A DNA stretch of 64,000 nucleotides from assembly GCF_020966755.1 (NCBI RefSeq), contig NZ_JAJKFT010000010.1, forward strand, positions 496,001-560,000, given 5' to 3'. A program made the translations under genes and the position numbers. The notes under the pieces are model-generated. The model worked only from the letters and a program-made list of their open reading frames with translations. It was not told the DNA's origin and ran no database searches. Positions 1 to 64,000 of this stretch are shown here, in pieces. The DNA is from Blastopirellula sediminis. GTDB taxonomy: Bacteria; Planctomycetota; Planctomycetia; Pirellulales; Pirellulaceae. The stretch's first letter is position 1; the number at the start of each line of letters is the position of its first letter.

Positions 1-148
1 AAACAGGGGGACTTCCATCTTACCAGTTATTACCAACGCCGCCAAAAGGAGCGCGAGCCTCCTTAAAAATCGTTGAACGACGGACTGCCGACCTTTAAGA
101 TGCGATCCGATTCGCCCCTCTTCAATTCGCCCTTCGGACGCGTCCTCG

Positions 149-1453
149 ATGACACCCTCGAAAATCGCCGATCCGCTCCGACCTTGGCTCAGCCATCCGA
201 TCGTTCGCCGGCAAGTCCCCCTCTATCCGAAGGACCAGTATGAGGTCTTACTTCATGACGGCGGTCCACATCCTAGCAAAGCCAAACCCGAAGTCCGCCT
301 TGTCGAGTTCGAATCGATGCCGGAGGAGAACCTTTTCGTGGGTCGCGTCCAAGATCCCGTCGAACATCTGAAGTCGGTCAAACAGGGAGATCGCATCTCA
401 TTCATCATCTCGTCGTCGACGTTGTGCGGCGTCATGATCTCGAAGCAGTACTGGAAAGAGCGACCCGATTGGACGATTTGCCGCTGCGAAGGGTGCGACT
501 TCGACGAACTGCTCGCTCCCCCTTCGCAACTGATGTCGGAGATCTATCCAGACCTTCCTAGTGGTACAGCGCCCGCTAGCTTTACAACCGCATGCGGCGT
601 GTGCGGAGAAAAGCAACTGGTGACGCATGGCGTGCTGAAGATCCAATCCAAACGCAAGGCGAAGCGCGCTCCACGCTCGACCACATCGATCACGTTGACG
701 GCGTTACTGTGCGCCGCGATTGGAGCGGCCCCGGGGTTGATCATGTTCTTCACCATCTGGCAGGCGACGGCGCCGATCGTAATCGCGTTGCTGGGCGCCA
801 TTATCGGCGGCGCGCTTAGCCTTCCCGGCGTTTCGGGAGAGCGGGTCGCGACCGGCCTGGCGGCTATGACCATCGCCCGCAACATTCCAGTCGCCGGAAG
901 CCAAATCGCGGACAAGATGATCCAACCGCCCGCACAAGGAGACGTCGATCCGATCTCGAAATGGGCGACTGAAAAGCTGCTCCACTTTTTGACGCCCGAA
1001 TGCCAAGCGCCGCACAACTGGATCATGTTCACGGGCCTCGCTCTCGGATTATTGATAGGCGGCGGCGTTGCGGCGCATGACGTCTCGGCAATCGGGCAAA
1101 GAAATGAAGGACTCGTTCTGCCGCTGCCGGGCTCGAAGGATTCCCTCCTGACCCAAGGGGTAATGGTCGCGATCGCCTTCGCCGTGTGGGGAGGCGGACT
1201 TGGCGGGTTGATTGCTTCCACCGCTTATCGCCGCTTTGTGATCGTCGGCCTAATGGTCGGCGCCATCGGCGCTCTGTTCATGTGGCTGCTGCTCTTGGCC
1301 GGAAACGCCGACAATGGTTATCTGGCGGTGTTCTGCATCGCGAGCGTACTGTGCCTCGCGGTCGCATTGTTCGCAGGATTCCTGTACGCCAACGCTAAAG
1401 TGGATCAGGACTTCTCTCTCGAATTCGATGACGACTCGGAAGAAGACGACTAG
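149..1453 (+). CDS. Hypothetical membrane protein with Cys motifs and six TM segments
   Basis: No family is firmly recognised. The N-terminal ~165 residues are soluble; the stretch around residues 45-85 (charged, with the motif KQGDRISF) faintly resembles DUF2314-type proteins, but this is a guess. Cysteines in CRCEGC (about residue 112) and CGVCGE (about 148) could form a metal-binding knuckle. Residues ~178-425 hold about six hydrophobic helices rich in Gly and Ala, and the tail is strongly acidic (FDDDSEEDD). The ATG at 149 is the first in frame. The stop codon lies in a CTAG palindrome that also supplies the stop of the convergent Rrf2 gene, so the two genes overlap by 4 bases. The coding call is secure from length and composition; the function is unknown. 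Confidence 0.8.
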   Translation: MTPSKIADPLRPWLSHPIVRRQVPLYPKDQYEVLLHDGGPHPSKAKPEVRLVEFESMPEENLFVGRVQDPVEHLKSVKQGDRISFIISSSTLCGVMISKQYWKERPDWTICRCEGCDFDELLAPPSQLMSEIYPDLPSGTAPASFTTACGVCGEKQLVTHGVLKIQSKRKAKRAPRSTTSITLTALLCAAIGAAPGLIMFFTIWQATAPIVIALLGAIIGGALSLPGVSGERVATGLAAMTIARNIPVAGSQIADKMIQPPAQGDVDPISKWATEKLLHFLTPECQAPHNWIMFTGLALGLLIGGGVAAHDVSAIGQRNEGLVLPLPGSKDSLLTQGVMVAIAFAVWGGGLGGLIASTAYRRFVIVGLMVGAIGALFMWLLLLAGNADNGYLAVFCIASVLCLAVALFAGFLYANAKVDQDFSLEFDDDSEEDD

Positions 1454-1878
1454 ATATAGAACATATCTTCGACGGTGCTCCCCGCCTTTTCCGCCATGTC
1501 GGCCAGCGTCGCCGACGAGAGAATTTCGCGCTGAGCCGCCGCCGCTTCGCAGCAAAGGCTCTTCAGCGCCGCCGCGGCCGGAGTCGGCTTTTGCAGCGCG
1601 CCGCACGGTTGATCGTTGTCGCCTTCGATCACCCGATGAATGTCGTAGATCGAGATCTCACTTGGATCGCGGGCCAAGCGATAGCCGCCGGTCGAACCGC
1701 GGGTGCTTTGCACCATCCCGGCGCCTTTGAGCTGCAGCAGGATCTGCGTCAGAAAGTTGACCGGAATGCCATGCGTCGCCGCCAACTCGCGAACGCGAAC
1801 CGGTTCGCCAGATTCGTAGAGCGCCGCCAATTCGATCATGGCGACGCATGCGTATTCGGTTTTGGCGGAGATGTTCAA
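1450..1878 (-). CDS. Rrf2-family transcriptional regulator
   Basis: A 142-aa winged-helix protein of the Rrf2 family (IscR, CymR, NsrR, RirA). The N-terminus MNISAKTEYACVAM and the wing STRGSTGGYRLAR (about residues 58-70) are typical. The start is a TTG at 1878, chosen because family members begin exactly at this motif. Cysteines at 92, 109 and 110 are present; C92 matches the first IscR cluster ligand by position, but the IscR spacing C92-C98-C104 is not kept, so Fe-S binding is uncertain. It lies 39 bases downstream of cysH on the same strand, which suggests it controls sulfate assimilation or cysteine synthesis, perhaps through the inverted repeat at 2791-2809. The role is inferred from context. 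Confidence 0.9.
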   Translation of the reverse strand: MNISAKTEYACVAMIELAALYESGEPVRVRELAATHGIPVNFLTQILLQLKGAGMVQSTRGSTGGYRLARDPSEISIYDIHRVIEGDNDQPCGALQKPTPAAAALKSLCCEAAAAQREILSSATLADMAEKAGSTVEDMFYI

Positions 1879-1917
1879 AACAATTCACGCGGCCGTTACG
1901 CCGCAACATGATGGCGA

Positions 1918-2760
1918 TTACTTGTTCGTGTCGTCGTCCAGCGTGTGCAGTCCGCACTCGGTCTTCGCAAAACCGCTCCAGCGTCCCGCTCGTTCATCTT
2001 CGCCGGCGGTGACGGCTCGCGTGCATGGCCAGCAGCCGATGCTGGTGTAACCCTGGTCATGCAGCGGGTTATACGGGATGTCATGGTCGGTGATCATTTT
2101 CCAGACCCATGACTTCGTCACGTTGGCCAGCGGATTGACTTTCACCAAGCCGAACTTTTTGTCCCAGCCGACGATCGACGCACGGGCTCGGTCATCGCTT
2201 TGATCGCGGCGGATCGCGCTGATCCAGGCATGCTTCCCTTCGGCGCCGCGCTTCAGCACGGTAATCTTGCGATCGAAGCAGCACTGCGTCGGGTTCGTTT
2301 TGTAGAGGGGCAAGCCGCCGGTCTGCGCTTCGTACTCTTCGACGGTCAGATCGGGCTTCATCAGTTCGACCTCGATCCCGAGCTTCTCGGCGATCCGATC
2401 GCGGAGCTCTAGGGTTTCGCGAAACTGGTATCCGGTGTCGAGATTGAAGACCGGCGTCTCGGGGGCGATCTTCGAGAGAATGTAGAGGATCGTGCAACCT
2501 TCGGGACCGAAGGCGGTTCCCATGGTCAACTTCGTCCCAAATCGCTCGGCCGCCCAAGCGATAATTTCTTCCGGAGTCGCCGATTCAAGCTCTTCGCTCT
2601 TCGCAGCCAATTCGGCCAGAAGCTCTTCGGTCGGCTCAAGTTTTCCGGATTCGGTCAGCACTTGCGTCTTCATTGCCGGCTTCAAAATATCGGAAAGTCG
2701 TTTTCTAACAGGGTTTTGCGTTGGTTTGACGACTGATTTCTCCACGTCGTAACTCCACAT
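1918..2760 (-). CDS. cysH: Phosphoadenylyl/adenylyl-sulfate reductase (assimilatory)
   Basis: Reduces adenylylated sulfate (APS or PAPS) to sulfite with thioredoxin, in the cytoplasm. The PP-loop fold is visible (TAFGPEGC, residues 82-89; LDTGYQFRET, 108-116). The paired cysteines C160-C161 (TQCCFDRK) and C243/C246 (GCWPC) are the four [4Fe-4S] ligands that mark the APS-using subtype, and ECGLH (C269) is the catalytic cysteine motif. By family knowledge this favours APS over PAPS as substrate. At 280 aa it is a little longer than usual; an internal Met at residue 30 (nt 2673) is an alternative start that removes a basic leader. It is followed directly by the Rrf2 gene, and an IscR-like palindrome lies 31 bases upstream of the annotated ATG. 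Confidence 0.93.
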   Translation of the reverse strand: MWSYDVEKSVVKPTQNPVRKRLSDILKPAMKTQVLTESGKLEPTEELLAELAAKSEELESATPEEIIAWAAERFGTKLTMGTAFGPEGCTILYILSKIAPETPVFNLDTGYQFRETLELRDRIAEKLGIEVELMKPDLTVEEYEAQTGGLPLYKTNPTQCCFDRKITVLKRGAEGKHAWISAIRRDQSDDRARASIVGWDKKFGLVKVNPLANVTKSWVWKMITDHDIPYNPLHDQGYTSIGCWPCTRAVTAGEDERAGRWSGFAKTECGLHTLDDDTNK

Positions 2761-2790
2761 CCGTGCTGAGCCAACTCAAATCTAAACCAT

Positions 2791-2809
2791 GTTGACCAAC
2801 TTAGTCAAC
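2791..2809. promoter_or_regulatory. Candidate Rrf2-type operator upstream of cysH
   Basis: GTTGACCAACTTAGTCAAC is an inverted repeat with perfect 6-base arms and a 7-base centre in which CCAACTTAG keeps further partial symmetry. It resembles the TTGACYAAnTTRGTCAA pattern of IscR/Rrf2 sites. It sits just upstream of cysH in a cysH-rrf2 operon, so autoregulation is the simplest reading. The match is by eye. Confidence 0.5.
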
Positions 2810-2918
2810 AATCCTTCCGATGCCAACTCTCTTCATCGGTTACAAAGCGGGCGGAACTTCAGATTGGGACGATTTTGTCGATTTTCGGAGGGAATTACCC
2901 CGCCACAGACGGGATCGA

Positions 2919-3024
2919 TGGTGCCATGCTCTTGCGGCGTCTTCGACGGATGAGCATGTCTTCGCCCTGGTAAACCGCATTGAAGACATGCTCATCCGGC
3001 TATCGCCGCAAGAGCATGGCACCA
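2919..3024. repeat. Two-tier inverted repeat (MITE-like or large hairpin)
   Basis: The outer arms are 2919-2939 (begins TGGTGCCATGCTCTTGCGGC) and 3004-3024 (its exact complement). The inner arms are 2948-2963 (GGATGAGCATGTCTTC) and 2982-2997 (its exact complement). The 106-base unit lies between the divergent upstream region of cysH and the 3' end of the antiporter gene. Both arms are nearly perfect over ~37 bases, more than a terminator needs; a small non-autonomous element or an extended structured element is likely. The short plus-strand reading frame over it has no recognisable protein content. Confidence 0.65.
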
Positions 3025-3036
3025 GGCGGTTACCAC

Positions 3037-4674
3037 CTAGTGAGGCGCCAGGTCGAGGGAATCGACCATCGTCAGCAAGGCGCTGGCGACGTGCGACTCT
3101 TCGTCGATCGCCAGGTCGGCGCCCGAGGCGGTTAGCCGCCCGCGCGTTTCCAGATAGCGGCAGCGTGCCATGATCGTCGCCTTTTTGTTCAGCTTGCGGA
3201 TCGAGCGGACGATCGCCACCGCCGCATCATCGCTGGGGACCGAAACGAGCACCAACTGCGCGCGATCGACTTCCGCTTGCTCCAGCGTCTTCATCTTGGT
3301 CGCGTCGCCGGTCACAGTTCGAAAGCCGAGTTGCTCCAGCGGATAAGTGTTCACCGCGTTCATGTCGACGAAGCAGACCGAGATCCCCAGCATCTCAAAC
3401 CGCGACGCAACCTGCTTGGCGATCGGACCGACGCCGATCACTACCGCCTCTTTCACGTCGGACGGGGGGCGTTTCAGCTTTTTGACATGCTTGACCACCT
3501 CCGACAGACGATCCCCCACGGCACGAATGCCGTACTTGATCATCGCCGGCGTCAGCAGCAGCGTCGCGATCGCTAAGACCAGCATCTGGTTGTATTGGTC
3601 GTCGCTGATCAGCTTCAGTTGCATCCCTTCGGAGAGAAGCAAAAAGCTCAATTCGCCGACCTGCGACAAACCAAGCCCAAAGCAGAACGCGACGGGCCAG
3701 CGGACGCCGACCGCTCGCAGCGCTAAAGCGCCGCCGATCGTTTTCAGCAGCAAAATCACCGGCAAACCGATCAAAACGAGCGCCGGATCGCGGACCGCTT
3801 GCTCAATGTGGAGCAAACCGCCGAGCGAGATAAAGAAAATCGCCGCGAACGTTTCGCGGAACGGCAAGATCAACGCGTCGACCTGCTGCGTCAGGCGATT
3901 GCCCGACAAAATCAGCCCCGCCGCAAAGGCGCCCAGCGCCGCCGGTAGATCGAGTTCATGGGCGAGAAAGCACATCCCCCCCAGCACCGCCAGCGCAAAC
4001 AGCACGAGCAGTTCGCGGCTCCGCAGTCGCTGCAGCACCGGAACGCCGATCCTGCGGACGATGCTTCCCGAGACCGGGATGATCGCCAAGAACATCAGCG
4101 AATAGAGGCCAAGTTTCGCCAGATCGAGTCCTGATTTTTCGCTCGCTCCGGCCAACAGCGGGACCATCAGCATCAGCGGCACGATCGCCATGTCTTGGAA
4201 AATCAGGACGCTGATCGACGACACGCCGGCGACCGACGTTTGCACGCCTGCTTCTTTCAGCGCACGGAAGACGAGCACCGTCGAGCTAAGTGCGATCGCC
4301 GACCCCAACAGGATGGCCGCCGACCAATCGAAACCGAGCCCACGAATGATCAGCGCTGCCGGGACCGAGACCGCAATTAACTGGATCGGCCCCCCAACCA
4401 ACAGGCGGAAGGCGAACTCCTGGACCTCGTCGAGCGAGATTTCCATCCCGATCGAAAAGAGGAGGAAGAGGGCCCCTATTTCGGCCAGATGGGCCAGCAC
4501 TTCGCTTTCGCTGGTAAACAGCCCCAGCCCACCGCTGCCGCAGATGGCGCCGATGATCAAATAGCCGACCAGCGACGAAATATGAAACCGGCGGCAGAAG
4601 GCGCCGGAAAGGGCGCCTGCCGTCAGAATCACGATCAGGTCGAGAACGACTTGTTCCGCAGTCGTCGGTTGCAT
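3037..4674 (-). CDS. Kef/CPA2-type cation:proton antiporter with TrkA-N domain
   Basis: A monovalent cation (K+ or Na+)/H+ antiporter of the inner membrane. Residues ~5-380 form about twelve hydrophobic helices typical of the Na+/H+ exchanger domain, and residues ~403-520 form a Rossmann RCK/TrkA-N domain beginning VVIGVGPIAKQVA, a GxGxxA nucleotide-binding loop. The total of 545 aa fits the KefB/YbaL class, though no Kef-specific C-terminal regulation is obvious. The ATG at 4674 begins directly before the first helix. The gene ends within 13 bases of the inverted repeat at 2919-3024. It appears monocistronic. Confidence 0.9.
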   Translation of the reverse strand: MQPTTAEQVVLDLIVILTAGALSGAFCRRFHISSLVGYLIIGAICGSGGLGLFTSESEVLAHLAEIGALFLLFSIGMEISLDEVQEFAFRLLVGGPIQLIAVSVPAALIIRGLGFDWSAAILLGSAIALSSTVLVFRALKEAGVQTSVAGVSSISVLIFQDMAIVPLMLMVPLLAGASEKSGLDLAKLGLYSLMFLAIIPVSGSIVRRIGVPVLQRLRSRELLVLFALAVLGGMCFLAHELDLPAALGAFAAGLILSGNRLTQQVDALILPFRETFAAIFFISLGGLLHIEQAVRDPALVLIGLPVILLLKTIGGALALRAVGVRWPVAFCFGLGLSQVGELSFLLLSEGMQLKLISDDQYNQMLVLAIATLLLTPAMIKYGIRAVGDRLSEVVKHVKKLKRPPSDVKEAVVIGVGPIAKQVASRFEMLGISVCFVDMNAVNTYPLEQLGFRTVTGDATKMKTLEQAEVDRAQLVLVSVPSDDAAVAIVRSIRKLNKKATIMARCRYLETRGRLTASGADLAIDEESHVASALLTMVDSLDLAPH

Positions 4675-4860
4675 GCAATCTCCCAGAGGTCTATCCGTCG
4701 CCTAATGTAGCATCCACAGCGAAAAAATGCGGGGGGCGTCACAGAGACGCAAAGTCCGCGCACTGGTTCGGTAGGTAAATTGCAGCCGCTCCGAATAGGC
4801 TTTAAACTGAGCCGCCGGAAGACTTAGCGAAAATCCCCCCCATGCAAAGCGAAGATTCTG

Positions 4861-6351
4861 ATGGCGACCAAAACCTATTTAGCAGTTGATGTCGGCGCCT
4901 CGAGCGGCCGCGTTCTCGGCGGCGTATTCGATGGCGAGCGAATTCGCCTGGAAGAACTCCACCGGTTTGAGAATGGGCCGACCCACGCCGCCGGAGGCAT
5001 GTACTGGGACTTGCTCCTCCTTTGGAAGAACATCAAGGAAGGGCTGAAAGCGGCCAAAGCGAAATATGGGGATGACATCGTCAGCATGGGGGTCGATACC
5101 TGGGGCGTCGACTTCGCCTTCCTGGGAGACGACGGCGAGCTGCTCGGCAACCCGCGCCATTACCGCGATCCCCGGACCAAGGGGATCTTCGACGACGCCT
5201 TTCAAATCGCCACGCGGGAAGAAATCTTCGCCGAAACCGGGCTGCAATTTCTCGAATTTAATTCGCTCTATCAGCTCTATGCGATGCGTCGGGCGCAAAG
5301 TTCGATCCTCGACGCGGCGGAAGATTTTTTGATGATGCCCGATATTTTTCATTGGCTGCTGACCGGCGAAAAAGGGAACGAAGTTACCAACGCCACCACG
5401 ACGCAGCTCTACAATCCGGTCACCAAGGGCTGGTCGAAAAAGCTGATCGACAAGTTCGGCCTCCCCAGCGTCTTCAAAGAGATCCTCCCGACCGGTACGA
5501 ACCTGGGCAAGCTGCGAGCCGAAGTCGCCGCCGCGACCGGCATTCGAACCGCCGAGGTGATCTTGCCCGGCACGCATGACACGGCCAGCGCCGTCGCCGC
5601 CGTTCCGGCCGCACAGTCCTCCGGCAAAACGCCCAACTGGTGCTACATCTCCAGCGGCACGTGGAGCTTGATGGGGGTCGAAACGACCCACCCGGTCATC
5701 AACGCCAAGTGCGCCGAGTACAACTTCACCAACGAAGGGGGAATCGGCGGCACGACCCGGCTGCTGAAGAACATCGGCGGGCTCTGGCTGGTACAGGAAT
5801 GCCGCCGCATCTGGAAAGAAGCGGGGCACGAATACAGCTGGTCCGAACTGGTCCGCATGTCGGAAGCGGCCACTCCGCTCGCGTCGCTGATCGATCCCGA
5901 TCATCCGAGCTTCTCGGCCCCGGTCAACATGCCGCAGGCGATTCGCGACTTCTGCACGCGCACCGGTCAAAAGCCGCCGCAGTCGGAAGGCGAAGTAATC
6001 CGCTGTGCGCTCGAAAGCCTGGCGATGCGTTACCGCCAGGTCCATGGTTGGCTGCAAGAGCTGACCGGCGGCGAGATCGACACGATTCATATCGTCGGCG
6101 GCGGGGCGCAGAACACGCTGCTCAGCCAGTTCGCAGCCGACTCTTGCAAATGCCGCGTCGTCGCGGGTCCGACCGAAGCGACGGCGGTCGGCAACTTGAT
6201 GACGCAAGCCGTTTCGCTCGGCGACATCGGCAACTTGTGGGAAAGCCGCGAAGTGGTTCGCAACAGCTTTGCGGTTACCGAATTCCAGCCTCGCAACACG
6301 ACCGCATGGGACGAAGCGTACGGTCGATTCCTCAACCTACTCAACAAATAA
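4861..6351 (+). CDS. rhaB: Rhamnulokinase (FGGY carbohydrate kinase)
   Basis: Phosphorylates L-rhamnulose to L-rhamnulose 1-phosphate with ATP in the cytoplasm. The N-terminal actin-like ATPase fold is clear (LAVDVGASSGRVL, residues 7-19), followed by MGVDTWGVDFAFL (~77-89) with the FGGY catalytic Asp region. The C-terminal signature is HIVGGGAQNTLLSQFAAD (~410-427). The length of 496 aa matches RhaB. Fucose or rhamnose kinases are close relatives; the TWGVDF motif favours RhaB. No rhaA or rhaD is visible here; the next gene, 69 bases on, is a Gfo/Idh/MocA oxidoreductase in the same direction, so the pair may serve deoxysugar use. Confidence 0.9.
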   Translation: MATKTYLAVDVGASSGRVLGGVFDGERIRLEELHRFENGPTHAAGGMYWDLLLLWKNIKEGLKAAKAKYGDDIVSMGVDTWGVDFAFLGDDGELLGNPRHYRDPRTKGIFDDAFQIATREEIFAETGLQFLEFNSLYQLYAMRRAQSSILDAAEDFLMMPDIFHWLLTGEKGNEVTNATTTQLYNPVTKGWSKKLIDKFGLPSVFKEILPTGTNLGKLRAEVAAATGIRTAEVILPGTHDTASAVAAVPAAQSSGKTPNWCYISSGTWSLMGVETTHPVINAKCAEYNFTNEGGIGGTTRLLKNIGGLWLVQECRRIWKEAGHEYSWSELVRMSEAATPLASLIDPDHPSFSAPVNMPQAIRDFCTRTGQKPPQSEGEVIRCALESLAMRYRQVHGWLQELTGGEIDTIHIVGGGAQNTLLSQFAADSCKCRVVAGPTEATAVGNLMTQAVSLGDIGNLWESREVVRNSFAVTEFQPRNTTAWDEAYGRFLNLLNK

Positions 6352-6420
6352 CGCCGCGGCGCATCAAGCGCTCGGCGACCCTCAACTACTCTCGAAAGCT
6401 ACAACAGGAGCAAGCAAACC

Positions 6421-7464
6421 ATGATTCGCGTTGGACTCGTCGGCGTCGGTTTCATGGGCTGGATTCACTATCTGGCCTACCAAAAAGTTCGTTCGATGAA
6501 ACTGGCCGCCGTCAGCTCGCGCGATCCCAAACGTTTGAAAGGGGACTGGCGCGGCATCAAGGGGAACTTCGGTCCTCCCGGCGAACAGATCAATCTGAAG
6601 GGGATCGCCGGCTACTCGACCTACGAAGAGCTGCTGGCCGACGACTCGATCGACATGGTCGACCTCTGCTTGCCCCCGGCCATTCACGCCGATTACACCA
6701 TCAAGGCGTTTGAAGCCGGCAAGCACGTCCTGGTCGAAAAGCCGATCGCGGTGACCGTCGCCGACGCCAAGAAGATGGTGAAAGCGTCGCAAAAGACCGG
6801 CAAAATGCTGCTGACCGCTCACTCGCTGCCGTTCTTCCCGGAATACAACTTCGCCCTCAAAGCGGCTCGTAGCGGCCAATACGGCAAAGTCCTCGGCGGC
6901 AGCTTCAAACGCACAATCTCCGACCCGACTTGGGTCGACGGCTTCTGGGATCCGGTCAAAGTAGGCGGCCCGATGGTCGACTTGCAGATTCATGACTCGC
7001 ACTGGATCCGCTTACTGTTCGGCATGCCGACCGCAGTCACCAGCCAAGGTCGCATGCGGGGCGACGTGGTCGAATACGTCAGCTCGCAGTTCGAGTTTGC
7101 AGACAAGAGCCTGGTCGTCAACTTGAACGCCGGCGTGATCGATCAGCCGACTCGTTCGTTCGCCCATGGCTTCGAGATTCACTTTGAAGAAGCGACGATG
7201 CTGTTCGACTTCTGCGTGATCGACGACAAGCCGGTTCTCTCGATGCCGCTGACCGTCATCCCGAAGAAGGGGAAATCGAAGCAGCCGAAACTGGCCGGCG
7301 GCGATCCGGTCGAAGCGTTCATCGCCGAGATGAAAGAAGCGGCCGCGTCGATCGAATCGGGCACGCCGTCCGAAATCCTCTCCGGCGAAGTCGCCGCCGA
7401 CGCGCTGTTGCTCTGCTACAAGCAAACCGAAGCGGTCGTCAAAGGTCGCAAGGTGAAGGTCTAG
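6421..7464 (+). CDS. Gfo/Idh/MocA-family NAD(P)-dependent oxidoreductase
   Basis: A sugar or inositol dehydrogenase-like enzyme. The Rossmann start IRVGLVGVGFMGWIHYLAY (residues 2-20) shows the GxGxxG-type loop, and the EKPIAV motif (~108-113) is the family signature with its catalytic lysine. A second domain (~125-320) carries the beta-sheet substrate side. There is no Tat signal, unlike many planctomycete members, so it is cytoplasmic. An AACAGGAG ribosome-binding site precedes the ATG. It follows rhaB by 69 bases, which suggests co-transcription, but the substrate cannot be read from sequence. A hairpin at 7474-7510 follows. Confidence 0.9.
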   Translation: MIRVGLVGVGFMGWIHYLAYQKVRSMKLAAVSSRDPKRLKGDWRGIKGNFGPPGEQINLKGIAGYSTYEELLADDSIDMVDLCLPPAIHADYTIKAFEAGKHVLVEKPIAVTVADAKKMVKASQKTGKMLLTAHSLPFFPEYNFALKAARSGQYGKVLGGSFKRTISDPTWVDGFWDPVKVGGPMVDLQIHDSHWIRLLFGMPTAVTSQGRMRGDVVEYVSSQFEFADKSLVVNLNAGVIDQPTRSFAHGFEIHFEEATMLFDFCVIDDKPVLSMPLTVIPKKGKSKQPKLAGGDPVEAFIAEMKEAAASIESGTPSEILSGEVAADALLLCYKQTEAVVKGRKVKV

Positions 7465-7473
7465 ACGTATTTG

Positions 7474-7510
7474 GGTTAGGCCCAGGTAGCGGAAGCTACC
7501 TGGGCTAACC
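7474..7510. repeat. Long hairpin after the oxidoreductase gene
   Basis: GGTTAGgCCCAGGTAGC pairs with GCTACCTGGGCTAACC across a GGAA tetraloop, with one bulged G. No long T-run follows, so it may be a REP-like hairpin rather than a classical terminator. Its GGTTAG/CTAACC ends recur in the element at 31144-31328. Confidence 0.6.
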
Positions 7511-7540
7511 GTTTAAATCTATCGCACCTCAGGTAACCTG

Positions 7541-8092
7541 ATGAATCTTGACGAGGCCGCCGCTTTGTTGGCGGAGCTATCTGGCCAGGAAGTCCGTCCC
7601 TACGCGACGCGTGATTTTGGTCGCGATCAAAACCCGGCAGCGCGCTCGGTCGCCGTTTCGCTCGACGACTCGTTCGAGATCCTTGGTGAGATTCGCCCGC
7701 AACTTGGACCGGGGATTCTGGCTTTCGTCGGCTGCACGCGCTCGCTGGCGGAAGGGGCTGATCCCGAGGGGAGCGAAGTGGTGGTCGCATGCGGCGACAA
7801 TCAGTTCGACATCTTGCGGATCGCCCAGACTGATGCGGCGAACTTCGACATGGATACCGAAGATCTGGTGCGGAAGCTGCAAGAGTACGATGCGAAATTC
7901 GGCATCGACATCTTTCATGCCGAGACCGACACGATCCAGTTCCGCCTGTTGCAGCTACCCGACGATATGCCGGCGTTTTGCTCGGACTTGTACGAGTTCT
8001 GCCCCGATATCGTCGACCAGGGAGTCGAGTCGGAGGAAGAACTGGGGCGGATCATTTCGGAGTCAAGCGTCGTCTATCTTTGGTGGGACTGA
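7541..8092 (+). CDS. DUF4253-domain protein
   Basis: A 183-aa soluble protein of unknown function. The C-terminal half matches the DUF4253 pattern: the FDILRIAQTDAANFDMDTED region (~88-107), a conserved DIFHAETDTIQFRL segment (~124-137), the YEFCPDIVDQG motif (~149-159) and the terminal VYLWWD, which is characteristic. The N-terminal ~80 residues are a variable alpha/beta segment. DUF4253 proteins are often linked to Imm-type or SMI1-like families in bacteria, but no toxin is nearby. The gene stands alone between the hairpin at 7474 and a convergent small membrane protein. Confidence 0.75.
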   Translation: MNLDEAAALLAELSGQEVRPYATRDFGRDQNPAARSVAVSLDDSFEILGEIRPQLGPGILAFVGCTRSLAEGADPEGSEVVVACGDNQFDILRIAQTDAANFDMDTEDLVRKLQEYDAKFGIDIFHAETDTIQFRLLQLPDDMPAFCSDLYEFCPDIVDQGVESEEELGRIISESSVVYLWWD

Positions 8093-8120
8093 CGCGAGCG
8101 GTTTCCGCTTCGCCTCCAAC

Positions 8121-8492
8121 TCAATCACGATTGGCGACGAAGAACAAATAGAGCAGACCCGGCAAAGCTCCCAGGCCTCCGCCTAGCATCAGTTCCAACT
8201 TAAAGAACGGCCAACCTTCAAGTAGCATCGAACGGGCGATAATGTACGCATGAACGCCCAGGACGGCGCCAACTCCGATGATGACGCCGGCAATCGTTCC
8301 GTGTAGCCAATTTTGCGTGTAGATCGCGACGCCGATCGCGCCGCCAAGACCGGCGATCGCCAGCCAGACTACATAGGGCAGGACGTTCCAGTCAGGCATA
8401 AAGCCGCCGGAGATGAGCGCACAAATCGTGATCACGATGACGGCGACCCAGCCGCCGATCTGTTCGTTCAGGGTTTCGCCCTCGTCACTCAT
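8121..8492 (-). CDS. Small hypothetical membrane protein, four TM segments
   Basis: 123 aa, with a short charged N-terminus (MSDEGETLNEQ) and about four hydrophobic helices (about 12-30, 36-57, 63-85 and 98-118). No family is recognised. It is convergent with the DUF4253 gene, 28 bases apart. The ATG at 8492 is preceded on the minus strand by AGGAAGCGATA, a plausible ribosome-binding site. It could be an accessory to a transporter, but nothing in the sequence says which. Confidence 0.65.
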   Translation of the reverse strand: MSDEGETLNEQIGGWVAVIVITICALISGGFMPDWNVLPYVVWLAIAGLGGAIGVAIYTQNWLHGTIAGVIIGVGAVLGVHAYIIARSMLLEGWPFFKLELMLGGGLGALPGLLYLFFVANRD

Positions 8493-8832
8493 TATCGCTT
8501 CCTAACAGGGGAATCTAAAAACACGATCGTCGCCGCCCAGCGGACGAACCCGGCCGATAGCAGGGGTACTCTACACCGCTACCTTGGACAAAAAAAGTAC
8601 AGTCCATCGATGTGCTTTGACGCTCCAGTTGCGACTGCGTTCCCAGTGTCTGCCCAAAAACTTCGGTAGAACTTGGTAATCGCTCCGGCATTAACCACCT
8701 GGGAGACGGATCCATTGGCGCGATTCTCCGCTTTACTGAATCTAAAGTCTTGCATCGGGGTTGGTGAGCGGTTAAATTTTAATGCACGCGACTGAGATTT
8801 AATCTCAATACCAACAAGCCCACCTGATTACT
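8493..8832. other. Intergenic region upstream of the feo operon
   Basis: This 340-base stretch separates the small minus-strand membrane protein from feoA. I see no gene or tRNA in it. Its only clear element is the palindrome at 8793-8807, described separately; the rest is not repetitive. Confidence 0.6.
8793..8807. promoter_or_regulatory. Candidate iron-regulator operator (7-1-7 palindrome)
   Basis: TGAGATTTAATCTCA is a perfect 7-1-7 inverted repeat 25 bases upstream of the first feoA. The geometry equals the minimal Fur unit TGATAATnATTATCA, with the TGA ends and the inner T:A kept. Placement before ferrous iron uptake genes supports a Fur-type repressor site, but the inner bases differ from the enterobacterial consensus. 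Confidence 0.55.
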
Positions 8833-9063
8833 ATGATTCCTCTCGACATGCTACCGATCGGTCAGACGGCCGAAATCGCCGACGTCCTGGGTGACCTGAA
8901 CGACGTGAAGCGTTTGGCCGAGATGGGAATGCGATGCGGAGCCGTCGTCCAGGTGGTCCAGCAAGGAAGTCCTTGCATCGTCCGTGTGAATGGATGCTCC
9001 CTCTGTTTCCGTGAGTGCGCCCACCTGCAAGTCTTCGTTCAGCCGGTCGCGACCGTCGCATGA
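8833..9063 (+). CDS. feoA: FeoA-domain protein (first copy)
   Basis: A 76-aa SH3-like FeoA-domain protein thought to assist FeoB in ferrous iron transport on the cytoplasmic side. The typical pattern is present: MIPLDMLPIGQTAEIADVLG, then VKRLAEMGMRCGAVVQVVQQ (~31-50), and the small residues around VNGCSLCFRE (~55-64). Three cysteines (about residues 47-62) are unusual for FeoA. Its TGA overlaps the ATG of the second feoA (ATGA), so the two are translationally coupled. The 7-1-7 palindrome lies just upstream. Confidence 0.88.
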   Translation: MIPLDMLPIGQTAEIADVLGDLNDVKRLAEMGMRCGAVVQVVQQGSPCIVRVNGCSLCFRECAHLQVFVQPVATVA

Positions 9064-9293
9064 AGACCCTCTCTGGCTTCAAAGTGGGTGATCGAGTCAC
9101 CGTCAGCTCGATCGAAGGGGACGACGACATCTCGGTTCGCTTGCTCGAGATGGGTCTGGTGCCAGGGGTTGAACTAGAGGTCGTTGGTTACGCTCCGCTG
9201 GGGGACCCGATTGAGATCGAGTTGATCGGCTATCGGTTGTCGCTCCGCAAGTCCGAAGCGTCGCGCGTTCTGGTCACCGATAAATTCTCGTAG
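9060..9293 (+). CDS. feoA: FeoA-domain protein (second copy)
   Basis: A 77-aa FeoA-domain protein. I chose the ATG at 9060 rather than the in-frame codon at 9015, because it overlaps the previous stop as ATGA and gives a standard FeoA N-terminus, MKTLSGFKVGDRVTVSSIEG. The core VRLLEMGLVPGVELEVVGYAPLG fits the family, with the SH3-fold end RLSLRKSEASRVLV. It differs clearly from the first copy, so this is an old duplication, not a recent one. It lies 21 bases before feoB. Confidence 0.9.
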   Translation: MKTLSGFKVGDRVTVSSIEGDDDISVRLLEMGLVPGVELEVVGYAPLGDPIEIELIGYRLSLRKSEASRVLVTDKFS

Positions 9294-9314
9294 CCGCTTC
9301 TTTCCTGAGTTTTC

Positions 9315-11546
9315 ATGTCGATTCAGCAGCAGACCGAACCAATTGCCGTCGCCCTGATCGGCAATCCAAACACCGGAAAGTCGACGCTATTCAACGCCCT
9401 CTCCGGCGTTCGTCAGCGGACCGGCAACTATCCGGGCGTGACGGTCGAAAAGAAACATGGAACCTTCCGCATCGACGACAAAGCGATCGAGCTGATCGAC
9501 TTGCCCGGCTCCTACAGTCTGGCCCCGCGATCGCCGGACGAAATGGTCGCCGTCGACGTGCTGCTCGGCCGCTTACCGGCCGAACGGAAACCGCAAGCGG
9601 TGCTGGTGATCCTCGACGCCGGCAATCTTGAGCGCAACCTCTACATCCTCAGCCAAGTGCTCGAGCTTCGTCTGCCGACGATCGTCGCGCTGAACATGAT
9701 CGACGCCGCCGCCGAAAAAGGGGTCACGGTCGATGTTGAGCTGCTGTCGCAGCGGCTCGGCGTTCCGGTCATCCCCACCCGCGCCAACCAAGGGGAAGGG
9801 GTTCAGGATCTCCGCAAAGCGCTCGCGAATATCGAACACCAAGCGCCCCCTGAGTACCCAAGTCCTTTTCCGCCGGCGTTTCGGGAAGAAGTGGCCGGAC
9901 TGCAAGGACAACTCGTTTCCCGCAACGTCTCGGCGCCTCGATACCTGGTCGAGCGACTGCTGCTCGACACCAGCGGCTACCTCGAATGCGAACTTAAGCT
10001 CGGCGGCGAAGACTTTCACCAACTCATTGAAGAGGCCCGGAAACGTCTGAAAGAATCAGGCGCCCCGGTTCCTGCGGTCGAAGCGATGTCGCGCTACGGC
10101 TGGGTCCGCGAAACGCTGCGCGGCGTGGTCGAGCGGAAACCGGTTCCGCCGCCGCTCTCGGATCGAATCGATCGGGTGATGACCCATCCGATTTTCGGCA
10201 CCATCTTCTTCGCCCTGCTGATGATGCTCGTCTTCACCACGGTCTTTAGCGACTATGTCGCCGGCGTGCCGATGGGGTGGATCGAAGCGGGATTTGAATG
10301 GCTCGGCGAACTGGTCGGCTCAAACCTGGCGGAAGGCCCGTTCCGCTCGCTGCTAGTCGACGGGGTGATCGCCGGCGTCGGCGGCGTGCTCGTCTTTCTG
10401 CCGCAGATTTGCATCCTGTTCTTCTTCATCGCGATCCTGGAAGACTGCGGCTACATGGCCCGCGCCGCTTACCTGATGGACCGCTTGTTCTCGAACATCG
10501 GCCTCAGCGGCAAGTCGTTCATTCCGCTGCTGTCATCCTTCGCGTGCGCGATCCCCGGCGTCATGGCGACCCGCGTAATCGAAAATCGCCGCGACCGCTT
10601 GGTGACGATGTTGATCGCGCCGCTGATGAGCTGCTCGGCTCGCATCCCGGTTTACGTGGTGATGATCGCGGCGTTCGTCCCGCCTTACTCATTCGCCGGC
10701 GGTCTGATCAATTCGCACGCGCTCACCTTCGCCGGGATGTACCTGGTTGGGATCGTGGCGGCGGTGATCGTCGCGTTCGTCCTGAAAAAGACGATCCTCC
10801 GCGGCGCGACTCCGCCGTTCGTGTTGGAATTGCCGTCGTACAAATGGCCGTCGATGAGCACCGTTGGCTTGCGCGTCGCCGAGAAAGGGTGGTCGTTCAT
10901 TCGCCGTGCCGGGACGCTGATCTTTGCGTCGTCGGTATTGGTCTGGGCCGCCGCCTACTATCCGCACAACGAAGCGATCGTCGCTCCGGAGCTGGAGCGT
11001 CTGGCTGCGGTCGAAACCGAACTGGAACAAGCGACCGACGAGGAGAAAATCGCCGCGCTGGAAGAAGAACTAGCCGCCCTCGACCACCGCATCTCCGGCG
11101 CATTGCTTCGCGATAGCTATCTCGGTCGGGCAGGGCGGTGGATCGAACCGGTCGTTCGCCCGCTCGGTTGGGACTGGCGGATCGGCTGTGCGACGCTCGC
11201 GTCGTTTCCGGCTCGCGAAGTGATCATCGGCACGCTCGGGGTGATCTTCGACATGGGGGACGAGGAAGAAGCGGAATCGCTTCCACTGCGTGAGAAACTG
11301 CAGGCCGCCACCTGGGACGATACCGACAAACCGCTGTTCAATTTGCCGGTCGCGCTCTCGGTAATGGTCTTTTTCGCCCTTTGCGCCCAGTGTGCGGCGA
11401 CCTTAGCGGTGATCAAACGCGAAACCAACTCTTGGCGATGGCCAATCTTCACTTTCGTCTACATGACGACGCTGGCCTACGTCGGAGCCTTCGCGATCTA
11501 CAGAATCGCCGCTTTCTTGACCGAAACGCCGATCGTCTCCGTATAA
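9315..11546 (+). CDS. feoB: Ferrous iron transporter FeoB
   Basis: An inner-membrane Fe(II) permease with an N-terminal GTPase. G1 is GNPNTGKST (residues 16-24), G3 is DLPGSYSL (~62-69) and G4 is NMID (~128-131). A helical linker follows, and the membrane part (~280-735) contains the two Gate motifs, around FIPLLSSFACAIPGVMATR (~398-416) and PLMSCSARIPVY (~433-444). The length of 743 aa is normal. A charged coiled-coil-like insert (about 560-600, ERLAAVETELEQATDEEK) sits between late TM helices. It is the third gene of the feoA-feoA-feoB operon, so expression is likely iron-repressed through the upstream palindrome. Confidence 0.96.
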   Translation: MSIQQQTEPIAVALIGNPNTGKSTLFNALSGVRQRTGNYPGVTVEKKHGTFRIDDKAIELIDLPGSYSLAPRSPDEMVAVDVLLGRLPAERKPQAVLVILDAGNLERNLYILSQVLELRLPTIVALNMIDAAAEKGVTVDVELLSQRLGVPVIPTRANQGEGVQDLRKALANIEHQAPPEYPSPFPPAFREEVAGLQGQLVSRNVSAPRYLVERLLLDTSGYLECELKLGGEDFHQLIEEARKRLKESGAPVPAVEAMSRYGWVRETLRGVVERKPVPPPLSDRIDRVMTHPIFGTIFFALLMMLVFTTVFSDYVAGVPMGWIEAGFEWLGELVGSNLAEGPFRSLLVDGVIAGVGGVLVFLPQICILFFFIAILEDCGYMARAAYLMDRLFSNIGLSGKSFIPLLSSFACAIPGVMATRVIENRRDRLVTMLIAPLMSCSARIPVYVVMIAAFVPPYSFAGGLINSHALTFAGMYLVGIVAAVIVAFVLKKTILRGATPPFVLELPSYKWPSMSTVGLRVAEKGWSFIRRAGTLIFASSVLVWAAAYYPHNEAIVAPELERLAAVETELEQATDEEKIAALEEELAALDHRISGALLRDSYLGRAGRWIEPVVRPLGWDWRIGCATLASFPAREVIIGTLGVIFDMGDEEEAESLPLREKLQAATWDDTDKPLFNLPVALSVMVFFALCAQCAATLAVIKRETNSWRWPIFTFVYMTTLAYVGAFAIYRIAAFLTETPIVSV

Positions 11547-11585
11547 TAAGAGTCGTAGCAGGACCACTTATCTCGAGGCGTAAGC

Positions 11586-11792
11586 ATGTCAGACGTATTA
11601 CAGAACGTCGGCGTTCTCCTCTTTATCGCCGGTAGCGGGATTTACCTCACCATCTTGATGTGGCGTTCCGTCGGCAAGGAAGAGCCCGGCTGCGGCAGCG
11701 GATGCAAAAGCTGCACCTCCAAGCACCGCGGGCCGCACATCGGCACAACGCTGATCCAACTCGATACCAAGATCGTCGAGCCGAAAAGGTAG
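11586..11792 (+). CDS. Small Cys-rich membrane protein following feoB
   Basis: 68 aa: one TM helix (~8-26), then a Cys-rich cytoplasmic patch with CGSGCKSC (~36-43) and a His-containing tail (SKHRGPHIG). This layout resembles the FeoB-associated Cys-rich small membrane proteins (FeoC-like replacements) that accompany feoB in many bacteria. It starts 39 bases after feoB in the same direction, so it is probably part of the operon and may handle iron or sense redox at FeoB. The exact family membership is inferred from layout and context. Confidence 0.75.
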   Translation: MSDVLQNVGVLLFIAGSGIYLTILMWRSVGKEEPGCGSGCKSCTSKHRGPHIGTTLIQLDTKIVEPKR

Positions 11793-11885
11793 TCGACGAT
11801 TTTTGCTCCAGCAAATGGCGCCATTACGCACAGGCAATGGCGCTGCGGCGCGAGCGACTCTCTCTGGCGCCCAGCTCGCGCCGTT

Positions 11886-12821
11886 TTAGTCCTTCTCTTC
11901 GCTTTGCGAGCGAATTGCCGCCAGATCTTCGACCGCTTGGAAGTAGGCGATCACCGCCTCCGCGCCGATCCGCAGCCCCAGAATCTTCAGCAGGGCGATA
12001 ATGCCTCCAACGAAAAAGAAGGCGACAGCGCCGCCAACTGCGGCCATCAGTCCCTCGTTCGCCATTCCTGCGACGAAGATGACGCCGCTGATGCCGAGCC
12101 ATCCCAGAACGATCAGCGCCAACCCAAGGTAGTAAACAATCTTGATCACCGACGGGGCGATCATCGTTTTGAAGCTGAAGAGCCCGCCGAGTCCTCCGCC
12201 TGAACTGGAACTGCCCGACGCGGCGCGCGCAGCCCGCCCCTTCCCCTTTTTCTTCTTTCCCTTGCCGGCGCCCTTTTCGTTGGGCGCGACGGAGATCATC
12301 TCCGAGATTTCCGGTTCCTCGCTCTTCGGTTCGACCGCCACGGCGACTGCGGCCGGAGGCGCCGGTGGCGGCGGAGGAGGCGCTGTGATCGACGGCGGGG
12401 TCGGCGTATCTTCATCGAAGGCGCGCGGCTCATCCCCGAGCGACGGAAATTGCGCTTCGCCGGTACTGCCGGTCGGATCAGGAAGTCGTGATGGAAGCGA
12501 GATCCCGTGATCGTCGTCCGCGGTTGTCGGAATCGAGGAGGTCACCTCGTCGGTCGGCGTCACCGGAATCCCCATCGGCACTTCGCCGGCAGCAGGTGTG
12601 GTCGGAGCCGCCGCAACCGGAGGGGCTGCGACCGGCGGCGGACCGCTTGGCAGCTCCAATCCGCGGACGCTCGACGCATGAACCCACGAACTTTCCCCCC
12701 TTCGCACGAGGGTCTCGGGCGTAATCTGCCCAGCGGCGGCAAGTTGCCGCATCTTCTTCGACGAAAACGGGCCTGTCTCCGGCGCATTTTCGTTTGCTTT
12801 CAGGTAGAATTCTTCGGCCAT
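11886..12821 (-). CDS. GYF_2 (DUF4339) domain membrane protein
   Basis: 311 aa. The N-terminal ~55 residues match the GYF_2 pattern: FYLKANENAPETGPFSSKKM, then QLAAAGQITPETLVRRGESSWVHA with the conserved W. These domains are thought to bind Pro-rich peptides. A Pro/Ala-rich disordered linker (~60-185) with the run APPPPPPAPP could itself be a ligand, and a Lys-rich stretch (GKGKKKKGKG) follows. Two to three TM helices lie in ~220-290. It is divergent from the M3 peptidase gene. The function is unknown; a membrane-tethered adaptor is an inference. Confidence 0.8.
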   Translation of the reverse strand: MAEEFYLKANENAPETGPFSSKKMRQLAAAGQITPETLVRRGESSWVHASSVRGLELPSGPPPVAAPPVAAAPTTPAAGEVPMGIPVTPTDEVTSSIPTTADDDHGISLPSRLPDPTGSTGEAQFPSLGDEPRAFDEDTPTPPSITAPPPPPPAPPAAVAVAVEPKSEEPEISEMISVAPNEKGAGKGKKKKGKGRAARAASGSSSSGGGLGGLFSFKTMIAPSVIKIVYYLGLALIVLGWLGISGVIFVAGMANEGLMAAVGGAVAFFFVGGIIALLKILGLRIGAEAVIAYFQAVEDLAAIRSQSEEKD

Positions 12822-13053
12822 GAGTTTTCTCGGGGTGGGTCATCACGGCCAGAATGCCGGAGCGCCCACTCTGTGCCGTCCATCCATCTTGAACGCCGCG
12901 CTGCGTCAAGTCAAACAAACAATGGACCTGCTCGGTACAAGAAACCCAATGGTACTACTGCTCTTCGCCGCTAGACGCACTCCCGGTCGGCGGTTACGTT
13001 GAGCCGAGCGTGAGAAGAATCCGCGAGCCGTCCCACCTTCCCCATTTTCGACC

Positions 13054-14751
13054 ATGGATGATTTTTCGAACTTCTGCCTCCCCAATCCCAACCTGGATGA
13101 GGTAACGGCAGAATACGCCACGCTCAAAACCGAGCTCGAGCTCGCATTAAGCGGCCCGGATACGTCCGATGATGCGCTACGAGCGGTCGTGTGCAAATGG
13201 GATCAGACGCGCCGCCGGCTGGAGTCGTGGAGCAACCTGGTCGAGATTCGCTTCAATCAAGAAACGCACGACCCCGACTTCAAAGCGGCGCAAGACTACC
13301 GCGACGAAATCGCCCCGAAGCTGACCGAGCTGAACGTCAACATCCAAAAGATGCTGGTCGAAACGCCGGTGCGGCCGCGGCTCGAAGCGATCTTCGGCGC
13401 GCATGCGTTCCAGCTGTGGGAAGTGCAGAACAGCACGTTTGATCCCTGCATCCATGACGACCTGGTTCAAGAGTCGAAGCTCGTCTCGCGCTACAACGAA
13501 CTGACCGCCGGCGCGAAGGTGGAGTTCCAGGGAGAAGAGTACAACCTCTCGAGCATCTCGAAGTTCGAAGAGCATGCCGATCGGGACGTCCGCTACGGCG
13601 CGGCCCGCGCGATGTGGCAATGGTTCGCCGCCAATCGGGCCGAACTTGATCAGGTCTACGCCGATCTGGTCGCGATTCGCCACGGCATCGCCCAAAAGCT
13701 CGGCTACGACAGCTTCGTCGAACTCGCCTATCGCCGCATGTCGCGCACCGACTACGGTTCGGAAGACGTCGCGCGGTACCGCGAAGAAGTGCGCGAGCAT
13801 GTCGTCCCTCTCTGCCGCGAGATCCACCGCACGCAGGAAGATACCCTGAATCTCGAGGACTTGATGTTCTGGGATGAAGGGCTGTTCGATAGCGCCGGCA
13901 ATCCGGCGCCGCTCGGCACGTACGAGCAGCAGATCGAAATGGCGCAGAAGATGTTCAACGACATGAACGTCGATCTCGGCAAGTTCTTCCAGGTAATGTG
14001 CGACAAGAACCTGCTCGACCTGAAGATTCGCCCCTGGAAGGCAGGCGGCGGTTTCTGCTCGAGCTTGCCGAGCGAAGAGCTGCCGTTCATCTTCGCCAAC
14101 TTCAACGGCTCGAAGGGGGACGTCGAAGTCTTCACGCACGAGATGGGGCATGCGTTCCAGTGCTACAGCAGCTTTGACGGCGCGGCCCTGCTCGAACATG
14201 TCTGGCCGACCTACGAAGCGTGCGAAATTCACTCGATGAGTCTCGAGTTTCTCACCTGGCCGCACATGGAAATGTTCTTTGGCGACGCCGCCGAACGTTT
14301 CCGCCGCATTCATCTGCTGACGTCGCTCTTGTTCCTGCCGTACGGCGTGGCGGTCGATCACTTCCAGCATGCGATCTTCGCCGAGCCGGACGCGACGCCC
14401 GAACGTCGGCATGCGATCTGGCAAGAGATGGAACGGCTTTACCTGCCGGACACCAACTACGGCGACTTGCCCCACGTTTCCAGCGGCGGCCGTTGGCAGC
14501 AAAAGCGGCACATCTACATGTCGCCGTTCTATTACATCGACTACACCCTGGCCCAGTGCTGTGCGCTCCAGTTCTGGGTTCGCTCAGAACGGGACTTCGC
14601 CACGGCGATGCACGACTACGTCGACCTCTGCAAACGGGGCGGAACGATGCCCTTCTCGGGCTTGGTCGACAGCGCCGGTCTGAAAAACCCGTTCAAACCC
14701 GGCAGCTTGAAGGAAGTGGTGCAGCAAGCCCGCGAGTACTTGAAGCTGTAA
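13054..14751 (+). CDS. M3-family oligoendopeptidase (PepF-like)
   Basis: A cytoplasmic zinc metallopeptidase of family M3 (oligoendopeptidase F/thimet class) that trims short peptides. The HExxH motif is THEMGHAF, with H362, E363 and H366, in the typical context ending VEVFTHEMGHAFQCY. The third ligand, Glu, is expected ~25 residues later in YEACEIHSMSLEF (~389-401), which matches. The length of 565 aa is typical for PepF. There is no signal peptide. The next gene, a YcxB-like paralog, follows 14 bases later, so the tandem array may be co-transcribed with it. Confidence 0.93.
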   Translation: MDDFSNFCLPNPNLDEVTAEYATLKTELELALSGPDTSDDALRAVVCKWDQTRRRLESWSNLVEIRFNQETHDPDFKAAQDYRDEIAPKLTELNVNIQKMLVETPVRPRLEAIFGAHAFQLWEVQNSTFDPCIHDDLVQESKLVSRYNELTAGAKVEFQGEEYNLSSISKFEEHADRDVRYGAARAMWQWFAANRAELDQVYADLVAIRHGIAQKLGYDSFVELAYRRMSRTDYGSEDVARYREEVREHVVPLCREIHRTQEDTLNLEDLMFWDEGLFDSAGNPAPLGTYEQQIEMAQKMFNDMNVDLGKFFQVMCDKNLLDLKIRPWKAGGGFCSSLPSEELPFIFANFNGSKGDVEVFTHEMGHAFQCYSSFDGAALLEHVWPTYEACEIHSMSLEFLTWPHMEMFFGDAAERFRRIHLLTSLLFLPYGVAVDHFQHAIFAEPDATPERRHAIWQEMERLYLPDTNYGDLPHVSSGGRWQQKRHIYMSPFYYIDYTLAQCCALQFWVRSERDFATAMHDYVDLCKRGGTMPFSGLVDSAGLKNPFKPGSLKEVVQQAREYLKL

Positions 14752-14765
14752 TCCCGGCGAGGGTG

Positions 14766-15950
14766 ATGGAAGTTGAGTTTGAAACCAACGATGCGGACCG
14801 GCTGGCTTTTCAAGAAGCGGCGCCTCCGCCGTCGTGGTGGATGGAGCTCGCCGTCTTTTTCGGCCTGTTCCTCGTCTACTGCGGTCCGGCGTTTCTCCCT
14901 TACTTTGTCAGCGGCCGCCCGATCTCGGGCGCCATCTTCCTGGCCATCTTCTCCGCGATCTGGATCTGGATGCTCATTCACGCCAAACGGCAAGAGCGAA
15001 AGAAATTCCTCACCGGCAACCGCATTCGCATCCACCTTGATCCGCGAGGGCTCGTCGAGGGAGAAGAGCACGCAACGTCCTGGGTCGCCTGGTCGCTGTT
15101 TGAAAAGGTCAATACTTTACCTGGCGCCATTCAGCTGCTGTTGAAGACCAAAACGCATCTGTTGATTCCGACGCGCGCCTTCGCCTCGGAAGAAGAGAAA
15201 ACGCGATTCGTCGAACTCGCGGAACAATATCGTGCCGCTGCGAGCGATTCGCCGGGAGCAGATTTTCCGTCCCAGGAAGACGAAGGCTTTCCGACTTGGG
15301 CTCGCGGAATCACGCAATCGATCGACTATCAGAACAAGGCCGACGAACTGGCCTTCGTCGCCAATAACGGCGTCCCTCCCACCAAACGACCGAACGTCTA
15401 TGTGAGCACGCTCCTCAGTTTCGCCTGGCTCTCCGGCGCCCTTGGAGTTTTCGCACTGGGGATAGCGTATCCTGCGCCGACCGCTACCGCGTCCCCTCCG
15501 GCTCGCGACTTGGGGGGCGACTTCGGCATTCTCATGTGTTTTGCGTCGGTCGTCTGGTTTGTCGCCGCGCTGATCGGCACTTCGACCGTGGTTCGGTGGG
15601 TGAATCGCATCCGCATGCCGGCGACGTTCCTGACGCCGCGACGACTGACGATGGGGGCGAAAGGCTACTTCCTCCAATCCTCCCTGATGACCCTCTGCGG
15701 CGATTGGAAGAACCTGTCGCAGGTCGATCAAAACGTCGAGTTTCTCGCCTTGAAGAATCAATATCAGCAGCACATCTGCGTCGTCCCCAAAAAAGCCTTC
15801 CCCACGCCGCAACTGGCCCAAGAATTCGCCGACGAGGCGCAGCTATACTGGCAGGATGCCCAACAACCGGAGGAAGCGGAAGTCGCCGACGACGCGATTG
15901 CGGCGGAAGCGGCCGACGGCGATAACCCGTTTCGATCTCCCCATGCCTAA
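14766..15950 (+). CDS. Tandem membrane paralog 1: duplicated YcxB-like unit with NPFRSP tail
   Basis: 394 aa, first of four consecutive paralogs. I start at the ATG at 14766 (MEVEFETND...), the position shared by all four. The first half has two TM helices (~28-70), then a YcxB-like segment with the pattern W..F..V and LLIPTRAF (~130-145). The second half restarts with SIDYQNKADELAF (~182), which repeats the N-terminal MEVEF motif, then two TM helices (~215-285) and a second YcxB-like segment (ICVVPKKAF, ~337). The C-terminus is DNPFRSPHA. The function is unknown; YcxB-like domains occur in small Gram-positive membrane proteins of unknown role. Confidence 0.8.
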   Translation: MEVEFETNDADRLAFQEAAPPPSWWMELAVFFGLFLVYCGPAFLPYFVSGRPISGAIFLAIFSAIWIWMLIHAKRQERKKFLTGNRIRIHLDPRGLVEGEEHATSWVAWSLFEKVNTLPGAIQLLLKTKTHLLIPTRAFASEEEKTRFVELAEQYRAAASDSPGADFPSQEDEGFPTWARGITQSIDYQNKADELAFVANNGVPPTKRPNVYVSTLLSFAWLSGALGVFALGIAYPAPTATASPPARDLGGDFGILMCFASVVWFVAALIGTSTVVRWVNRIRMPATFLTPRRLTMGAKGYFLQSSLMTLCGDWKNLSQVDQNVEFLALKNQYQQHICVVPKKAFPTPQLAQEFADEAQLYWQDAQQPEEAEVADDAIAAEAADGDNPFRSPHA

Positions 15951-15962
15951 ATTCAAAGCCTT

Positions 15963-17105
15963 ATGCAAGTCGAGTTCGAAAGTCATTCCCACGATGCGGC
16001 CGCCATCTCGGGCGTCGGCAGTTCGCAGCAAACCTGGCGGACCAATCTGCTGTTGATCGTTTGCGGCGTGCTCGTAGGTCTTCCCGGCGTGATCCCGTCC
16101 CTGGTGCTCGGATTTCGCTGGGTCGCGCTGATGATTGGGATCGTCTATTTCAGCGTGCTGTTTCAATATGCGAAGCGGCTATTGCAGAAACCGGATGACG
16201 TTTACGCGCCGGCCGCCGGCGTGATCCGCTTTCGTTTGAATCCCAACTACCTGGAGCATGAGTTCCAGTGGAACCGGGGCCGGACCGCCTGGTCGCATAT
16301 TCAAGAGATCGTCATTCACGACAGCTTCCTGCACATCCACGTCGACTCGGCGATCTCGTTCGTCATTCCACGGCGTGCGTTCGGCGCGGTTGACGACATG
16401 CGTGAGTTCGCCCAGACGGCTCAGTCGTATCTCGCCGCCGCCCGCACCGCGTCGTTGCCCGCGATCGGCTTGTACGACGACGACTTCTTCGTCGCCTGGA
16501 CGCGCGAAGCGGGCCTGAGCGTCGAGTATCAAACCGCTCGATCCGACTGGGCGTACGCGCTCGAAAAGGGAAGCTCCGATCCGAACTGGCGCAGCTGGAT
16601 TTCGCGAGTCGCGCGGAACTCGTTCTACCTGGTCCTATTCGTTGCGATGATGTTCATGGCGTTCAACGTGCAGCACATCGGCTTCGCCGCGTTTTCGCTC
16701 GTCGCCTCGGCGATCTTCTGGTACGTCGGGACGATTTCGCTGCTGTTCCTTATGCGAGAGAAGCGCCGGGAACGTACGGTTCCCGATCAATGGCTGGCGA
16801 AACAGAACCTCTTCATCTCACCGGCCGGCGTCATCAGCATGACGTCGTTCGCCATCTATTGCTCGAACTGGCAGTATTACGAAAGCATCCTGCACGATAC
16901 CGGGTTCATCTACTTCGTCGCCGACGGCCAGGTCTGCGTCCTCGCGCCAAAGGACTCGTTTCCCACCTACGGTCAGGCCCAACATTTCGCCCAGGAAGCG
17001 ATCGTGTGGCACGAGACGGCGCTAAAACCCAAGCAGGAAGAAGAGCCGACCGACGATTCGCCCCTGGTGGATGAAGAAAACCCGTATCGCTCTCCCAAAG
17101 CTTGA
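15963..17105 (+). CDS. Tandem membrane paralog 2: duplicated YcxB-like unit with NPYRSP tail
   Basis: 380 aa, starting MQVEFESHSHD 12 bases after paralog 1. The same two-part plan is seen: TM pair (~28-70), YcxB-like segment with FVIPRRAF (~130-140), a restart at LSVEYQTARSDWAY (~183), TM pair (~220-260), and a second segment with VCVLAPKDSF (~320). The tail is EENPYRSPKA. Divergence from its neighbours is high outside the motif positions, so the array is old. The tight spacing to paralog 1 suggests one transcript. Confidence 0.8.
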   Translation: MQVEFESHSHDAAAISGVGSSQQTWRTNLLLIVCGVLVGLPGVIPSLVLGFRWVALMIGIVYFSVLFQYAKRLLQKPDDVYAPAAGVIRFRLNPNYLEHEFQWNRGRTAWSHIQEIVIHDSFLHIHVDSAISFVIPRRAFGAVDDMREFAQTAQSYLAAARTASLPAIGLYDDDFFVAWTREAGLSVEYQTARSDWAYALEKGSSDPNWRSWISRVARNSFYLVLFVAMMFMAFNVQHIGFAAFSLVASAIFWYVGTISLLFLMREKRRERTVPDQWLAKQNLFISPAGVISMTSFAIYCSNWQYYESILHDTGFIYFVADGQVCVLAPKDSFPTYGQAQHFAQEAIVWHETALKPKQEEEPTDDSPLVDEENPYRSPKA

Positions 17106-17178
17106 GCGGCGCCGCGAAGTGGGGCACAATGGCGCCACCCCTTAGGCGGTCCTCTTCTCCTTTCGCTGGCAGCTCGTG

Positions 17179-18339
17179 ATGGAAGTCATATACGAAAACC
17201 AACCGGAAGACATTCAATACGCCCTCCGTTCGCAGTCGAAGTGGAAGGTCCTCGAGGCTCGGTTGACCGCGCCGCTGCTGGTCTTCCTCTCCGCCGCGCC
17301 GGCCTGCAGTCTGCTCATCGCGTCGCGATTTTCGAGCGTCGGCTTTGTGATGTTGTTCGCGATGACGGGGAGCGCGTTTTGGATCCTCTGGAAGACGCGG
17401 CTCCTGTTTCGGGCCGGCAAGGTGACCCGCGGTCGCATTCGGATGTGGATCACTCCCAGCTTCCTTGAACTGGAACATCCCGAGTTTCGCTCGCGGCAAG
17501 CGTGGCAGTCGCTCGAATCGGTGCAGCGCGTCGACGACGCCATCGTCATGATGCAGCCGTTGGGGCGGGGCTACATCATTCGCGAGCATTATTTTGAATC
17601 GCCGGAAGCGGCTCAGCAATTCTTGGAAACGGCCAGCAGCTATCTCGCCGCGGCGAACGAGATCGATCCGGCGATCGGCGATCGCTCGATCCTCCCCGCT
17701 TGGACCAATGCCCAGACGCACCATTCCGTCTCGTATCAAAACACGATCGCCCAGTGGACCTGGTCGCTGAAGACGTTCGGCAAGGCGAAAAAGTCGTGGC
17801 TCGGCTACCTCTATCCGATTTCCTTCGCAATTCTCTCGACAGGCTTGCTCGCCTTTTTGGTGATCCGCGATCTGCAAAAGCCTACAGGCCAGGCTCCCTT
17901 CTCATCGCTGCTGGAGATGCTGTTGCTCCTCTTTCTCCCCTTGGTCTCGATCGCCTATACGTTTTCGACCCTTTTGCTGCTGCGCGAACTGGCCAATCGC
18001 CTCCGAATTCCTCCCTCCTGGCTGGAGCCGCGTACCCTCGAGATTTATCCGCAGGGATTCGTCTCCCAATCGCAGCGGGCAATGTCGGCCATTCGCTGGC
18101 CGGTCGTCGGCGACGCCGTTCGCAACAACGAACTTCTTTGCATCAACGACGTAGCAGGGGTTCCGGCGATCATCGTCCCGGTATCGGCCTTCCCCGACGA
18201 GTCGGCGGCCGAAGCGTTCCTGGACGATATGGTGGCATGGAACAGTTCGGCGATCGAAGCCGCCAATGTGACCGACGATGAATTGGTCACCGCGGAAATC
18301 GTCGACGACGCGAATCCTTTTCGTTCGCCGCATGCCTAG
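17179..18339 (+). CDS. Tandem membrane paralog 3: duplicated YcxB-like unit with NPFRSP tail
   Basis: 386 aa from the ATG at 17179; a GTG three bases earlier would add one Met but breaks the shared MEV start. Its N-terminus MEVIYENQPEDIQYAL is closest to paralog 4 (MEVEFENQPEDVRHL), so 3 and 4 are the youngest pair. TM helices lie at ~27-75 and ~210-265. The restart is HSVSYQNTIAQW (~178). The Ile/Val-Pro-x-x-Ala-Phe motif appears in the second half (IIVPVSAF, ~335) but is lost in the first. The tail is DANPFRSPHA. Seventy-three bases separate it from paralog 2, more than between the other pairs. Confidence 0.8.
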   Translation: MEVIYENQPEDIQYALRSQSKWKVLEARLTAPLLVFLSAAPACSLLIASRFSSVGFVMLFAMTGSAFWILWKTRLLFRAGKVTRGRIRMWITPSFLELEHPEFRSRQAWQSLESVQRVDDAIVMMQPLGRGYIIREHYFESPEAAQQFLETASSYLAAANEIDPAIGDRSILPAWTNAQTHHSVSYQNTIAQWTWSLKTFGKAKKSWLGYLYPISFAILSTGLLAFLVIRDLQKPTGQAPFSSLLEMLLLLFLPLVSIAYTFSTLLLLRELANRLRIPPSWLEPRTLEIYPQGFVSQSQRAMSAIRWPVVGDAVRNNELLCINDVAGVPAIIVPVSAFPDESAAEAFLDDMVAWNSSAIEAANVTDDELVTAEIVDDANPFRSPHA

Positions 18340-18350
18340 GCGAAACTCCG

Positions 18351-19514
18351 ATGGAAGTCGAATTCGAGAACCAGCCGGAAGACGTTCGGCATTTGGCTAG
18401 GGCGTTACCAAAGGCGACAGTCGCTGCGTCTCTGCTAACCATGCCTCTGTTCGCGTTGCTCTCCGCAGTCCCGGCTTTCGCGATTCTCCCATCCTCGCGT
18501 TTCTGGGCAATCGGCGCGACCGGACTTGCCGTAGCCTTCTATTTGGCCGGTTGGCTCTCTTTCCGGGCGCTGAATGAGCTTCGCAGAACGACGTTCGTGC
18601 CCGGAAAAGTGCGAATGCGAATTTCGCCCGATTTCCTGGAATTGGAACATGTTGACTTTCGCGTGCGCCAATCGTGGCTCGCCATCGACTCGGTGTCGCA
18701 TGTCGATCACGCGCTGGTGATCACTTACCCGCTAGAACGCTACTACATTATCGAAGATCGCCATTTCGTCGCTCCCGAAGCGGCTCGCGAATTCGCTGCG
18801 GCGGCGCACGCCTATCATGCCGCAGCGCGCGACATTCCCACCATGGATGATTCCTTCCTGCCGGAGTGGACTCACGACGACCAACGCTTCTCAGTCACCT
18901 ATAGCAACGTCGCAACCGACTGGACCGGGGCGATGAAATCGGTCGGTATCTCGCGGAAAACGATTTACGACTACGGTGTCGCGTTTTTGTTTTGGGCCGC
19001 AAGCAATGGACTTCTCGCCTATCTGTCCTATTTCGACTTCGGCCAACGCTTAAAGAGCGGAGTGATTACTCCGTTCCACGCATTACAACAATTCGCATTA
19101 GTCGCCGTGATCCTGGTATTCGCCTATGGAACTTCATTCGCGATGTTGATGCTGGTTCGAGAGGTGATCAATCGCTGGCGAGTCCCCGCTACGTTGCTAA
19201 CGAAAAGAACCGTCGAAATTACGCCGCGAGGTGTGGTCGAGCGTAGTCCATTGTCGATCGTCGCATTGCGCTGGCCTGCCGTGGGGCAAGTCTCCTTCCC
19301 CTTCAAGTTGATTCATATCCGAGACCTGCAACAAAAGTCGGCGATCCGCATTCCGTTCGACGCGTTTCCCGGTCTCGCCCAGGCCAGCGACTTTTCCGCT
19401 CACGTGGACGGTTGGAAGCGGCGAGACGACCTGACGCACGAAGAGGAAAAGGACTCGCTTCCGCTCGCTCCCATGCCCGACGACGAAAATCCTTACCGTT
19501 CTCCTCAAACCTGA
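18351..19514 (+). CDS. Tandem membrane paralog 4: duplicated YcxB-like unit with NPYRSP tail
   Basis: 387 aa, starting 11 bases after paralog 3. The plan is as in the other copies: MEVEFENQPEDVRH start, TM pair (~30-75), a first YcxB-like segment, the restart FSVTYSNVATDWTG (~178), TM pair (~205-265), and a second segment with IRIPFDAF (~338). The C-terminus is DENPYRSPQT. It closes the array; the next gene is unrelated and secreted. The function is unknown. The retained tail in all four proteins implies the tail is used, for example as a sorting or interaction tag. Confidence 0.8.
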   Translation: MEVEFENQPEDVRHLARALPKATVAASLLTMPLFALLSAVPAFAILPSSRFWAIGATGLAVAFYLAGWLSFRALNELRRTTFVPGKVRMRISPDFLELEHVDFRVRQSWLAIDSVSHVDHALVITYPLERYYIIEDRHFVAPEAAREFAAAAHAYHAAARDIPTMDDSFLPEWTHDDQRFSVTYSNVATDWTGAMKSVGISRKTIYDYGVAFLFWAASNGLLAYLSYFDFGQRLKSGVITPFHALQQFALVAVILVFAYGTSFAMLMLVREVINRWRVPATLLTKRTVEITPRGVVERSPLSIVALRWPAVGQVSFPFKLIHIRDLQQKSAIRIPFDAFPGLAQASDFSAHVDGWKRRDDLTHEEEKDSLPLAPMPDDENPYRSPQT

Positions 19515-19732
19515 CCGCGATTGCGCGAGTAGTGTTAGTAGCCGACTCCTCGCCGAATCGGTCGTAACGATTGCCCCGTTTGCAGCAATCGGGCCGGGCC
19601 GATTGTCGGGGGTCAGGGACCTTCTGCGTGTCCCTCTCCCGCGACGACGTCATTTCCATGCCATGTTGAAGATGGAAGACGTCCCTCCGCGGCGTCCCGT
19701 ATTTGTCGCTTCGTCATGGAGAACTGGCCGCC

Positions 19733-20968
19733 ATGTTGCGTCTTACTTCACTCTCGATCACCCTTGCTCTTCTGCTTGTCGCTCCGCTCACCGTGGAAGC
19801 GGGGCCGCGCGGCGGCGCTCGTCCTTCCGGCGGCGGCAATCTCGGTGGCGCTCGGCCCTCAGGCGGAAGCTTCAGCGGCGGCAACTTTAGCGGCGGCCAA
19901 AACCTCAGCAATCTTTCGCGACCGAGCGCCGGCGGCAGCAACCTGGGAAGCGGCGATCGCAGCCTGCAAAACCTGGGCGGCAACTCTCGCTTGTCGAGCG
20001 CCCTGGAAGGGAGCAACCTCGACAAGTTCCAAGGAAGCGGCGCGTCGCTCGGCGATCGCAACGCCATTGGCAGTGGTCGCCCGAGCAATGATCAGCTCAA
20101 CAACTTCCTCGGCTTGGACGGCGCTCGCGACAATGTGAACCCGGCCAATCGCGATCTGAGCGACCGCAATCTGACCGAAAACAACCTGAACCTGACCGAC
20201 CGCAATGTGACCGATCGCGACGTCGACGCTCGTCAGACGAACATTCGTCAGAACAACACGAACGTGAACGACCGCAACGTCAACATCAACAACAACCAGA
20301 TCAACGTCAACGCTCGCAACGGGCAGATCTACAACAACGTCAGCGGCTACTGGAACAACGGACCGAAACCGTTCTCCCCGGCCTGGTACGCCGGCCATCC
20401 GAACGCCTGGCAGTACAAGTATCCGCACGCCGACGCTTGGGCGGCGGCCAGTTTCGGCGCTCTGGCCGGCTGGATCGTCGGATCTGCGGCGACGCCGACC
20501 ACCTACGTCTACAGCGACTCGTACTACTACCCAGAAGGGGCGACCGTCGAAGACCAGACCGCCTACGCCACCCAACAAGCGGCCGACGCTTCGCAGTTGG
20601 CCTCGACCGCGAATGAAGTGGGCGCCGACGACGGCGAACAATGGATGCCGCTGGGGGTCTACGCGATCGTCGACAGCCCCGACGCGACCTCGTCGAAGAT
20701 GCTGCTGCAATTGGCGGTCAGCAAGTCGGGCGGGATCGCCGGAACCTACTACCACGCGTTGACCGGCAACAGTCAGCCGGTCCATGGCGCCGTCGATCTG
20801 AAGACGCAGCAAGTCGCCTGGCAGATCGGCGACAACCAAAGCGTCACCTTCCAGACCGATCTGGATAGCCTGACGAAGGACCAAACCCCGGTCCTGATCC
20901 ACTACGCTAGCGGCCAGACCGAGAAGGTCGAGATGGTCCGGATGCCGGACGATTCGACAAAATCGTAA
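19733..20968 (+). CDS. Secreted Asn/Asp-rich repeat protein, function unknown
   Basis: 411 aa. The ATG at 19733 gives a clear signal peptide (MLRLTSLSITLALLLVAPLTVEA, cut before GPRGG); the upstream in-frame codon at 19703 would bury it. Residues ~25-65 are Gly/Ser-rich. Residues ~105-205 are short degenerate repeats of the type DRN/NLT/NVN (NLTDRNVTDRDV, NVNDRNVNINNNQINVN), which suggest an extended or beta-solenoid region. A compact part follows with YWNNGPKPFSPAWYAGHP (~205-222), a hydrophobic stretch and a C-terminal lipocalin-like beta-rich domain (~300-405). A strong intrinsic terminator follows the stop. No enzymatic motif was found. Confidence 0.75.
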   Translation: MLRLTSLSITLALLLVAPLTVEAGPRGGARPSGGGNLGGARPSGGSFSGGNFSGGQNLSNLSRPSAGGSNLGSGDRSLQNLGGNSRLSSALEGSNLDKFQGSGASLGDRNAIGSGRPSNDQLNNFLGLDGARDNVNPANRDLSDRNLTENNLNLTDRNVTDRDVDARQTNIRQNNTNVNDRNVNINNNQINVNARNGQIYNNVSGYWNNGPKPFSPAWYAGHPNAWQYKYPHADAWAAASFGALAGWIVGSAATPTTYVYSDSYYYPEGATVEDQTAYATQQAADASQLASTANEVGADDGEQWMPLGVYAIVDSPDATSSKMLLQLAVSKSGGIAGTYYHALTGNSQPVHGAVDLKTQQVAWQIGDNQSVTFQTDLDSLTKDQTPVLIHYASGQTEKVEMVRMPDDSTKS

Positions 20969-20991
20969 GGCGGACCGCAAACCCTAAACTT

Positions 20992-21025
20992 AAAAGGGGA
21001 GCCGTTTACGGCTCCCCTTTTTTTA
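20992..21025 (+). terminator. Intrinsic terminator
   Basis: AAAGGGGAGCCG pairs perfectly with CGGCTCCCCTTT across a TTTA loop and runs into a T-tract (TTTTTTT). It lies 24 bases after the stop of the Asn-rich secreted protein. Confidence 0.92.
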
Positions 21026-21347
21026 TTGCTAAAGATCCTGGCGACTCTCGCCGCCCACATGCGCAGCGGTTAGGCATTTTTCTTCATGAACCGCGAAAAA
21101 GTCGCGCATTATCAATTTCACCGATAGTGTCTGCGACCTAGCTTCTGAATTTCTTATTTTCCGCAAGCCATTAGCTGCTATCGGTTAACGACCGGACTTC
21201 GGCAGCCCGCATACGAATTGGCATAGATTTCGCCATAGCATTCTTCGCATGCGGCATTACGTCGCTGAGTCTCGCCGACCCTTCGCCGCTATCGGAACAG
21301 GGCGAGGGGTATATCCCTCAACCAAGGATGGATGAAAGGACACGAGC
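21026..21347. other. Intergenic region without visible gene
   Basis: This 322-base region between the terminator and the next secreted protein is lower in GC than its surroundings in the middle. I see no convincing ORF, tRNA or repeat in it. A promoter for the gene at 21348 is expected here but cannot be fixed. Confidence 0.5.
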
Positions 21348-21770
21348 ATGAATAGTCTCATCGCTGCGGGCCTTCTAACGCTCGCGATCGCCGGGGCCGC
21401 TCCCCAGGAAACGGCCGCCGTCGATAAAGTTGACCTGATTGAGGTCAACCACCTTTACGATCAACAAGGGCGTCATGTGATCGACCAGCTCATTTTTTAT
21501 GACTGGGACAGTTCGCACGGCCGCTTCCAGGTTCGCGCCTGGCGGCTGATCAAAAGCCCCGGCCAAATGCCGCAGCGCGACTGGAGCAAAGACGCCTACG
21601 TCAGCTACTGGCGCGACATGCACGTCATGCGACGGGTCTACGCCAGTCGAATTCGGGAAACATGGACCACTTACGATCCGGAGGTGCTCGAGCGGGAAGT
21701 CTTGCCGATCGAATACCGCCAGGAGCTGAGCCAGGCCGCGCCGACCAGGCGCCGAGTCGCGGCGAACTAG
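21348..21770 (+). CDS. Small secreted hypothetical protein
   Basis: 140 aa with a short signal peptide (MNSLIAAGLLTLAIAGAAPQ). The mature part is a compact basic domain with LIEVNHLYDQQGRHVIDQLIFYDWD (~27-50; the conserved look of HxYD and FYDW is typical of a beta-sheet core) and a WRDMHVMRRVYASRIRETW stretch (~86-104). No family is recognised. The ATG is preceded by GAAAGGA, a good ribosome-binding site. It lies between a terminator and the response regulator gene, so it is probably transcribed alone. Confidence 0.7.
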   Translation: MNSLIAAGLLTLAIAGAAPQETAAVDKVDLIEVNHLYDQQGRHVIDQLIFYDWDSSHGRFQVRAWRLIKSPGQMPQRDWSKDAYVSYWRDMHVMRRVYASRIRETWTTYDPEVLEREVLPIEYRQELSQAAPTRRRVAAN

Positions 21771-21798
21771 CGTCATTCTCGTCTGCCGAGATTCCTCT

Positions 21799-21835
21799 TA
21801 TAATTCCGTAGGAAACGAGATATTCGCCTACGGAA
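21799..21835 (+). promoter_or_regulatory. Candidate promoter and inverted repeat before the response regulator
   Basis: A consensus -10 hexamer TATAAT occupies 21799-21804. It is followed at once by an inverted repeat TTCCGTAGG (21804-21812) and CCTACGGAA (21827-21835) that ends 8 bases before the ATG, directly before the AGGGG ribosome-binding site. It could be an operator at the transcription start or a 5' leader hairpin limiting translation. No good -35 box is seen. Confidence 0.45.
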
Positions 21836-21843
21836 AGGGGCAG

Positions 21844-22302
21844 ATGGCCGACACCAACAAAATCCTGATCGCCGACGATAATCAAGCCAACGTTGAACTG
21901 CTGGAAGCGTACCTCGCCGGGGTCGATTGCGAGACTGAAATCGCCGTCAACGGCCAAGATGCGCTCGACAAAGCGGCGTCGTTCAAGCCCGACTTGATCT
22001 TGCTCGACGTGATGATGCCGAAGCTGAGCGGTTTTGAAGTTTGCCAGAAACTGAAGAGCGACCCCGCCACCTCGCGGATCATGATCCTGATGGTGACGGC
22101 GCTCAACGAATTAGGAGACATCGAACGTGCGGTTACTGCCGGAACGGATGATTTCCTCTCGAAGCCCGTCAACAAAGTCGAGCTGCTCAAGCGGGTCTCG
22201 AACATGCTCCGCATCAAAGACATGCAAGACGAAAACGAACGCCTCCGGCGGTACATCGAAGACATGGAAAACGAATCGGGACACGAACCCGAAGGGACGT
22301 GA
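21844..22302 (+). CDS. Single-domain response regulator with coiled-coil tail
   Basis: 152 aa. A CheY-like receiver domain fills residues 6-125: acidic pair D11/D12, phospho-acceptor D55 (LLDVMMP), T85 and K107 (SKPV). The tail ~126-145 (KDMQDENERLRRYIEDMEN) is a short coiled coil, a layout seen in stand-alone regulators or in fragments of PleD/hybrid systems. There is no DNA-binding or enzymatic output domain, and no histidine kinase is adjacent, so the partner is unknown. The coiled coil may drive dimerisation or contact another signalling protein. A large hairpin follows. Confidence 0.92.
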   Translation: MADTNKILIADDNQANVELLEAYLAGVDCETEIAVNGQDALDKAASFKPDLILLDVMMPKLSGFEVCQKLKSDPATSRIMILMVTALNELGDIERAVTAGTDDFLSKPVNKVELLKRVSNMLRIKDMQDENERLRRYIEDMENESGHEPEGT

Positions 22303-22338
22303 GCCGAAGGGGGACGCGTAAGGCGTTCACCCAGAAAA

Positions 22339-22386
22339 AACGCCCCAACATGGCGAACCATTCGTAGTTCGCCATGTTGGGGCGTT
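22339..22386. terminator. Bidirectional terminator hairpin
   Basis: A perfect 20-base stem (AACGCCCCAACATGGCGAAC, with its complement at 22367-22386) has an 8-base loop and lies between the convergent response regulator and def genes. An A-run precedes it on the plus strand (T-run for the minus strand), so it terminates def best. Confidence 0.8.
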
Positions 22387-22415
22387 ATGCGTTTGTTCGT
22401 CGTTCCCCATCGCCG

Positions 22416-23000
22416 TTAGCAATACGTCTCTTCATACTGCTGCCGCCGTTCGGCGATCTCTTCGTCGGTCGGCAATCCGCCGACATCCTTGCGACTCTTG
22501 TAGTCGATCACGAACTCTTCGATGTCGTAGGCGATCTCTTGCAGCGCGGCCGGTTGCATCCGGTCGAAGAACATGATCCCGTCCAAGTGATCGGTTTCGT
22601 GCTGCACGACGCGGGCCAGCATGCCGTCGATTCGCTTGCTGAAGAGTTGACCTTGCAGGTTGTAGGCGTCGAGCTGGATCTCGGCTGGGCGCTTCACCGG
22701 TCCATAGACCTGCGGCAAGCTCAAGCAGCCTTCTTCCCCTTCCTCGTTCCCTTTCGGGCGCGAGATGACCGGGTTGATGAAGACCAGCTCTTCTCCTTCC
22801 CCCTTCGTGCCGGAGAGGTTCACCACGAACAGACGAATCGGCAGGTCAACCTGGTTGGCGGCCAGTCCGATGCCTCGGTTCTCGTACATCAGCTCGAACA
22901 TCTCGTCGACGATCTTGCGCAGATCAGCGTCGACCCGTTTGACCGGTTTCGATTTGTAACGCAGCGTGGGATGCGGATAATGAACGACTTGCAGCGGCAA
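22416..23000 (-). CDS. def: Peptide deformylase
   Basis: Removes the N-formyl group from nascent proteins; an Fe(II)/Zn(II) enzyme at the ribosome. All three motifs are present: GIGLAANQ, EEGCLSLP (metal Cys) and QHETDHLDG (two His ligands and catalytic Glu). I choose the TTG at 23000, which gives MPLQVVHYPHPTLR and is preceded at 7 bases by a GAGGAG ribosome-binding site; a GTG at 23030 would add ten residues and place the RBS inside the gene. This gives 194 aa with an acidic C-terminal extension of ~25 residues (SRKDVGGLPTDEEIAERRQQ) beyond the catalytic core, common in type I enzymes. Confidence 0.95.
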   Translation of the reverse strand: MPLQVVHYPHPTLRYKSKPVKRVDADLRKIVDEMFELMYENRGIGLAANQVDLPIRLFVVNLSGTKGEGEELVFINPVISRPKGNEEGEEGCLSLPQVYGPVKRPAEIQLDAYNLQGQLFSKRIDGMLARVVQHETDHLDGIMFFDRMQPAALQEIAYDIEEFVIDYKSRKDVGGLPTDEEIAERRQQYEETYC

Positions 23001-23163
23001 CGGACAACTCCTCAAAGAGCCACTTTCCACCTCGGGAAAATGGGGACGGCGATAATCCTTGAATTATAAGGGAAATCTCCGCTCGGGGGAGGATGCCCAG
23101 CAACGTCGGGCGCTCGGATCGTCCCCTTTTCGCGGCAATCGCGTCATCCACGCGGGGAAAACC

Positions 23164-24717
23164 ATGGTCAGTCTCACCGGGCAGTTCTCCTGGCGCCAGT
23201 TTTTGCAGCGATACGCAGCGGCGTTTCTGCTGTCGGGCGGTTCGTTGGCGACGGCGATCGTCTCGCTGACTGGCAATTTTCCGGGGCAATATCTCATCGG
23301 CGGCATGACCCTGATCATCGGCGTCGCCGGGTTGCTGACGATCTTGATCTGGATCATGAGCCTGCTCACCTGGTTCGAAGCCGACGAAACGAACCTCACC
23401 TTCACCCGGCCGCTTCGCGCGCGTCGGTCGGTTCCGCTCGATGACGTCGTTGATATGCCGGCCTGGGAAACCAATCAACACGGCGTCCGCATTCGACTGC
23501 GCGACGGCAGTTCGATCTACATCGACTTTCGCTCGCTGGAGAACGGCCTGGAACTTGCCAAGCTTTGTCTCGCCCAGGTCCAGCGCGGCAGCGATCGGCT
23601 GGAAGGGAATCTCGACATCGCGTCGGTTGCGACCGTAATGGTCAAACAGATCTTCGTCGTCATCTTGCTGATCGGACTCTCCCTCTTCGGCATGATGATG
23701 CTGGCGCTCGGCATCGGCCGACCCGGCGTGCAGATGCAAACGCCGTGGGTCTTTCTCGCGCTCGCCGTCGTCACCAGCGGGCTGAGTCTGACCGGCGGCT
23801 ACTATCTGGTGCTGCGTCCCTGGCTTGGGACGATTCGCTGGTTCCGGCTCGAGAATGAGCTGCTCAGCTTTCGGACCGTTCTGTGGCCAACGGTCCACCA
23901 GCAATACTTGAACCAACTGGAAAGCGTCAAAACGCATCGCCCTCATTCGTCCGGTTCCGAGACCGACGTCCGGACGGCGATCCACTTTCGCGACGGCATG
24001 CAGGTACGCTTGCCGGTCGGTTTGCTCCCAGGCGCCGAACGGCTGATCGATCTCTTGAAGTCAGAACTTGAGCAGCGCGATGCGGCTCACCTGCCTCCCG
24101 CCAAAGAAACGCCGCTGACGGCGCATCCCCTTTTGCCGCAAGTGCGCCCCCATCTGCAACCGGGCGAAGAGGTCTACTACCTCGGCCGATCCGACCTGAA
24201 CAAGCAGTGGAGCGAAACGCTCGGAGAGATGGCGTTTGGCGGCATCCTGGCGATTGTGGGCGGAGCCGGAGCGGTCATTTCTATTTGGACGGCGATTGCC
24301 GAACAGTCGCCGTTCGTTCTGATCATGACGCTTGTCTCCAGCCTCTTCATCGCCGTCGGCTGGCGGGGCCTGCTCGCTCCCTATTTCAAAAGACGACTCC
24401 AGGAAAAGATGCTCTACGCGGTCACCAGCCAACGAGTCCTGGTTTTGAATGGCTGCTTCTGGGGAGACGTGACGGCGCCGATGTTAGCCGACGAGGCGGA
24501 ACGGACTTTCACCATCGACGAAGTCCGCAACTACGAAGTCGAAACCAAGGGACGCGACATCGCCTTTAGCGGGCGGTGGATCAGCGGGCGGAAGAATCGC
24601 AAGTATTGGGTTCACCAAGGGTTTCTGGCGCCCGACAATTTCGACGCCGCCCTCTCGGCGATTCGTCGCCTGCTCTCCGAAAACCCCCGCGATTGCGACA
24701 AGCCGACCGCCGTTTAG
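23164..24717 (+). CDS. Membrane protein with repeated PH-like segments
   Basis: 517 aa from the ATG at 23164 (MVSLTGQFSWRQ), preferred because the codons before it encode a charged, non-conserved leader. TM pairs occur at ~17-65, ~160-225 and ~355-400. After each pair lies a beta-rich stretch; the last one, with LYAVTSQRVLVLNG (~417-430), resembles the bPH_2 motif (Y..T.QRvl...G) of bacterial PH-domain membrane proteins. The TM-TM/beta layout recalls the paralogs at 14.8-19.5 kb, but no NPYRSP tail is present. It is divergent from def. The function is unknown. Confidence 0.7.
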   Translation: MVSLTGQFSWRQFLQRYAAAFLLSGGSLATAIVSLTGNFPGQYLIGGMTLIIGVAGLLTILIWIMSLLTWFEADETNLTFTRPLRARRSVPLDDVVDMPAWETNQHGVRIRLRDGSSIYIDFRSLENGLELAKLCLAQVQRGSDRLEGNLDIASVATVMVKQIFVVILLIGLSLFGMMMLALGIGRPGVQMQTPWVFLALAVVTSGLSLTGGYYLVLRPWLGTIRWFRLENELLSFRTVLWPTVHQQYLNQLESVKTHRPHSSGSETDVRTAIHFRDGMQVRLPVGLLPGAERLIDLLKSELEQRDAAHLPPAKETPLTAHPLLPQVRPHLQPGEEVYYLGRSDLNKQWSETLGEMAFGGILAIVGGAGAVISIWTAIAEQSPFVLIMTLVSSLFIAVGWRGLLAPYFKRRLQEKMLYAVTSQRVLVLNGCFWGDVTAPMLADEAERTFTIDEVRNYEVETKGRDIAFSGRWISGRKNRKYWVHQGFLAPDNFDAALSAIRRLLSENPRDCDKPTAV

Positions 24718-24915
24718 ATGGCTCGCGCTTCCTCGAAATCGGTTCCCCTCCCCAAAATTGTTTCAAAATCCGAAAACGGGGCATAATACGTAAGTGGGAC
24801 GACGCCGCTAGCAGCGGTGATGGCTTATCCAACGTTGACCCCAGGTAAGCGTCCCTCTAGAATCCGCGCCGAGAGCGCGTTTCTCCTTTTCCCAACAACA
24901 ACTTACGACCGTCCG

Positions 24916-25902
24916 ATGATTACGCCGATCCATCCGCCTGAGGCCGAGAGCGAGAAAGCCGCGCGCCGCTTTGCGATGCCGGCTTGGGCGATGTCGATGC
25001 TGGTCCATGTGACGATCATCGTAGTGTTGGCGATCACCATCCGCACCACACCTCGCGGCGCGGCGAGCGAACCAAGCCGCAGCGGCGGCATCGTGCTGGC
25101 CGAACGCTCGGACGGCCGGACTGAATATGTCGACGGCGATTCCGATGACAACGAGTCGGCCGCCAGCTCCACGTCGACCGCCGATTCGTCCCTCTCCGAA
25201 AGTTTACCGTCGGTCGATCAGCCCCCGCTTGATATGGCCGGCTTCCTGCCGACCGGCGACGCGGGAGACGCCGCCTCGCAGACGTCAGGCTTGCCCAGCG
25301 CAAGCGGACTCACCGGCGGTGGAGGAGGAAGCAAAGCGGGTCTCGACGGCGCCGGCAAGACGCGAGTCTTCGGCATCGAAGGAACCGGCAGCAAGTTCGC
25401 CTACGTCTTCGATCGCTCCGGCAGCATGGGGAACTCCGCCGGACGTCCGCTCGCCGCGGCGAAGAGCGAACTCCTGACGAGCCTCCGCGATCTCGACAAG
25501 CTCCATCAGTTTCAAATCATCTTCTACAACGAAGAGCCGCGCGTCTTCAATCCGCTCGGCGGCACGCCGCGGCTGATGTTCGCGGACGATCAAGGAAAAG
25601 CGCTCGCCGAACAATTCGTCGGCAGCATCTCGGCGACCGGCGGGACCAACCATCTCAAGGCGCTCCACATGGCGCTGCAGATGAACGCCGACGTCATCTT
25701 CTTTTTGACCGACGCCGACGGTTCGCCCACCGAAGAGGAGATGGCCGACATCCGCCGCCGCAACCGGAGCGCCGTGATCAACACCATCGAGTTCGGCGTT
25801 GGCCCGTGGGACGGACGCCGGAACTTCCTGGTTCGCCTGGCCGAGGAAAACGGGGGACAACACGCCTACGTCGATACCTCGAAGTTGAGGCCGCGCCGTT
25901 GA
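24916..25902 (+). CDS. vWA-domain membrane protein, first gene of an ExbBD-type operon
   Basis: 328 aa from the ATG at 24916 (MITPIHPPEAESEK); an earlier in-frame ATG at 24817 would add 33 residues. A single TM helix (~25-43) is followed by a Ser/Asp-rich and Gly-rich linker (~45-145) and a von Willebrand A domain (~155-325). The MIDAS motif DRSGS starts at D166, and the later TGGTNHL and LTDADGSP positions supply the Thr and Asp. The topology puts the vWA domain in the periplasm. The stop TGA overlaps the TTG start of the next gene. By context it may be the sensor or scaffold of the energised complex encoded downstream. Confidence 0.85.
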   Translation: MITPIHPPEAESEKAARRFAMPAWAMSMLVHVTIIVVLAITIRTTPRGAASEPSRSGGIVLAERSDGRTEYVDGDSDDNESAASSTSTADSSLSESLPSVDQPPLDMAGFLPTGDAGDAASQTSGLPSASGLTGGGGGSKAGLDGAGKTRVFGIEGTGSKFAYVFDRSGSMGNSAGRPLAAAKSELLTSLRDLDKLHQFQIIFYNEEPRVFNPLGGTPRLMFADDQGKALAEQFVGSISATGGTNHLKALHMALQMNADVIFFLTDADGSPTEEEMADIRRRNRSAVINTIEFGVGPWDGRRNFLVRLAEENGGQHAYVDTSKLRPRR

Positions 25903-26921
25903 ACCTCGTTCGCCTTAGTCTGATCGCACTGCTGACGCTCGGCAGCGCCGTCGTCGCCGTTGCGGAAGATCGCGTCTATCTCCAGCGCAGCGTCGAATCC
26001 CGCGCGCCCGAAGTTTACGTCGGCCAGATCAACGATTACACCGGCGAAACGCTGACGATGACGACTCTCAGCGGGCGCCAGATCGAGATCCCGGCCGCCA
26101 AAGTGGCGAAGGTCGAGTCCGACTGGTCCGAGCAGATGCGCCAAGCGCAAGCGCTGTTCGCCCAAAAGAAATTCGCCGAGGCCGAGATCGCGTTCCAAGA
26201 AGCGTATCGCGCGGAAATGCGGCCGTGGGTCAAACGGCTGCTGATCGCCGAGACCGCACGTTGCCGGCGCAATCTCGGCCGTAACGACGCCGCCGGCGAC
26301 GCCTTCTTGGCGTTGGTCGCGTCCGATCCCTACACGCCGTACCTCGATGCAATGCCGCTTGCCTGGAAGACCGGCGAGCCGGACGTCAACTTGCATCGCG
26401 CCGCGATCGGCTGGCTCGAGAGAAGCGATTCCCCCTACGCCCAGTTGATGGGCGCCAGCTTCCTCTTGAGCGCCGCCGAACGAACGCAAGCGATCGCCGT
26501 GCTCCAGAGATTAAAGACGTCGGCCCCGGCCGAATTGGCGATCCTGGCGGACATGCAGCTCTGGCGGACCGAACCGCCGGTTAAGGACGCCGACAAAGTC
26601 GCCGCCCGCCGCAAACAGCTTGAACGTCTGCCGTCCAACGTGCAAAGCGGACCACGACTATTGCTAGGCGACGCGCTGGCCCGCGACGATCAACACGAAC
26701 AAGCGACGATCGAGTATCTACGGATCCCGATTCTCGACAACGTCGACCGACCGCTGGCGGCCGAAGCGCTGCTGCGAGCCGGCAAACAACTCGAAACGAT
26801 GGGACGCCCCGCCCAAGCGAAGCGTCTCTATCGCGAAATCATCACCGACTACCCCGCCGCTGGCGCAATTGGGCGCGAAGCCTCTGCGCGGATGGAAAAA
26901 GCTGGCGACGAAGCGCCGTAA
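25899..26921 (+). CDS. Exported TPR-like protein of the ExbBD operon
   Basis: 340 aa. No ATG fits; the TTG at 25899 overlaps the previous TGA (TTGA) and gives a clean signal peptide, MNLVRLSLIALLTLGSAVVAVAE. The first part, ~25-75, is a small beta domain (EVYVGQINDYTGETLTMTTLSGRQIEIPAAKV) like those found in SHD1-type or Hfq-like SM folds. From ~80 on there are helical repeats (QALFAQKKFAEAEIAFQEAY) consistent with TPRs, ending in QAKRLYREIITDYPAAGAIG. A periplasmic adaptor role is inferred from the operon. Confidence 0.8.
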   Translation: MNLVRLSLIALLTLGSAVVAVAEDRVYLQRSVESRAPEVYVGQINDYTGETLTMTTLSGRQIEIPAAKVAKVESDWSEQMRQAQALFAQKKFAEAEIAFQEAYRAEMRPWVKRLLIAETARCRRNLGRNDAAGDAFLALVASDPYTPYLDAMPLAWKTGEPDVNLHRAAIGWLERSDSPYAQLMGASFLLSAAERTQAIAVLQRLKTSAPAELAILADMQLWRTEPPVKDADKVAARRKQLERLPSNVQSGPRLLLGDALARDDQHEQATIEYLRIPILDNVDRPLAAEALLRAGKQLETMGRPAQAKRLYREIITDYPAAGAIGREASARMEKAGDEAP

Positions 26922-26931
26922 GGAGACGAAC

Positions 26932-27765
26932 TTGGCGAACTTGACCCGTATTATGATCTGGTCCCTCGCGCTGATGCTGATCGGCGGCGGCTACTGGTTC
27001 ACCACGCAGCAGCCGTCGGCCGCCAACTTGCTGATGGCGCAAGACGCCGCAGCGCCGGCTGGCACTACGCCAGTCGAAACGGCGCCGGCCGCGCCGCCGC
27101 AAGGGACCGGCTTTATCGACATCCTCCTCTCGGGCGGGATCGTCGGCAACTTGATCATGCTGTTGCTCCTTGCGCTGTCGCTCACCGCGGCCTACCTGGT
27201 GTTCGAACATGCGATGGCGATTCGCCACAAAGAGCTTTCCCCGCCCGGAGTCGCGGACGAAGTGCGCGATCTGCTGGTCGCCGGCAACGTGAAAGAGGCG
27301 GAGAAAGTTTGCCACGCCCATCCCAGCTTCCTCACCTTCGTCCTGCTCAGCGGCATCGCCGAACTCGACAGCGGCTGGAGCGGCGTCGAGAAGGCGCTCG
27401 AGGACTCGGTCGCCGAGCAATCGGCGCGGCTCTTCCGCAAGATCGAGTATCTCTCGGTGATCGGCAACATCGCGCCGATGGTCGGGCTCCTCGGCACGGT
27501 AACCGGGATGATCTTCGCCTTCCAGCAGGTCGCCAGCACGCAAGGCGCCGCCGGCGCTGCCGACCTGGCGGAAGGGATTTATCAAGCGCTCGTCACCACG
27601 GTGGGCGGGCTTCTCGTCGCGATTCCATCGCTTGGCGCCTTCGCCGTCTTCCGCAACTGGGTCGACGAACTGGTCGCCGAATGCGCGTACGAAGCGCAGC
27701 AGGTCTTCACTCCGCTCAAACGTCGCCGTCGTCAGGCGGCCGCCGCCGCTCCGGGGAGAACGTAG
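26932..27765 (+). CDS. exbB: MotA/TolQ/ExbB proton channel family protein
   Basis: The TTG at 26932 is preceded by AAGGAG at 7 bases and gives 277 aa; the longer frame from 26869 overlaps the previous gene. The N-terminus has a signal-like helix and a short Ala/Pro-rich periplasmic piece. TM helices at ~65-90, ~165-190 and ~205-230 match the ExbB core, with the family signature VIGNIAPMVGLLGTVTGMIFAFQQVA (~160-185) and the Thr-rich channel helix YQALVTTVGGLLVAIPSLGAF. It builds the proton channel with the ExbD proteins encoded next. Confidence 0.93.
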   Translation: MANLTRIMIWSLALMLIGGGYWFTTQQPSAANLLMAQDAAAPAGTTPVETAPAAPPQGTGFIDILLSGGIVGNLIMLLLLALSLTAAYLVFEHAMAIRHKELSPPGVADEVRDLLVAGNVKEAEKVCHAHPSFLTFVLLSGIAELDSGWSGVEKALEDSVAEQSARLFRKIEYLSVIGNIAPMVGLLGTVTGMIFAFQQVASTQGAAGAADLAEGIYQALVTTVGGLLVAIPSLGAFAVFRNWVDELVAECAYEAQQVFTPLKRRRRQAAAAAPGRT

Positions 27766-27768
27766 CGG

Positions 27769-28197
27769 ATGAAGATCCACGCCAACCTGCGGCCAGGACA
27801 ATTCGATTTCAACATGACGCCGATGATCGACGTCGTGTTCCTGTTGATCATCTTCTTTCTCGTCTCGAGCCATTTGGCGAAGCAGGAAAGCCAGTTGCCG
27901 CTGCCGCTGCCGACCGCCGAAACGGGAACCGAGATCGTCGACGATCAAAGTCCGCGGGTGGTGGTTAACGTCGAGCGCGATGGAAAAATCTTGCTCGCCG
28001 GCAAAGCGGTAACGCTGGAAGAGATCGGCAAGCGGCTGGAGTTTCAGCGCGGCCAGTCAGGCGACGACTTGGAAGTCCGCATCCGCTGCGATCGCAACGT
28101 GCCGTATGAATACGTCAAACCGATCATGCTGGCCGCCGCCGAGGCCGGCGTCTGGAACGTCAACTTCGCCGTGATCCGGAAGGAGGATGCTCGCTGA
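27769..28197 (+). CDS. exbD: ExbD/TolR-family protein (first copy)
   Basis: 142 aa with one N-terminal TM helix (~20-40) that contains the essential Asp in NMTPMIDVVFLLIIFF, followed by a periplasmic domain (~60-140). The motif is a perfect ExbD/TolR core. It starts 3 bases after exbB, and its stop TGA overlaps the ATG of the next gene (TGATG), which indicates translational coupling. With ExbB it converts proton motive force into movement across the envelope. Confidence 0.93.
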   Translation: MKIHANLRPGQFDFNMTPMIDVVFLLIIFFLVSSHLAKQESQLPLPLPTAETGTEIVDDQSPRVVVNVERDGKILLAGKAVTLEEIGKRLEFQRGQSGDDLEVRIRCDRNVPYEYVKPIMLAAAEAGVWNVNFAVIRKEDAR

Positions 28198-28643
28198 TGC
28201 GCCGCGTTTCTCCTTACATGGACCGCCAAAGTTTGCAGATCGCGATGACGCCGATGATCGACGTCGTCTTTCTGCTGCTGGTCTTCTTCCTTTGGACCGC
28301 CAGTTTCCAAGTAGTCGAGTATTCGCTCCCCAGCACGATCACGCCGCCGATGGGGACCGGCGCCAACGTCCAGCCGCCGCCGGAGATGGCCGACTTCGAG
28401 CAAGTGGTGGTTCGCCTGACGATGGAAAACGATCGCCTGGTCTGGAAGGTGAACGATCAACCGCGCTACAAGCTCCCCGAAGTCCGTCAGCTGATGCAAG
28501 TGCTGGCCACGATCAAAAACGACGTGCCGCTGGTGATCGACGCCGACGGCACGGTCGGCGTGGGAGACGTGATCGACATCTACGACCTGGCTCGCGAACT
28601 CAACTTTCAAGACATTCAATTCGCCGTCGACGCGAAAAGCTAA
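28197..28643 (+). CDS. exbD: ExbD/TolR-family protein (second copy)
   Basis: 148 aa. The TM helix again carries the key Asp (AMTPMIDVVFLLLVFFLW, ~19-36). The periplasmic part differs strongly from the first copy (PPPEMADFEQVVVRLT..., with VIDADGTVGVGDVIDIYDLA ~118-137). Two unlike ExbD subunits in a row are common in planctomycete and Bacteroidetes-type operons and may form a heterodimer in the ExbB pentamer channel. The gene is translationally coupled to the first copy. Confidence 0.92.
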   Translation: MRRVSPYMDRQSLQIAMTPMIDVVFLLLVFFLWTASFQVVEYSLPSTITPPMGTGANVQPPPEMADFEQVVVRLTMENDRLVWKVNDQPRYKLPEVRQLMQVLATIKNDVPLVIDADGTVGVGDVIDIYDLARELNFQDIQFAVDAKS

Positions 28644-28652
28644 CCGATCGTC

Positions 28653-31136
28653 ATGCTGCAACTTCGGATAATTCGCCTTTTCGTTTGCCTGGCGCTGCTG
28701 TTCTGCGCTGGCGCTACTTTGGCGGACGATTCGGCCAACGTGCGATTGATCACCGGTCTGAGACAACGGCAACTTTATGAGTTGGCGGAAAAGTACGCCG
28801 CCGAGCAGTTAGTCGCGCCCAATCAAGATCCGGCCGAGCGGGCCGTTCTGGCAGGCGAGTTGATCCGTACCTTCGCGGCCCATGCTCTCAATTCGCCGAC
28901 CGGCGAGCGAAACCGTTGGTGGGACGCCGCGCAGCGCGTGCCGGCTGAATTCGCGCGGCAGTTCGGCGGCGATCCGCGGCAAGTGCTGGTCGAAGCGCAA
29001 GCCGCGCTGGCGAACCTCACCCACGCCGAACAGATTCGGCAAGAGTCGGAACTTGGCGCCCCTGGCGCCGAGCCGGTCGAGCAAACGCAGTTGCTTCTCC
29101 GTAAATCGATCGCTCAGTTGGAAGGGCTGATCGCCGAAGCGAAACGGCTTGGCATCGCCGCCGAAATGCAGCGCGGCACGCCGGGGCTATCGGCCGAAGA
29201 GCTGACCGGTCTGTCGCGCAACTTGCAGTTTGAACTGGCCCGCGCGCTCGAGAATCAGGCCCTCACCTATCCGCCGGAAAGTCTCGATCGGCAGAACTCG
29301 CTGTTGCTCGCGCTGCAGACGCTCGATCCCCTGACAAAGCTCGGCGACAAGTCGCCGATTACCTGGCCGAGTCGCTTGGCCCAGATTCGAATGCTACGAC
29401 TGTTGGAACGCTATGCCGATGCGGACGGCGCCATTACGGCGCTCGCCGCCGATTCTCCGCCGGCCGAAGTGCTGCTGAAAGCGAAGGCGGAACAAATCCT
29501 GTTAGCAATCGACGCGGGGCAACTCGACGTCGCCCAGAAGTTGATCTCGCAAGGACGGACCCTGCAAGGGGTCACTTCGCCGGAGCTCGACTTCGCCTAC
29601 TTCCAGACCTACATCGCCCTCTGGCAAGCGGCGGCCAAAAACGGCGACGCCACCGCGCAGAGGTGGCAAACGCAAGCGTCGGCGGTCATCCGCGATCTCG
29701 AACAATTGTACGGCCCCTACTGGTCGCGTCGCGCCGAACTGCTGCTGACGCAAAACGCCCAGTCGGCCGGCACCAAAGATATCGATCTCTTGCAACGAAC
29801 CGCCGACGGCTACTATCGCCGCGAACAATACGAAGACGCAATCGCCACCTACGATCGTGCGGCCGCGGCCGCCGCAGAAGAAAAGGATTCGGCCCGCGAG
29901 TTTCAGCTGCGGCAAACTTCGGCCGCCGTCCTGGCGAAACTACAACGCTACGGCGACGCGTCGAAGCGCCTCCGACAGCTGGCCAATCTCTTTCCGTCGC
30001 AGGAAGGCGCCGACGAAACGCATCTGACCGCCGCCTACTACCAGTCGCTCGCGATGCGAGCAGATCCGAGCATCGACGGCAAAACGTACGTCGATCAACT
30101 GCGGGAACAATTGATTCATTGGCCGACCGGCGCCGCGTCGTACACGGCGCGAATCTGGCTCGCCCAATATCAATTGGCCGCCGGCGAGCCGCGAGATGCG
30201 TTCGATACGCTGTTGCCGATTCCACCCGACTTCGCCCAAGCGGCCGATGCGGCGATCCTGGCGGCGACCGCCGTGCGCGATCAGTACGCGAAAGGGGGCG
30301 CCGCCGGAGAAGTCTTGCCGCGTGACGTCGCGAAGGCGCGCAAGTTTTTAGAAAGCTACGCACTCACCTCTCCGTCGATCGAAGCGCGACGTACCGCGGC
30401 CGAATCGCTCGCCGAATTGCTTCTCTTCTACACGCCTGACGGCTATCCGACGGCGCAAACGACGATTCGTCTGGCGTTGCAAGCCGATCCCGACGCTCCC
30501 GCCGATTGGCGCAGCCGGATGCAATCGCTGCTGGTCGTCGCGCTGGCCGGCGGCGGAGATCAACAAGGCGCCGCGGCGGCCTTGTCCGAAGTGAGCGGCG
30601 GCGAGCCGGAGAAGCTGTATCAGATGATCGCCGCGCTCCAGCAGATCAGCCAAACCGCCGGCGGCGACGCCAAACAGAAACTTGCGCAGCTCGAGCTGCA
30701 AGCGATCCAACAACTCAAACCGCGCGCGGCTCAACTTTCGCCGACCCAACAAGCGCGACTGCAAAAGTTCGAAGCCGAAGCGCTCGCCGCCTCTGGCGAT
30801 CGAAACTCGGCCCTCACCGAAATGCGCGGCGTCGTGGCGGCTCGGCCAAAGGATGTGCAGTTGCAAGTCGCCCTGGCCGAACTTCTCGCTACCGACGGAA
30901 CCGCCGCCGAGCAGCGCGAAGCGCTCGGCATCTGGCGCCTGATCGGGTCTCGCATGAGCCAACCGCAATCCGATCGCTGGTACCAGGCCAAATACGAAAC
31001 GGCCCGGCTGCAAATCGCTCTTGGCGAAAAAGAAGAAGCAGGCAAACTGCTCCTCTACCTGCAAACGCTCTACCCCGACCTCGGCGGCGCCAAGTGGAAG
31101 CCGAAGTTCCAGCAGTTGAGCACGTCGTTGAAGTAA
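28653..31136 (+). CDS. Large exported TPR protein, last gene of the ExbBD operon
   Basis: 827 aa with a signal peptide (MLQLRIIRLFVCLALLFCAGATLA). The rest is almost wholly helical with TPR-like pairs, for example YRREQYEDAIATYDRAAAAA (~385) and QRYGDASKRLRQLANLFPSQ (~432), and a low-complexity Ala/Gln-rich composition. It is a periplasmic scaffold by inference. It starts 9 bases after the second exbD. The matching pattern, vWA at one end and TPR proteins on both sides of ExbB-ExbD-ExbD, suggests that the TPR parts transmit force or bind outer-membrane partners. The operon ends at the hairpin-bounded element 31144-31328. Confidence 0.85.
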   Translation: MLQLRIIRLFVCLALLFCAGATLADDSANVRLITGLRQRQLYELAEKYAAEQLVAPNQDPAERAVLAGELIRTFAAHALNSPTGERNRWWDAAQRVPAEFARQFGGDPRQVLVEAQAALANLTHAEQIRQESELGAPGAEPVEQTQLLLRKSIAQLEGLIAEAKRLGIAAEMQRGTPGLSAEELTGLSRNLQFELARALENQALTYPPESLDRQNSLLLALQTLDPLTKLGDKSPITWPSRLAQIRMLRLLERYADADGAITALAADSPPAEVLLKAKAEQILLAIDAGQLDVAQKLISQGRTLQGVTSPELDFAYFQTYIALWQAAAKNGDATAQRWQTQASAVIRDLEQLYGPYWSRRAELLLTQNAQSAGTKDIDLLQRTADGYYRREQYEDAIATYDRAAAAAAEEKDSAREFQLRQTSAAVLAKLQRYGDASKRLRQLANLFPSQEGADETHLTAAYYQSLAMRADPSIDGKTYVDQLREQLIHWPTGAASYTARIWLAQYQLAAGEPRDAFDTLLPIPPDFAQAADAAILAATAVRDQYAKGGAAGEVLPRDVAKARKFLESYALTSPSIEARRTAAESLAELLLFYTPDGYPTAQTTIRLALQADPDAPADWRSRMQSLLVVALAGGGDQQGAAAALSEVSGGEPEKLYQMIAALQQISQTAGGDAKQKLAQLELQAIQQLKPRAAQLSPTQQARLQKFEAEALAASGDRNSALTEMRGVVAARPKDVQLQVALAELLATDGTAAEQREALGIWRLIGSRMSQPQSDRWYQAKYETARLQIALGEKEEAGKLLLYLQTLYPDLGGAKWKPKFQQLSTSLK

Positions 31137-31143
31137 CCGTCAT

Positions 31144-31328
31144 TGGTTAGCCGCGACAGCTCCGCTGTCGGGGCGGCGTAGCCGTCAGAAGCATCAAAGC
31201 CCGGTCGACGCTAGTGGAGATCGGCAAAGTCGATTGATCTAGTGAACCGCCGAAAAACCGCGTACCGCGGCTCGATGCTTCCTGCCGACGATGTCGGCCC
31301 CGATAGCCGCAGCTATCGGGGCTAACCA
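31144..31328. repeat. Inverted-repeat-bounded element between convergent genes
   Basis: The ends TGGTTAGCC (31144-31152) and GGCTAACCA (31320-31328) are exact inverted repeats. Each end continues into its own hairpin: CGACAGC/GCTGTCG on the left and CCCCGATAGC/GCTATCGGGG on the right. It spans 185 bases and contains no ORF of note. It may act as a bidirectional terminator or be a small mobile element; similar GGTTAG ends occur in the hairpin at 7474-7510. Confidence 0.55.
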
Positions 31329-31334
31329 TTTCGT

Positions 31335-31799
31335 TTAGAAACCAGGGTCATCCCCCAGCGCTCGCGGATCGTACGATTTCACGTTCGTCTTGAGCGGGCC
31401 TTCCAATTCGATCTTCAGCGAATCGGTCGGACCGTCGACTTTGGCCGTCAGGCCAGAGGTCGACAGATCCTGGTATTTCTCGGGGATCAGCGAAGCCGGA
31501 TTGCCGCCGCGTCCGATCGCATTGACCGTCACGCTCACTTCATGCGTGCCGACGACCGCGCCATCCCCTTCTTCGTACGTCGTTAACGTAAAGCGGCCGG
31601 TACTGCCGTCGATCTTGCCGATCGCCGGGCGACCGCTGGGAGGGGCGAGCGTGATAAAGCCATCCACGCCCGCTTTCATCGGTTCTCCATCGACGAATAC
31701 CGTCCCCGAGACGGGGACGATCTTTTCGGTTCTACCGCCGCAGCCGATCGCCGCAATCGCAGCCAGCGCGATCGCGGACCACATAGTCATTCGCAACAT
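31335..31799 (-). CDS. Hypothetical lipoprotein
   Basis: 154 aa with a lipobox AIAAIGC (Cys at ~20) after a basic-hydrophobic leader, so it is membrane-anchored. The mature part resembles the small beta-sandwich carboxypeptidase-regulatory-like domain common in planctomycete lipoproteins: VPVSGTVFVDGEPMKAG (~28-44), then a GSTGRFTLTTYEEGDGAVVGTHEVSVTV stretch. It is encoded directly downstream of the DUF1559 gene, an association seen repeatedly in planctomycetes. The role is unknown. Confidence 0.8.
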   Translation of the reverse strand: MLRMTMWSAIALAAIAAIGCGGRTEKIVPVSGTVFVDGEPMKAGVDGFITLAPPSGRPAIGKIDGSTGRFTLTTYEEGDGAVVGTHEVSVTVNAIGRGGNPASLIPEKYQDLSTSGLTAKVDGPTDSLKIELEGPLKTNVKSYDPRALGDDPGF

Positions 31800-31819
31800 G
31801 GATCGTTTCCCTTTCCGCC

Positions 31820-32695
31820 TTAGTACGACTTGGGCACGCCCGAGTCGCGACGACCGAGATTGCGATAGACGGTCAGGTTGATCGTTTCGGCAATGAAGGA
31901 GACCGAACCGTCGCCAAAGCCGAAGTTGGCGCCGCCCGGATGACGGCTGGCGAACGCGGCGTTCAGCGGAATGCCGTAGGGGCTGGTCGTTTCGCCTAGG
32001 CCCGGGTACGTGTTGACCGGGTTACGAGTCGAACGGAGCGAATCTTCCAAGCGACCGGCGGTCGCCCAGCGATTGCGGCCCCGCTGGTCATCGCCGTCGA
32101 CGACCTCACCGATGACGAAGACGTTCGTCAAGCCGTCGGTCGCGTCGGCAATTTTCTTCGAGTCGCGATAGATGAACATGCCGCTGTTTTCCCACTTCAC
32201 TTTCGAGCCGATCCCTTGGTCTGGACCGTAGTGACCCGAGCAAAACGCATAGCTGGAGGTCGCCCAATCTTTGCCGCTCAGGTTGACCGTTTCCGGCATG
32301 ATCGAGCTGGGGCAGACGAAAGCGTCGGGACGCTGCGACAGGACGGTCGTCGAGAGGTTCGCGGGATACGCACTGCCCGGTCCATAGGGAGCGAACTGAT
32401 CGTATAGATTCTGTTGTTCCAGCTGCGGCAGCAGTAACACGAAGCCGCTGGTGCCGGGGCCGTTGGTCGGGCTGCAAGCGCCGTCGCACCCTACGCGTCC
32501 GGTCGGGAAGACCTTGAACGAGGACTCGTAGTTATGCAGCGCAAGCACAAGCTGTTTGATGTTGTTGGTGCATGACATGCGCCGAGCCGCTTCGCGGGCC
32601 TGCTGGACTGCCGGAAGCAACAAAGCAATGAGGACGCCAATGATTGCGATCACAACCAACAGCTCCACAAGCGTAAAAGCGTTTCTTTTTTCCAT
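31820..32695 (-). CDS. DUF1559 protein with prepilin-type N-terminus
   Basis: 291 aa. I choose the ATG at 32695 (MEKRNAFTLVELLVV), because the prepilin cleavage/methylation motif normally starts the protein; a start at 32725 adds ten residues. The hydrophobic helix (~10-33) is followed by VQQAREAARRMSCTNNIKQL, the family hallmark, and a globular DUF1559 domain ending in the FGFGDGSVSFIAETIN motif. These type II pseudopilin-like proteins are greatly expanded in planctomycetes. The lipoprotein gene follows 20 bases later. Confidence 0.93.
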   Translation of the reverse strand: MEKRNAFTLVELLVVIAIIGVLIALLLPAVQQAREAARRMSCTNNIKQLVLALHNYESSFKVFPTGRVGCDGACSPTNGPGTSGFVLLLPQLEQQNLYDQFAPYGPGSAYPANLSTTVLSQRPDAFVCPSSIMPETVNLSGKDWATSSYAFCSGHYGPDQGIGSKVKWENSGMFIYRDSKKIADATDGLTNVFVIGEVVDGDDQRGRNRWATAGRLEDSLRSTRNPVNTYPGLGETTSPYGIPLNAAFASRHPGGANFGFGDGSVSFIAETINLTVYRNLGRRDSGVPKSY

Positions 32696-32839
32696 AAACG
32701 AGCCTACGGGATATGAGATGAACATAGAAAAGGCAGATTCGCGCCGATTATTGTGACTCTTCTCGAAATCAGATAGGCAAAAAACTCAACCAATCAGAAC
32801 TTTTGCGGGAATTACCCCGTTCGGAGGAGCTTTGGACAC

Positions 32840-32872
32840 AAAAAAACGGGAGTCGAAAAGATCGACACCCGT
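32840..32872 (-). terminator. Intrinsic terminator of the ThuA-like gene
   Basis: On the minus strand ACGGGTGTCGA pairs with TCGACTCCCGT (one mismatch) across a short TCTTT loop and leads into a seven-T run. It lies 33 bases after the stop of the gene at 32905-33780. Confidence 0.8.
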
Positions 32873-32904
32873 CACAGGCAGTATAAGCTTGCTTTTGATT
32901 CCCC

Positions 32905-33780
32905 CTATTTTGACGAACGTTTACTCTCCTCATTGGGGGCTGGGAAGTCGACCGGAACCGGCTGCGTCACCTTGCCGGTGGCGGCCCATTCGGCGCCGCG
33001 GCAGAGGGTCGTAATGAAGCCGACGCACTCCATCGAATAGTCGCCGTGCCCCATCGGCGTGTGGAAGATTCGTCCGTCGCCGTAGTCGATCGTCATCAGC
33101 ATCGGTTCGTGCCGGCCGCTTCCTCCTTTGCCTGGATCGGCGTAAGCGGTCGCCAGGATGTGCATGTTCTCGCCGGGGCCGCGGAGCAGATCGTAAAGTT
33201 CGTCCTGCGTGTGCATCCAAGCCTTGGGCATTCCCTTGGTGATCGGGTGCTCGGCGTCGCGCACCACGATCTGAAACGGATGCTGTGCGCCATGATGGCC
33301 GCCGCCGCCGGCGTCGGTATTGCGGACCAGCTTTTCCTCTTTGTCGAAGTAGACGTAGGGGCCGGACTTCTCGTTGCGTCCGCCCCAACCGCCGAGGCCG
33401 ATGATCCGATTGTATTCGGGCCAATCGCCGAAGGCGTTGTTCGCGGCGTGCACGACGACGAAACCGCCGCCGTTCTTCACGTAGTCGACAAACGCTTCTT
33501 GCGTCCCTTTCGGCCAGGCCTGACCGTTGTAGTTGCTGATGACGACGTCGTAGTTCTTAAACTCCGGCGCGTAGCCTTCCGTCGATTTCGGCTCGGTCGT
33601 CGCCACATCAACGGTAAAGAGTCCCGTCGCGATCAGATCGGCTTTCATCATCTGCGTCGTCTTCGGCCAGACGCCATGATTGTTTTGCCCGTCGAGGATC
33701 AGCGCTTTCAGTTTGGCCTCTTCCGCGAGTCCCGGCGCGGCGAGCGCCAACAGGCAAAGGAGCGAACAAAGAATCCGCAT
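32905..33780 (-). CDS. Secreted ThuA-like domain protein
   Basis: 291 aa with a signal peptide (MRILCSLLCLLALAAPGLAEE). The mature domain is a class I glutamine amidotransferase-like fold of the ThuA type (trehalose utilisation): KALILDGQNNHGVWPKTTQMM (~25-45), VISNYNGQAWPKGTQEAFVDYVKNGGGFVVVHAANNAFGDW (~80-120) and the late His pair PMGHGDYSMECVGF (~242). Planctomycetes have many secreted members, usually linked to sugar or glycoside degradation. Its exact reaction is not established. Confidence 0.9.
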   Translation of the reverse strand: MRILCSLLCLLALAAPGLAEEAKLKALILDGQNNHGVWPKTTQMMKADLIATGLFTVDVATTEPKSTEGYAPEFKNYDVVISNYNGQAWPKGTQEAFVDYVKNGGGFVVVHAANNAFGDWPEYNRIIGLGGWGGRNEKSGPYVYFDKEEKLVRNTDAGGGGHHGAQHPFQIVVRDAEHPITKGMPKAWMHTQDELYDLLRGPGENMHILATAYADPGKGGSGRHEPMLMTIDYGDGRIFHTPMGHGDYSMECVGFITTLCRGAEWAATGKVTQPVPVDFPAPNEESKRSSK

Positions 33781-33837
33781 GGGGAAACTCCAAAGTGCAG
33801 GGTAGGGGGGGGAGGAAATTGAGCTGGCCCGCGACGA

Positions 33838-34449
33838 CTATCGTCGCGAACGTTTGTACCGAATATTGCAACCGATCGCGATCGTCTCGGTTTTCTCCGG
33901 ACGCTGGCCCTGAAGCGCCGCGTCGATCGCCAGTTGCACGTAATTGGTCTTCGCCTTGTCGGTGTCGGTCGAATCGTCGAGCGCGCCCATGTAGACGATC
34001 TCGCGTTTTTTGTTCAGCACGAAGAACTCCGGCGTCCGCGTCGCCCCAAATTGCTTGCCGCTCTCTTGCGAAGCGTCGGTCAGATAGGCGAACGCAAACT
34101 TTTTCTCTTCCGCGCGTTCTTTCATCGCGTCGAGCGAATCGTCGGCGGTCAAATTGCAGTTGATCGAAACGACGGCGACTGGGCTGTCAGCCGCGGCGTA
34201 CTTCGCCGCTAGTTTGTTCAAGCGATCTTCGTAGTCGACGGCGTAGGGACACGTGTTGCACGTGAATGCAACGACGATCACTTCCTTCGCGGCGAGATCA
34301 GCGAGCGAGTGCTTCTTGCCGTCGACGCCGGGGAGTTCTTTCCACTCGGGCGCTTTGTCGCCGATGTTCTTGACCGGGTTGTACTCGCCGGCCGAGAGGA
34401 GCGAAGCGAAACAACAGAGCGCGATCAAACTGGCGGTACGAGGGAACAT
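33838..34449 (-). CDS. Secreted thioredoxin-like (redoxin/TlpA-type) protein
   Basis: 203 aa from the ATG at 34449, which starts the signal peptide MFPRTASLIALCCFASLLSA; a TTG nine bases earlier is an alternative. The thioredoxin fold is seen with the CxxC motif FTCNTCPYAVDYEDRL (about residues 66-80), then SINCNLTADDSLDAM and ATRTPEFFVLNKKREIVYMGALDD (~140-163). The cis-Pro TP is present. AhpC/TSA-like periplasmic redoxins with the CNTCPYA motif are widespread in planctomycetes. A role in thiol redox or peroxide handling is inferred. It follows the ThuA-like gene on the same strand by 57 bases upstream. Confidence 0.88.
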   Translation of the reverse strand: MFPRTASLIALCCFASLLSAGEYNPVKNIGDKAPEWKELPGVDGKKHSLADLAAKEVIVVAFTCNTCPYAVDYEDRLNKLAAKYAAADSPVAVVSINCNLTADDSLDAMKERAEEKKFAFAYLTDASQESGKQFGATRTPEFFVLNKKREIVYMGALDDSTDTDKAKTNYVQLAIDAALQGQRPEKTETIAIGCNIRYKRSRR

Positions 34450-34546
34450 AAGCGTCAATCAAGGCGGGAAGCGAATCGGTGAGCCGTTGGTCCCAGTTTA
34501 GCCGCTGGCCGCGACAATTTCACCGTCGGCGCGGGGCAAGAAAGAC

Positions 34547-34575
34547 AAAGGCCGCCCTCAGGACAGGGCGGCCTT
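34547..34575. terminator. Hairpin after the TadG-like gene
   Basis: AAAGGCCGCCCT and AGGGCGGCCTTT form a perfect 12-base stem with a 5-base loop. It lies downstream of the minus-strand TadE/TadG genes and upstream of the redoxin gene. The T-run is short, so it is a moderate terminator. Confidence 0.7.
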
Positions 34576-34697
34576 TGCCGGCAACGGGCAACACACGCAA
34601 CAAGACTTCGCTTCTTTCTCTTTTCTGCCGGTCTCCAGGGAGGATGGCCGGCGACGACCGAAGTCGCCGCCGACCATCCGGCAGGACACGTCTCACG

Positions 34698-36578
34698 CTA
34701 GTTCGTCTCAAGTTCGTAAACCAATTGCGGCGGCGGAACCTTGGCCGCAATCTTTCCGAACGCGTCTAGCAATTGTTCTTGCATCTCGGCGACGGTCGAT
34801 CCGCCGGGAACTTCGATGTGAATTCCGCCGCCGGCGTTGGCGATCGCCGACATCAAAGCTCGATCGGCGTCGAGGCCGACGCTCATGGTATGAATCGTCA
34901 CGCCGTTCTTGCGGGCCTGGACCGCTTCGTAGAAGGCGTACTGTTTCGATCGGTCGCTGGTCGAATAGTCGGCGACGCCGTCGCCGTCCGTGTCGGCGTA
35001 ATCAGCCCAATCCCAGTCGTACGGCAACGTCCAGTTACTGGGATAACGATTCGCCAGGCCGTCGGTCATGACTAACATGGTCGGGCGCGCTCCGTCCCGC
35101 GATTGGCCCGCGAGCAACTGCTTCGCCTCGCTGACGCCATGCCCCATCCCCGTGTACGAACCATAGTGGCCCGCTTGCTTGTGATGTTGGATCAGGTCGA
35201 GCGTCGCATAGTCGTCGCTGATATTGTCGCCGCCGAGCGTCGCGTAAACGCCATGCTCGTTGAGCGTATGTTCGACGCGCGAGTTTTCGTCGTACGAGAC
35301 GATCCCGACCTCGTCGCCGAAATCAAGATCATCCAGGAACGTCAGGAAAAGCGAAAAGCCGTTCTTCACCGCATGGAACGGATAGTGAGGCGCCTTCCAG
35401 AGATCAGCCGTTTGCCACGAGTTGTACTTTTTCGCCAGCCAGAAATTGGCCAGCGTAATTCCCCCGTACTTGTTGCGATAACCGGCTTTGATGACGTCCG
35501 CGTCGTGGCGGCAATAGTTGATGTATTCGTCCCAACTGCCCGACGCATAAGGATACGGCACATTGTTCACCTGGAACGCCGTTTTCACGGCGGCGTTGGT
35601 ATCCGCAAACAGCTCGCCGTATCCGCTGCCGTCGCTGGCTTCATTACAGCCCGACTTCACCCAGCACTTGGTAATCACGCGGCCGCTGTAGCTGCCGACG
35701 CCAGCGAAGGTCCCCGTCGTTCCCTGGTGCAGGTCATCGAATTTGTAGCGGTAGCCGTCGTCAAACTCCAAGACGACGTTGGATAGGTCCTTCGTCGACT
35801 CGGCGTAGATCTCGGTCCCTTTGAACGTGACCTTGATCTGCGGCATGCAACCGATCGTCGGCGCCGCGCCAACAATGGTCAGGTACTCCGGTTCGACCGG
35901 AAAGCCGCCGACGTTCGGATTCATCGAAGTGAAGATCTCACGCAGGTTTTCCGTAATCGCCGGCTCGCCCAGGCGATCGATTGCCCGGAACTGGCTGTCG
36001 TCGTTCATCGAACCGGAGAAGTCGAGCACGACCACCAGGTCCCGGGCTTCGACGAAGGCGGTGGCCTTCGTCACAAGCGGCACCGACGGCACGCCGACCG
36101 CCCAACCAAACGCCAGCGGCACGCGACCGTCCGGAGCCGTCAGGTCAGTCTGATCGCGATGCGCTTCGACCTTCACCACGTTGTATGGTGCAGCGTTCCA
36201 AGCGTACGTCCACTCGCCGGAACTTGCGTCGTAAGTTCGCTTACCGAAGACGATGTCGCGATCGGCGTTCAGGTAAACGCCGTTCGCCGCAGCGACGTCG
36301 ACCGCCATTTGCTTGGCGTGCGTGATGGAAATCGAATTGGGGTCGTTCCCATTTTCGCCCGCGTCGGCGACGGCCGCCGTAATCTCTTGCGACGCGGCCA
36401 GGGCTGCGGCGTCTACGCCGTTTTGCATCCGGGCCTGTTCGAGCGAAATCAGCCCCGTGTCGATCCCGAACGAAATGAAGGCGAAGAGAACGACCAACAC
36501 GATAGCGGCCAACACAACGAACACCCCTTTGCGAGGCGTTCGGCGGCGGCTCTCGTCAGATGCGAAACGCGGCGTCAT
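34698..36578 (-). CDS. TadG-like protein with vWA domain
   Basis: 626 aa. The N-terminal helix (~18-38, KGVFVVLAAIVLVVLFAFISFGID) followed by QARMQNGVDAAALAASQEI is the TadG/TadE_ps signature. A von Willebrand A domain (~185-610) contains the MIDAS motif in DLVVVLDFSGSMNDD. The vWA domain carries a large insertion of about 200 residues with four cysteines near the CWVKSGC region. It is secreted and anchored by its N-terminal helix. It is the last gene of a TadE-TadE-TadG set, which in planctomycetes often stands apart from the rest of the Flp-pilus genes. Confidence 0.88.
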   Translation of the reverse strand: MTPRFASDESRRRTPRKGVFVVLAAIVLVVLFAFISFGIDTGLISLEQARMQNGVDAAALAASQEITAAVADAGENGNDPNSISITHAKQMAVDVAAANGVYLNADRDIVFGKRTYDASSGEWTYAWNAAPYNVVKVEAHRDQTDLTAPDGRVPLAFGWAVGVPSVPLVTKATAFVEARDLVVVLDFSGSMNDDSQFRAIDRLGEPAITENLREIFTSMNPNVGGFPVEPEYLTIVGAAPTIGCMPQIKVTFKGTEIYAESTKDLSNVVLEFDDGYRYKFDDLHQGTTGTFAGVGSYSGRVITKCWVKSGCNEASDGSGYGELFADTNAAVKTAFQVNNVPYPYASGSWDEYINYCRHDADVIKAGYRNKYGGITLANFWLAKKYNSWQTADLWKAPHYPFHAVKNGFSLFLTFLDDLDFGDEVGIVSYDENSRVEHTLNEHGVYATLGGDNISDDYATLDLIQHHKQAGHYGSYTGMGHGVSEAKQLLAGQSRDGARPTMLVMTDGLANRYPSNWTLPYDWDWADYADTDGDGVADYSTSDRSKQYAFYEAVQARKNGVTIHTMSVGLDADRALMSAIANAGGGIHIEVPGGSTVAEMQEQLLDAFGKIAAKVPPPQLVYELETN

Positions 36579-36631
36579 GATATTTCCCCCAGTTGGCTTA
36601 TGAAAAAGGACGTGTCGGCAACAACAAGCGA

Positions 36632-37111
36632 TTACTGCACGATCGTGCTCTTGGCGTTGCGAAATACGACCTTGCTGACCATTTTCAATGGGTTGTCGGC
36701 GTCGGTATCGGAAGGAACCAACGGAGTGAGCGGCACTTCAATTCGCAGTTCAAACAATTGCAAATCGTTGGCCGGATCATCCAGATCGAATTCGGCGCCT
36801 GGCTGGTCGGGAAACTCAATAAACACGTCGATCTTATCCGGATCGAATCCAGCGGCCGTCAGCGTATTTTGAACGTCTTGCTTGACCTTGTCGTTCGACG
36901 CGATCCCTTGCGATAGCCATTCCGAACGATCCATCGAGCCGAGACGAGCGCCGTCGCGGGCGGCTTGCGTCATCACCGCTTGAGAGTCGAATAGCCGACC
37001 TCCCTGCAACAGTCCGATCAGCATCAGAAAGAAGAGCGGGGCCATCACGGCGAATTCGACGGTCGCCGTTCCGCGGCGGTTTTCCGGGGGTTTTCGACGT
37101 TTGCGTACCAT
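36632..37111 (-). CDS. TadE-family pseudopilin-like protein (second)
   Basis: 159 aa from the ATG at 37111 (MVRKRRKPPENRRGTATVEF), with AGAGGAGAG upstream as ribosome-binding site. The TadE signature RRGTATVEFAVMAPLFFLMLIGLLQGGR (~12-38) holds the Glu+5-like residue and the TM helix. The rest is a periplasmic domain with TQAARDGARLGSM. It is probably a minor pseudopilin processed by a TadV-type peptidase. It lies 53 bases upstream of the tadG-like gene. Confidence 0.87.
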   Translation of the reverse strand: MVRKRRKPPENRRGTATVEFAVMAPLFFLMLIGLLQGGRLFDSQAVMTQAARDGARLGSMDRSEWLSQGIASNDKVKQDVQNTLTAAGFDPDKIDVFIEFPDQPGAEFDLDDPANDLQLFELRIEVPLTPLVPSDTDADNPLKMVSKVVFRNAKSTIVQ

Positions 37112-37161
37112 GAGGGCTCTCCTCTGCGAGTGCGGTGTTCGTGACGACGTAAGCGATCGAG

Positions 37162-37638
37162 CTATTCGTGCCGGGTGATCGCCTGACCGCCCAGGACTAC
37201 ATCCGCCAGCCAAGGCTGGGGAAAGATCGTTACGTCGCCATAACGGACGGTAGCGCGGACCAGAAACATCTGCCGCGTTTCGGCTTCAGAGAGTTCGATG
37301 TCAGGCAGAGCGGCCCATTCATCGGAATCGGCGGGCAGAACGCCGCCGTCATCGAAAAAGCTGGCGTCTTTGATCTGTAGCGTCACGGCGTCCAGATTGA
37401 CCGCCGACTTCATTTGATTGCGAGCGTAGTCGGCGACCTCGTCGGTGGTCGCACCGCTGGCCGCTCCCCAGCGAGCCGCGTTTCGGCAGGAGTTCTTCAG
37501 CACATTCGAGACCATCGTCGCGTGGCCGAATTCCATGATCGCGAATACGAACAGGAAAAATACCGGCAACACGAAGGCGGTTTCGACAATCGTCGCGCCG
37601 CGACGATCAGCAGGTCGTACTTTACGTACTCGAAGCAT
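37162..37638 (-). CDS. TadE-family pseudopilin-like protein (first)
   Basis: 158 aa from the ATG at 37638 (MLRVRKVRPADRRGATIVETAF); the longer frame to 37734 has no support. The core RRGATIVETAFVLPVFFLFVFAIMEFGHA (~12-40) is a TadE motif, and NVLKNSCRNAARWGAASGATTDEV follows. The C-terminal part has a beta-rich segment with EAETRQMFLVRATVRYGDV. It is the first gene of the TadE-TadE-TadG cluster. No other tad genes are within the window. Confidence 0.87.
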   Translation of the reverse strand: MLRVRKVRPADRRGATIVETAFVLPVFFLFVFAIMEFGHATMVSNVLKNSCRNAARWGAASGATTDEVADYARNQMKSAVNLDAVTLQIKDASFFDDGGVLPADSDEWAALPDIELSEAETRQMFLVRATVRYGDVTIFPQPWLADVVLGGQAITRHE

Positions 37639-37843
37639 GCGAAGCGCGTCTCGGAAAAGGAATCGACTCAGAAAAGGGACGCCCACCAGCGAGCGCCGGC
37701 GGCCAAACTGACCGCCATCAGAAACGTAGGTCAATTCGCCGCCGAAAGTCGGTGAAGAATGGAGAAAACTTGATAGATTTCCGCTTAGCCGGGTTGTAAC
37801 GATTGTGCCGGCGGAAGAATGAGGATCGCACGCGCAATCAATC

Positions 37844-38003
37844 GTAGGGTGGGTGGAGCAAGCGCGAAAGCGTCGCCAAGGTTAACGAGGTTATTCGCTT
37901 GCGCAACCCACCTTCGGCATCGCACGTCGCAAGGTGGGTTGCGTAAGCGTGGCGAATTGTTCGAGAATCGACGCTCCTTTCCGCTTGCTTCACCCACCCT
38001 TAC
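37844..38003. repeat. Nested inverted-repeat element, 160 bases
   Basis: Outer arms: GTAGGGTGGGTGGAGCAAGC at 37844-37863 and GCTTGCTTCACCCACCCTTA near 37983-38002, near-perfect inverted repeats. Inner arms: TTCGCTTGCGCAACCCACCTT (about 37894) and AAGGTGGGTTGCGTAAGCG (about 37930). All four arms are variants of one GTAGGGTGGGT/GCGCAACCCAC word. A single related word recurs at 58391. It has no ORF and looks like a MITE. Confidence 0.6.
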
Positions 38004-38024
38004 AAATAGTGCCGAACAACAAAA

Positions 38025-38054
38025 AAACGGCGCCAACCGAAGTTGGCGCCGTTT
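38025..38054 (-). terminator. Terminator of the beta-propeller gene
   Basis: On the minus strand AAACGGCGCCAAC pairs perfectly with GTTGGCGCCGTTT across a 4-base loop, followed by seven T residues. It lies 28 bases past the stop of the gene at 38082-39134. Confidence 0.9.
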
Positions 38055-38081
38055 GCGACGTTCGATATTGAAAAGCGGCTC

Positions 38082-39134
38082 TTAGCCCACCTTCTTCAGC
38101 AGCGAGACCCGCCCGCCGACGACCCATTCGGCCAGGTAAATGTTGCCGGCCGCGTCGAAGGTCGCGCCGTGCGGGTGAACGAATTTGCCGTCAACCCATT
38201 TGTCGCGCTGCGAACGAACGCGGCGACCATTGGCGTTGACCGCGCTGCGCCACTCGGCGTCGTCGTCCAGATAGGTGATGACGTTGTTGTCTTTGTCGAG
38301 CAGCGTCAGACGCGAATCGAGTTCGCCGACCAGCAGCACTTCTCCCTGCACGTCGAGCGACGACGGGTAGACCAGGTTGTCGACGTAGCTGATGTGCTCG
38401 CCATCGAGCGTGAAGTATTGCAGGCGATTGTTGGCGCGATCGGTCACGCAAAGCGACGGCTCGCGACCCGGACGCGTATCGACGTACAACCCGTGCGGGC
38501 AATTCAATTGCCCCGGCTGACTTCCGCGACCGCCAAAGCTGCGGACCCAGTTGGCGTCGGCGTCATACTGGTGGACGTAGTTCGAACCATACCCGTCGCC
38601 GACATAAAAACCGCCGTCGGCCGCCAGCGCGATGTTGGTCGGCGTGTACTTGCCGGGGTTGTCATACTTGCCCGATTCCGTCGGGAAACCCTTCTTCCAC
38701 ACGATTTCGCCGTTCAGATCGAGCTTGGCGATCTGGTGATTCTTGACGTCGCTCAGATAGAGGAACTCTTGGCCGTTTTCGGCACGCAGGTCGAGACCAT
38801 GACCGCCGCCGTGGAATTCTTTGCCGAACGAGCGAACGTATTTGCCGTCGGTATCAAACGCCACGATCGCGTCCATCACGTTGGGACCGCCGTTCTGGTG
38901 CGTAATATAAATGAGGCCGCTTTTGTCGATCGCCACGTCGTGCGTCGCGCCCCACTGGATGCTGCTCGGCAGTTCGCCCCAGTAGTGATGGCATTCGTAG
39001 ACGAATTCCCCCGAGCCGACCCGCAGCGGGGCCGAGCCCGACTTGTTTTCGGCGTGAAGAAACAGCGGAGTCGCGGCAACCGTTGCGGCGGCGGCGGTCG
39101 TTTGAAGAAATTGTCGTCGAGTCGGTGAAGACAT
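38082..39134 (-). CDS. Tat-exported NHL/6-bladed beta-propeller protein
   Basis: 350 aa from the ATG at 39134 (MSSPTRRQFLQTTAAAATVAAT), a twin-arginine signal with RRQFLQ. The body has six blades with the NHL-type pattern YVGDGYGSNYVHQYDADANWVRSFGGRG and LPIGGEGSQPGQLNCPHGLYVD-like repeats (H-G-L and G-x-Y words). These proteins are typical of planctomycete periplasm and are sometimes oxidoreductase-like or peptidyl-alpha-hydroxyglycine lyase-like, but no enzymatic motif is visible. Start and export are clear; the function is not. Confidence 0.88.
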   Translation of the reverse strand: MSSPTRRQFLQTTAAAATVAATPLFLHAENKSGSAPLRVGSGEFVYECHHYWGELPSSIQWGATHDVAIDKSGLIYITHQNGGPNVMDAIVAFDTDGKYVRSFGKEFHGGGHGLDLRAENGQEFLYLSDVKNHQIAKLDLNGEIVWKKGFPTESGKYDNPGKYTPTNIALAADGGFYVGDGYGSNYVHQYDADANWVRSFGGRGSQPGQLNCPHGLYVDTRPGREPSLCVTDRANNRLQYFTLDGEHISYVDNLVYPSSLDVQGEVLLVGELDSRLTLLDKDNNVITYLDDDAEWRSAVNANGRRVRSQRDKWVDGKFVHPHGATFDAAGNIYLAEWVVGGRVSLLKKVG

Positions 39135-39235
39135 GCGGCGGGAATCCTCTCTGCGGATAAACTTAGGAAGGCGTCTAGGCCGGTGGTAATCCAGAATTTC
39201 TGTACGCAATCTTTCATTTTACGAGAACTCGCCTG

Positions 39236-42200
39236 ATGGCCAACGCCCAATTCCCGCAAGTTCGCTTCCGCGGAAAATTGCGCCCTTCACAGCAAGATGT
39301 GGTGGACATTGCCCGCAAAAGCCTCGACGCAGGCGAGCGTCAGCTCTATGTGGTCGCCCCGCCCGGGTCGGGAAAAACGGTACTTGGCCTCTATCTCTGG
39401 GCTGAGTGCGTGCAGCGTCCGGCGCTAGTTCTCTCTCCCAATTCGGCCATTCAAATGCAATGGGCCGCCCGCACCGACATGTTCGATCAGTCTCCGCCTG
39501 GCGGTGAATTGGCCAGCACTGATCCCACGGCGCCTGGTCTCCTCACGTCGCTCACCTACCAATCGGTCACGCTGCCCCGTCGCGGCGACGATGGGCTTGA
39601 TGACGCGGCGTTTGAGCTGTGGCAAAGTCGCCTGATCGAAAAAGACGCCGCCCGCGATCCAGAGGAAGCCCGCATCTGGATCCGCGATCTGAAAAAGCAC
39701 AATCGCAACTACTACGACCAACGTCTCTCCGCCTATCGCAAAGAAGTCCGCGACGAAGCGAGCCTGCGGGGCGAAACGCTCGACATGCTCCATCGCTCGT
39801 CGCTCGCGACCCTCGATCGGCTCAAAGCGCAAGAGATCGGGCTGATCATTCTCGACGAATGTCATCACCTGGTCGGTCACTGGGGACGGGTCTTGGCCGA
39901 CGCCGCGGCGATGTTCAACAATCCGGTCATCCTCGGCCTGACGGCGACGCCCCCCGACGTCGACAACAAGTCGCCGCAAGACTTTGAGCGCTACACCACC
40001 TTCTTCGGCCCGATCGACTACGACGTCCCGGTTCCGGCAGTCGTCAAAGATGGCTTCCTCGCGCCGTATCAAGACCTGGCCTACTTCGTCCGTCCCAGCC
40101 AAGACGAACTCCGCTATGTCGCCAGCGCCGATGATCTGCTGCACGAGATCGTCGCACTCGCCAGCGGAACCGAGAAAGAAGTCGCGCCGCCGGTAAAAGC
40201 CGCCGCGCGCAAGCCTGCCAAGCCGCCGAAGCCGGTTTCCAGCGAAGAAGAAGAGGCGCCGATCAAGCTGCTTGATCTTTCGGACCTGCAAGTGATCGGT
40301 TCGGCCGAAGCGGCATACACTGAAGAGCCAAACGCGGAACCGACCGTCGCCACCGATCCCGTTGCCGAGCCGGCCGAAGAAGTTGAGACGGTGCCTGGCG
40401 CTCCGCGCGTCCCGCCGCTGCCGACCTGGCTTTACAACAGCCTGGCCGAAAAGAAGCATGCCGCGCAGAAGTACAACAACTGGTCGGCGTTCGAACGCCG
40501 CGATCCCGAATTCGCCGCGGCGGCTCGTCTCTTTCTGCAAATGCGCGAGCTGGAGCTTCCGCCGGACGTTCCGCCGGCCCAGTGGGATCCAGCCGCCGAA
40601 GCGCCGGAGATGGCGATTCTCGTTCCGGTCCTCGATCGCTACGTCCGGCACGCGCTCCGCCGCTCGGCCAATGAAGAAGACCATCAACTCGGCCGCGATA
40701 TCATCGCCCGCTTGCGGATGCTCGGCGTGCAGATCACCGAAACCGGCTGCCAGGCCTGCGCTTCGCCGGTCGGCCGCGTGTTGGCTTACTCGCGTGAAAA
40801 AGCCCAGGCCGTCATTCCGATTCTCCATGCCGAGATGAAGGCGCTCGGCGATTCGATCCGCGCGATCGTCGTCGCCGACTACGAGAAGACCGCCGCGGTC
40901 ATGCCGGAGACCGCCGATCTGCTCGACGAAGAAGCCGGCGGCGCCGTCGCCGCCTTCCGCACGCTGCTCAAGGACGAACAAACCGATCGTCTGCAACCGA
41001 TTCTCGTGACCGGCTCCAGCGTCCTGATCGACGATGACCTCCAGCCGCAGTTTGATCATGTCGCCCATGCGTGGCTGCAGAAGGAAGGCTTTCAGGTCAA
41101 TCTCGACTACGCCGAAGAAGAAGGATTCTGCGTCGTCCGCGGTGAAGGCGCCGACTGGTCGCCGCGGGTTTACATCGAGATGATCACCGAACTTTTCCAG
41201 CAAGGGGTGACCCGCTGTCTGGTCGGCACGCGCGGTTTGCTCGGCGAAGGTTGGGACGCCAACAAGATCAACGTTTTGATCGATTTGACGACCGTCACGA
41301 CCAGCATGTCGGTCCGCCAGCTCCGCGGGCGATCGTTCCGGCTCGACCCGGCCGTTCCCGAGAAAGTCGCCAACAACTGGGACGTCGTCTGCATCGCGCC
41401 GGAGTTCAGCAAAGGGCTGGACGACTACGCCCGATTCCGCAAAAAGCATGACAACACCTTCGGCGTCACCGACGACGGCGAGATCGAAAAAGGGGTCGGC
41501 CATGTTCACGCCGCGCTGACCGATTTGCGACCGGAGCTGCTGGAAGACTCGATTCCGCTCCTCAACGGCGACATGCTCAAGCGGGCCGAAATGCGAGCCA
41601 CCGCCCGAAAGCATTGGAAGATCGGCGAGCCGTACCATGGCGAACCGCGGTCGACGCTCGAAGTCAAACTCGATCGCGACGAACGCGAGAACGGAGGCTT
41701 CCCGCCGTTCAAGTCGAAGGGAGAAGTCTGGAGCGACGACTCGCTGGTGATGAGCGTCGGAACCGCGATTCTCTCGGCCCTGGCCGAAACGAAACAGATC
41801 TCTCCCTCCGCGCGACCGAACGTCAAGTCGCGGGCCGGCGGATACGTCCGGATGTTTTTGGAAGATGCGTCAGAAGAAGATAGTCAACTATTCGCCGCGT
41901 CGCTTCGCGAAGCGCTCGGTCCGCTACTTCGCCCGCGCTACGTGATCCCGCGCAAACTCCGTTACTCGCGTCCCACCTTCTGGTCGAAGCTGTTGCCGGA
42001 GTTCCTCGGCCAATACCTCGAACAAAAGCATGACGAGATGGTAATGCTCCACGCCGTCCCCACAGCATTGGCGAAGAAAAAAGAGATCGCCGAGGTCTAC
42101 GAAAAGTACTGGAACCAATTCGTCAGCCCCGGCCAGGCGCTCTACGCCCTCCGCGGCGAAGGAGAAGACCTCCGCATCAAAGCGGAAAAGAAAGGTCTAA

Positions 42201-42241
42201 CCCCACGCGGAACCTACCACGAAAAAGAAGTCTTCTCGTAA
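39236..42241 (+). CDS. SF2 DEAD/DEAH-box helicase family protein
   Basis: 1001 aa. Motif I is APPGSGKT (41-48), the DEAH-like motif II is DECHH (D207-H211) and motif III is LTATPP (about 237). The C-terminal half contains TRGLLGEGWDANKINVLIDL (~662-681) and QLRGRSFRLD (~693-702; arginines of motif VI). An acidic, Pro/Ala-rich insert (~315-400) separates the two RecA halves, and a long C-terminal extension (~750-1001) has no motif that I recognise. There are no nuclease, methylase or McrC-type neighbours, so a defence role is unsupported. It could be a nucleic-acid remodelling enzyme. Confidence 0.87.
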   Translation: MANAQFPQVRFRGKLRPSQQDVVDIARKSLDAGERQLYVVAPPGSGKTVLGLYLWAECVQRPALVLSPNSAIQMQWAARTDMFDQSPPGGELASTDPTAPGLLTSLTYQSVTLPRRGDDGLDDAAFELWQSRLIEKDAARDPEEARIWIRDLKKHNRNYYDQRLSAYRKEVRDEASLRGETLDMLHRSSLATLDRLKAQEIGLIILDECHHLVGHWGRVLADAAAMFNNPVILGLTATPPDVDNKSPQDFERYTTFFGPIDYDVPVPAVVKDGFLAPYQDLAYFVRPSQDELRYVASADDLLHEIVALASGTEKEVAPPVKAAARKPAKPPKPVSSEEEEAPIKLLDLSDLQVIGSAEAAYTEEPNAEPTVATDPVAEPAEEVETVPGAPRVPPLPTWLYNSLAEKKHAAQKYNNWSAFERRDPEFAAAARLFLQMRELELPPDVPPAQWDPAAEAPEMAILVPVLDRYVRHALRRSANEEDHQLGRDIIARLRMLGVQITETGCQACASPVGRVLAYSREKAQAVIPILHAEMKALGDSIRAIVVADYEKTAAVMPETADLLDEEAGGAVAAFRTLLKDEQTDRLQPILVTGSSVLIDDDLQPQFDHVAHAWLQKEGFQVNLDYAEEEGFCVVRGEGADWSPRVYIEMITELFQQGVTRCLVGTRGLLGEGWDANKINVLIDLTTVTTSMSVRQLRGRSFRLDPAVPEKVANNWDVVCIAPEFSKGLDDYARFRKKHDNTFGVTDDGEIEKGVGHVHAALTDLRPELLEDSIPLLNGDMLKRAEMRATARKHWKIGEPYHGEPRSTLEVKLDRDERENGGFPPFKSKGEVWSDDSLVMSVGTAILSALAETKQISPSARPNVKSRAGGYVRMFLEDASEEDSQLFAASLREALGPLLRPRYVIPRKLRYSRPTFWSKLLPEFLGQYLEQKHDEMVMLHAVPTALAKKKEIAEVYEKYWNQFVSPGQALYALRGEGEDLRIKAEKKGLTPRGTYHEKEVFS

Positions 42242-42255
42242 ACTAGCGCCAATAG

Positions 42256-42385
42256 TAGCCCGAAGCGCAAGCGAGGGAAATGCGTCCGGAAGAATAGAAC
42301 ACGGAAGCCGCGGCGAAAGAGCACGGATAAACACGGCAAGAGAATAAAAAATACTAGCCCGAGGCGCAAGCCAAGGGAATGCGAT
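42256..42385 (+). repeat. Direct repeat, copy 1 (130 bases), before the SecD-like gene
   Basis: It begins TAGCCCGAAGCGCAAGCGAG and contains CCGGAAGAATAGAACACGGA and GAGCACGGATAAAC; it ends in a second TAGCCCGAGGCGCAAGC word. A near copy lies at 43437-43567, after the gene. The shared words cover almost the whole 130 bases with about 10 substitutions by eye. Confidence 0.75.
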
Positions 42386-42462
42386 CGGCCTCGCCGGAAA
42401 AGAATCCCAATAGATCTAAGCCGAGAACGAACAACATACTCTCATCGTAGACCCGTCCGCAT

Positions 42463-42489
42463 TCCCTCGGCTTACGCCTCGGGCTACGA
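42463..42489 (-). repeat. REP-like word, inverted copy
   Basis: CATTCCCTCGGCTTACGCCT followed by CGGGCTA: the complement of the TAGCCCGAGGCGCAAGC word at 42354. The two face each other about 80 bases apart. Confidence 0.6.
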
Positions 42490-42574
42490 TTGGGACCTTC
42501 TTTTCCTATCAGCATTGACTCCATCGGCCGTATGATAAAAGACAACCTATTCTCTCTCTGATCGGAGGACTCGG

Positions 42575-43408
42575 ATGCGCCTCTCCATTCTCTCAGCGCT
42601 GCTGATCCTGGTCGCGTTACTATCGGCCGGCTGCGGTAAGCCTGCTCCGCCGACCTTGGCCACGAGCGGCGGAACGGTTTTGACCTACAAGATCGTGCAG
42701 GAGCTTCCCGACGTTTCCGCGGCGGAATTGCAAAACCGGATCGCCGCGCGGATCAAAGGAGATTGCTTCTTCGATCATGCAACGGTCCAAGTCGCCAATG
42801 GAGTCGTGCGAATCGAACTTCCCGGCGGCGACCTGCAAAAAGTCGACCGCATCAAAGAGATGCTCCGGATTCCGGGGCAACTCAGCTTGAACGTCGTCGC
42901 GCATCCCGGCGATGATCAGCAGCTGTTCGAAGCCGCCGCAGAGAGCGACGAACGGTTGGTGACGGCGCCCGATGGGCGTCGCGGAATCTGGACGCGCTGC
43001 GCCGCCGACCTGACGTTCGATCCCGAATGGGTTCGCGAAATCGACGGAGAGCGATCTTGCTTGCTCTTATTGCAAAAAGGAAATATTGAAGGCCCGCACT
43101 TTGCGGACTTCACGCTTTCGCTCGATCCCAACGGTCAGCATGCGCTCAACTTCTCGATGACCGACGAAGGGGCGCGGCGACTGCAATACCTGACCAAATC
43201 CTACCAAGGACGCCAGTTGGCGATTGTCTTCGATCACCAGGTAATCTCCGCGCCGGTGATCCGTTCGACGATCAGCAAGTACGGGATGGTGACCGGCAAC
43301 TTTTCGAAAGAAGAGGTGACGAAACTCCTCCGCACCGGCAAACTCGCCATCTTCGGCGAGCTCCCGCCGTTGGAACTGACCAGCGAAGAAAAGCTCGATC
43401 CCCAATAG
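42575..43408 (+). CDS. Lipoprotein with SecD-like P1 region
   Basis: 277 aa with a lipobox LLSAGC (Cys 20). Residues ~40-250 resemble the SecD/SecDF P1 periplasmic domain: the N-terminal half with an LPGG word (VRIELPGGDLQKVDRIKEMLRIPGQL, ~84-110), then SLDPNGQHALNFSMTDEGARRLQ (~184-206) and the typical IVFDHQVISAPVI (~220-232). The SecD TM helices are lacking, so this is a stand-alone head domain anchored by lipid. A GGAGGA ribosome-binding site precedes the ATG. It is flanked on both sides by copies of a 130-bp direct repeat. Function unknown: it may modulate protein export or be a decayed SecD paralog. Confidence 0.82.
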   Translation: MRLSILSALLILVALLSAGCGKPAPPTLATSGGTVLTYKIVQELPDVSAAELQNRIAARIKGDCFFDHATVQVANGVVRIELPGGDLQKVDRIKEMLRIPGQLSLNVVAHPGDDQQLFEAAAESDERLVTAPDGRRGIWTRCAADLTFDPEWVREIDGERSCLLLLQKGNIEGPHFADFTLSLDPNGQHALNFSMTDEGARRLQYLTKSYQGRQLAIVFDHQVISAPVIRSTISKYGMVTGNFSKEEVTKLLRTGKLAIFGELPPLELTSEEKLDPQ

Positions 43409-43436
43409 CGAACCTCCCCGCCAACATTCCCCCAAC

Positions 43437-43567
43437 TAGCCCGCAGCGCAAGCAAGGGAATGCGGCCGGAAGAGATAGAACACGGAAGCCACGGCGGAAG
43501 AGCACGGACAAACGCGGCAAGAGAATGAACGAATCGTAGCCCGAGGCGCAAGCCGAGGGAACGCGAT
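43437..43567 (+). repeat. Direct repeat, copy 2 (131 bases), after the SecD-like gene
   Basis: It begins TAGCCCGCAGCGCAAGCAAG and contains the words CCGGAAGAGATAGAACACGG and GAGCACGGACAAAC, ending with TAGCCCGAGGCGCAAGC. It pairs with 42256-42385 in the same orientation, so the SecD-like gene sits between direct repeats. Confidence 0.75.
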
Positions 43568-43754
43568 CGCAAGCGAAGATCGATTGTCGAAATACGATCA
43601 CCTCTCTTGTGGCCCAACGGGCCAATCCGATCTAGCCCAGGGCGCAGCCCTGGGTTTGCGCAACAATTCGTCGATTGACGTTGGATTCGCGATTCACGAT
43701 CGCCCCGTTGGGACTCGTTATTTGCTTTGCATCGTCGTTCGCACTTTGCGAGCA

Positions 43755-43782
43755 CATTCCCTCGGCTCGCGCCTCGGGCTAC
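43755..43782 (-). repeat. REP-like word, inverted copy
   Basis: CATTCCCTCGGCTCGCGCCT followed by CGGGCTA, an inverted relative of the TAGCCCGAGGCGCAAGC word found at 43537. The pair is ~200 bases apart. Confidence 0.55.
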
Positions 43783-43924
43783 GATTGGCGCGCGTCGATA
43801 CGATGCCTCCAACATTTGTCTGTTGACAAAGCGCACGGATTCGTGGTCGATTCCGGGGTGGCGAAGAGAAACCGCGCGTCGCGGGCGGAAGAAACGAAGT
43901 AGCGGATGCGTCCAATCCGGTGAG

Positions 43925-44240
43925 CGAAAAAAAACGCGCTGCGGTCCAGTCCACTCCGTTTGCAAAAAAAAATCGTGACGGGCGGTCCATCGTATCGTCA
44001 TCGACGGATGGGTTGGGATGCGTTGGACTGAGTGATCCTGGCGCGTTGCGTTTGGCCAGAGAGAAATAAAGTGGCGCTGGAGTCCACTCCGCTCGGAAAC
44101 AAAAAAATTCGCGCAAGCGGTCCACATGATAGGTGGACAGGGGAAGATGCGGCGTAAGTTGATGTTCTAGACGAACCGATCAGAGTCTCCGGTTGCGCCG
44201 AAGAAAAAAACGTTGCGATCCAGTCCACTGTCCGTTTGGG
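43925..44240 (+). repeat. Three degenerate tandem units with an AGTCCACT core
   Basis: CCAGTCCACTCC at 43946-43957, GGAGTCCACTCC at 44079-44090 and CCAGTCCACTGTCC at 44221-44234 recur with spacings of 133 and 142 bases. Each is preceded 10-20 bases earlier by an A-rich run in a GAAAAAA context, and the first two are followed by CCG and another A-run, then GCGGTCCA. Units are 130-140 bases long and diverged. Too few copies and too long a unit for CRISPR. Confidence 0.55.
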
Positions 44241-44703
44241 CGCTAACTATCGTCCGGTCCGTTCGTCATTCAGAAATTCGTACTTGTTTCGACATTCGCT
44301 CCTTCGTCATTCGTCATTTACTTCCGGCCGCATTCCCTTGCTGGCGCGGCGGGCTAGTGGGAGAGGGAGAGACGCCCAAAATGCCCTCAAAACAGGATCA
44401 TCCCTGGATGCGTCATGCCGGTAAGTATGCCCCGATTGGCGGGTTCTGGAGAGGAATTTGTCTCTAGCGGGGCGTTTGCTTGTGTTGGCCTTCTGGCGCA
44501 ACTACGATATACGCTGGAAGTTGCCGCTATTTTTCAGGGTGCAATGGATCGCCGGAGCCGGCCTTTGGGCCCCTCTTTTCTCAGGATGAGTTTCGCCTGC
44601 GGTCCCTTCCAACAGCCAGGCCTCGTCCAACTTGGCCTGACCTTTCGCTTATCTGCATGTCACATCCACTGCTCCGCTTTGAATCTGTAGGGAGATTCCT
44701 TTG

Positions 44704-46947
44704 ATGACGAGGAACGTTATCTCGGCGTCGGCCGTCGCCGCACTGCTGTGGTTCGGAACCCCATGCATGCTCTCGGCTCAAGAGCCGATCGTCGTCGAGC
44801 TCTACGGCCAAGGGGTTCACCAATACAATCGCGGCGAAATGTCGGAGGCGTTCAACACCCTCTCGACCGCCATCGAACAAGGATCCAAAGATCCCCGCGC
44901 TTACTACTATCGCGGGCTCGCTCTTTGGAACATGGGTCGCCCGGAACAAGCCGAACTCGACTTCGCCGAAGGCGCCAAGCTGGAACTGAGCGCCGACCGC
45001 TCGTACAACGTCGGCAAGTCGCTTGAACGCGTTCAAGGCGCCGCTCGTCTGAAGCTGGAAGATTATCGCCAGAAGATTCGCGTCGAGCAGTTCATGGCTC
45101 GCCAGGCGTGGGAACGCCAACGCTATGAAATGCGAAAAGCGGCCGAAGAAGAAGTGCTCCGCGGCAGCGCCGCCGCCAAGGCGAGCGCCAATCTGCCGGT
45201 CGAACCGAAAGCGTCCGATCCGACCGATCCGTTCGGCGGCGCGGAAACGATCGAACCAGGCGCCCCGGCCCCGGCGACTCCCATCGAACCCGAAATGACC
45301 GCTCCGCCGGCCGACAATCCGTTTGGTACGCCGGCCACTCCGGCGAGTGAAGATCCGTTCGGTACTCCGTCGACTCCTTCGGCCGATCCGTTCGCCGCTC
45401 CGACCAAACCGGCGATGGAATCGGCCCCGGCCGCTCCGGCCACCAACGATCCGTTCGCCGCTGGATCGAACCCGCCGCAAACGACCGAACCGGCCGCGAT
45501 CGAAGCGGCGCCGGTGAATGACACCGATCCGTTTGGCGCTCCGGGCAAACCGGCGATGACCGAACCGGCCGCTGATCCGTTCGCCGCTCCGGTGGGCAAT
45601 GCTCCGGCCGCCGGCGAAGACGCGCTTGGCGCTCCGCTGCCGCTGAAGACCGACCCGTTCGCCGCTCCGACTGAACCGGCGATGGAATCGGCTCCGGCCG
45701 CTCCGGCCACGAACGATCCGTTCGCCGCCGGATCGAACCCGCCGCAAACAACCGAACCGGCCGCGATTGAACCGGCCCCGGTCAACAGCACCGATCCGTT
45801 CGGCGCCCCCGCTGCTCCGGTCAAACCGGCGATGCCGGCCGAACCGGCCGCTGACCCGTTTGGCGCTGATCCCGCGGCCGCTTCGGCTCCTGGCGCTCCG
45901 GCGATGACCGAACCACCGGCCGATCCGTTCGCCGCTCCGGTGACCGACGCTCCGGCCGCTGGGGAAGACGCGCTGGGCGCTCCGCTGCCGCTGAAGACCG
46001 ACCCGTTCGCCGCTCCGACTGAACCCGCGATGGAATCGGCTCCAGCCGCTCCGGCCACGAACGATCCGTTCGCCGCCGGCTCGAACCCGCCGCAAACGAC
46101 CGAACCGGCCGCGATTGAACCGGCCCCGGTCAACAGCACCGATCCGTTCGGCGCCCCCGCCGCTCCGGTCAAACCGGCGATGCCCGCCGAACCGGCCGCT
46201 GACCCGTTTGGCGCTGATCCGGCCGCCGCTTCGGCTCCGACCGCGCCTGGCGCTCCGGCGACTCCGGCTGCCCCGGCCACTCCGGCGGCGGATGACCCGT
46301 TTGCCGCTCCGGCTGCTCCGACCAAACCGGCGATGGATCCGGCTGCTGCCGACCCGTTCGCTGACCCAGCCGCCGCCTCGGCGCCGGCCAGCCAAGATCC
46401 GTTTGGCGCTCCGGTCGCTCCGGCGATGCAGCCGACGCCCGGACCGGAACCGGCCGTCCCGCCGAAGACCCCTCCGGCCAGCATTGACCCGTTCGCCGAT
46501 CCGTCGGCCGCTTCGGCTCCGGCTGCTCCGACCGCCCCGGCGGCGCCTGGCGCTCCCGCGGCGCCAACGACTCCGGCCGCTCCGGCCACTGGTGCGATGC
46601 CGGCTCCTGCGACAAGCGACGACCCGTTTGCGACTCCGGCTTCGCTGGTTCCGACGCCGAGCCCGGTTCCGGCGCTCGTCGCCCCTCCGGCTCAACCGGC
46701 GATCAACAATCCGTTTGGCACCGGCGCTCCGCTTGAAGACAACTTCGGACCGGCCGTCACCCCGGAGACCACCAACATGGTTCAGCCGGAAGACGAAGTG
46801 GCCGACAACAACAACGCCGGCCTCAACCGACCGACGAAGCCCGCGCCGAAGACAGCGCCGGGAACGACTCCGGCCGCCCCCGCGGCCCCGCCCGTTCCGG
46901 TCGTGCCGGCTCCGGCTGACCCGTTCGCCGATCCTTTCGCCGAGTAG
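44704..46947 (+). CDS. Secreted TPR protein with long DPFGAP low-complexity region
   Basis: 747 aa; start ATG 44704 (a TTG lies directly before it). A signal peptide (~1-25, ending MLSAQEP) precedes a TPR region (~30-125: GVHQYNRGEMSEAFNTLSTA, then DPRAYYYRGLALWNMGRPEQ). From ~165 the protein is Pro/Ala/Asp-rich with repeated DPFAAP, DPFGAP, PAMESAPAAPATNDPF and PAADPFG words to the C-terminus (PADPFADPFAE). Such a tail is likely disordered and exposed. The internal units are duplicated at DNA level (see repeat entry). A large reverse ORF over this region is a composition shadow. The TPR head may bind an envelope protein, the tail a surface partner. Confidence 0.8.
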   Translation: MTRNVISASAVAALLWFGTPCMLSAQEPIVVELYGQGVHQYNRGEMSEAFNTLSTAIEQGSKDPRAYYYRGLALWNMGRPEQAELDFAEGAKLELSADRSYNVGKSLERVQGAARLKLEDYRQKIRVEQFMARQAWERQRYEMRKAAEEEVLRGSAAAKASANLPVEPKASDPTDPFGGAETIEPGAPAPATPIEPEMTAPPADNPFGTPATPASEDPFGTPSTPSADPFAAPTKPAMESAPAAPATNDPFAAGSNPPQTTEPAAIEAAPVNDTDPFGAPGKPAMTEPAADPFAAPVGNAPAAGEDALGAPLPLKTDPFAAPTEPAMESAPAAPATNDPFAAGSNPPQTTEPAAIEPAPVNSTDPFGAPAAPVKPAMPAEPAADPFGADPAAASAPGAPAMTEPPADPFAAPVTDAPAAGEDALGAPLPLKTDPFAAPTEPAMESAPAAPATNDPFAAGSNPPQTTEPAAIEPAPVNSTDPFGAPAAPVKPAMPAEPAADPFGADPAAASAPTAPGAPATPAAPATPAADDPFAAPAAPTKPAMDPAAADPFADPAAASAPASQDPFGAPVAPAMQPTPGPEPAVPPKTPPASIDPFADPSAASAPAAPTAPAAPGAPAAPTTPAAPATGAMPAPATSDDPFATPASLVPTPSPVPALVAPPAQPAINNPFGTGAPLEDNFGPAVTPETTNMVQPEDEVADNNNAGLNRPTKPAPKTAPGTTPAAPAAPPVPVVPAPADPFADPFAE
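45385..46240 (+). repeat. In-frame duplicated blocks within the DPFGAP gene
   Basis: The block FAAPTxPAMESAPAAPATN, followed by DPFAAGSNPPQTTEPAAI, occurs three times, beginning near 45388, 45658 and 46006. Offsets are 270 and 348 bases, both multiples of three. The last two copies are almost identical at DNA level over about 300 bases, which points to a recent tandem duplication or unequal recombination. Confidence 0.8.
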
Positions 46948-46997
46948 GCCCCGCCAAGATTTTGCGGGACTCAAGCGAAAAAATCGACTAAAATGCA

Positions 46998-47032
46998 GGA
47001 CGTCGGGAACAACCCCCGGCGTCCTTTTTTTT
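46998..47032 (+). terminator. Intrinsic terminator after the DPFGAP gene
   Basis: GGACGTCGGG pairs with CCCGGCGTCC (one G-T pair) across an AACAACC-type loop and runs into eight T residues. It lies 51 bases past the stop. Confidence 0.88.
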
Positions 47033-47084
47033 CGCTCCCACCCCATCTCCCGCCTGTCCCAAATCTTCGCAGAGAGCCCAAGTC

Positions 47085-49355
47085 ATGCTGCGCGCCGCTA
47101 CGCTTTCGCTCGCCTTCACGCTCTTCGCCTCGCTCGCTTGGAGCGCCCCCGCGATTCAGAACGTCACGCCGCGCGGCTTGCAGATCGGCGGCGTCACCCG
47201 GATCACGATCACCGGAACCGACCTGGCGCCCGAGCCGAAGCTAATCTTGCCTGCTGGCGGCACAGCGACGCTGGTCGGCGAAGCGAAACCGAACCGCCTG
47301 GAGTTTGACGTCACGCTGCCGGCCGATGCGGCCCCGGGGATCCATACGCTGCGGATCGCGAGCGACGGAGGGATCTCAAGCGCTGTGAAGGTCGGCGTCG
47401 ACGACTTGCCTCAGGTTGCGCTGGCCGACCAGATCGAACAACTGCCAATCGCGATGACCGGCAACCTCGCCGGCGCTCAACTGTTGACGACGATGCTGAC
47501 CGGCAAGCAAGGCCAGCGTCTGGTTGTGGACGTCGAAGCGCAGCGACTCGGCGGCAAGCTGCGGCCTGTGATTCGCTTGCTTGACGATCGCGGCTCGCAG
47601 GTCGCCTTCTCGCCGCAGCACGAATCGATCGGCGACGACGCGCGACTCGACTTCGTCCTGCCGCACGACGGACAATACGTCATCCAACTGCAAGACGCCC
47701 TCTACAAAGGCGCGAATCCTGGCTACTTCCGGATGAAGATCGGCGACCTGCAATACGCCGACCTTGCGTATCCGCTCGGAGTCGCCCGCGAGTCGAGCGT
47801 CGAAGTCGAACCGGTCCTCAGCAGCTTGGGAGAGGCCAAACTAACCAGCGGCGCGATGACTAGCTTCGCTCCGATCACAGCGGCGAAGATCGCAGCGCCT
47901 CACTTCACTGGCGACGCGCCTCGACTGCTGGTTAGCCAATCGGCCGAGTTCCTCGAACAACGTCAGAAACCAGGCGAGCGCATCGAAACTCCGCCCGCGC
48001 CGGTGTCGATCAACGGCCGCTTCAGCGGCGAGAAAGAACGGGACGAGTACGTCGTGCCGGTTGAGCCGGGCAAGAAGTACCGTGTGGAAGTCTTGGCCCA
48101 ACGACTCGGTGCGCCGACCGACGGCGTGTTGGAAGTCCACAAGTCGCAAGGGGGCGGACTTGGCTCCAGCGACGATCAGGCCGCCACCGCCGATCCCGGA
48201 CTGACCGTCGACGCTCCGGCCGACGCCGACAAGCTGCTGATCGTCCTCCGCGATCTTCAGGGACGCTACGGGCCAGAGTTCGTCTACCGCATCGAAGTGA
48301 CGCCCCTTTCGGTCGGCGACTTTACCCTGACCGCCGACACCAACCTTTGGAACGTTCCCGCCGGCGGCGTCTTGACGATCCCAGTCAACGTGCAGCGTCG
48401 CGGCTACGGCGGCCCAATCGAACTGTCGTGGGACGGGGAAGCCAGCGGTTTCACGCTTACCGGCGCCACGATTCCGGCCGGCGCGACGTCGACGCTCCTG
48501 TCGGTCGCCTCCGCGGCGCCGGGACAGTTCGCCGTCACGCGGCTGATCGGCAAAGCGAAGATCGGCAGCACGGAAGTCGTGAAGAACGTCGTCGTTCAGC
48601 CGAGCGAAGCCGGCTACGTCACCGCCGAGCAAGTCGAAATCGGCCTCGGTACCCTCAGCAAGCCAAAAGTCGGCGTCGCCCTGGCGAGCGCCTACTCCAG
48701 CGACAAGCTGACGCTCGGCGATGTGATCACCGCACCTGTTCAGATCGTGCGGGGCGAAGGGGTCAAAGGCCCGGTTCGCCTGAAGCTGCTCACCACGCAA
48801 ATCGCGCCGCAGAAGGAAGTCACCGATCCTAACGACAAGAACAAGAAGATCAAGGTCGACGACGTCGAACGGATGCTTCGCCTGGCGGCGGACGTGATCA
48901 TCCCGGCCGAGCAATCGGACGCGCAAGTGACGATCGCTGTGCCGCAAGACTTGGCCGATCGGAGTTGGGATCTGGCGATTGCGGCGGAGCTTCTCTCCGA
49001 AGATCAGAAGAACGTCCTCGCCACCGCGACCACCACTGCGCAGCGATTCACGCTCACCTCGCCGATCTTCCTGCAGCTTGCCGGCGAGACGACCTATCGC
49101 GTCAGCGGCAAGCTGGTTCGCTCCGAAGGCTTCAAAGGAGCGGCGAAGATCACGCTTGAAGGCCTGCCGGTCGGAGCCACCGCCGCCGAAGTGGAAGTCC
49201 CCGCCGACAAGAGCGACTACGTGATCGAAATCAAGCTCCCCGCCGGCATGACCGCCGACGCGCTGGCCGACGTCAAACTGATCGCCAAAGCGGCCAAGGG
49301 AGGCGCAGAGGTCGCCAGCAATCAGGTTGTTCTTCCGCTGCGTAGCAGCCCCTAA
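47085..49355 (+). CDS. Large secreted beta-rich protein, function unknown
   Basis: 756 aa with a signal peptide (MLRAATLSLAFTLFASLAWSA, cut before PAIQ). The start of the mature part (AIQNVTPRGLQIGGVTRITITGTDL, ~22-46) resembles an IPT/TIG-type Ig fold found at the beginning of such planctomycete proteins. Next come a pre-peptidase C-terminal-like beta domain (GQRLVVDVEAQRLGG... ~142) and a second, similar one (ERDEYVVPVEPGKKYRVEVLAQRLG, ~320-345), and further Ig-like repeats (VIIPAEQSDAQVTIAVP; WDLAIAAELL). No catalytic motif. It is probably a surface or periplasmic binding protein. It is not adjacent to a protease that would fit the PPC pattern. Confidence 0.78.
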   Translation: MLRAATLSLAFTLFASLAWSAPAIQNVTPRGLQIGGVTRITITGTDLAPEPKLILPAGGTATLVGEAKPNRLEFDVTLPADAAPGIHTLRIASDGGISSAVKVGVDDLPQVALADQIEQLPIAMTGNLAGAQLLTTMLTGKQGQRLVVDVEAQRLGGKLRPVIRLLDDRGSQVAFSPQHESIGDDARLDFVLPHDGQYVIQLQDALYKGANPGYFRMKIGDLQYADLAYPLGVARESSVEVEPVLSSLGEAKLTSGAMTSFAPITAAKIAAPHFTGDAPRLLVSQSAEFLEQRQKPGERIETPPAPVSINGRFSGEKERDEYVVPVEPGKKYRVEVLAQRLGAPTDGVLEVHKSQGGGLGSSDDQAATADPGLTVDAPADADKLLIVLRDLQGRYGPEFVYRIEVTPLSVGDFTLTADTNLWNVPAGGVLTIPVNVQRRGYGGPIELSWDGEASGFTLTGATIPAGATSTLLSVASAAPGQFAVTRLIGKAKIGSTEVVKNVVVQPSEAGYVTAEQVEIGLGTLSKPKVGVALASAYSSDKLTLGDVITAPVQIVRGEGVKGPVRLKLLTTQIAPQKEVTDPNDKNKKIKVDDVERMLRLAADVIIPAEQSDAQVTIAVPQDLADRSWDLAIAAELLSEDQKNVLATATTTAQRFTLTSPIFLQLAGETTYRVSGKLVRSEGFKGAAKITLEGLPVGATAAEVEVPADKSDYVIEIKLPAGMTADALADVKLIAKAAKGGAEVASNQVVLPLRSSP

Positions 49356-49363
49356 AGGATACG

Positions 49364-49390
49364 TTGATTCCCCCCAGCATCTAGGATAAT
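49364..49390 (+). promoter_or_regulatory. Candidate promoter of SHD1 gene 1
   Basis: TTGATT (49364-49369), 15 bases, GATAAT (49385-49390). The same block, including TTGATTCCCCCC and the 15-base spacing, lies before the second SHD1 gene at 51564-51590, so it was duplicated with the gene and kept. Confidence 0.5.
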
Positions 49391-49447
49391 CTGAATCGAC
49401 TCCATCCCTTTTATGCTTTCGCTTCGATTCTCCAGCTTGGGGCATTC

Positions 49448-51445
49448 ATGTTCATGCACCGCCGTCCGATGACAAGCGTCAAGCGATCGCTTTTCGCGTT
49501 CTTGCTCCTCGTCGTCGGCCTCCTGCTAACAAGCAGCGTCAGCTTCTCGCAGGAAGCGCGCACTTGGACTGACAGTACCGGCAAGTTCACGATCGTCGGT
49601 AAGCTCGCATCGCATGACGACAAGTCGATCCGCATCGAAAAGAGCGACGGCCAAGTGATCTCCGTTCCGCTCGACAAGTTGAGCACAGCGGATCAGACCT
49701 TCATCGCGAAGCTGGCCGAGTCCAATCCGTTCCAACCGGAGGACGAAAATCCGTTCAAGCAGGAAGAAGAAAGCCCGTTCCGCCCCGAAATGCCGGCGAC
49801 GCAAAAAGCCGCCGACGCAGATTCGGCGAAGGCCCCCTTCACAGCGTCCGCCGATGGCCAGCCGCGAGAGATCCAACTCGACTACGACGCAATTCGGAGC
49901 GTGTCGATGACGCCGACCAAGCTTATTTTTGGCGTCGACGTCACTCCAGCGGCAATTCCGAGTTTCACGGCCGATTCGATCCCCATTCGTTCTACCCTCT
50001 GCAAATGGGATGAAATGGTAGCGATGGCGGTCAATGGAAGCGGCCGCGTCGCTCTCAACTTTGAATGCAAAATGAGATCTCTCCGTTTCGCAAAGAAGGA
50101 GGGACTTGTCGAGGGAAATGTTGACGACATCATCAATCGTTTCGTGATTGCCGATGCGATCACCGGCAAAGTCGTCGGCAAAGGGATGTACGTCGGCGAC
50201 AAATCGTTTCGGATGTTGGCGCTACATGACGACGGCGTGCGCTTCGCCGTTCGCCGCAACGGATTTGGTTCAGGAAATTCCGGCGTTCTGGAACTCTGGG
50301 CGCTGGACGGCGCGGACTCCATCGTGCGAGGCTTTCAGGTCACCCCATTCGTCAAGAAGTCGAGGCTCGACGAGACCGATATCGAATGGGCGGAATTTGT
50401 CGGGGACCTGTTGCTTGTCGGAGCGTCGGAACGAGTCGTCGCGTTTCGAGTCGCCGACATGCAGCCGCAGTATGAATTCACGCTGAAAGGGAATCTGCAG
50501 ATTCTCCCCGACAAAAAGCATCTCGTCTTTTGGCGCGAGGACCAACTCGCCGTTCTCGAAATCGCCAGCGGCAAGGTCGTCTGCACGACGCCACTTAATT
50601 CGCTTTACTACCCGAGGCTGCAAGTCGATCCGACCGGAGAACGCCTGATGGGCGTTTCCCACTCAGAGCGAGAACTTTCGATCATCAGTCTCCGCGACGG
50701 CAAGCTCCTGTCGAAATTCGAGATCCCAGAGTCGACGCCGATCGAAGATGGCTTACTGCTGAATGATCGCTACTTGCTGTCGCCGAAAGGAGACTTGATC
50801 GACGTCCGGAGCTTCCGCAAGGTTTGGACTATCGCCGGCGCTCAGGCGATTCGTCTGTGCGGCGATCGGGCGATTTTTTACCGAAGTGAGCGTGACGAAG
50901 GTCCCGGAGCGGTCTTCTGTCGGCAATTGCCCGGCGAGGCGCTGTCGCAACGCCTTGATCAGTTGACGCCGCAATCGGACTTTTTGTGCTTGGAACCTGG
51001 GGCGAAAGTCCGCATCGACGTCACTGGAATTCCTGATCGGGACCAGAGAGAGCCGCTTCTCCAGTCTCTTTCTCGCAAGCTGGAAGCGAGCAGTTTTGTC
51101 GTCGACCCAATCGGTCCCGTCACCTTGCGAGCGTTGGTGGTCGATAAGGGGCCGGAAACGGTCAATTATCGTTCCGGTTTCGAGGAGGATGACGTCGTCA
51201 TCCACAAGTATGAGTCGAGGCTGGAATTCGTCGCCGAAGGAAAGGTCGTCTGGTACCGTTTCAGCGACAACATCCCGCGGACCCTGAAATTTGACGTAGA
51301 AGAAGGAATCAAGGCCGCCGCAGCCGAAGCAAGTCGCCCAAGCTACGAAATCTATCGTACCGTCTCTCTCCCGCAAAAAATGGCGGTCCCCAATGACGGC
51401 AAGGGATTCGGACAAACGAACGTTACCGTCACTGGGCTGGAATAA
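49448..51445 (+). CDS. SHD1-domain secreted protein, paralog 1
   Basis: 665 aa with a signal peptide (start MFMHRRPMTSVKRSLFAFLL, cut around SFSQE). It is followed at once by an SHD1 (SLA1 homology domain 1) segment, RTWTDSTGKFTIVGKLASHD to VPLDKLSTADQTFI (~36-82), a domain common in planctomycete secreted proteins. An acidic linker with NPFQPEDENPFKQEEESPF (~85-110) leads to a large beta-propeller-like part (~170-480; HDDGVRFAVRRNGF, FVGDLLLVGA, DKKHLVFWREDQLAVLE) and an alpha/beta end. The neighbour at 51626-53590 is a paralog over the full length. The role is unknown. Confidence 0.82.
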   Translation: MFMHRRPMTSVKRSLFAFLLLVVGLLLTSSVSFSQEARTWTDSTGKFTIVGKLASHDDKSIRIEKSDGQVISVPLDKLSTADQTFIAKLAESNPFQPEDENPFKQEEESPFRPEMPATQKAADADSAKAPFTASADGQPREIQLDYDAIRSVSMTPTKLIFGVDVTPAAIPSFTADSIPIRSTLCKWDEMVAMAVNGSGRVALNFECKMRSLRFAKKEGLVEGNVDDIINRFVIADAITGKVVGKGMYVGDKSFRMLALHDDGVRFAVRRNGFGSGNSGVLELWALDGADSIVRGFQVTPFVKKSRLDETDIEWAEFVGDLLLVGASERVVAFRVADMQPQYEFTLKGNLQILPDKKHLVFWREDQLAVLEIASGKVVCTTPLNSLYYPRLQVDPTGERLMGVSHSERELSIISLRDGKLLSKFEIPESTPIEDGLLLNDRYLLSPKGDLIDVRSFRKVWTIAGAQAIRLCGDRAIFYRSERDEGPGAVFCRQLPGEALSQRLDQLTPQSDFLCLEPGAKVRIDVTGIPDRDQREPLLQSLSRKLEASSFVVDPIGPVTLRALVVDKGPETVNYRSGFEEDDVVIHKYESRLEFVAEGKVVWYRFSDNIPRTLKFDVEEGIKAAAAEASRPSYEIYRTVSLPQKMAVPNDGKGFGQTNVTVTGLE

Positions 51446-51563
51446 CCGGTCGTGGAGCCTGACGCCGACAATTCTCGAGGACAACGCTGGAAGTCATTTC
51501 CCTTCGAATTGCGCCCTGTTGAGATTTCTGGGGTCCTCTGCGCCGTAGCCCTCCGTGGAAACG

Positions 51564-51590
51564 TTGATTCCCCCCTCCAATTCAGGTAAT
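51564..51590 (+). promoter_or_regulatory. Candidate promoter of SHD1 gene 2
   Basis: TTGATT, 15 bases, GGTAAT. It is homologous to the block at 49364-49390, which supports a shared promoter. The exact transcription start is unknown. Confidence 0.45.
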
Positions 51591-51625
51591 TTGGGAACTA
51601 GCAATTCTCTCCTCTCTCGATAGTC

Positions 51626-53590
51626 ATGTCAGGGGCAAACATGCATACCCACTGCCATTCGGCCGGCTCGTTCCGGCTCCCCATCCGCACGTTTTTGCTT
51701 TCGCTGGCGGCCTTGCTGGTCGCCGGAAACGTCAGCTTCGGCCAGGAGTCTCGCACCTGGACCGACAGCACCGGCAAGTTCACGATCGTAGGAAAGATTT
51801 CGTCGAACGACGGCAAGACGCTCCGCATCGAAAAGAGCGACGGCAAGGTCGTTGCGATTCCGGTCGACAAGCTGAGCAAAGCGGACCAGGAGTTCCTCGC
51901 GAAAGCCGCCGCCGAGAATCCGTTCCAGGAAGAGGAAGCGAGTCCGTTTCAACCCGAAGCGCCGGCGATGAAAAACGATGACGCCGACGACGATCCATCC
52001 CCCGCCGCGGCCAGCGGCGAACCTCGCAACGTCAACATCCGCCTGAACAACGTTCGCAAAGTGGCGATGCAGCCGCAGAAGGATGAGTTCGGCATCGAAG
52101 TGACGCCCCCGGCGGCCGTCAAGTTTCGCACCAAGCCGACGAGCGTTCCTCCCACACTGCAGTTCTTCGATGGTCTCGATGAGATGGAGGTTAGCGCCAA
52201 CGGCCGCGTCTTGCTGAGCTTCGGGTGCGACGTTCGCCATATCCGCCGTGACAATCCCAGACTGGTCGAAGGGCTTACCGACGATCAGCGTATTCAGCGC
52301 TACGTGCTGATCGACGCCGCCAGCGGCAAGACTTTGTCGGAAGGGAAGTACGCCGGCGATTCGTACAAAGTCTTCGCGCTGCATGACGACGGCGTCCGCT
52401 TCGCCGTTCGCAAAACGGTCTGGGGCCATGGCAAGTCGGGGGTTCTCGAAATCTGGGCCTTCAACGGTCCCAAGACGATCCTGCGTGGGTTCCGCTTAGA
52501 GCCGTTCGCCGAGGTCTCCTGGGATCCTGAAAAAGACGTCGATTGGGCCGAATTCGTCGGCGACCGCTTACTGGTCGGCAACGGCAAAATTGTGATGGCG
52601 CTCAACGCCACCGACTACCGACCGCAGTACCAACTGGAAATGAACGGACGGCCGACGATCACGCCGGACAAGAAGCATGCGATCTTCTTTAAGGACAAGA
52701 ACCTGGCCGTGCTCGACGTCGCCACCGGCAAGATCGTTTGCGCCATGCCGTTCGACTCGAACTTCGCTCCCACGATGGGAATCGATCCGCAGGGGAAATC
52801 GCTCGTCTGTCTCTCGGGCAACGAACTGACGAAGTTCAACTTGCAGAATGGACAAGTCGAGATGCAATTCACGACCACCATGTCGGCGCAACAGGCCCGT
52901 GGGTTGATCGTGCTGAATGAGCGTTACTTTCTGACCCCCAATGGCGAATTGTTCGACATGCAAGATCAGATCAAGGTCTGGTCGTTCACCGGCGCCGCCA
53001 AGATTCGCCAGCTTGGCGATACGACCATTTTCTACAAGGGAGAAGGAAACCGAGCCGACGGCGCGATCGTCTGCCAACAGTTGCCCGGCGAAAAGCTGGC
53101 CGCTCACTTGGATCAGTTGACGAAGCAGCCTGGCTTTTTCTGCCTGGAGCCTGGCGTCAAAGTCCGGCTCGACGTCGAAGGACTTCCTGATCCGCAAAAG
53201 AAGCAAGAGATCCTCGCGTCTCTCTTCAAGAAGCTGGAAGCGAACGGCGCCATCGTCGATCCCAACGGCCAGGTGGTCTTGAAAGCGTCGGTCGAAAGCA
53301 AAGGACCGAAAGAAGTCCGCTTCTTCGGCGGCGGCAACGTCACCTTCCAAGAGTTTTTGTCAAAGCTGGAAATGACTTTCCAAGGAAAGACCGTCTGGTC
53401 GCGAAGCGGCAACAACATCCCCGGCATCTTGCAATATGACCAGGTCGAAGGGATGGCGGCCGCCGCGGCCAAACATAATCACCCCAGCTATTACCTCTTT
53501 GAACACGCGGTGATCCCCCGCAAAGTAGCCAGACCAGCGGAAGGAAACGAAGTTGGGGCGACGAAGGTTACGGTCAACGGCCTGCAATAG
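51626..53590 (+). CDS. SHD1-domain secreted protein, paralog 2
   Basis: 654 aa, a full-length paralog of the preceding gene. The ATG at 51626 is followed by a His-rich, then hydrophobic, leader (FLLSLAALLVAGNVSFGQ). The SHD1 domain spans RTWTDSTGKFTIVGKISSND to IPVDKLSKADQEFLAKAAAE (~36-85). The acidic NPFQEEEASPFQPEAP linker and the propeller with HDDGVRFAVRKTVWGHGKSG and FVGDRLLVGN follow, each aligning to paralog 1. A tandem duplication is evident. It may bind polysaccharide or protein partners at the envelope; nothing catalytic is visible. Confidence 0.82.
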   Translation: MSGANMHTHCHSAGSFRLPIRTFLLSLAALLVAGNVSFGQESRTWTDSTGKFTIVGKISSNDGKTLRIEKSDGKVVAIPVDKLSKADQEFLAKAAAENPFQEEEASPFQPEAPAMKNDDADDDPSPAAASGEPRNVNIRLNNVRKVAMQPQKDEFGIEVTPPAAVKFRTKPTSVPPTLQFFDGLDEMEVSANGRVLLSFGCDVRHIRRDNPRLVEGLTDDQRIQRYVLIDAASGKTLSEGKYAGDSYKVFALHDDGVRFAVRKTVWGHGKSGVLEIWAFNGPKTILRGFRLEPFAEVSWDPEKDVDWAEFVGDRLLVGNGKIVMALNATDYRPQYQLEMNGRPTITPDKKHAIFFKDKNLAVLDVATGKIVCAMPFDSNFAPTMGIDPQGKSLVCLSGNELTKFNLQNGQVEMQFTTTMSAQQARGLIVLNERYFLTPNGELFDMQDQIKVWSFTGAAKIRQLGDTTIFYKGEGNRADGAIVCQQLPGEKLAAHLDQLTKQPGFFCLEPGVKVRLDVEGLPDPQKKQEILASLFKKLEANGAIVDPNGQVVLKASVESKGPKEVRFFGGGNVTFQEFLSKLEMTFQGKTVWSRSGNNIPGILQYDQVEGMAAAAAKHNHPSYYLFEHAVIPRKVARPAEGNEVGATKVTVNGLQ

Positions 53591-53618
53591 CCGAATCGGC
53601 CTAAAAATGACGATTCTT

Positions 53619-53654
53619 GCGGGAAACGGGTAACGCCGTTTCCCGCCTTTTTTG
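53619..53654 (+). terminator. Intrinsic terminator after the SHD1 pair
   Basis: GCGGGAAACGG pairs perfectly with CCGTTTCCCGC across a 6-base loop and leads into a C plus six T. It lies 28 bases past the stop. Confidence 0.92.
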
Positions 53655-53804
53655 GCATCATGTTGTGTACAAAAGCACGTTCTCGTGCCAAGATTGAACT
53701 GCGGAAACTTGTTTCCTCACCCCCGCAAAATGCCCCCCAGACGGCTGGCTTTAGAATTAAGGTCAGCCCCTTTGTTCAATCGACGCAACCGTAGGAGCGC
53801 GTGG

Positions 53805-56800
53805 ATGTCGTATTCGGGAAGACTGCGTCTGGCCGCAGTTAGTTGTCTGTTACTTTGCGCCGCTTCGACATTCGCCCAACGTCCGGCCGCTTACAAGCTT
53901 GAGATTCGCCCTCACTGGTTCGCCGGCGACGCCTACTGCTGGTACAAGAACGATCTCGCCGACGGCAAATCAGAGTACGTGCTGGTCGACGCCGAGAAAG
54001 GGGAGCGCCGCGCGGCGTTCGATCATGCTCGCCTCGCGACCGCGCTCGCTGCGGCCGGCGTTAACAACGCCGCGGCCGATCGGTTGCCGCTACAACGACT
54101 TTTCTTTTCCGACGACGCACAACAGATCTTCTTCCAGGCGGGGGACAAATCGTGGAACTGCGACCTGACGACCTACGCGCTGACCCCGGCCGACGCCGCA
54201 CTGTTTAAGACTGAACAAGAAACCGAACGCCGCATGACGCGCTCTCCGAGCGAACACTCGGAATCGTCGATGACGTTGACGTTTCGTAATCGTCTCAACG
54301 AACCCGTGGAGATCCTCTGGATCGACACCTCAGGCAGCCCCGCGCCGTACGGTATCCTCGGTCCTGGCGAAGAGCGGGCGCAACAGACCTACGCGGGACA
54401 CGTCTGGGAAGCGCGGACGCTCAAGGGAGAAGTCGTCTCCATCTTCAAAGCGGCGCGTGATGCGACCACCGCGACCATCCAGCGTACCGAGCGTCGCTTT
54501 CGGGGTGGTCCCTCACGCGGCGATCGTACGCCGCGCGACCGTTCTCCCGATGGTAAGTGGACGGCGTCGATTCGCGATGGCAACGTGATTCTTCGCAATG
54601 CCGAAAGCGGCGAAGAGACGGCCCTCACCTCCGACGGAGACGTCCAGGTTTCGTACGGTCAGTTGCAATGGTCGCCTGACTCGCAGACGCTGATCGCGAT
54701 GAAGATCACCCCTGGCGATCGAACGGAAGTCCATCGCGTCGAGTCTTCTCCCAAGGAAGGTGGTCAGGCCCGACTGCATACCGATCGTTATCCTCTTCCC
54801 GGCGACAAGTTCGACGCGTTCAAACTGCACCTGTTTGACGTCGCCAAAAAGCAGGAGATCCCCTGCGACGCCGATGCGGTCGACTTCGGCATGCCGCGGC
54901 TCCGCTTTCATGGCGAAACGGCGACCTACGAGCAAGTCGATCGCGGGCACCAACGTTTCCGCCTGGTCGAAATCAACTTGCGGACCGGCGGCGTTCGCAA
55001 TCTGGTGGACGAAAAATCGAAGACGTTCATCTGGACGATTCATACCGAAGGGAATGGCGTTCGCCCGATCACGTGGCTCGGCGATGATGAGTTCATCTAC
55101 TGCTCCGAACAAGATGGCTGGCGGCATCTCTATCTGTACGACGCCAAGTCGGGCCAGCTGAAAAACCAAATCACCAAAGGAGAGTGGGTCGTTCGCGGCA
55201 TCGATCGGATCGACGAAGAGTCGCGACAAATGTGGTTTCACGCCAGCGGCATGAACGCGGGACAAGATCCCTACTTCGTGCAATACTACCGCATCAATCT
55301 CGACGGAACCGGCCTGACGGCGCTGACCGACGGGAACGGCACGCACGATATTCACTACTCGCCAACCAGCAAGTATCTGATCGATCGCTACTCGCGCGTC
55401 GACATGCCGCCGAAGCACGAGCTGCGCCGTGCGAGCGACGGGTCGCTCGTCTGTGCGCTCGAAGAGGGAGACATTTCGCAGCTGCTTGCGGATGGCCTCC
55501 GACTACCGCAGGCGTTCGTCGCCAAAGGACGTGACGGCCAGACCGACATCTGGGGCAACATCTACTTGCCGCGCGACTACGATCCGATCAAGAAGTACCC
55601 GGTGATCGAAGACATCTACGCCGGACCGCATGACTTTCACACTCCCAAGAACTTTAGCACGCGGGAATACTATCGCGATTTGCATGACCTCGGTTTCATC
55701 GTCGTGAAGCTCGACGGGATGGGAACCGCCGGTCGCTCGAAAGCGTTTCATGACGTTTGCTTTCATAACCTGAAAGACGCCGGCTTCCCGGATCGCATCG
55801 CGTGGTTGAAAGCGGTCGCCGAAAAAGAGCCGGGGCTCGATCTGTCGCGCGTCGGCATCTACGGCACCTCGGCCGGCGGACAGAACGCCGCTGCGGCGGT
55901 GCTGTTCCATCCCGACTTCTACAAGGTCGCCGTCGCGTCATGCGGGTGTCATGACAACCGGATGGATAAGGCTTCGTGGAACGAACAATGGATGGGCTAT
56001 CCGGTCGGTCCGCAGTACTCGGCCTGCTCGAACATCGACAACGCCGCCAAGCTGCAAGGTTCGCTGATGCTGATCGTCGGCGAGATGGATAGCAACGTTC
56101 CGCCGGAGTCGACGCTTCGTTTCGCCGATGCGCTAATCAAAGCGGACAAAGATTTCGATCTGTTGGTCATCCCAGGCCTGGGACATTCGGATGGCGGTTC
56201 CTACGGCCGCCGTCGTCGCAATCAGTTCTTTGTCGAACATCTGCTCGACGAGAAACGTCCCAACCACAACGCCCAGACGAAAGCCCCGCAGCCGGACTAT
56301 GCGATCGACTGGAAGCGAATCGAAGGCGCCGCCAATCGGGTCGGCCGGCTCACCGAACGTTTCAATGCGGACCAGGGAAGCCTCCGTCGCCGCTACACGC
56401 TCCGCGAATCTCCCGCTCGTCAGCAGCGGATGCTCAGTTTCTACAGCGATTGGCTGAAAAAGCTCGACGCGTACGACGTGAAGAACCTGACGCCGGAAGA
56501 ACAGGAGCCATTCGCCCACTTGCGTGGCGAAGTCGCCTCTCGCTTGGACGAAGTCGCCAACGACCAGCGTGATTCGACCGAGTTGGCGGAGCTCTTCCCC
56601 TTCGCCCCGACGATCATTCCGCTGGTCGAAGCCCGGCAAGCGTTTGAAAAAATCGATCCGCAACAAGCGGCGGCCGACGTCGTGCGCATCGCCGAGCAAA
56701 CCGAAATGGCCCGTCAGCAAATCGCTCCCAAGTTGGCTTCGTACGAACCGCGACAGGTCGTCTCGGCCTATCACCGCGCGATGCGATTGCAAGCGGCGCT

Positions 56801-58358
56801 GTTGGAATGGTATCAATTCTACGACAGCTACGATCCGCTCTTCACCTGGTGGGTGAAACAGCCGATGGCCGACGCTGAGGCGAAACTGACCGCCTACGTC
56901 GAATTGTTGAAATCGGCTGCGCCGGAACAAAAAGAGAACGACGTGAAAATGGCGAGCCCTGCGCCGGACGATGCAGCCCTGCAAGCGATTGTCGCCGCCG
57001 CTCCGGCGGTGCAAGACGCACCGGCGATGGAGCCGCTCTTGGCGCCGCCGGTCGGACGTCTGGAAGCGGCGATTCGCGTCTATCGCCAAGACGCTTCACA
57101 CTGGGGCGGGCGACGCAACAAGGAGATGAGCGACAGCGAACGTGCGGCGATGTTCGCCCAGTGGCGGGAAACGCTCGATCAATTCCAATTCGAAAGCCTC
57201 TCGCATGACGAGCAGATCGACTACGTCCTCTTCAAGAATGAACTCGACTATCAAATCCAACTCGCTGATCTAAAGAGCCGCGGCGTCGATACGCTTGGTT
57301 CGGAAAGCGCTGACGAAAGCGGCATCAAGGGAATCCCCGTTGGACGCGAGCGACTGTTGCTCGAACTGCAGCACGAGATGATTCCCTACTCGCCCGAACA
57401 ATTGATGGAAATCGCTGAGCAGGAATATGCCTGGTGCCGCGCTGAGATTTTGAAGGCGTCGCGCGAGATGGGCTGCGGCGACGATTGGCAAGCGGCGGTC
57501 GAGAAGGTGAAGCGGATGCATGTCGCCCCTGGCGAGCAGCCGCAGTTGATCAAGATGCTCTCTGACGAAGCGATCGCGTTTTTGAAAGAGCAGGAGCTGA
57601 TGTCGATTCCGCCGCTCGCCGAAGAGACCTGGCGGATGGAAATGATGACGCCGGAGCGGCAGCTCGTGAATCCCTTCTTCACCGGCGGCGAAGTGATCAG
57701 CGTGTCGTTTCCGACCGACACGATGACGCACAAAGACAAGCTGCAAAGCCTGCGCGGCAACAACATCCCGTTCGCCCGCGCGACTGTCCATCACGAACTG
57801 ATCCCTGGCCATCACATGCAGGGCTTCATGAACGATCGCTATCGCTCCTATCGCGAAACGTTCCGCACGCCCTTCTGGCTAGAAGGCTGGGCGCTCTACT
57901 GGGAAATGCTCCTCTACGACAAGGGCTTTCCCAAGTCGCCTGAAGATCGGATCGGCTTCCTGGTCTGGCGTTCGCATCGTTGTGCGCGAATCACCTTCTC
58001 GCTCGGCTTTCACCTGGGCAAGCTGACGCCGCAGCAATGCGTCGATCTGCTGGTCGCGCGAGTTGGCTTTGAACCAGCGAACGCCGCGGCCGAAGTGCGG
58101 CGTTCGGTCGGAACCGGCTATCCGCCTCTTTACCAGGCAGGCTACATGCTCGGCGGCTTGCAGTTCCGTTCGCTCCATCGCCAGCTGGTCGATTCAGGCC
58201 AGATGACCGATCGCCAGTTCCACGACGCAATCATGCAGCAGAACTTCGCCCCGGTCTCGCTAGTCCGCGACATCCTGATGCAAAAAGAACTGACCGCCGA
58301 ATATCGCCCGGCGTGGAATTACTACGAGTTCGAGAAAACGGAAACGGCGGCGAATTAA
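53805..58358 (+). CDS. S9 prolyl-oligopeptidase with VHL-beta domain fused to DUF885 metallopeptidase
   Basis: 1517 aa from the ATG at 53805 with RBS GTAGGAG; the frame open from 53652 adds only unconserved residues. A signal peptide covers ~1-24 (MSYSGRLRLAAVSCLLLCAA). Residues ~155-212 match a von Hippel-Lindau beta domain: LTFRNRLNEPVEILWIDTSG, then PYGILGPGEE and YAGHVWEARTLKGE. A DPP-IV N-terminal propeller follows (~235-585). The S9 hydrolase domain (~590-830) keeps the triad: S689 (GTSAGG), D762 (GEMDSNVP) and H794 (GLGHSDGG). After a helical linker the DUF885 domain (~1085-1510) contains HHELIPGHH (H1330, E1331, H1336) and EGWALYWEM. Two separate peptidases in one periplasmic chain are rare. 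Confidence 0.9.
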   Translation: MSYSGRLRLAAVSCLLLCAASTFAQRPAAYKLEIRPHWFAGDAYCWYKNDLADGKSEYVLVDAEKGERRAAFDHARLATALAAAGVNNAAADRLPLQRLFFSDDAQQIFFQAGDKSWNCDLTTYALTPADAALFKTEQETERRMTRSPSEHSESSMTLTFRNRLNEPVEILWIDTSGSPAPYGILGPGEERAQQTYAGHVWEARTLKGEVVSIFKAARDATTATIQRTERRFRGGPSRGDRTPRDRSPDGKWTASIRDGNVILRNAESGEETALTSDGDVQVSYGQLQWSPDSQTLIAMKITPGDRTEVHRVESSPKEGGQARLHTDRYPLPGDKFDAFKLHLFDVAKKQEIPCDADAVDFGMPRLRFHGETATYEQVDRGHQRFRLVEINLRTGGVRNLVDEKSKTFIWTIHTEGNGVRPITWLGDDEFIYCSEQDGWRHLYLYDAKSGQLKNQITKGEWVVRGIDRIDEESRQMWFHASGMNAGQDPYFVQYYRINLDGTGLTALTDGNGTHDIHYSPTSKYLIDRYSRVDMPPKHELRRASDGSLVCALEEGDISQLLADGLRLPQAFVAKGRDGQTDIWGNIYLPRDYDPIKKYPVIEDIYAGPHDFHTPKNFSTREYYRDLHDLGFIVVKLDGMGTAGRSKAFHDVCFHNLKDAGFPDRIAWLKAVAEKEPGLDLSRVGIYGTSAGGQNAAAAVLFHPDFYKVAVASCGCHDNRMDKASWNEQWMGYPVGPQYSACSNIDNAAKLQGSLMLIVGEMDSNVPPESTLRFADALIKADKDFDLLVIPGLGHSDGGSYGRRRRNQFFVEHLLDEKRPNHNAQTKAPQPDYAIDWKRIEGAANRVGRLTERFNADQGSLRRRYTLRESPARQQRMLSFYSDWLKKLDAYDVKNLTPEEQEPFAHLRGEVASRLDEVANDQRDSTELAELFPFAPTIIPLVEARQAFEKIDPQQAAADVVRIAEQTEMARQQIAPKLASYEPRQVVSAYHRAMRLQAALLEWYQFYDSYDPLFTWWVKQPMADAEAKLTAYVELLKSAAPEQKENDVKMASPAPDDAALQAIVAAAPAVQDAPAMEPLLAPPVGRLEAAIRVYRQDASHWGGRRNKEMSDSERAAMFAQWRETLDQFQFESLSHDEQIDYVLFKNELDYQIQLADLKSRGVDTLGSESADESGIKGIPVGRERLLLELQHEMIPYSPEQLMEIAEQEYAWCRAEILKASREMGCGDDWQAAVEKVKRMHVAPGEQPQLIKMLSDEAIAFLKEQELMSIPPLAEETWRMEMMTPERQLVNPFFTGGEVISVSFPTDTMTHKDKLQSLRGNNIPFARATVHHELIPGHHMQGFMNDRYRSYRETFRTPFWLEGWALYWEMLLYDKGFPKSPEDRIGFLVWRSHRCARITFSLGFHLGKLTPQQCVDLLVARVGFEPANAAAEVRRSVGTGYPPLYQAGYMLGGLQFRSLHRQLVDSGQMTDRQFHDAIMQQNFAPVSLVRDILMQKELTAEYRPAWNYYEFEKTETAAN

Positions 58359-58447
58359 CTCCGCCGCCGTCGTAGATTCTGCATTCAACTCGTAGGTTGG
58401 GTGCAGCGAAGCGCAACCCAACAATGCGGTCGCCAGGGGATCGTGGT

Positions 58448-60283
58448 CTAACGTCCCAGAACCGGCTCGAGCCACATCGCCCAGTCGTTGTCCTTGCCGT
58501 CGCCGCCATCTTCGACGACCAGTTCCAGCCGTGCGACGTCGACCACTTCGACCCAGAAGTCATGTAGCCGCCCTGGTTCGATCTTTGGGCTGCGGTAGAG
58601 TTCTTTGCCGTCGGCGTTGATCACGAAGACGACCGAGCCGCGCGTTCCGGCGATGCCGACCGTTCCCGAGAAATTCTGCCAGGCGCCTCCCAGGTCGTAC
58701 GTATGCTGCGCCGGAGCATGCGCCCAAATGCCGTGGCGGAAAATTCGGCCGCGAGCTTCCAGCAGCAGTTGATCGTTTGGAGCGTGATCGTAGGCGGGAG
58801 GACCATAGCCGACATGCGCCGTCTCCGGTTGGCAATCGGAAAGCGGAACTTCGGTCACTTCCTTCGGCACGTAGAGAGGCGAGATGTGGGGACGTTTCGC
58901 TTCGCGCGGCGCCGCCAAACGCTTGGCGACTTCGGCGACCAGCGAGTCGCCAGAGCCTTGCAGCTTCTCGCAAATCTCAGCAATCTGCTTCTTGTCGCGC
59001 GACTTGACCGCTTCGATCAGCAGCGTCAGTTCCAGCTTTTGCTGGATCGTGTGCAGCTGCGGCTTCCCTTTTCCATCGGTCGTCAGGTCAAAGCCCCAAC
59101 GCGAGCTGTCGCCGGCATAGGTCGAAGCGGCGCCGTTCACCTGGCAGACGTCGATCCGAATCCGGCCGTGAAAATTCGGCTTCAGCGGACGATAGCGCAA
59201 CGTGAACTCGCCCGCTTCGTTCGGCACGGCGACCGCGGTGAACGCGTCATAGTTGCTATGTCCGTCCGGATCGAGATATCCGAGCACGGCATAGGGGGGC
59301 GGATTCGCCGTAACGCGACCGGTCAGTTGCACCGCGCCGTCCACTTCTTCAACCTTGACGATGTCGACCTTCGCGTCGCTCTTCGCGCTGAGTCCTTTGA
59401 TCGAACCGGAAAACTGCGGGTGCGAAGCCAACTTCAAGCCATTGGCCAACGTCAAGAAGGTGCCGCGACCTTCGCCGCGAAGGTTGTCGCCGTAGCTGCG
59501 ATTGCCCGATCCCATCAGCGCGGTGCCGAACATCTGCTGTTCGTCCGGACGCTGCTGACAGTGGGGGAGTCCCAGCGCATGTCCCAGTTCATGGCAGACG
59601 CCGCCGATGAAAATTGAGTTGTACTTGCCGATCGAGATGTTTCCGTACTGACCGTCGCGAACGTTGTCTCCTTTGTTGGAAAGCGACTGCAAGTCGAGAA
59701 TCGGCGAATCGACTTGCCACGCGTTGCCGCCAGTCGGCGTTCCGCTAGCGTAGTAGGGACTGTTCTGGCGAATGGTCCGCTCTTCCGGATTCCAGTTCGA
59801 CATGTTGCAGAAGATGACGATCGTCTCTTCGTCCGGATTGATTCCGGCCTCACGCAGAGGAGGAACGCACTCTTGGCGAATGCGTCGACCATCGGGCGTG
59901 TCGTATTGAGCGTAAGGACCTTCCCCCGTCACGACATGAATGTTAACCAGGCCGTCCTCTTTCAGATCAAACTGAATCGTCCGCTCGCCGAACCCGAGTC
60001 GCTTCATCTCGGTTGCGTAGAAGTTTTGGATATCGAGCAGGATCGCCGACAGACGCTCGCGATAGAGCGGGGCCGGTTCGCGATCGTTGGGAGTCCAGTA
60101 GACGACGTGCAGCTTGCGATTGCCGGCGACCGGTTCTTCTTGCTCCCACTTCTCCAGGATCTTCATCGCCTGGGGAACGAGCAGGTCAATCTCCTCTTGC
60201 GGAGTCGGATCAGCGGCCGCGACCAGCGACGCGAGGGTGATAACAAACGGAGTGCAAAACGCGACAATCTTGGTTCGCAGCAT
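58448..60283 (-). CDS. Secreted metzincin-type protease with NPCBM domain
   Basis: 611 aa from the ATG at 60283 (MLRTKIVAFCTPFVITLASLVAAA signal; earlier in-frame codons lack support). The catalytic domain (~25-300) contains the zinc motif CHELGHALGLPHC, H231-E232-x-x-H235-x-x-G-x-x-H241, the extended metzincin HExxHxxGxxH type. A beta domain follows (~320-410; TGRVTANPPPYAVLGYLDPDG). The C-terminal ~480-611 is an NPCBM carbohydrate-binding module (GHPPAYDHAP-like; EARGRIFRHGIWAHAPAQHTYDLGG and VVDVARLELVVEDGGDGKDNDWAMW). A glycoprotein-cutting or polysaccharide-bound protease is inferred. No regulatory site is seen. Confidence 0.85.
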   Translation of the reverse strand: MLRTKIVAFCTPFVITLASLVAAADPTPQEEIDLLVPQAMKILEKWEQEEPVAGNRKLHVVYWTPNDREPAPLYRERLSAILLDIQNFYATEMKRLGFGERTIQFDLKEDGLVNIHVVTGEGPYAQYDTPDGRRIRQECVPPLREAGINPDEETIVIFCNMSNWNPEERTIRQNSPYYASGTPTGGNAWQVDSPILDLQSLSNKGDNVRDGQYGNISIGKYNSIFIGGVCHELGHALGLPHCQQRPDEQQMFGTALMGSGNRSYGDNLRGEGRGTFLTLANGLKLASHPQFSGSIKGLSAKSDAKVDIVKVEEVDGAVQLTGRVTANPPPYAVLGYLDPDGHSNYDAFTAVAVPNEAGEFTLRYRPLKPNFHGRIRIDVCQVNGAASTYAGDSSRWGFDLTTDGKGKPQLHTIQQKLELTLLIEAVKSRDKKQIAEICEKLQGSGDSLVAEVAKRLAAPREAKRPHISPLYVPKEVTEVPLSDCQPETAHVGYGPPAYDHAPNDQLLLEARGRIFRHGIWAHAPAQHTYDLGGAWQNFSGTVGIAGTRGSVVFVINADGKELYRSPKIEPGRLHDFWVEVVDVARLELVVEDGGDGKDNDWAMWLEPVLGR

Positions 60284-60498
60284 GACTATTTCTGGCGAAG
60301 GTGGGGAGGGCAATCAAGGAAGGCAGGAGGCGGGTTCCGGACCGCCTACCGTTCATTCTACGTCCCACTTCATTTCCAGATAGTTTCTTCTCAACGCGGT
60401 TTGTCGCGACTTTCTCTCTATTAGGCCGCCATTTGCGCCAATTCCGCTCCCGTTTCTCAAGTTGGGGGTTCGTCTTTGCGGGAAAGGAGGGACGCCCG

Positions 60499-60897
60499 CT
60501 AGAAGTCGACCCCGACGTGCCACTTCACGTCGTGCCGCTCGGCTCGCTTGAGCAGCGCTTGCCACTCGCGGAGTTCGATTGCGATTCTGTCGCTGTCGCC
60601 GACGCAGTTCGGCTGCGCGATTACATGCGCCAGCAAAGCGGCGATCGTCGCCAAACCTTCCGCCGCCGCGAACCAGGTTTCCTGAGGGAGGTCGAACTCT
60701 TCCCCCAGTTCGTCTTCGTCATCCAAAAAGAAGTCGGTCTCGTCGGCGCCTTGGCCAAAGAAATCGGCGAGCGGCGTCACTCCCAGCGCCCGCGCGATTA
60801 CGGTCAGATCATCTTCACGCTCGGTCAGCGCCTCGCCATGGACGTAGGGAAGAATGTCGGGAATCTCGCGGCGGAGGACGATCATCAGGGTGGGCAT
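60499..60897 (-). CDS. Small acidic hypothetical protein
   Basis: 132 aa from the ATG at 60897 (MPTLMIVLRREIPDIL); a longer frame to 60948 adds unconserved residues. The composition is acidic with DETDFFLDDEDELGEEFDLPQETWF (~55-80) in the middle and a helical C-terminus (AIELREWQALLKRAERHDVKWHVGVDF). No TM helix or signal peptide. A cytoplasmic protein of unknown function; the hydrophobic motif LPYVHGEALTER may be part of a small alpha/beta fold. It stands alone between two unrelated minus-strand genes. Confidence 0.55.
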   Translation of the reverse strand: MPTLMIVLRREIPDILPYVHGEALTEREDDLTVIARALGVTPLADFFGQGADETDFFLDDEDELGEEFDLPQETWFAAAEGLATIAALLAHVIAQPNCVGDSDRIAIELREWQALLKRAERHDVKWHVGVDF

Positions 60898-60993
60898 AAG
60901 GAATCGCAATTGCGAAAGAAGATAGTTGGAGCGAACGAACGCCTCCAAATTTACCCGATGGCCCGCTCTTCGTCAGGAGGAATCAAGAAACGG

Positions 60994-61027
60994 AAAAGGC
61001 GCCGGGAAACCAAGGTCTCCCGACGCC
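60994..61027 (-). terminator. Terminator of the SPFH gene
   Basis: On the minus strand GGCGTCGGGA pairs with TCCCGGCGCC (one G-T pair) and leads into TTTTCCGTTTC. It lies 9 bases past the stop. Confidence 0.75.
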
Positions 61028-61035
61028 CTTCAGAT

Positions 61036-62142
61036 TTACAACAGGTTCACGATCCGATCGGCCAAACCGCGTTCGCCGACCACGACGTTCAACTTGCCCT
61101 CGGCGGCGATCTTCTCCAAGACCTCCAGCTCACGCAGCCGCATGAGCGTTGGGTTCTCGGCCAATAGCCGTGCGGTGTTCGCCTGGCTGCGCATTGCGGC
61201 CGTCTCTTCCCGTCGGAAGATCAGGTTCGCTTCCGCCGCCTTCTTGGCCTGCGTCACCTTGTTCAGCAGGTCCTTCATCTCGCCAGGCAGAATCACGTCC
61301 CGGACGCCGACCGTGATCAGCTCCAAACCGAGCGTTTCGGCCCGGCGGCGCGTAATCGCGGCGATCTCATCGGCGACGTTTTCCTTCTCCGCCAAGAAGA
61401 CGTCCAGCTCGCGAGCGCCGATGACCGCCCGTGCGGCCAGCTGCGTTTCGCGGTACAGGGCCTGCGCTACGTCAATCGTCGCAGCCGCCGCCTTCAGCGG
61501 ATCGACCACGCGGTAGGTCGCAACCAGGTTCAGCCGCAACGTCACCTTGTCGGCCGTCATGATCTCTTGACCTGCGACGTCAAGCGTTTGCTCACGCAGA
61601 TCGATCTCGACGACGCGAGCGTCGACCGTTTCGCGCCAGAACGCATAGACGCCAGGCTCCAGCGTCTCTACGTACTTACCGTCGTAGAACAGCACGCCCC
61701 GGTGGAACCGCTGCACTTCGCAGACGTCGAGCGCCGCGCGAACCAACGGCTCCCGCGCAATGCGCGATAGGTGGTTGCGCTGCAGACGAACATCCCGCGC
61801 GTCGTAGCGCTCGATCTCGACCTTCCGCTGACCATTCCAGTAGACGTACAGGCCTGGCTTCAGGATCCGGTCGAAACGACCGTCGATCATGACGATCGCC
61901 CGCTCGTGTTCGGTCAAGTCAATGACGACCGCCTGGTCGCCTAGCTTGCCGCTACGCGCGATGACGTCGAGCTTGTCGTGACGCAGCCACGGATCGCGGC
62001 GCGAGACGACGTCAACTTGCTGCTTGCGGAGGATTCCAAACAGTCGATGACGACCTGGGGCGAGCACGCCGACAAACTCGCCGTCGACAAAGTGCAGACC
62101 CGCTTCGTAGGTTTGAATGAGAACTTGCTGGTAGAATTTCAT
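61036..62142 (-). CDS. SPFH/Band 7 (slipin-like) protein
   Basis: 368 aa. The ATG at 62142 (MKFYQQVLIQTYEAG) has AGGAG 11 bases before it; a second ATG at 62151 has only two bases of spacing. Two Band 7-type repeats are visible: ERAIVMIDGRFDRILKPGLYVYW (~78-100) and QRFHRGVLFYDGKYVETLEPGVYAFW (~144-169), with SPFH core TADKVTLRLNLVATYRVVDP (~196-215) and an Ala/Glu-rich coiled coil (~285-345: ANLIFRREETAAMRSQANTARLL). No TM helix is obvious at the very start, so attachment may be peripheral. It probably scaffolds membrane protein complexes or proteases; no NfeD gene is nearby. Confidence 0.85.
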   Translation of the reverse strand: MKFYQQVLIQTYEAGLHFVDGEFVGVLAPGRHRLFGILRKQQVDVVSRRDPWLRHDKLDVIARSGKLGDQAVVIDLTEHERAIVMIDGRFDRILKPGLYVYWNGQRKVEIERYDARDVRLQRNHLSRIAREPLVRAALDVCEVQRFHRGVLFYDGKYVETLEPGVYAFWRETVDARVVEIDLREQTLDVAGQEIMTADKVTLRLNLVATYRVVDPLKAAAATIDVAQALYRETQLAARAVIGARELDVFLAEKENVADEIAAITRRRAETLGLELITVGVRDVILPGEMKDLLNKVTQAKKAAEANLIFRREETAAMRSQANTARLLAENPTLMRLRELEVLEKIAAEGKLNVVVGERGLADRIVNLL

Positions 62143-62592
62143 GGTCGTCATTACTCCTGTTCCGCTCGTCGATTAACGCATCGGAATCGGCTCCTAAAAA
62201 AACAAATGGGTGAAAAGTACGAAATTCAATTCGGTCGTGATTGTGCGTGTACGAAAAATGCCTTCCAGGAGGCGAACGTTCGCCGCGATCCCATCTTTTG
62301 CAACGGGGGATCGTCGGTGCGCACCGTGCGCCAACGGCGTCGTCCTGCTTGGTGCGCACCCGTCTCCTCGAAAGGAGAACCAGGCGTGCCGGCCGCAGAG
62401 TTCGGCCAGAGGCGGCTTCGATGCGGACCGTTCGTCCCGCAGAGCCGCAAGCAAATGGCGCCGCCGACAAAGCGATCGTCATTCTCGGCATCTCCACCAG
62501 GCGGCCGAAGCCAAATGGCGTAGTTGCGTTGACCGACAAGGCGCCGCGTCGACGACTGATCGTGGGAAAGTCGCATCCCTTCAGGCGGTTGT
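62143..62592. other. Region before the tRNA array, no gene found
   Basis: 450 bases with only short open frames in all phases. Two copies of the palindrome GGTGCGCACC lie near 62315 and 62359, and a hairpin TCTCCTCGAAAGGAGA lies near 62372. No tRNA-like T-loop (TTCGAA-type) is visible before 62593. It may be non-coding leader of the array or decayed DNA. Confidence 0.5.
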
Positions 62593-62664
62593 GAACCGTG
62601 CAAGATTCGAACTTGCTACTTCCAGATTGCTTGTCTGGTGCTCTACCAATTGAGCTAACGGTAA
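62593..62664 (-). tRNA. tRNA-like unit A, anticodon position AGC (Ala-like), degenerate
   Basis: Reading the minus strand: D stem GCTC/GAGC with GGTA in the loop, anticodon stem CCAGA/TCTGG, and T arm GCAAG-TTCGAAT-CTTGC are intact. Two faults: only five acceptor pairs form (ACCGT/ACGGT), and the anticodon loop CAAGCAA has A where U33 is universal. Anticodon A34 is also not used for Ala in bacteria. Likely a pseudo-tRNA or a specialised tRNA. Confidence 0.55.
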
Positions 62665-62695
62665 TGGTCTGGCGCGCTCTTGGCGCACCAGGGGA

Positions 62696-62762
62696 GCAGT
62701 GGGCGGGATTCAAACCCGCTACCGGCTTCCTTAGCCGACGTCCTCATATTGGACACCACACG
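62696..62762 (-). tRNA. tRNA-like unit B, anticodon position AGG (Pro-like), degenerate
   Basis: The minus strand shows T arm GCGGG-TTTGAAT-CCCGC, anticodon arm TCGGC-TAAGGAA-GCCGG, and a D arm GTCC/GGAC with an AATATGA loop lacking the conserved GG. Only four acceptor pairs form, the variable loop is two bases long, and position 33 is A. Unlikely to be a normal tRNA. Confidence 0.45.
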
Positions 62763-62868
62763 AGAAACGCGACCGTCGAACCCGTATTCGCGGAACAGGG
62801 TCGGCCCATCTGAACAAGAGGCCGCCGCGCCGCCGGAGCATCACGCTTCTCTATGCTTGCATCAAAAA

Positions 62869-62940
62869 AACGTCGGCGGGAATCGAACCCGCGGTTCAAA
62901 CCGTTTTGCAGACGGTCGGCTGGCCATCAGCGGCGACGTT
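62869..62940 (-). tRNA. tRNA-Cys (GCA)
   Basis: Acceptor AACGTCG pairs perfectly with CGACGTT; D stem GCTG/CAGC; anticodon arm ACCGT-CTGCAAA-ACGGT with U33 and anticodon GCA; T arm GCGGG-TTCGATT-CCCGC. Position 8 is C, not U. No CCA is encoded. 72 bases. Confidence 0.85.
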
Positions 62941-62950
62941 GAAATAAAGC

Positions 62951-63022
62951 GGCTCACCCAGGAGTCGAACCTGGCCTACGACCTTCGCGGGATCGCGTGC
63001 GAATCCAACACACTCGCAAGCC
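62951..63022 (-). tRNA. tRNA-like unit, anticodon position GCG (Arg-like)
   Basis: Acceptor GGCTTGC/GTGAGCC (two G-T pairs), D stem GTGT/GCAC, anticodon arm CGATC-CCGCGAA-GGTCG, T arm CCAGG-TTCGACT-CCTGG. The stems are good, but position 33 is C and the GCG anticodon is unusual, since bacteria use ACG for Arg CGN. It begins 10 bases from the Cys tRNA. Confidence 0.6.
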
Positions 63023-63032
63023 GAAAAGAGGA

Positions 63033-63222
63033 AATGACTAATGCCTAAGTCCTAATGTCTAACGACGTTTCGTAGCATCCTACGACTATTCGCTGCGGCA
63101 TCCCGAATATTGGAGACGAGCGAAAAAAGGCGGATTGCGGCGTCTAAAACAGAAGACATTTCGACGAAGCGCGGGGCAACAGCTCCGGCATTAGACATTG
63201 GTCATTAGACATTAGGCATTTA
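63033..63222. repeat. Inverted copies of a TTAGACATTAGG word
   Basis: GACTAATGCCTAAG and CCTAATGTCTAA at about 63036-63062 are mirrored by CATTAGACATTGG and CATTAGACATTAGGCATT at about 63189-63220. The ~190-base unit between the Arg-like and Met-like tRNAs holds no tRNA and no ORF of note. Confidence 0.5.
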
Positions 63223-63228
63223 TAAGTC

Positions 63229-63294
63229 GCGGACGCGGGAGTCGAACCCGCTGCCCGAAGCTTATGAGACTTCGTCGAGCTCCGGCTCGTCCGC
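63229..63294 (-). tRNA. tRNA with CAT anticodon (Met-type), short
   Basis: Acceptor GCGGACG pairs perfectly with CGTCCGC; anticodon arm GAAGT-CTCATAA-GCTTC with U33 and CAT; T arm GCGGG-TTCGACT-CCCGC. The D arm is very small (AGC-CGGA-GCT type), giving only 66 bases in total. Elongator Met, initiator or Ile2 cannot be decided. Confidence 0.7.
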
Positions 63295-63322
63295 AATGAA
63301 AAGTTGTGAAGGGAAGGGGAGT

Positions 63323-63403
63323 GCGCCGGGACGGAGTTGAACCGCCACAGTTCGAAAACGAGTGGTTTACAGCCACTGGGGCTCGCCGATGCCCAGCCGA
63401 CGC
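63323..63403 (-). tRNA. tRNA-Tyr (GTA)
   Basis: Acceptor GCGTCGG/CCGGCGC (one T-G pair), D stem GGGC/GCCC, anticodon arm AGTGG-CTGTAAA-CCACT with U33 and GTA, a long class II variable arm (CGTTTTCGAACTGT) and T arm GGCGG/CCGTC. 81 bases. No CCA. Confidence 0.85.
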
Positions 63404-63414
63404 ATAGTTGTAGT

Positions 63415-63491
63415 GGCACGAGTGAGAGTCGAACTCACAAAGTCACGAAGTTCTGAGCTTCGCCGCTTTGCCAAGGTTTGCGTACCGTGCC
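63415..63491 (-). tRNA. tRNA with CAG anticodon (Leu-type), short variable arm
   Basis: Acceptor GGCACGG/TCGTGCC, D stem CGC/GCG, anticodon arm CGAAG-CTCAGAA-CTTCG with U33 and CAG, T arm GTGAG-TTCGACT-CTCAC. The variable segment is about 7 bases, while bacterial Leu tRNAs have a long variable arm. 77 bases; no CCA. Confidence 0.7.
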
Positions 63492-63540
63492 TAATTAATT
63501 GAGCGGAAACTGTTGCAATTTGTTACCGCTTTTTCTGCAG

Positions 63541-63616
63541 CGCCCCTGACGGGATTTGAACCTGCGACCTCCGCCGTGACAAAGCGGCGAGCACTCCGGG
63601 CTGCTCTACAGGGGCG
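63541..63616 (-). tRNA. tRNA-Asp (GTC)
   Basis: Acceptor CGCCCCT/AGGGGCG is perfect; D stem GAGC/GCTC; anticodon arm CCGCT-TTGTCAC-GGCGG with U33 and GTC; T loop TTCAAAT. The T stem has one A-C mismatch and one G-T pair. 76 bases; no CCA. Confidence 0.82.
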
Positions 63617-63657
63617 TTTTTTTCGTAGGATCTCCGATGCGTCGCACCGCAGCACAC

Positions 63658-63791
63658 TAGCCCGAGGCGCGAGCCGAGGGAAAGCGGCCGTGACGCAATG
63701 TCGAAACCAGAATGACGAAAGCGGCGTCACTTTCTTTCTTCCGCTTTCAGCGATCTTCCCAACGCATTCCCTCGGCTTGCGCCTCGGGCTA
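63658..63791. repeat. REPIN-like inverted pair inside the tRNA array
   Basis: TAGCCCGAGGCGCGAGCCGA at 63658-63677 faces CATTCCCTCGGCTTGCGCCT (63765-63784, ending GGGCTA at 63791). The two arms are relatives of the words at 42354 and 43537 and lie about 80 bases apart. A wider pair TCGTAGGATC (63623) and GATCCTACGA (63838) brackets it. Confidence 0.6.
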
Positions 63792-63851
63792 GTGTTGGAC
63801 AAGAGTTAAATTGGTCATCGCATTTGGTCCGCACAGCGGATCCTACGAGGC

Positions 63852-63925
63852 TGCGAGAGCTGGAATCGAACCAGCGTCAACCTGATTCAAAGTCAGGCAT
63901 CACTACCAACAGCGAACCTCTCGCA
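63852..63925 (-). tRNA. tRNA-Gln (TTG)
   Basis: Acceptor TGCGAGA pairs perfectly with TCTCGCA; D stem TCGC/GTGA with GG in the loop; anticodon arm CCTGA-CTTTGAA-TCAGG with U33 and TTG; T arm GCTGG-TTCGATT-CCAGC. 74 bases; no CCA. The array probably continues past the window end. Confidence 0.88.
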
Positions 63926-64000
63926 ACATCAATCACGAACCGAATTGTCAAAGATCAAAATCGCCGAAACGTCGTTTCGGACCTCGCGGCGCGCTCCCCC

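Follow-up and report, generated by a model that had tools for sequence, protein, structure and literature searches.

What does a VHL beta domain recognize when it sits inside a bacterial chain of peptidase-type domains? In animals, VHL serves oxygen sensing as the receptor for hydroxyproline, and targeted-degradation drugs use it as a handle. Analysis of a 64,000-nucleotide stretch of the Blastopirellula sediminis genome (contig NZ_JAJKFT010000010.1, positions 496,001 to 560,000; here called the window) revealed a gene in which such a domain had been predicted within an S9 peptidase that is fused to a DUF885 metallopeptidase. The original prediction described the product as a proline-targeting exopeptidase and proposed that its VHL domain may recognize proline-rich or modified substrates.

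Domain organization of the three-part protein

The gene is located at positions 53805 to 58358 of the window on the forward strand, including the stop codon. The stop-free frame (53805 to 58355) starts with ATG, encodes 1517 residues, and is matched by full-length related chains. From the N terminus to the C terminus, the protein comprises a signal-like stretch (residues about 1 to 25; 53805 to 53879), a propeller-like segment, the VHL beta domain (PF01847; residues 150 to 225; 54252 to 54479), the remainder of a DPPIV-type beta-propeller (DPPIV_N, PF00930; residues 231 to 536; 54495 to 55412), an alpha/beta hydrolase of the Peptidase_S9 family (PF00326; residues 626 to 805; 55680 to 56219), and a DUF885 metallopeptidase-like domain (PF05960; matched part, residues 1168 to 1489; 57306 to 58271), all encoded on the forward strand. 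The signal-peptide-like stretch was judged hydrophobic by eye, and on this basis the protein looks secreted.

All four domains scored above the curated Pfam cutoffs, with 151 bits for Peptidase_S9, 143.4 bits for DPPIV_N, and 143.8 bits against a cutoff of 32.4 for DUF885. Two unrelated peptidase-type families are thus combined in one chain, as had been proposed. The S9 triad (S689, D762, and H794) and the HHELIPGHH motif (residues 1329 to 1337; 57789 to 57815, forward strand) were found at the predicted places. The latter is a putative metal site that aligned with HEAIPGHY of PDB entry 3u24, one of three solved structures (3u24, 3o0y, and 3iuk) matched by the DUF885 domain at the sequence level. 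Three VHL-like words were likewise present in the predicted order (FRNRL, residues 160 to 164; PYGILGPGEE, residues 181 to 190; YAGHVWEA, residues 196 to 203).

An AlphaFold model of residues 27 to 830, which includes the propeller, was generated from 54 aligned rows, namely, the window protein and a hand-picked 53 of the 89 rows of its relatives, and reached a mean pLDDT of 89.5 and a pTM of 0.83. The best PDB matches of this model were DPP IV and prolyl tripeptidyl aminopeptidase. The secondary structure of the model placed the VHL insert between strands of the propeller part, and the linkers flanking the VHL domain on both sides were of low model confidence.

Identity and fold of the VHL beta domain

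In the full chain, PF01847 matched residues 150 to 204 with 33.8 bits (E = 3.5e-8; cutoff, 21), and an 84-residue VHL piece alone matched with 40 bits (E = 4.1e-10). Searching the PDB with this piece (phmmer, E up to 1) yielded 25 matches, 24 of which were VHL chains (E = 2e-6 to 4.8e-5); the single other match was an AP4A hydrolase (E = 0.31). The two PDB alignments inspected were gap-free. AlphaFold predicted a seven-strand sandwich for the piece, with a mean pLDDT of 87.2 and strands reaching to about residue 225. In the Foldseek comparison of this model with the PDB, all 50 of the 50 matches listed contained VHL, with TM scores (query) of 0.65 to 0.82, so the predicted sandwich matches the fold of the VHL beta domain. 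The chain gave nine Pfam matches (E up to 5), and no VHL-type family other than the beta domain, such as the alpha domain of pVHL that binds elongin C, was among them. These results confirm the presence of VHL, S9, and DUF885 in one chain.

Distribution of the architecture

The search for the same architecture in other planctomycetes recovered further copies of the three-part chain as open frames. Identity to the window protein was 74% in Blastopirellula marina DSM 3645, 78% in a second congener (G344), and 43% in Aporhodopirellula and Rubripirellula. The VHL domains of the latter two were seen via an iterated bacterial profile; for Aporhodopirellula, Pfam did not list VHL at E up to 1e-4, and the Rubripirellula call was made with the bacterial profile only. 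Within the genus, three other members were examined: the chain is present in two, one of which is apparently B. marina itself, whereas nothing in the third matched with an E value of 1e-60 or lower. More than 593 relatives were found in all, and the best 80 were kept. A frameshift or an assembly error joining two separate genes was rejected as the origin of the chain because five genomes carry it uninterrupted.

PF01847 matched in 45 of 294 genomes of the phylum at E up to 0.01 (43 above the cutoff) and in none of 14 control genomes at the same threshold; relaxing the threshold to E up to 1 gave matches below the cutoff in four controls. Of the 64 VHL places in this survey, the 34 that lacked a locus had theirs fetched later. 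A set of 123 S9 cores contained 47 with an N-side VHL domain alone, 5 with an N-side VHL domain and DUF885, 7 with DUF885 alone, 3 with a C-terminal VHL domain, and 61 with neither, numbers that are not frequencies, since some loci were cut at their ends or were fetched with the VHL model and one (L003) is a partial copy of the core in the window. VHL and DUF885 are therefore independent add-ons on S9 cores. In a quick tree of the 103 cores with 560 residues or more, 12 changes were needed to account for the VHL label (at least 8 of these fell on starred branches), and at least 2 were needed for the C-terminal form. The tree, together with the C-terminal occurrence, indicates that VHL is an add-on module of S9 proteins and not a relic. 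In 22 of 28 relatives that lack the domain, the alignment gap started at a point from residue 137 to residue 150 of the window protein; its end was at residue 228, likewise in 22 of the 28.

Three S9-VHL frames of 1378 to 1435 residues (L053, L057, and L039) carry a long C-terminal extension that matched no Pfam family with an E value of 1e-4 or lower.

Conservation of the hydroxyproline-pocket positions

The available text of two papers describes the hydroxyproline pocket of human pVHL as Trp88, Tyr98, Ser111, His115, and Trp117, to which one adds His110 (via its backbone) and the other Ile109 (PMC9528729, PMC6650433). The hydroxyl group of hydroxyproline contacts Ser111 and His115, and its carbonyl group contacts Tyr98, according to the text available from one of them (PMC9528729). 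Alignment with the PDB sequences assigned these positions in the window protein to W172 (54318 to 54320), Y182 (54348 to 54350), T195 (54387 to 54389), H199 (54399 to 54401), and W201 (54405 to 54407), all on the forward strand. The comparison of 64 distinct bacterial VHL domains hosted by S9 proteins revealed tryptophan at position 88 in 63, tyrosine at position 98 in all 64, threonine at position 111 in 63 (serine in the remaining one), histidine at position 115 in 62, and tryptophan at position 117 in 63.

These five columns were among the six best-kept of 49, with a mean identity of 0.984 versus 0.489, and identity outside the pocket was 34%. The pocket was complete in 60 of the 64 domains. 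The four exceptions were two replacements of His115 by alanine, both in C-terminal domains, one of Trp88 by tyrosine, and one of Trp117 by phenylalanine. Only N78 and Y98 were strictly invariant. Since loci found with a VHL model might be enriched in these residues, the count was repeated on a subset of 37 domains from loci fetched via the S9 part, in which the pocket was complete in 36, the same six columns came first, and the mean identity elsewhere was 36%; some bias remains in this subset, as its domains were still detected by a VHL profile. Among 41 N-inserted S9 domains, N78, W88, Y98, H115, and W117 were the only invariant columns of 49, at a mean identity of 37.6% elsewhere. Ranked by information over 57 bacterial domains (duplicate loci L003 and L004 left out), W88, Y98, S111, H115, and W117 took places 2, 4, 8, 6, and 1 of 53. 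The probability of finding all five within the first eight by chance is 3e-5 in a hypergeometric calculation, which ignores relatedness and structural causes. For all domain counts in this analysis, detection relied on an iterated profile whose seed was the VHL domain of the window protein, and strongly degenerate domains may have escaped it.

The positions around the pocket were less similar to those of pVHL. The window protein has glutamine at the positions of both Ile109 and His110. Among the 64 S9-hosted domains, the former was glutamine in 55 and the latter histidine in 42, the Phe91 position was variable, and the Pro99 position was mostly glycine. These differences, like the threonine at the Ser111 position, count against hydroxyproline binding. 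The proposal that the domain recognizes a modified proline is strengthened, because the positions that form the hydroxyproline pocket in human pVHL are the best-kept ones in the bacterial domains.

The same conservation might arise if the VHL domain were a structural spacer or a dimerization unit of the propeller, with the five residues kept for the fold. N78, which is not known to contact a ligand, shows the same degree of conservation as the pocket; the location of the insert between propeller strands, as judged from secondary structure, and the many S9 relatives that manage without the domain are also in line with such a role. It is nevertheless quite improbable, as homologous domains persist with single pocket residues changed (His115 to alanine or asparagine; Tyr98 to lysine, glutamate, arginine, threonine, or phenylalanine) and the corresponding residues of human pVHL form part of a ligand site (available text of PMC9528729).

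Hosts of the VHL domain

To survey the proteins that carry the domain, 109 domains were reduced to 100 distinct ones and, after removal of one cut-off domain (L171), to 99. The hosts were S9 proteins in 64 cases, frames with a HEF[AG]H motif in 10, sulfatases in 8, SASA carbohydrate esterases in 4, leucine-rich-repeat (LRR) proteins in 5, and other or unassigned proteins in 8, among which were F5/8C-NPCBM proteins and a protein kinase that has MORN repeats. Most S9 hosts were assigned by phmmer, the HEFxH hosts by their motif, and two LRR frames by resemblance; Pfam scans covered part of the frames. The kinase (L165, 2433 to 4154, reverse strand) carries its VHL domain at the C terminus and has a complete pocket (WYSHW). 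In several genomes, an LRR protein adjoins a SASA esterase and both carry a VHL domain lacking His115 (L148, L156, and L163; in L156, the LRR assignment does not come from a Pfam scan). The B. sediminis genome itself encodes a second VHL-like domain at the C terminus of a sulfatase (G000:C10, 1880548 to 1880691; L002/L116), with alanine at the His115 position. This domain was picked up by the iterated bacterial profile and scored 18.3 bits, under the Pfam cutoff.

In seven of the HEF[AG]H frames, the VHL domain lies behind the motif (L013, L014, L021, L022, L029, L031, and L034); six of these frames have about 400 to 460 residues and one has 633. L021 scored above the Pfam cutoffs of both ATLF (given here as a family name only) and Peptidase_M90; L013, L029, and L034 remained below the cutoff, and no peptidase model of Pfam matched L014 or L022. 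The pocket was complete in 8 of the 10 HEF[AG]H-hosted domains, and His115 was kept in all 10.

The range of hosts bears on a further explanation, in which the pocket is functional but its ligand is a different one (a glycan, for instance, or an unmodified peptide that is rich in proline or derives from a cell wall). The domain would then help extracellular planctomycete enzymes to bind or anchor in a general way, comparable to a carbohydrate-binding module. Sulfatases, SASA esterases, LRR proteins, and F5/8C-NPCBM proteins among the hosts would suit this explanation, and aromatic pockets suit sugars too. Its weak point is that His115 was replaced in 16 of 17 domains of sulfatase, SASA, and LRR hosts and kept in 72 of 74 domains of S9 and HEFxH hosts. 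On the domain tree, which is poorly resolved, His115 changes once, and the contrast between host classes is therefore a hint and not an independent statistic. Fisher tests of the pocket or of His115 against host class (p = 5e-5 and p = 1e-14) were set aside for the same reason. The replacements do show that the VHL fold survives without His115. We regard a different ligand as unlikely, though with an appreciable chance of being correct, and hydroxyproline binding as the preferred reading.

Catalytic parts of the S9 and DUF885 domains

The triad columns of the S9 part were invariant in the 54 aligned rows. In DPP4, the amine of the substrate is bound by Glu205 and Glu206, and the S1 pocket for proline is formed by Tyr631, Val656, Trp659, Tyr662, and Tyr666, according to the available text of PMC10420935. 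Alignment of the S9 part with 2d5l (prolyl tripeptidyl aminopeptidase) and with 5yp1 (DPP IV of Pseudoxanthomonas) revealed that the stretch carrying the Glu residues that bind the substrate N terminus is absent. At the S1 positions, onto which the human DPP4 numbering was transferred by hand, the subfamily has CGCHDNRMDKASWNEQWMG, corresponding in the window protein to A690, C715, N718, D721, and W725. All five were invariant in the 54 rows, so the replacement characterizes the subfamily as a whole, whether or not VHL is present. The subfamily also has GTSAGG where 2d5l and 5yp1 have GWS[YN]GG. With the Glu stretch absent and the S1 residues replaced, cleavage after proline and the release of dipeptides are not predicted. 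The descriptions as an exopeptidase and as a proline-targeting enzyme are thus not supported; of the original interpretation, the VHL domain and the two peptidase-type families were borne out, and the modified-proline proposal gained strength. The S9 unit may be an endopeptidase or have another specificity.

The same differences would fit an S9 unit that is an esterase or a binding-only relative of the hydrolases, with the VHL domain serving another reaction, a possibility that is compatible with the other readings. Searches of NCBIfam gave only matches far under the cutoff, to dipeptidyl-peptidase and esterase-type models. In its triad, propeller, and overall fold, however, the unit agrees with DPP IV and with prolyl tripeptidyl aminopeptidase, and VHL also occurs on frames with the HEFxH zinc-peptidase motif, which makes a nonpeptidase role improbable. 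A peptidase remains the preferred reading of the S9 unit.

DUF885 is a family of unknown function in Pfam, and its solved members carry only the names lipoprotein or uncharacterized protein. A metal-dependent peptidase activity of the domain in the window protein is accordingly putative. In a sister chain (L043), the DUF885 match covered nearly the whole profile.

Genomic context

The region around the gene was inspected for neighbors. A convergent gene (58451 to 60313, reverse strand) encodes a metallopeptidase-like protein with a Metallopep match of 34 bits in Pfam, the motif HELGHALGLPH, and an NPCBM domain; tblastn gave partial matches to it next to the S9 genes of B. marina (71%) and of G344 (85%). 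Directly upstream of the three-part gene are two similar genes with SHD1 domains assigned by Pfam (49448 to 51442 and 51626 to 53587, forward strand), which had no match in the B. marina locus examined at E up to 1e-10.

Elsewhere in the genome, a cluster was found for putative trans-4-hydroxyproline catabolism (L115, 4548 to 8715; G000:C4). Its epimerase matched models of 4-hydroxyproline epimerase best (394.9 bits, below the cutoff of 450) and is flanked by genes resembling D-amino acid dehydrogenase and the DapA family, with a divergent regulator present. This layout resembles that of known trans-4-hydroxyproline catabolism and suggests that the organism can use hydroxyproline. A search of the same genome for two families, 2OG-FeII_Oxy_3 and Collagen, gave no match at E up to 0.01, a result that only leans toward an outside origin of the hydroxyproline substrate over one made by the organism itself.

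Across the 294 genomes of the phylum, Pro_racemase was present in 14 of the 45 genomes with VHL versus 36 of the 249 others (one-sided p = 0.008), and outside the class of B. sediminis, in 8 of 39 versus 25 of 234 (p = 0.075), both with relatedness not removed. The co-occurrence is weak and confounded.

Proposed function

We propose, with about an even chance of being right, that the VHL beta domain recognizes substrates by binding 4-hydroxyproline, and possibly proline as well, in peptides, which it docks to the peptidase that hosts it. A near-identical pocket within a drifting remainder, on two unrelated peptidase-type hosts, is explained most simply if the same chemical group is bound as in animals. 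In the proposed sequence of events, the VHL domain would bind 4-hydroxyproline (or possibly proline) in a peptide from outside the cell, such as animal collagen or a hydroxyproline-rich protein of algae or plants, and would dock it to the peptidase that carries the domain. The S9 hydrolase would then cut the docked chain, and the DUF885 metallopeptidase may trim the fragments further, probably in this order.

A broader and more tentative view, to which we give somewhat less than an even chance, is that bacteria possess true hydroxyproline readers, VHL beta domains with the pocket known from animal oxygen sensing, on secreted serine peptidases and metallopeptidases, which would read hydroxyproline and then degrade its carrier without ubiquitin, and that animal VHL perhaps redeployed an older module that supplied hydroxyproline-bearing proteins to proteolysis. 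If the bacterial pocket binds hydroxyproline, this recognition step would be no animal invention, planctomycetes would have a targeted attack on collagen or on hydroxyproline-rich proteins of algae, and small soluble domains that bind hydroxyproline could serve as reagents. With the VHL ligands and peptides already at hand, hydroxyproline binding could be tested quickly.

Comparison with known systems

The bacterial VHL domain itself is already known, as the Pfam model finds it and one case, a hypothetical protein of Litorilituus sediminis, was assigned a VHL beta domain by sequence servers (available text of PMC9002001). Among the titles and abstracts listed from open-licence PMC papers, that one was the only one on a bacterial VHL domain, and none dealt with the VHL domains of planctomycete peptidases or with the pocket of such domains. 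The Litorilituus protein resembles the window protein in being bacterial and having a VHL beta domain; it differs in that the available text of PMC9002001 contains no mention of a peptidase and no comparison of the hydroxyproline pocket. New here is the conservation of the five pVHL pocket positions in aligned S9-hosted bacterial VHL domains.

With DPP IV and prolyl tripeptidyl aminopeptidase (PDB entries 2d5l, 5olj, and 5yp1), the window protein shares the propeller, the alpha/beta hydrolase, and the Ser-Asp-His triad, at 19 to 22% identity in the Foldseek alignments. It differs from them in the lack of the Glu stretch, the replaced S1 residues, the VHL insertion, and the fusion to DUF885. 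The solved DUF885 proteins (PF05960; 3u24, 3o0y, and 3iuk) share with it the HE-x-x-P-G-H motif and, at the sequence level, the C-terminal half, but in the window protein DUF885 sits behind an S9 unit.

Human pVHL recruits a ubiquitin ligase, whereas the window protein is bacterial, looks secreted, is fused to peptidase-type enzymes, and has no detectable alpha domain; the positions of Ile109, His110, Pro99, and Phe91 also differ in the bacterial domain. With the beta domain of pVHL (PF01847; PDB entries 1lm8, 1vcb, and 4awj), it has in common a gap-free sequence match over 53 residues, the same predicted sandwich (TM score up to 0.82), and the same five hydroxyproline-pocket positions, with threonine in place of Ser111.
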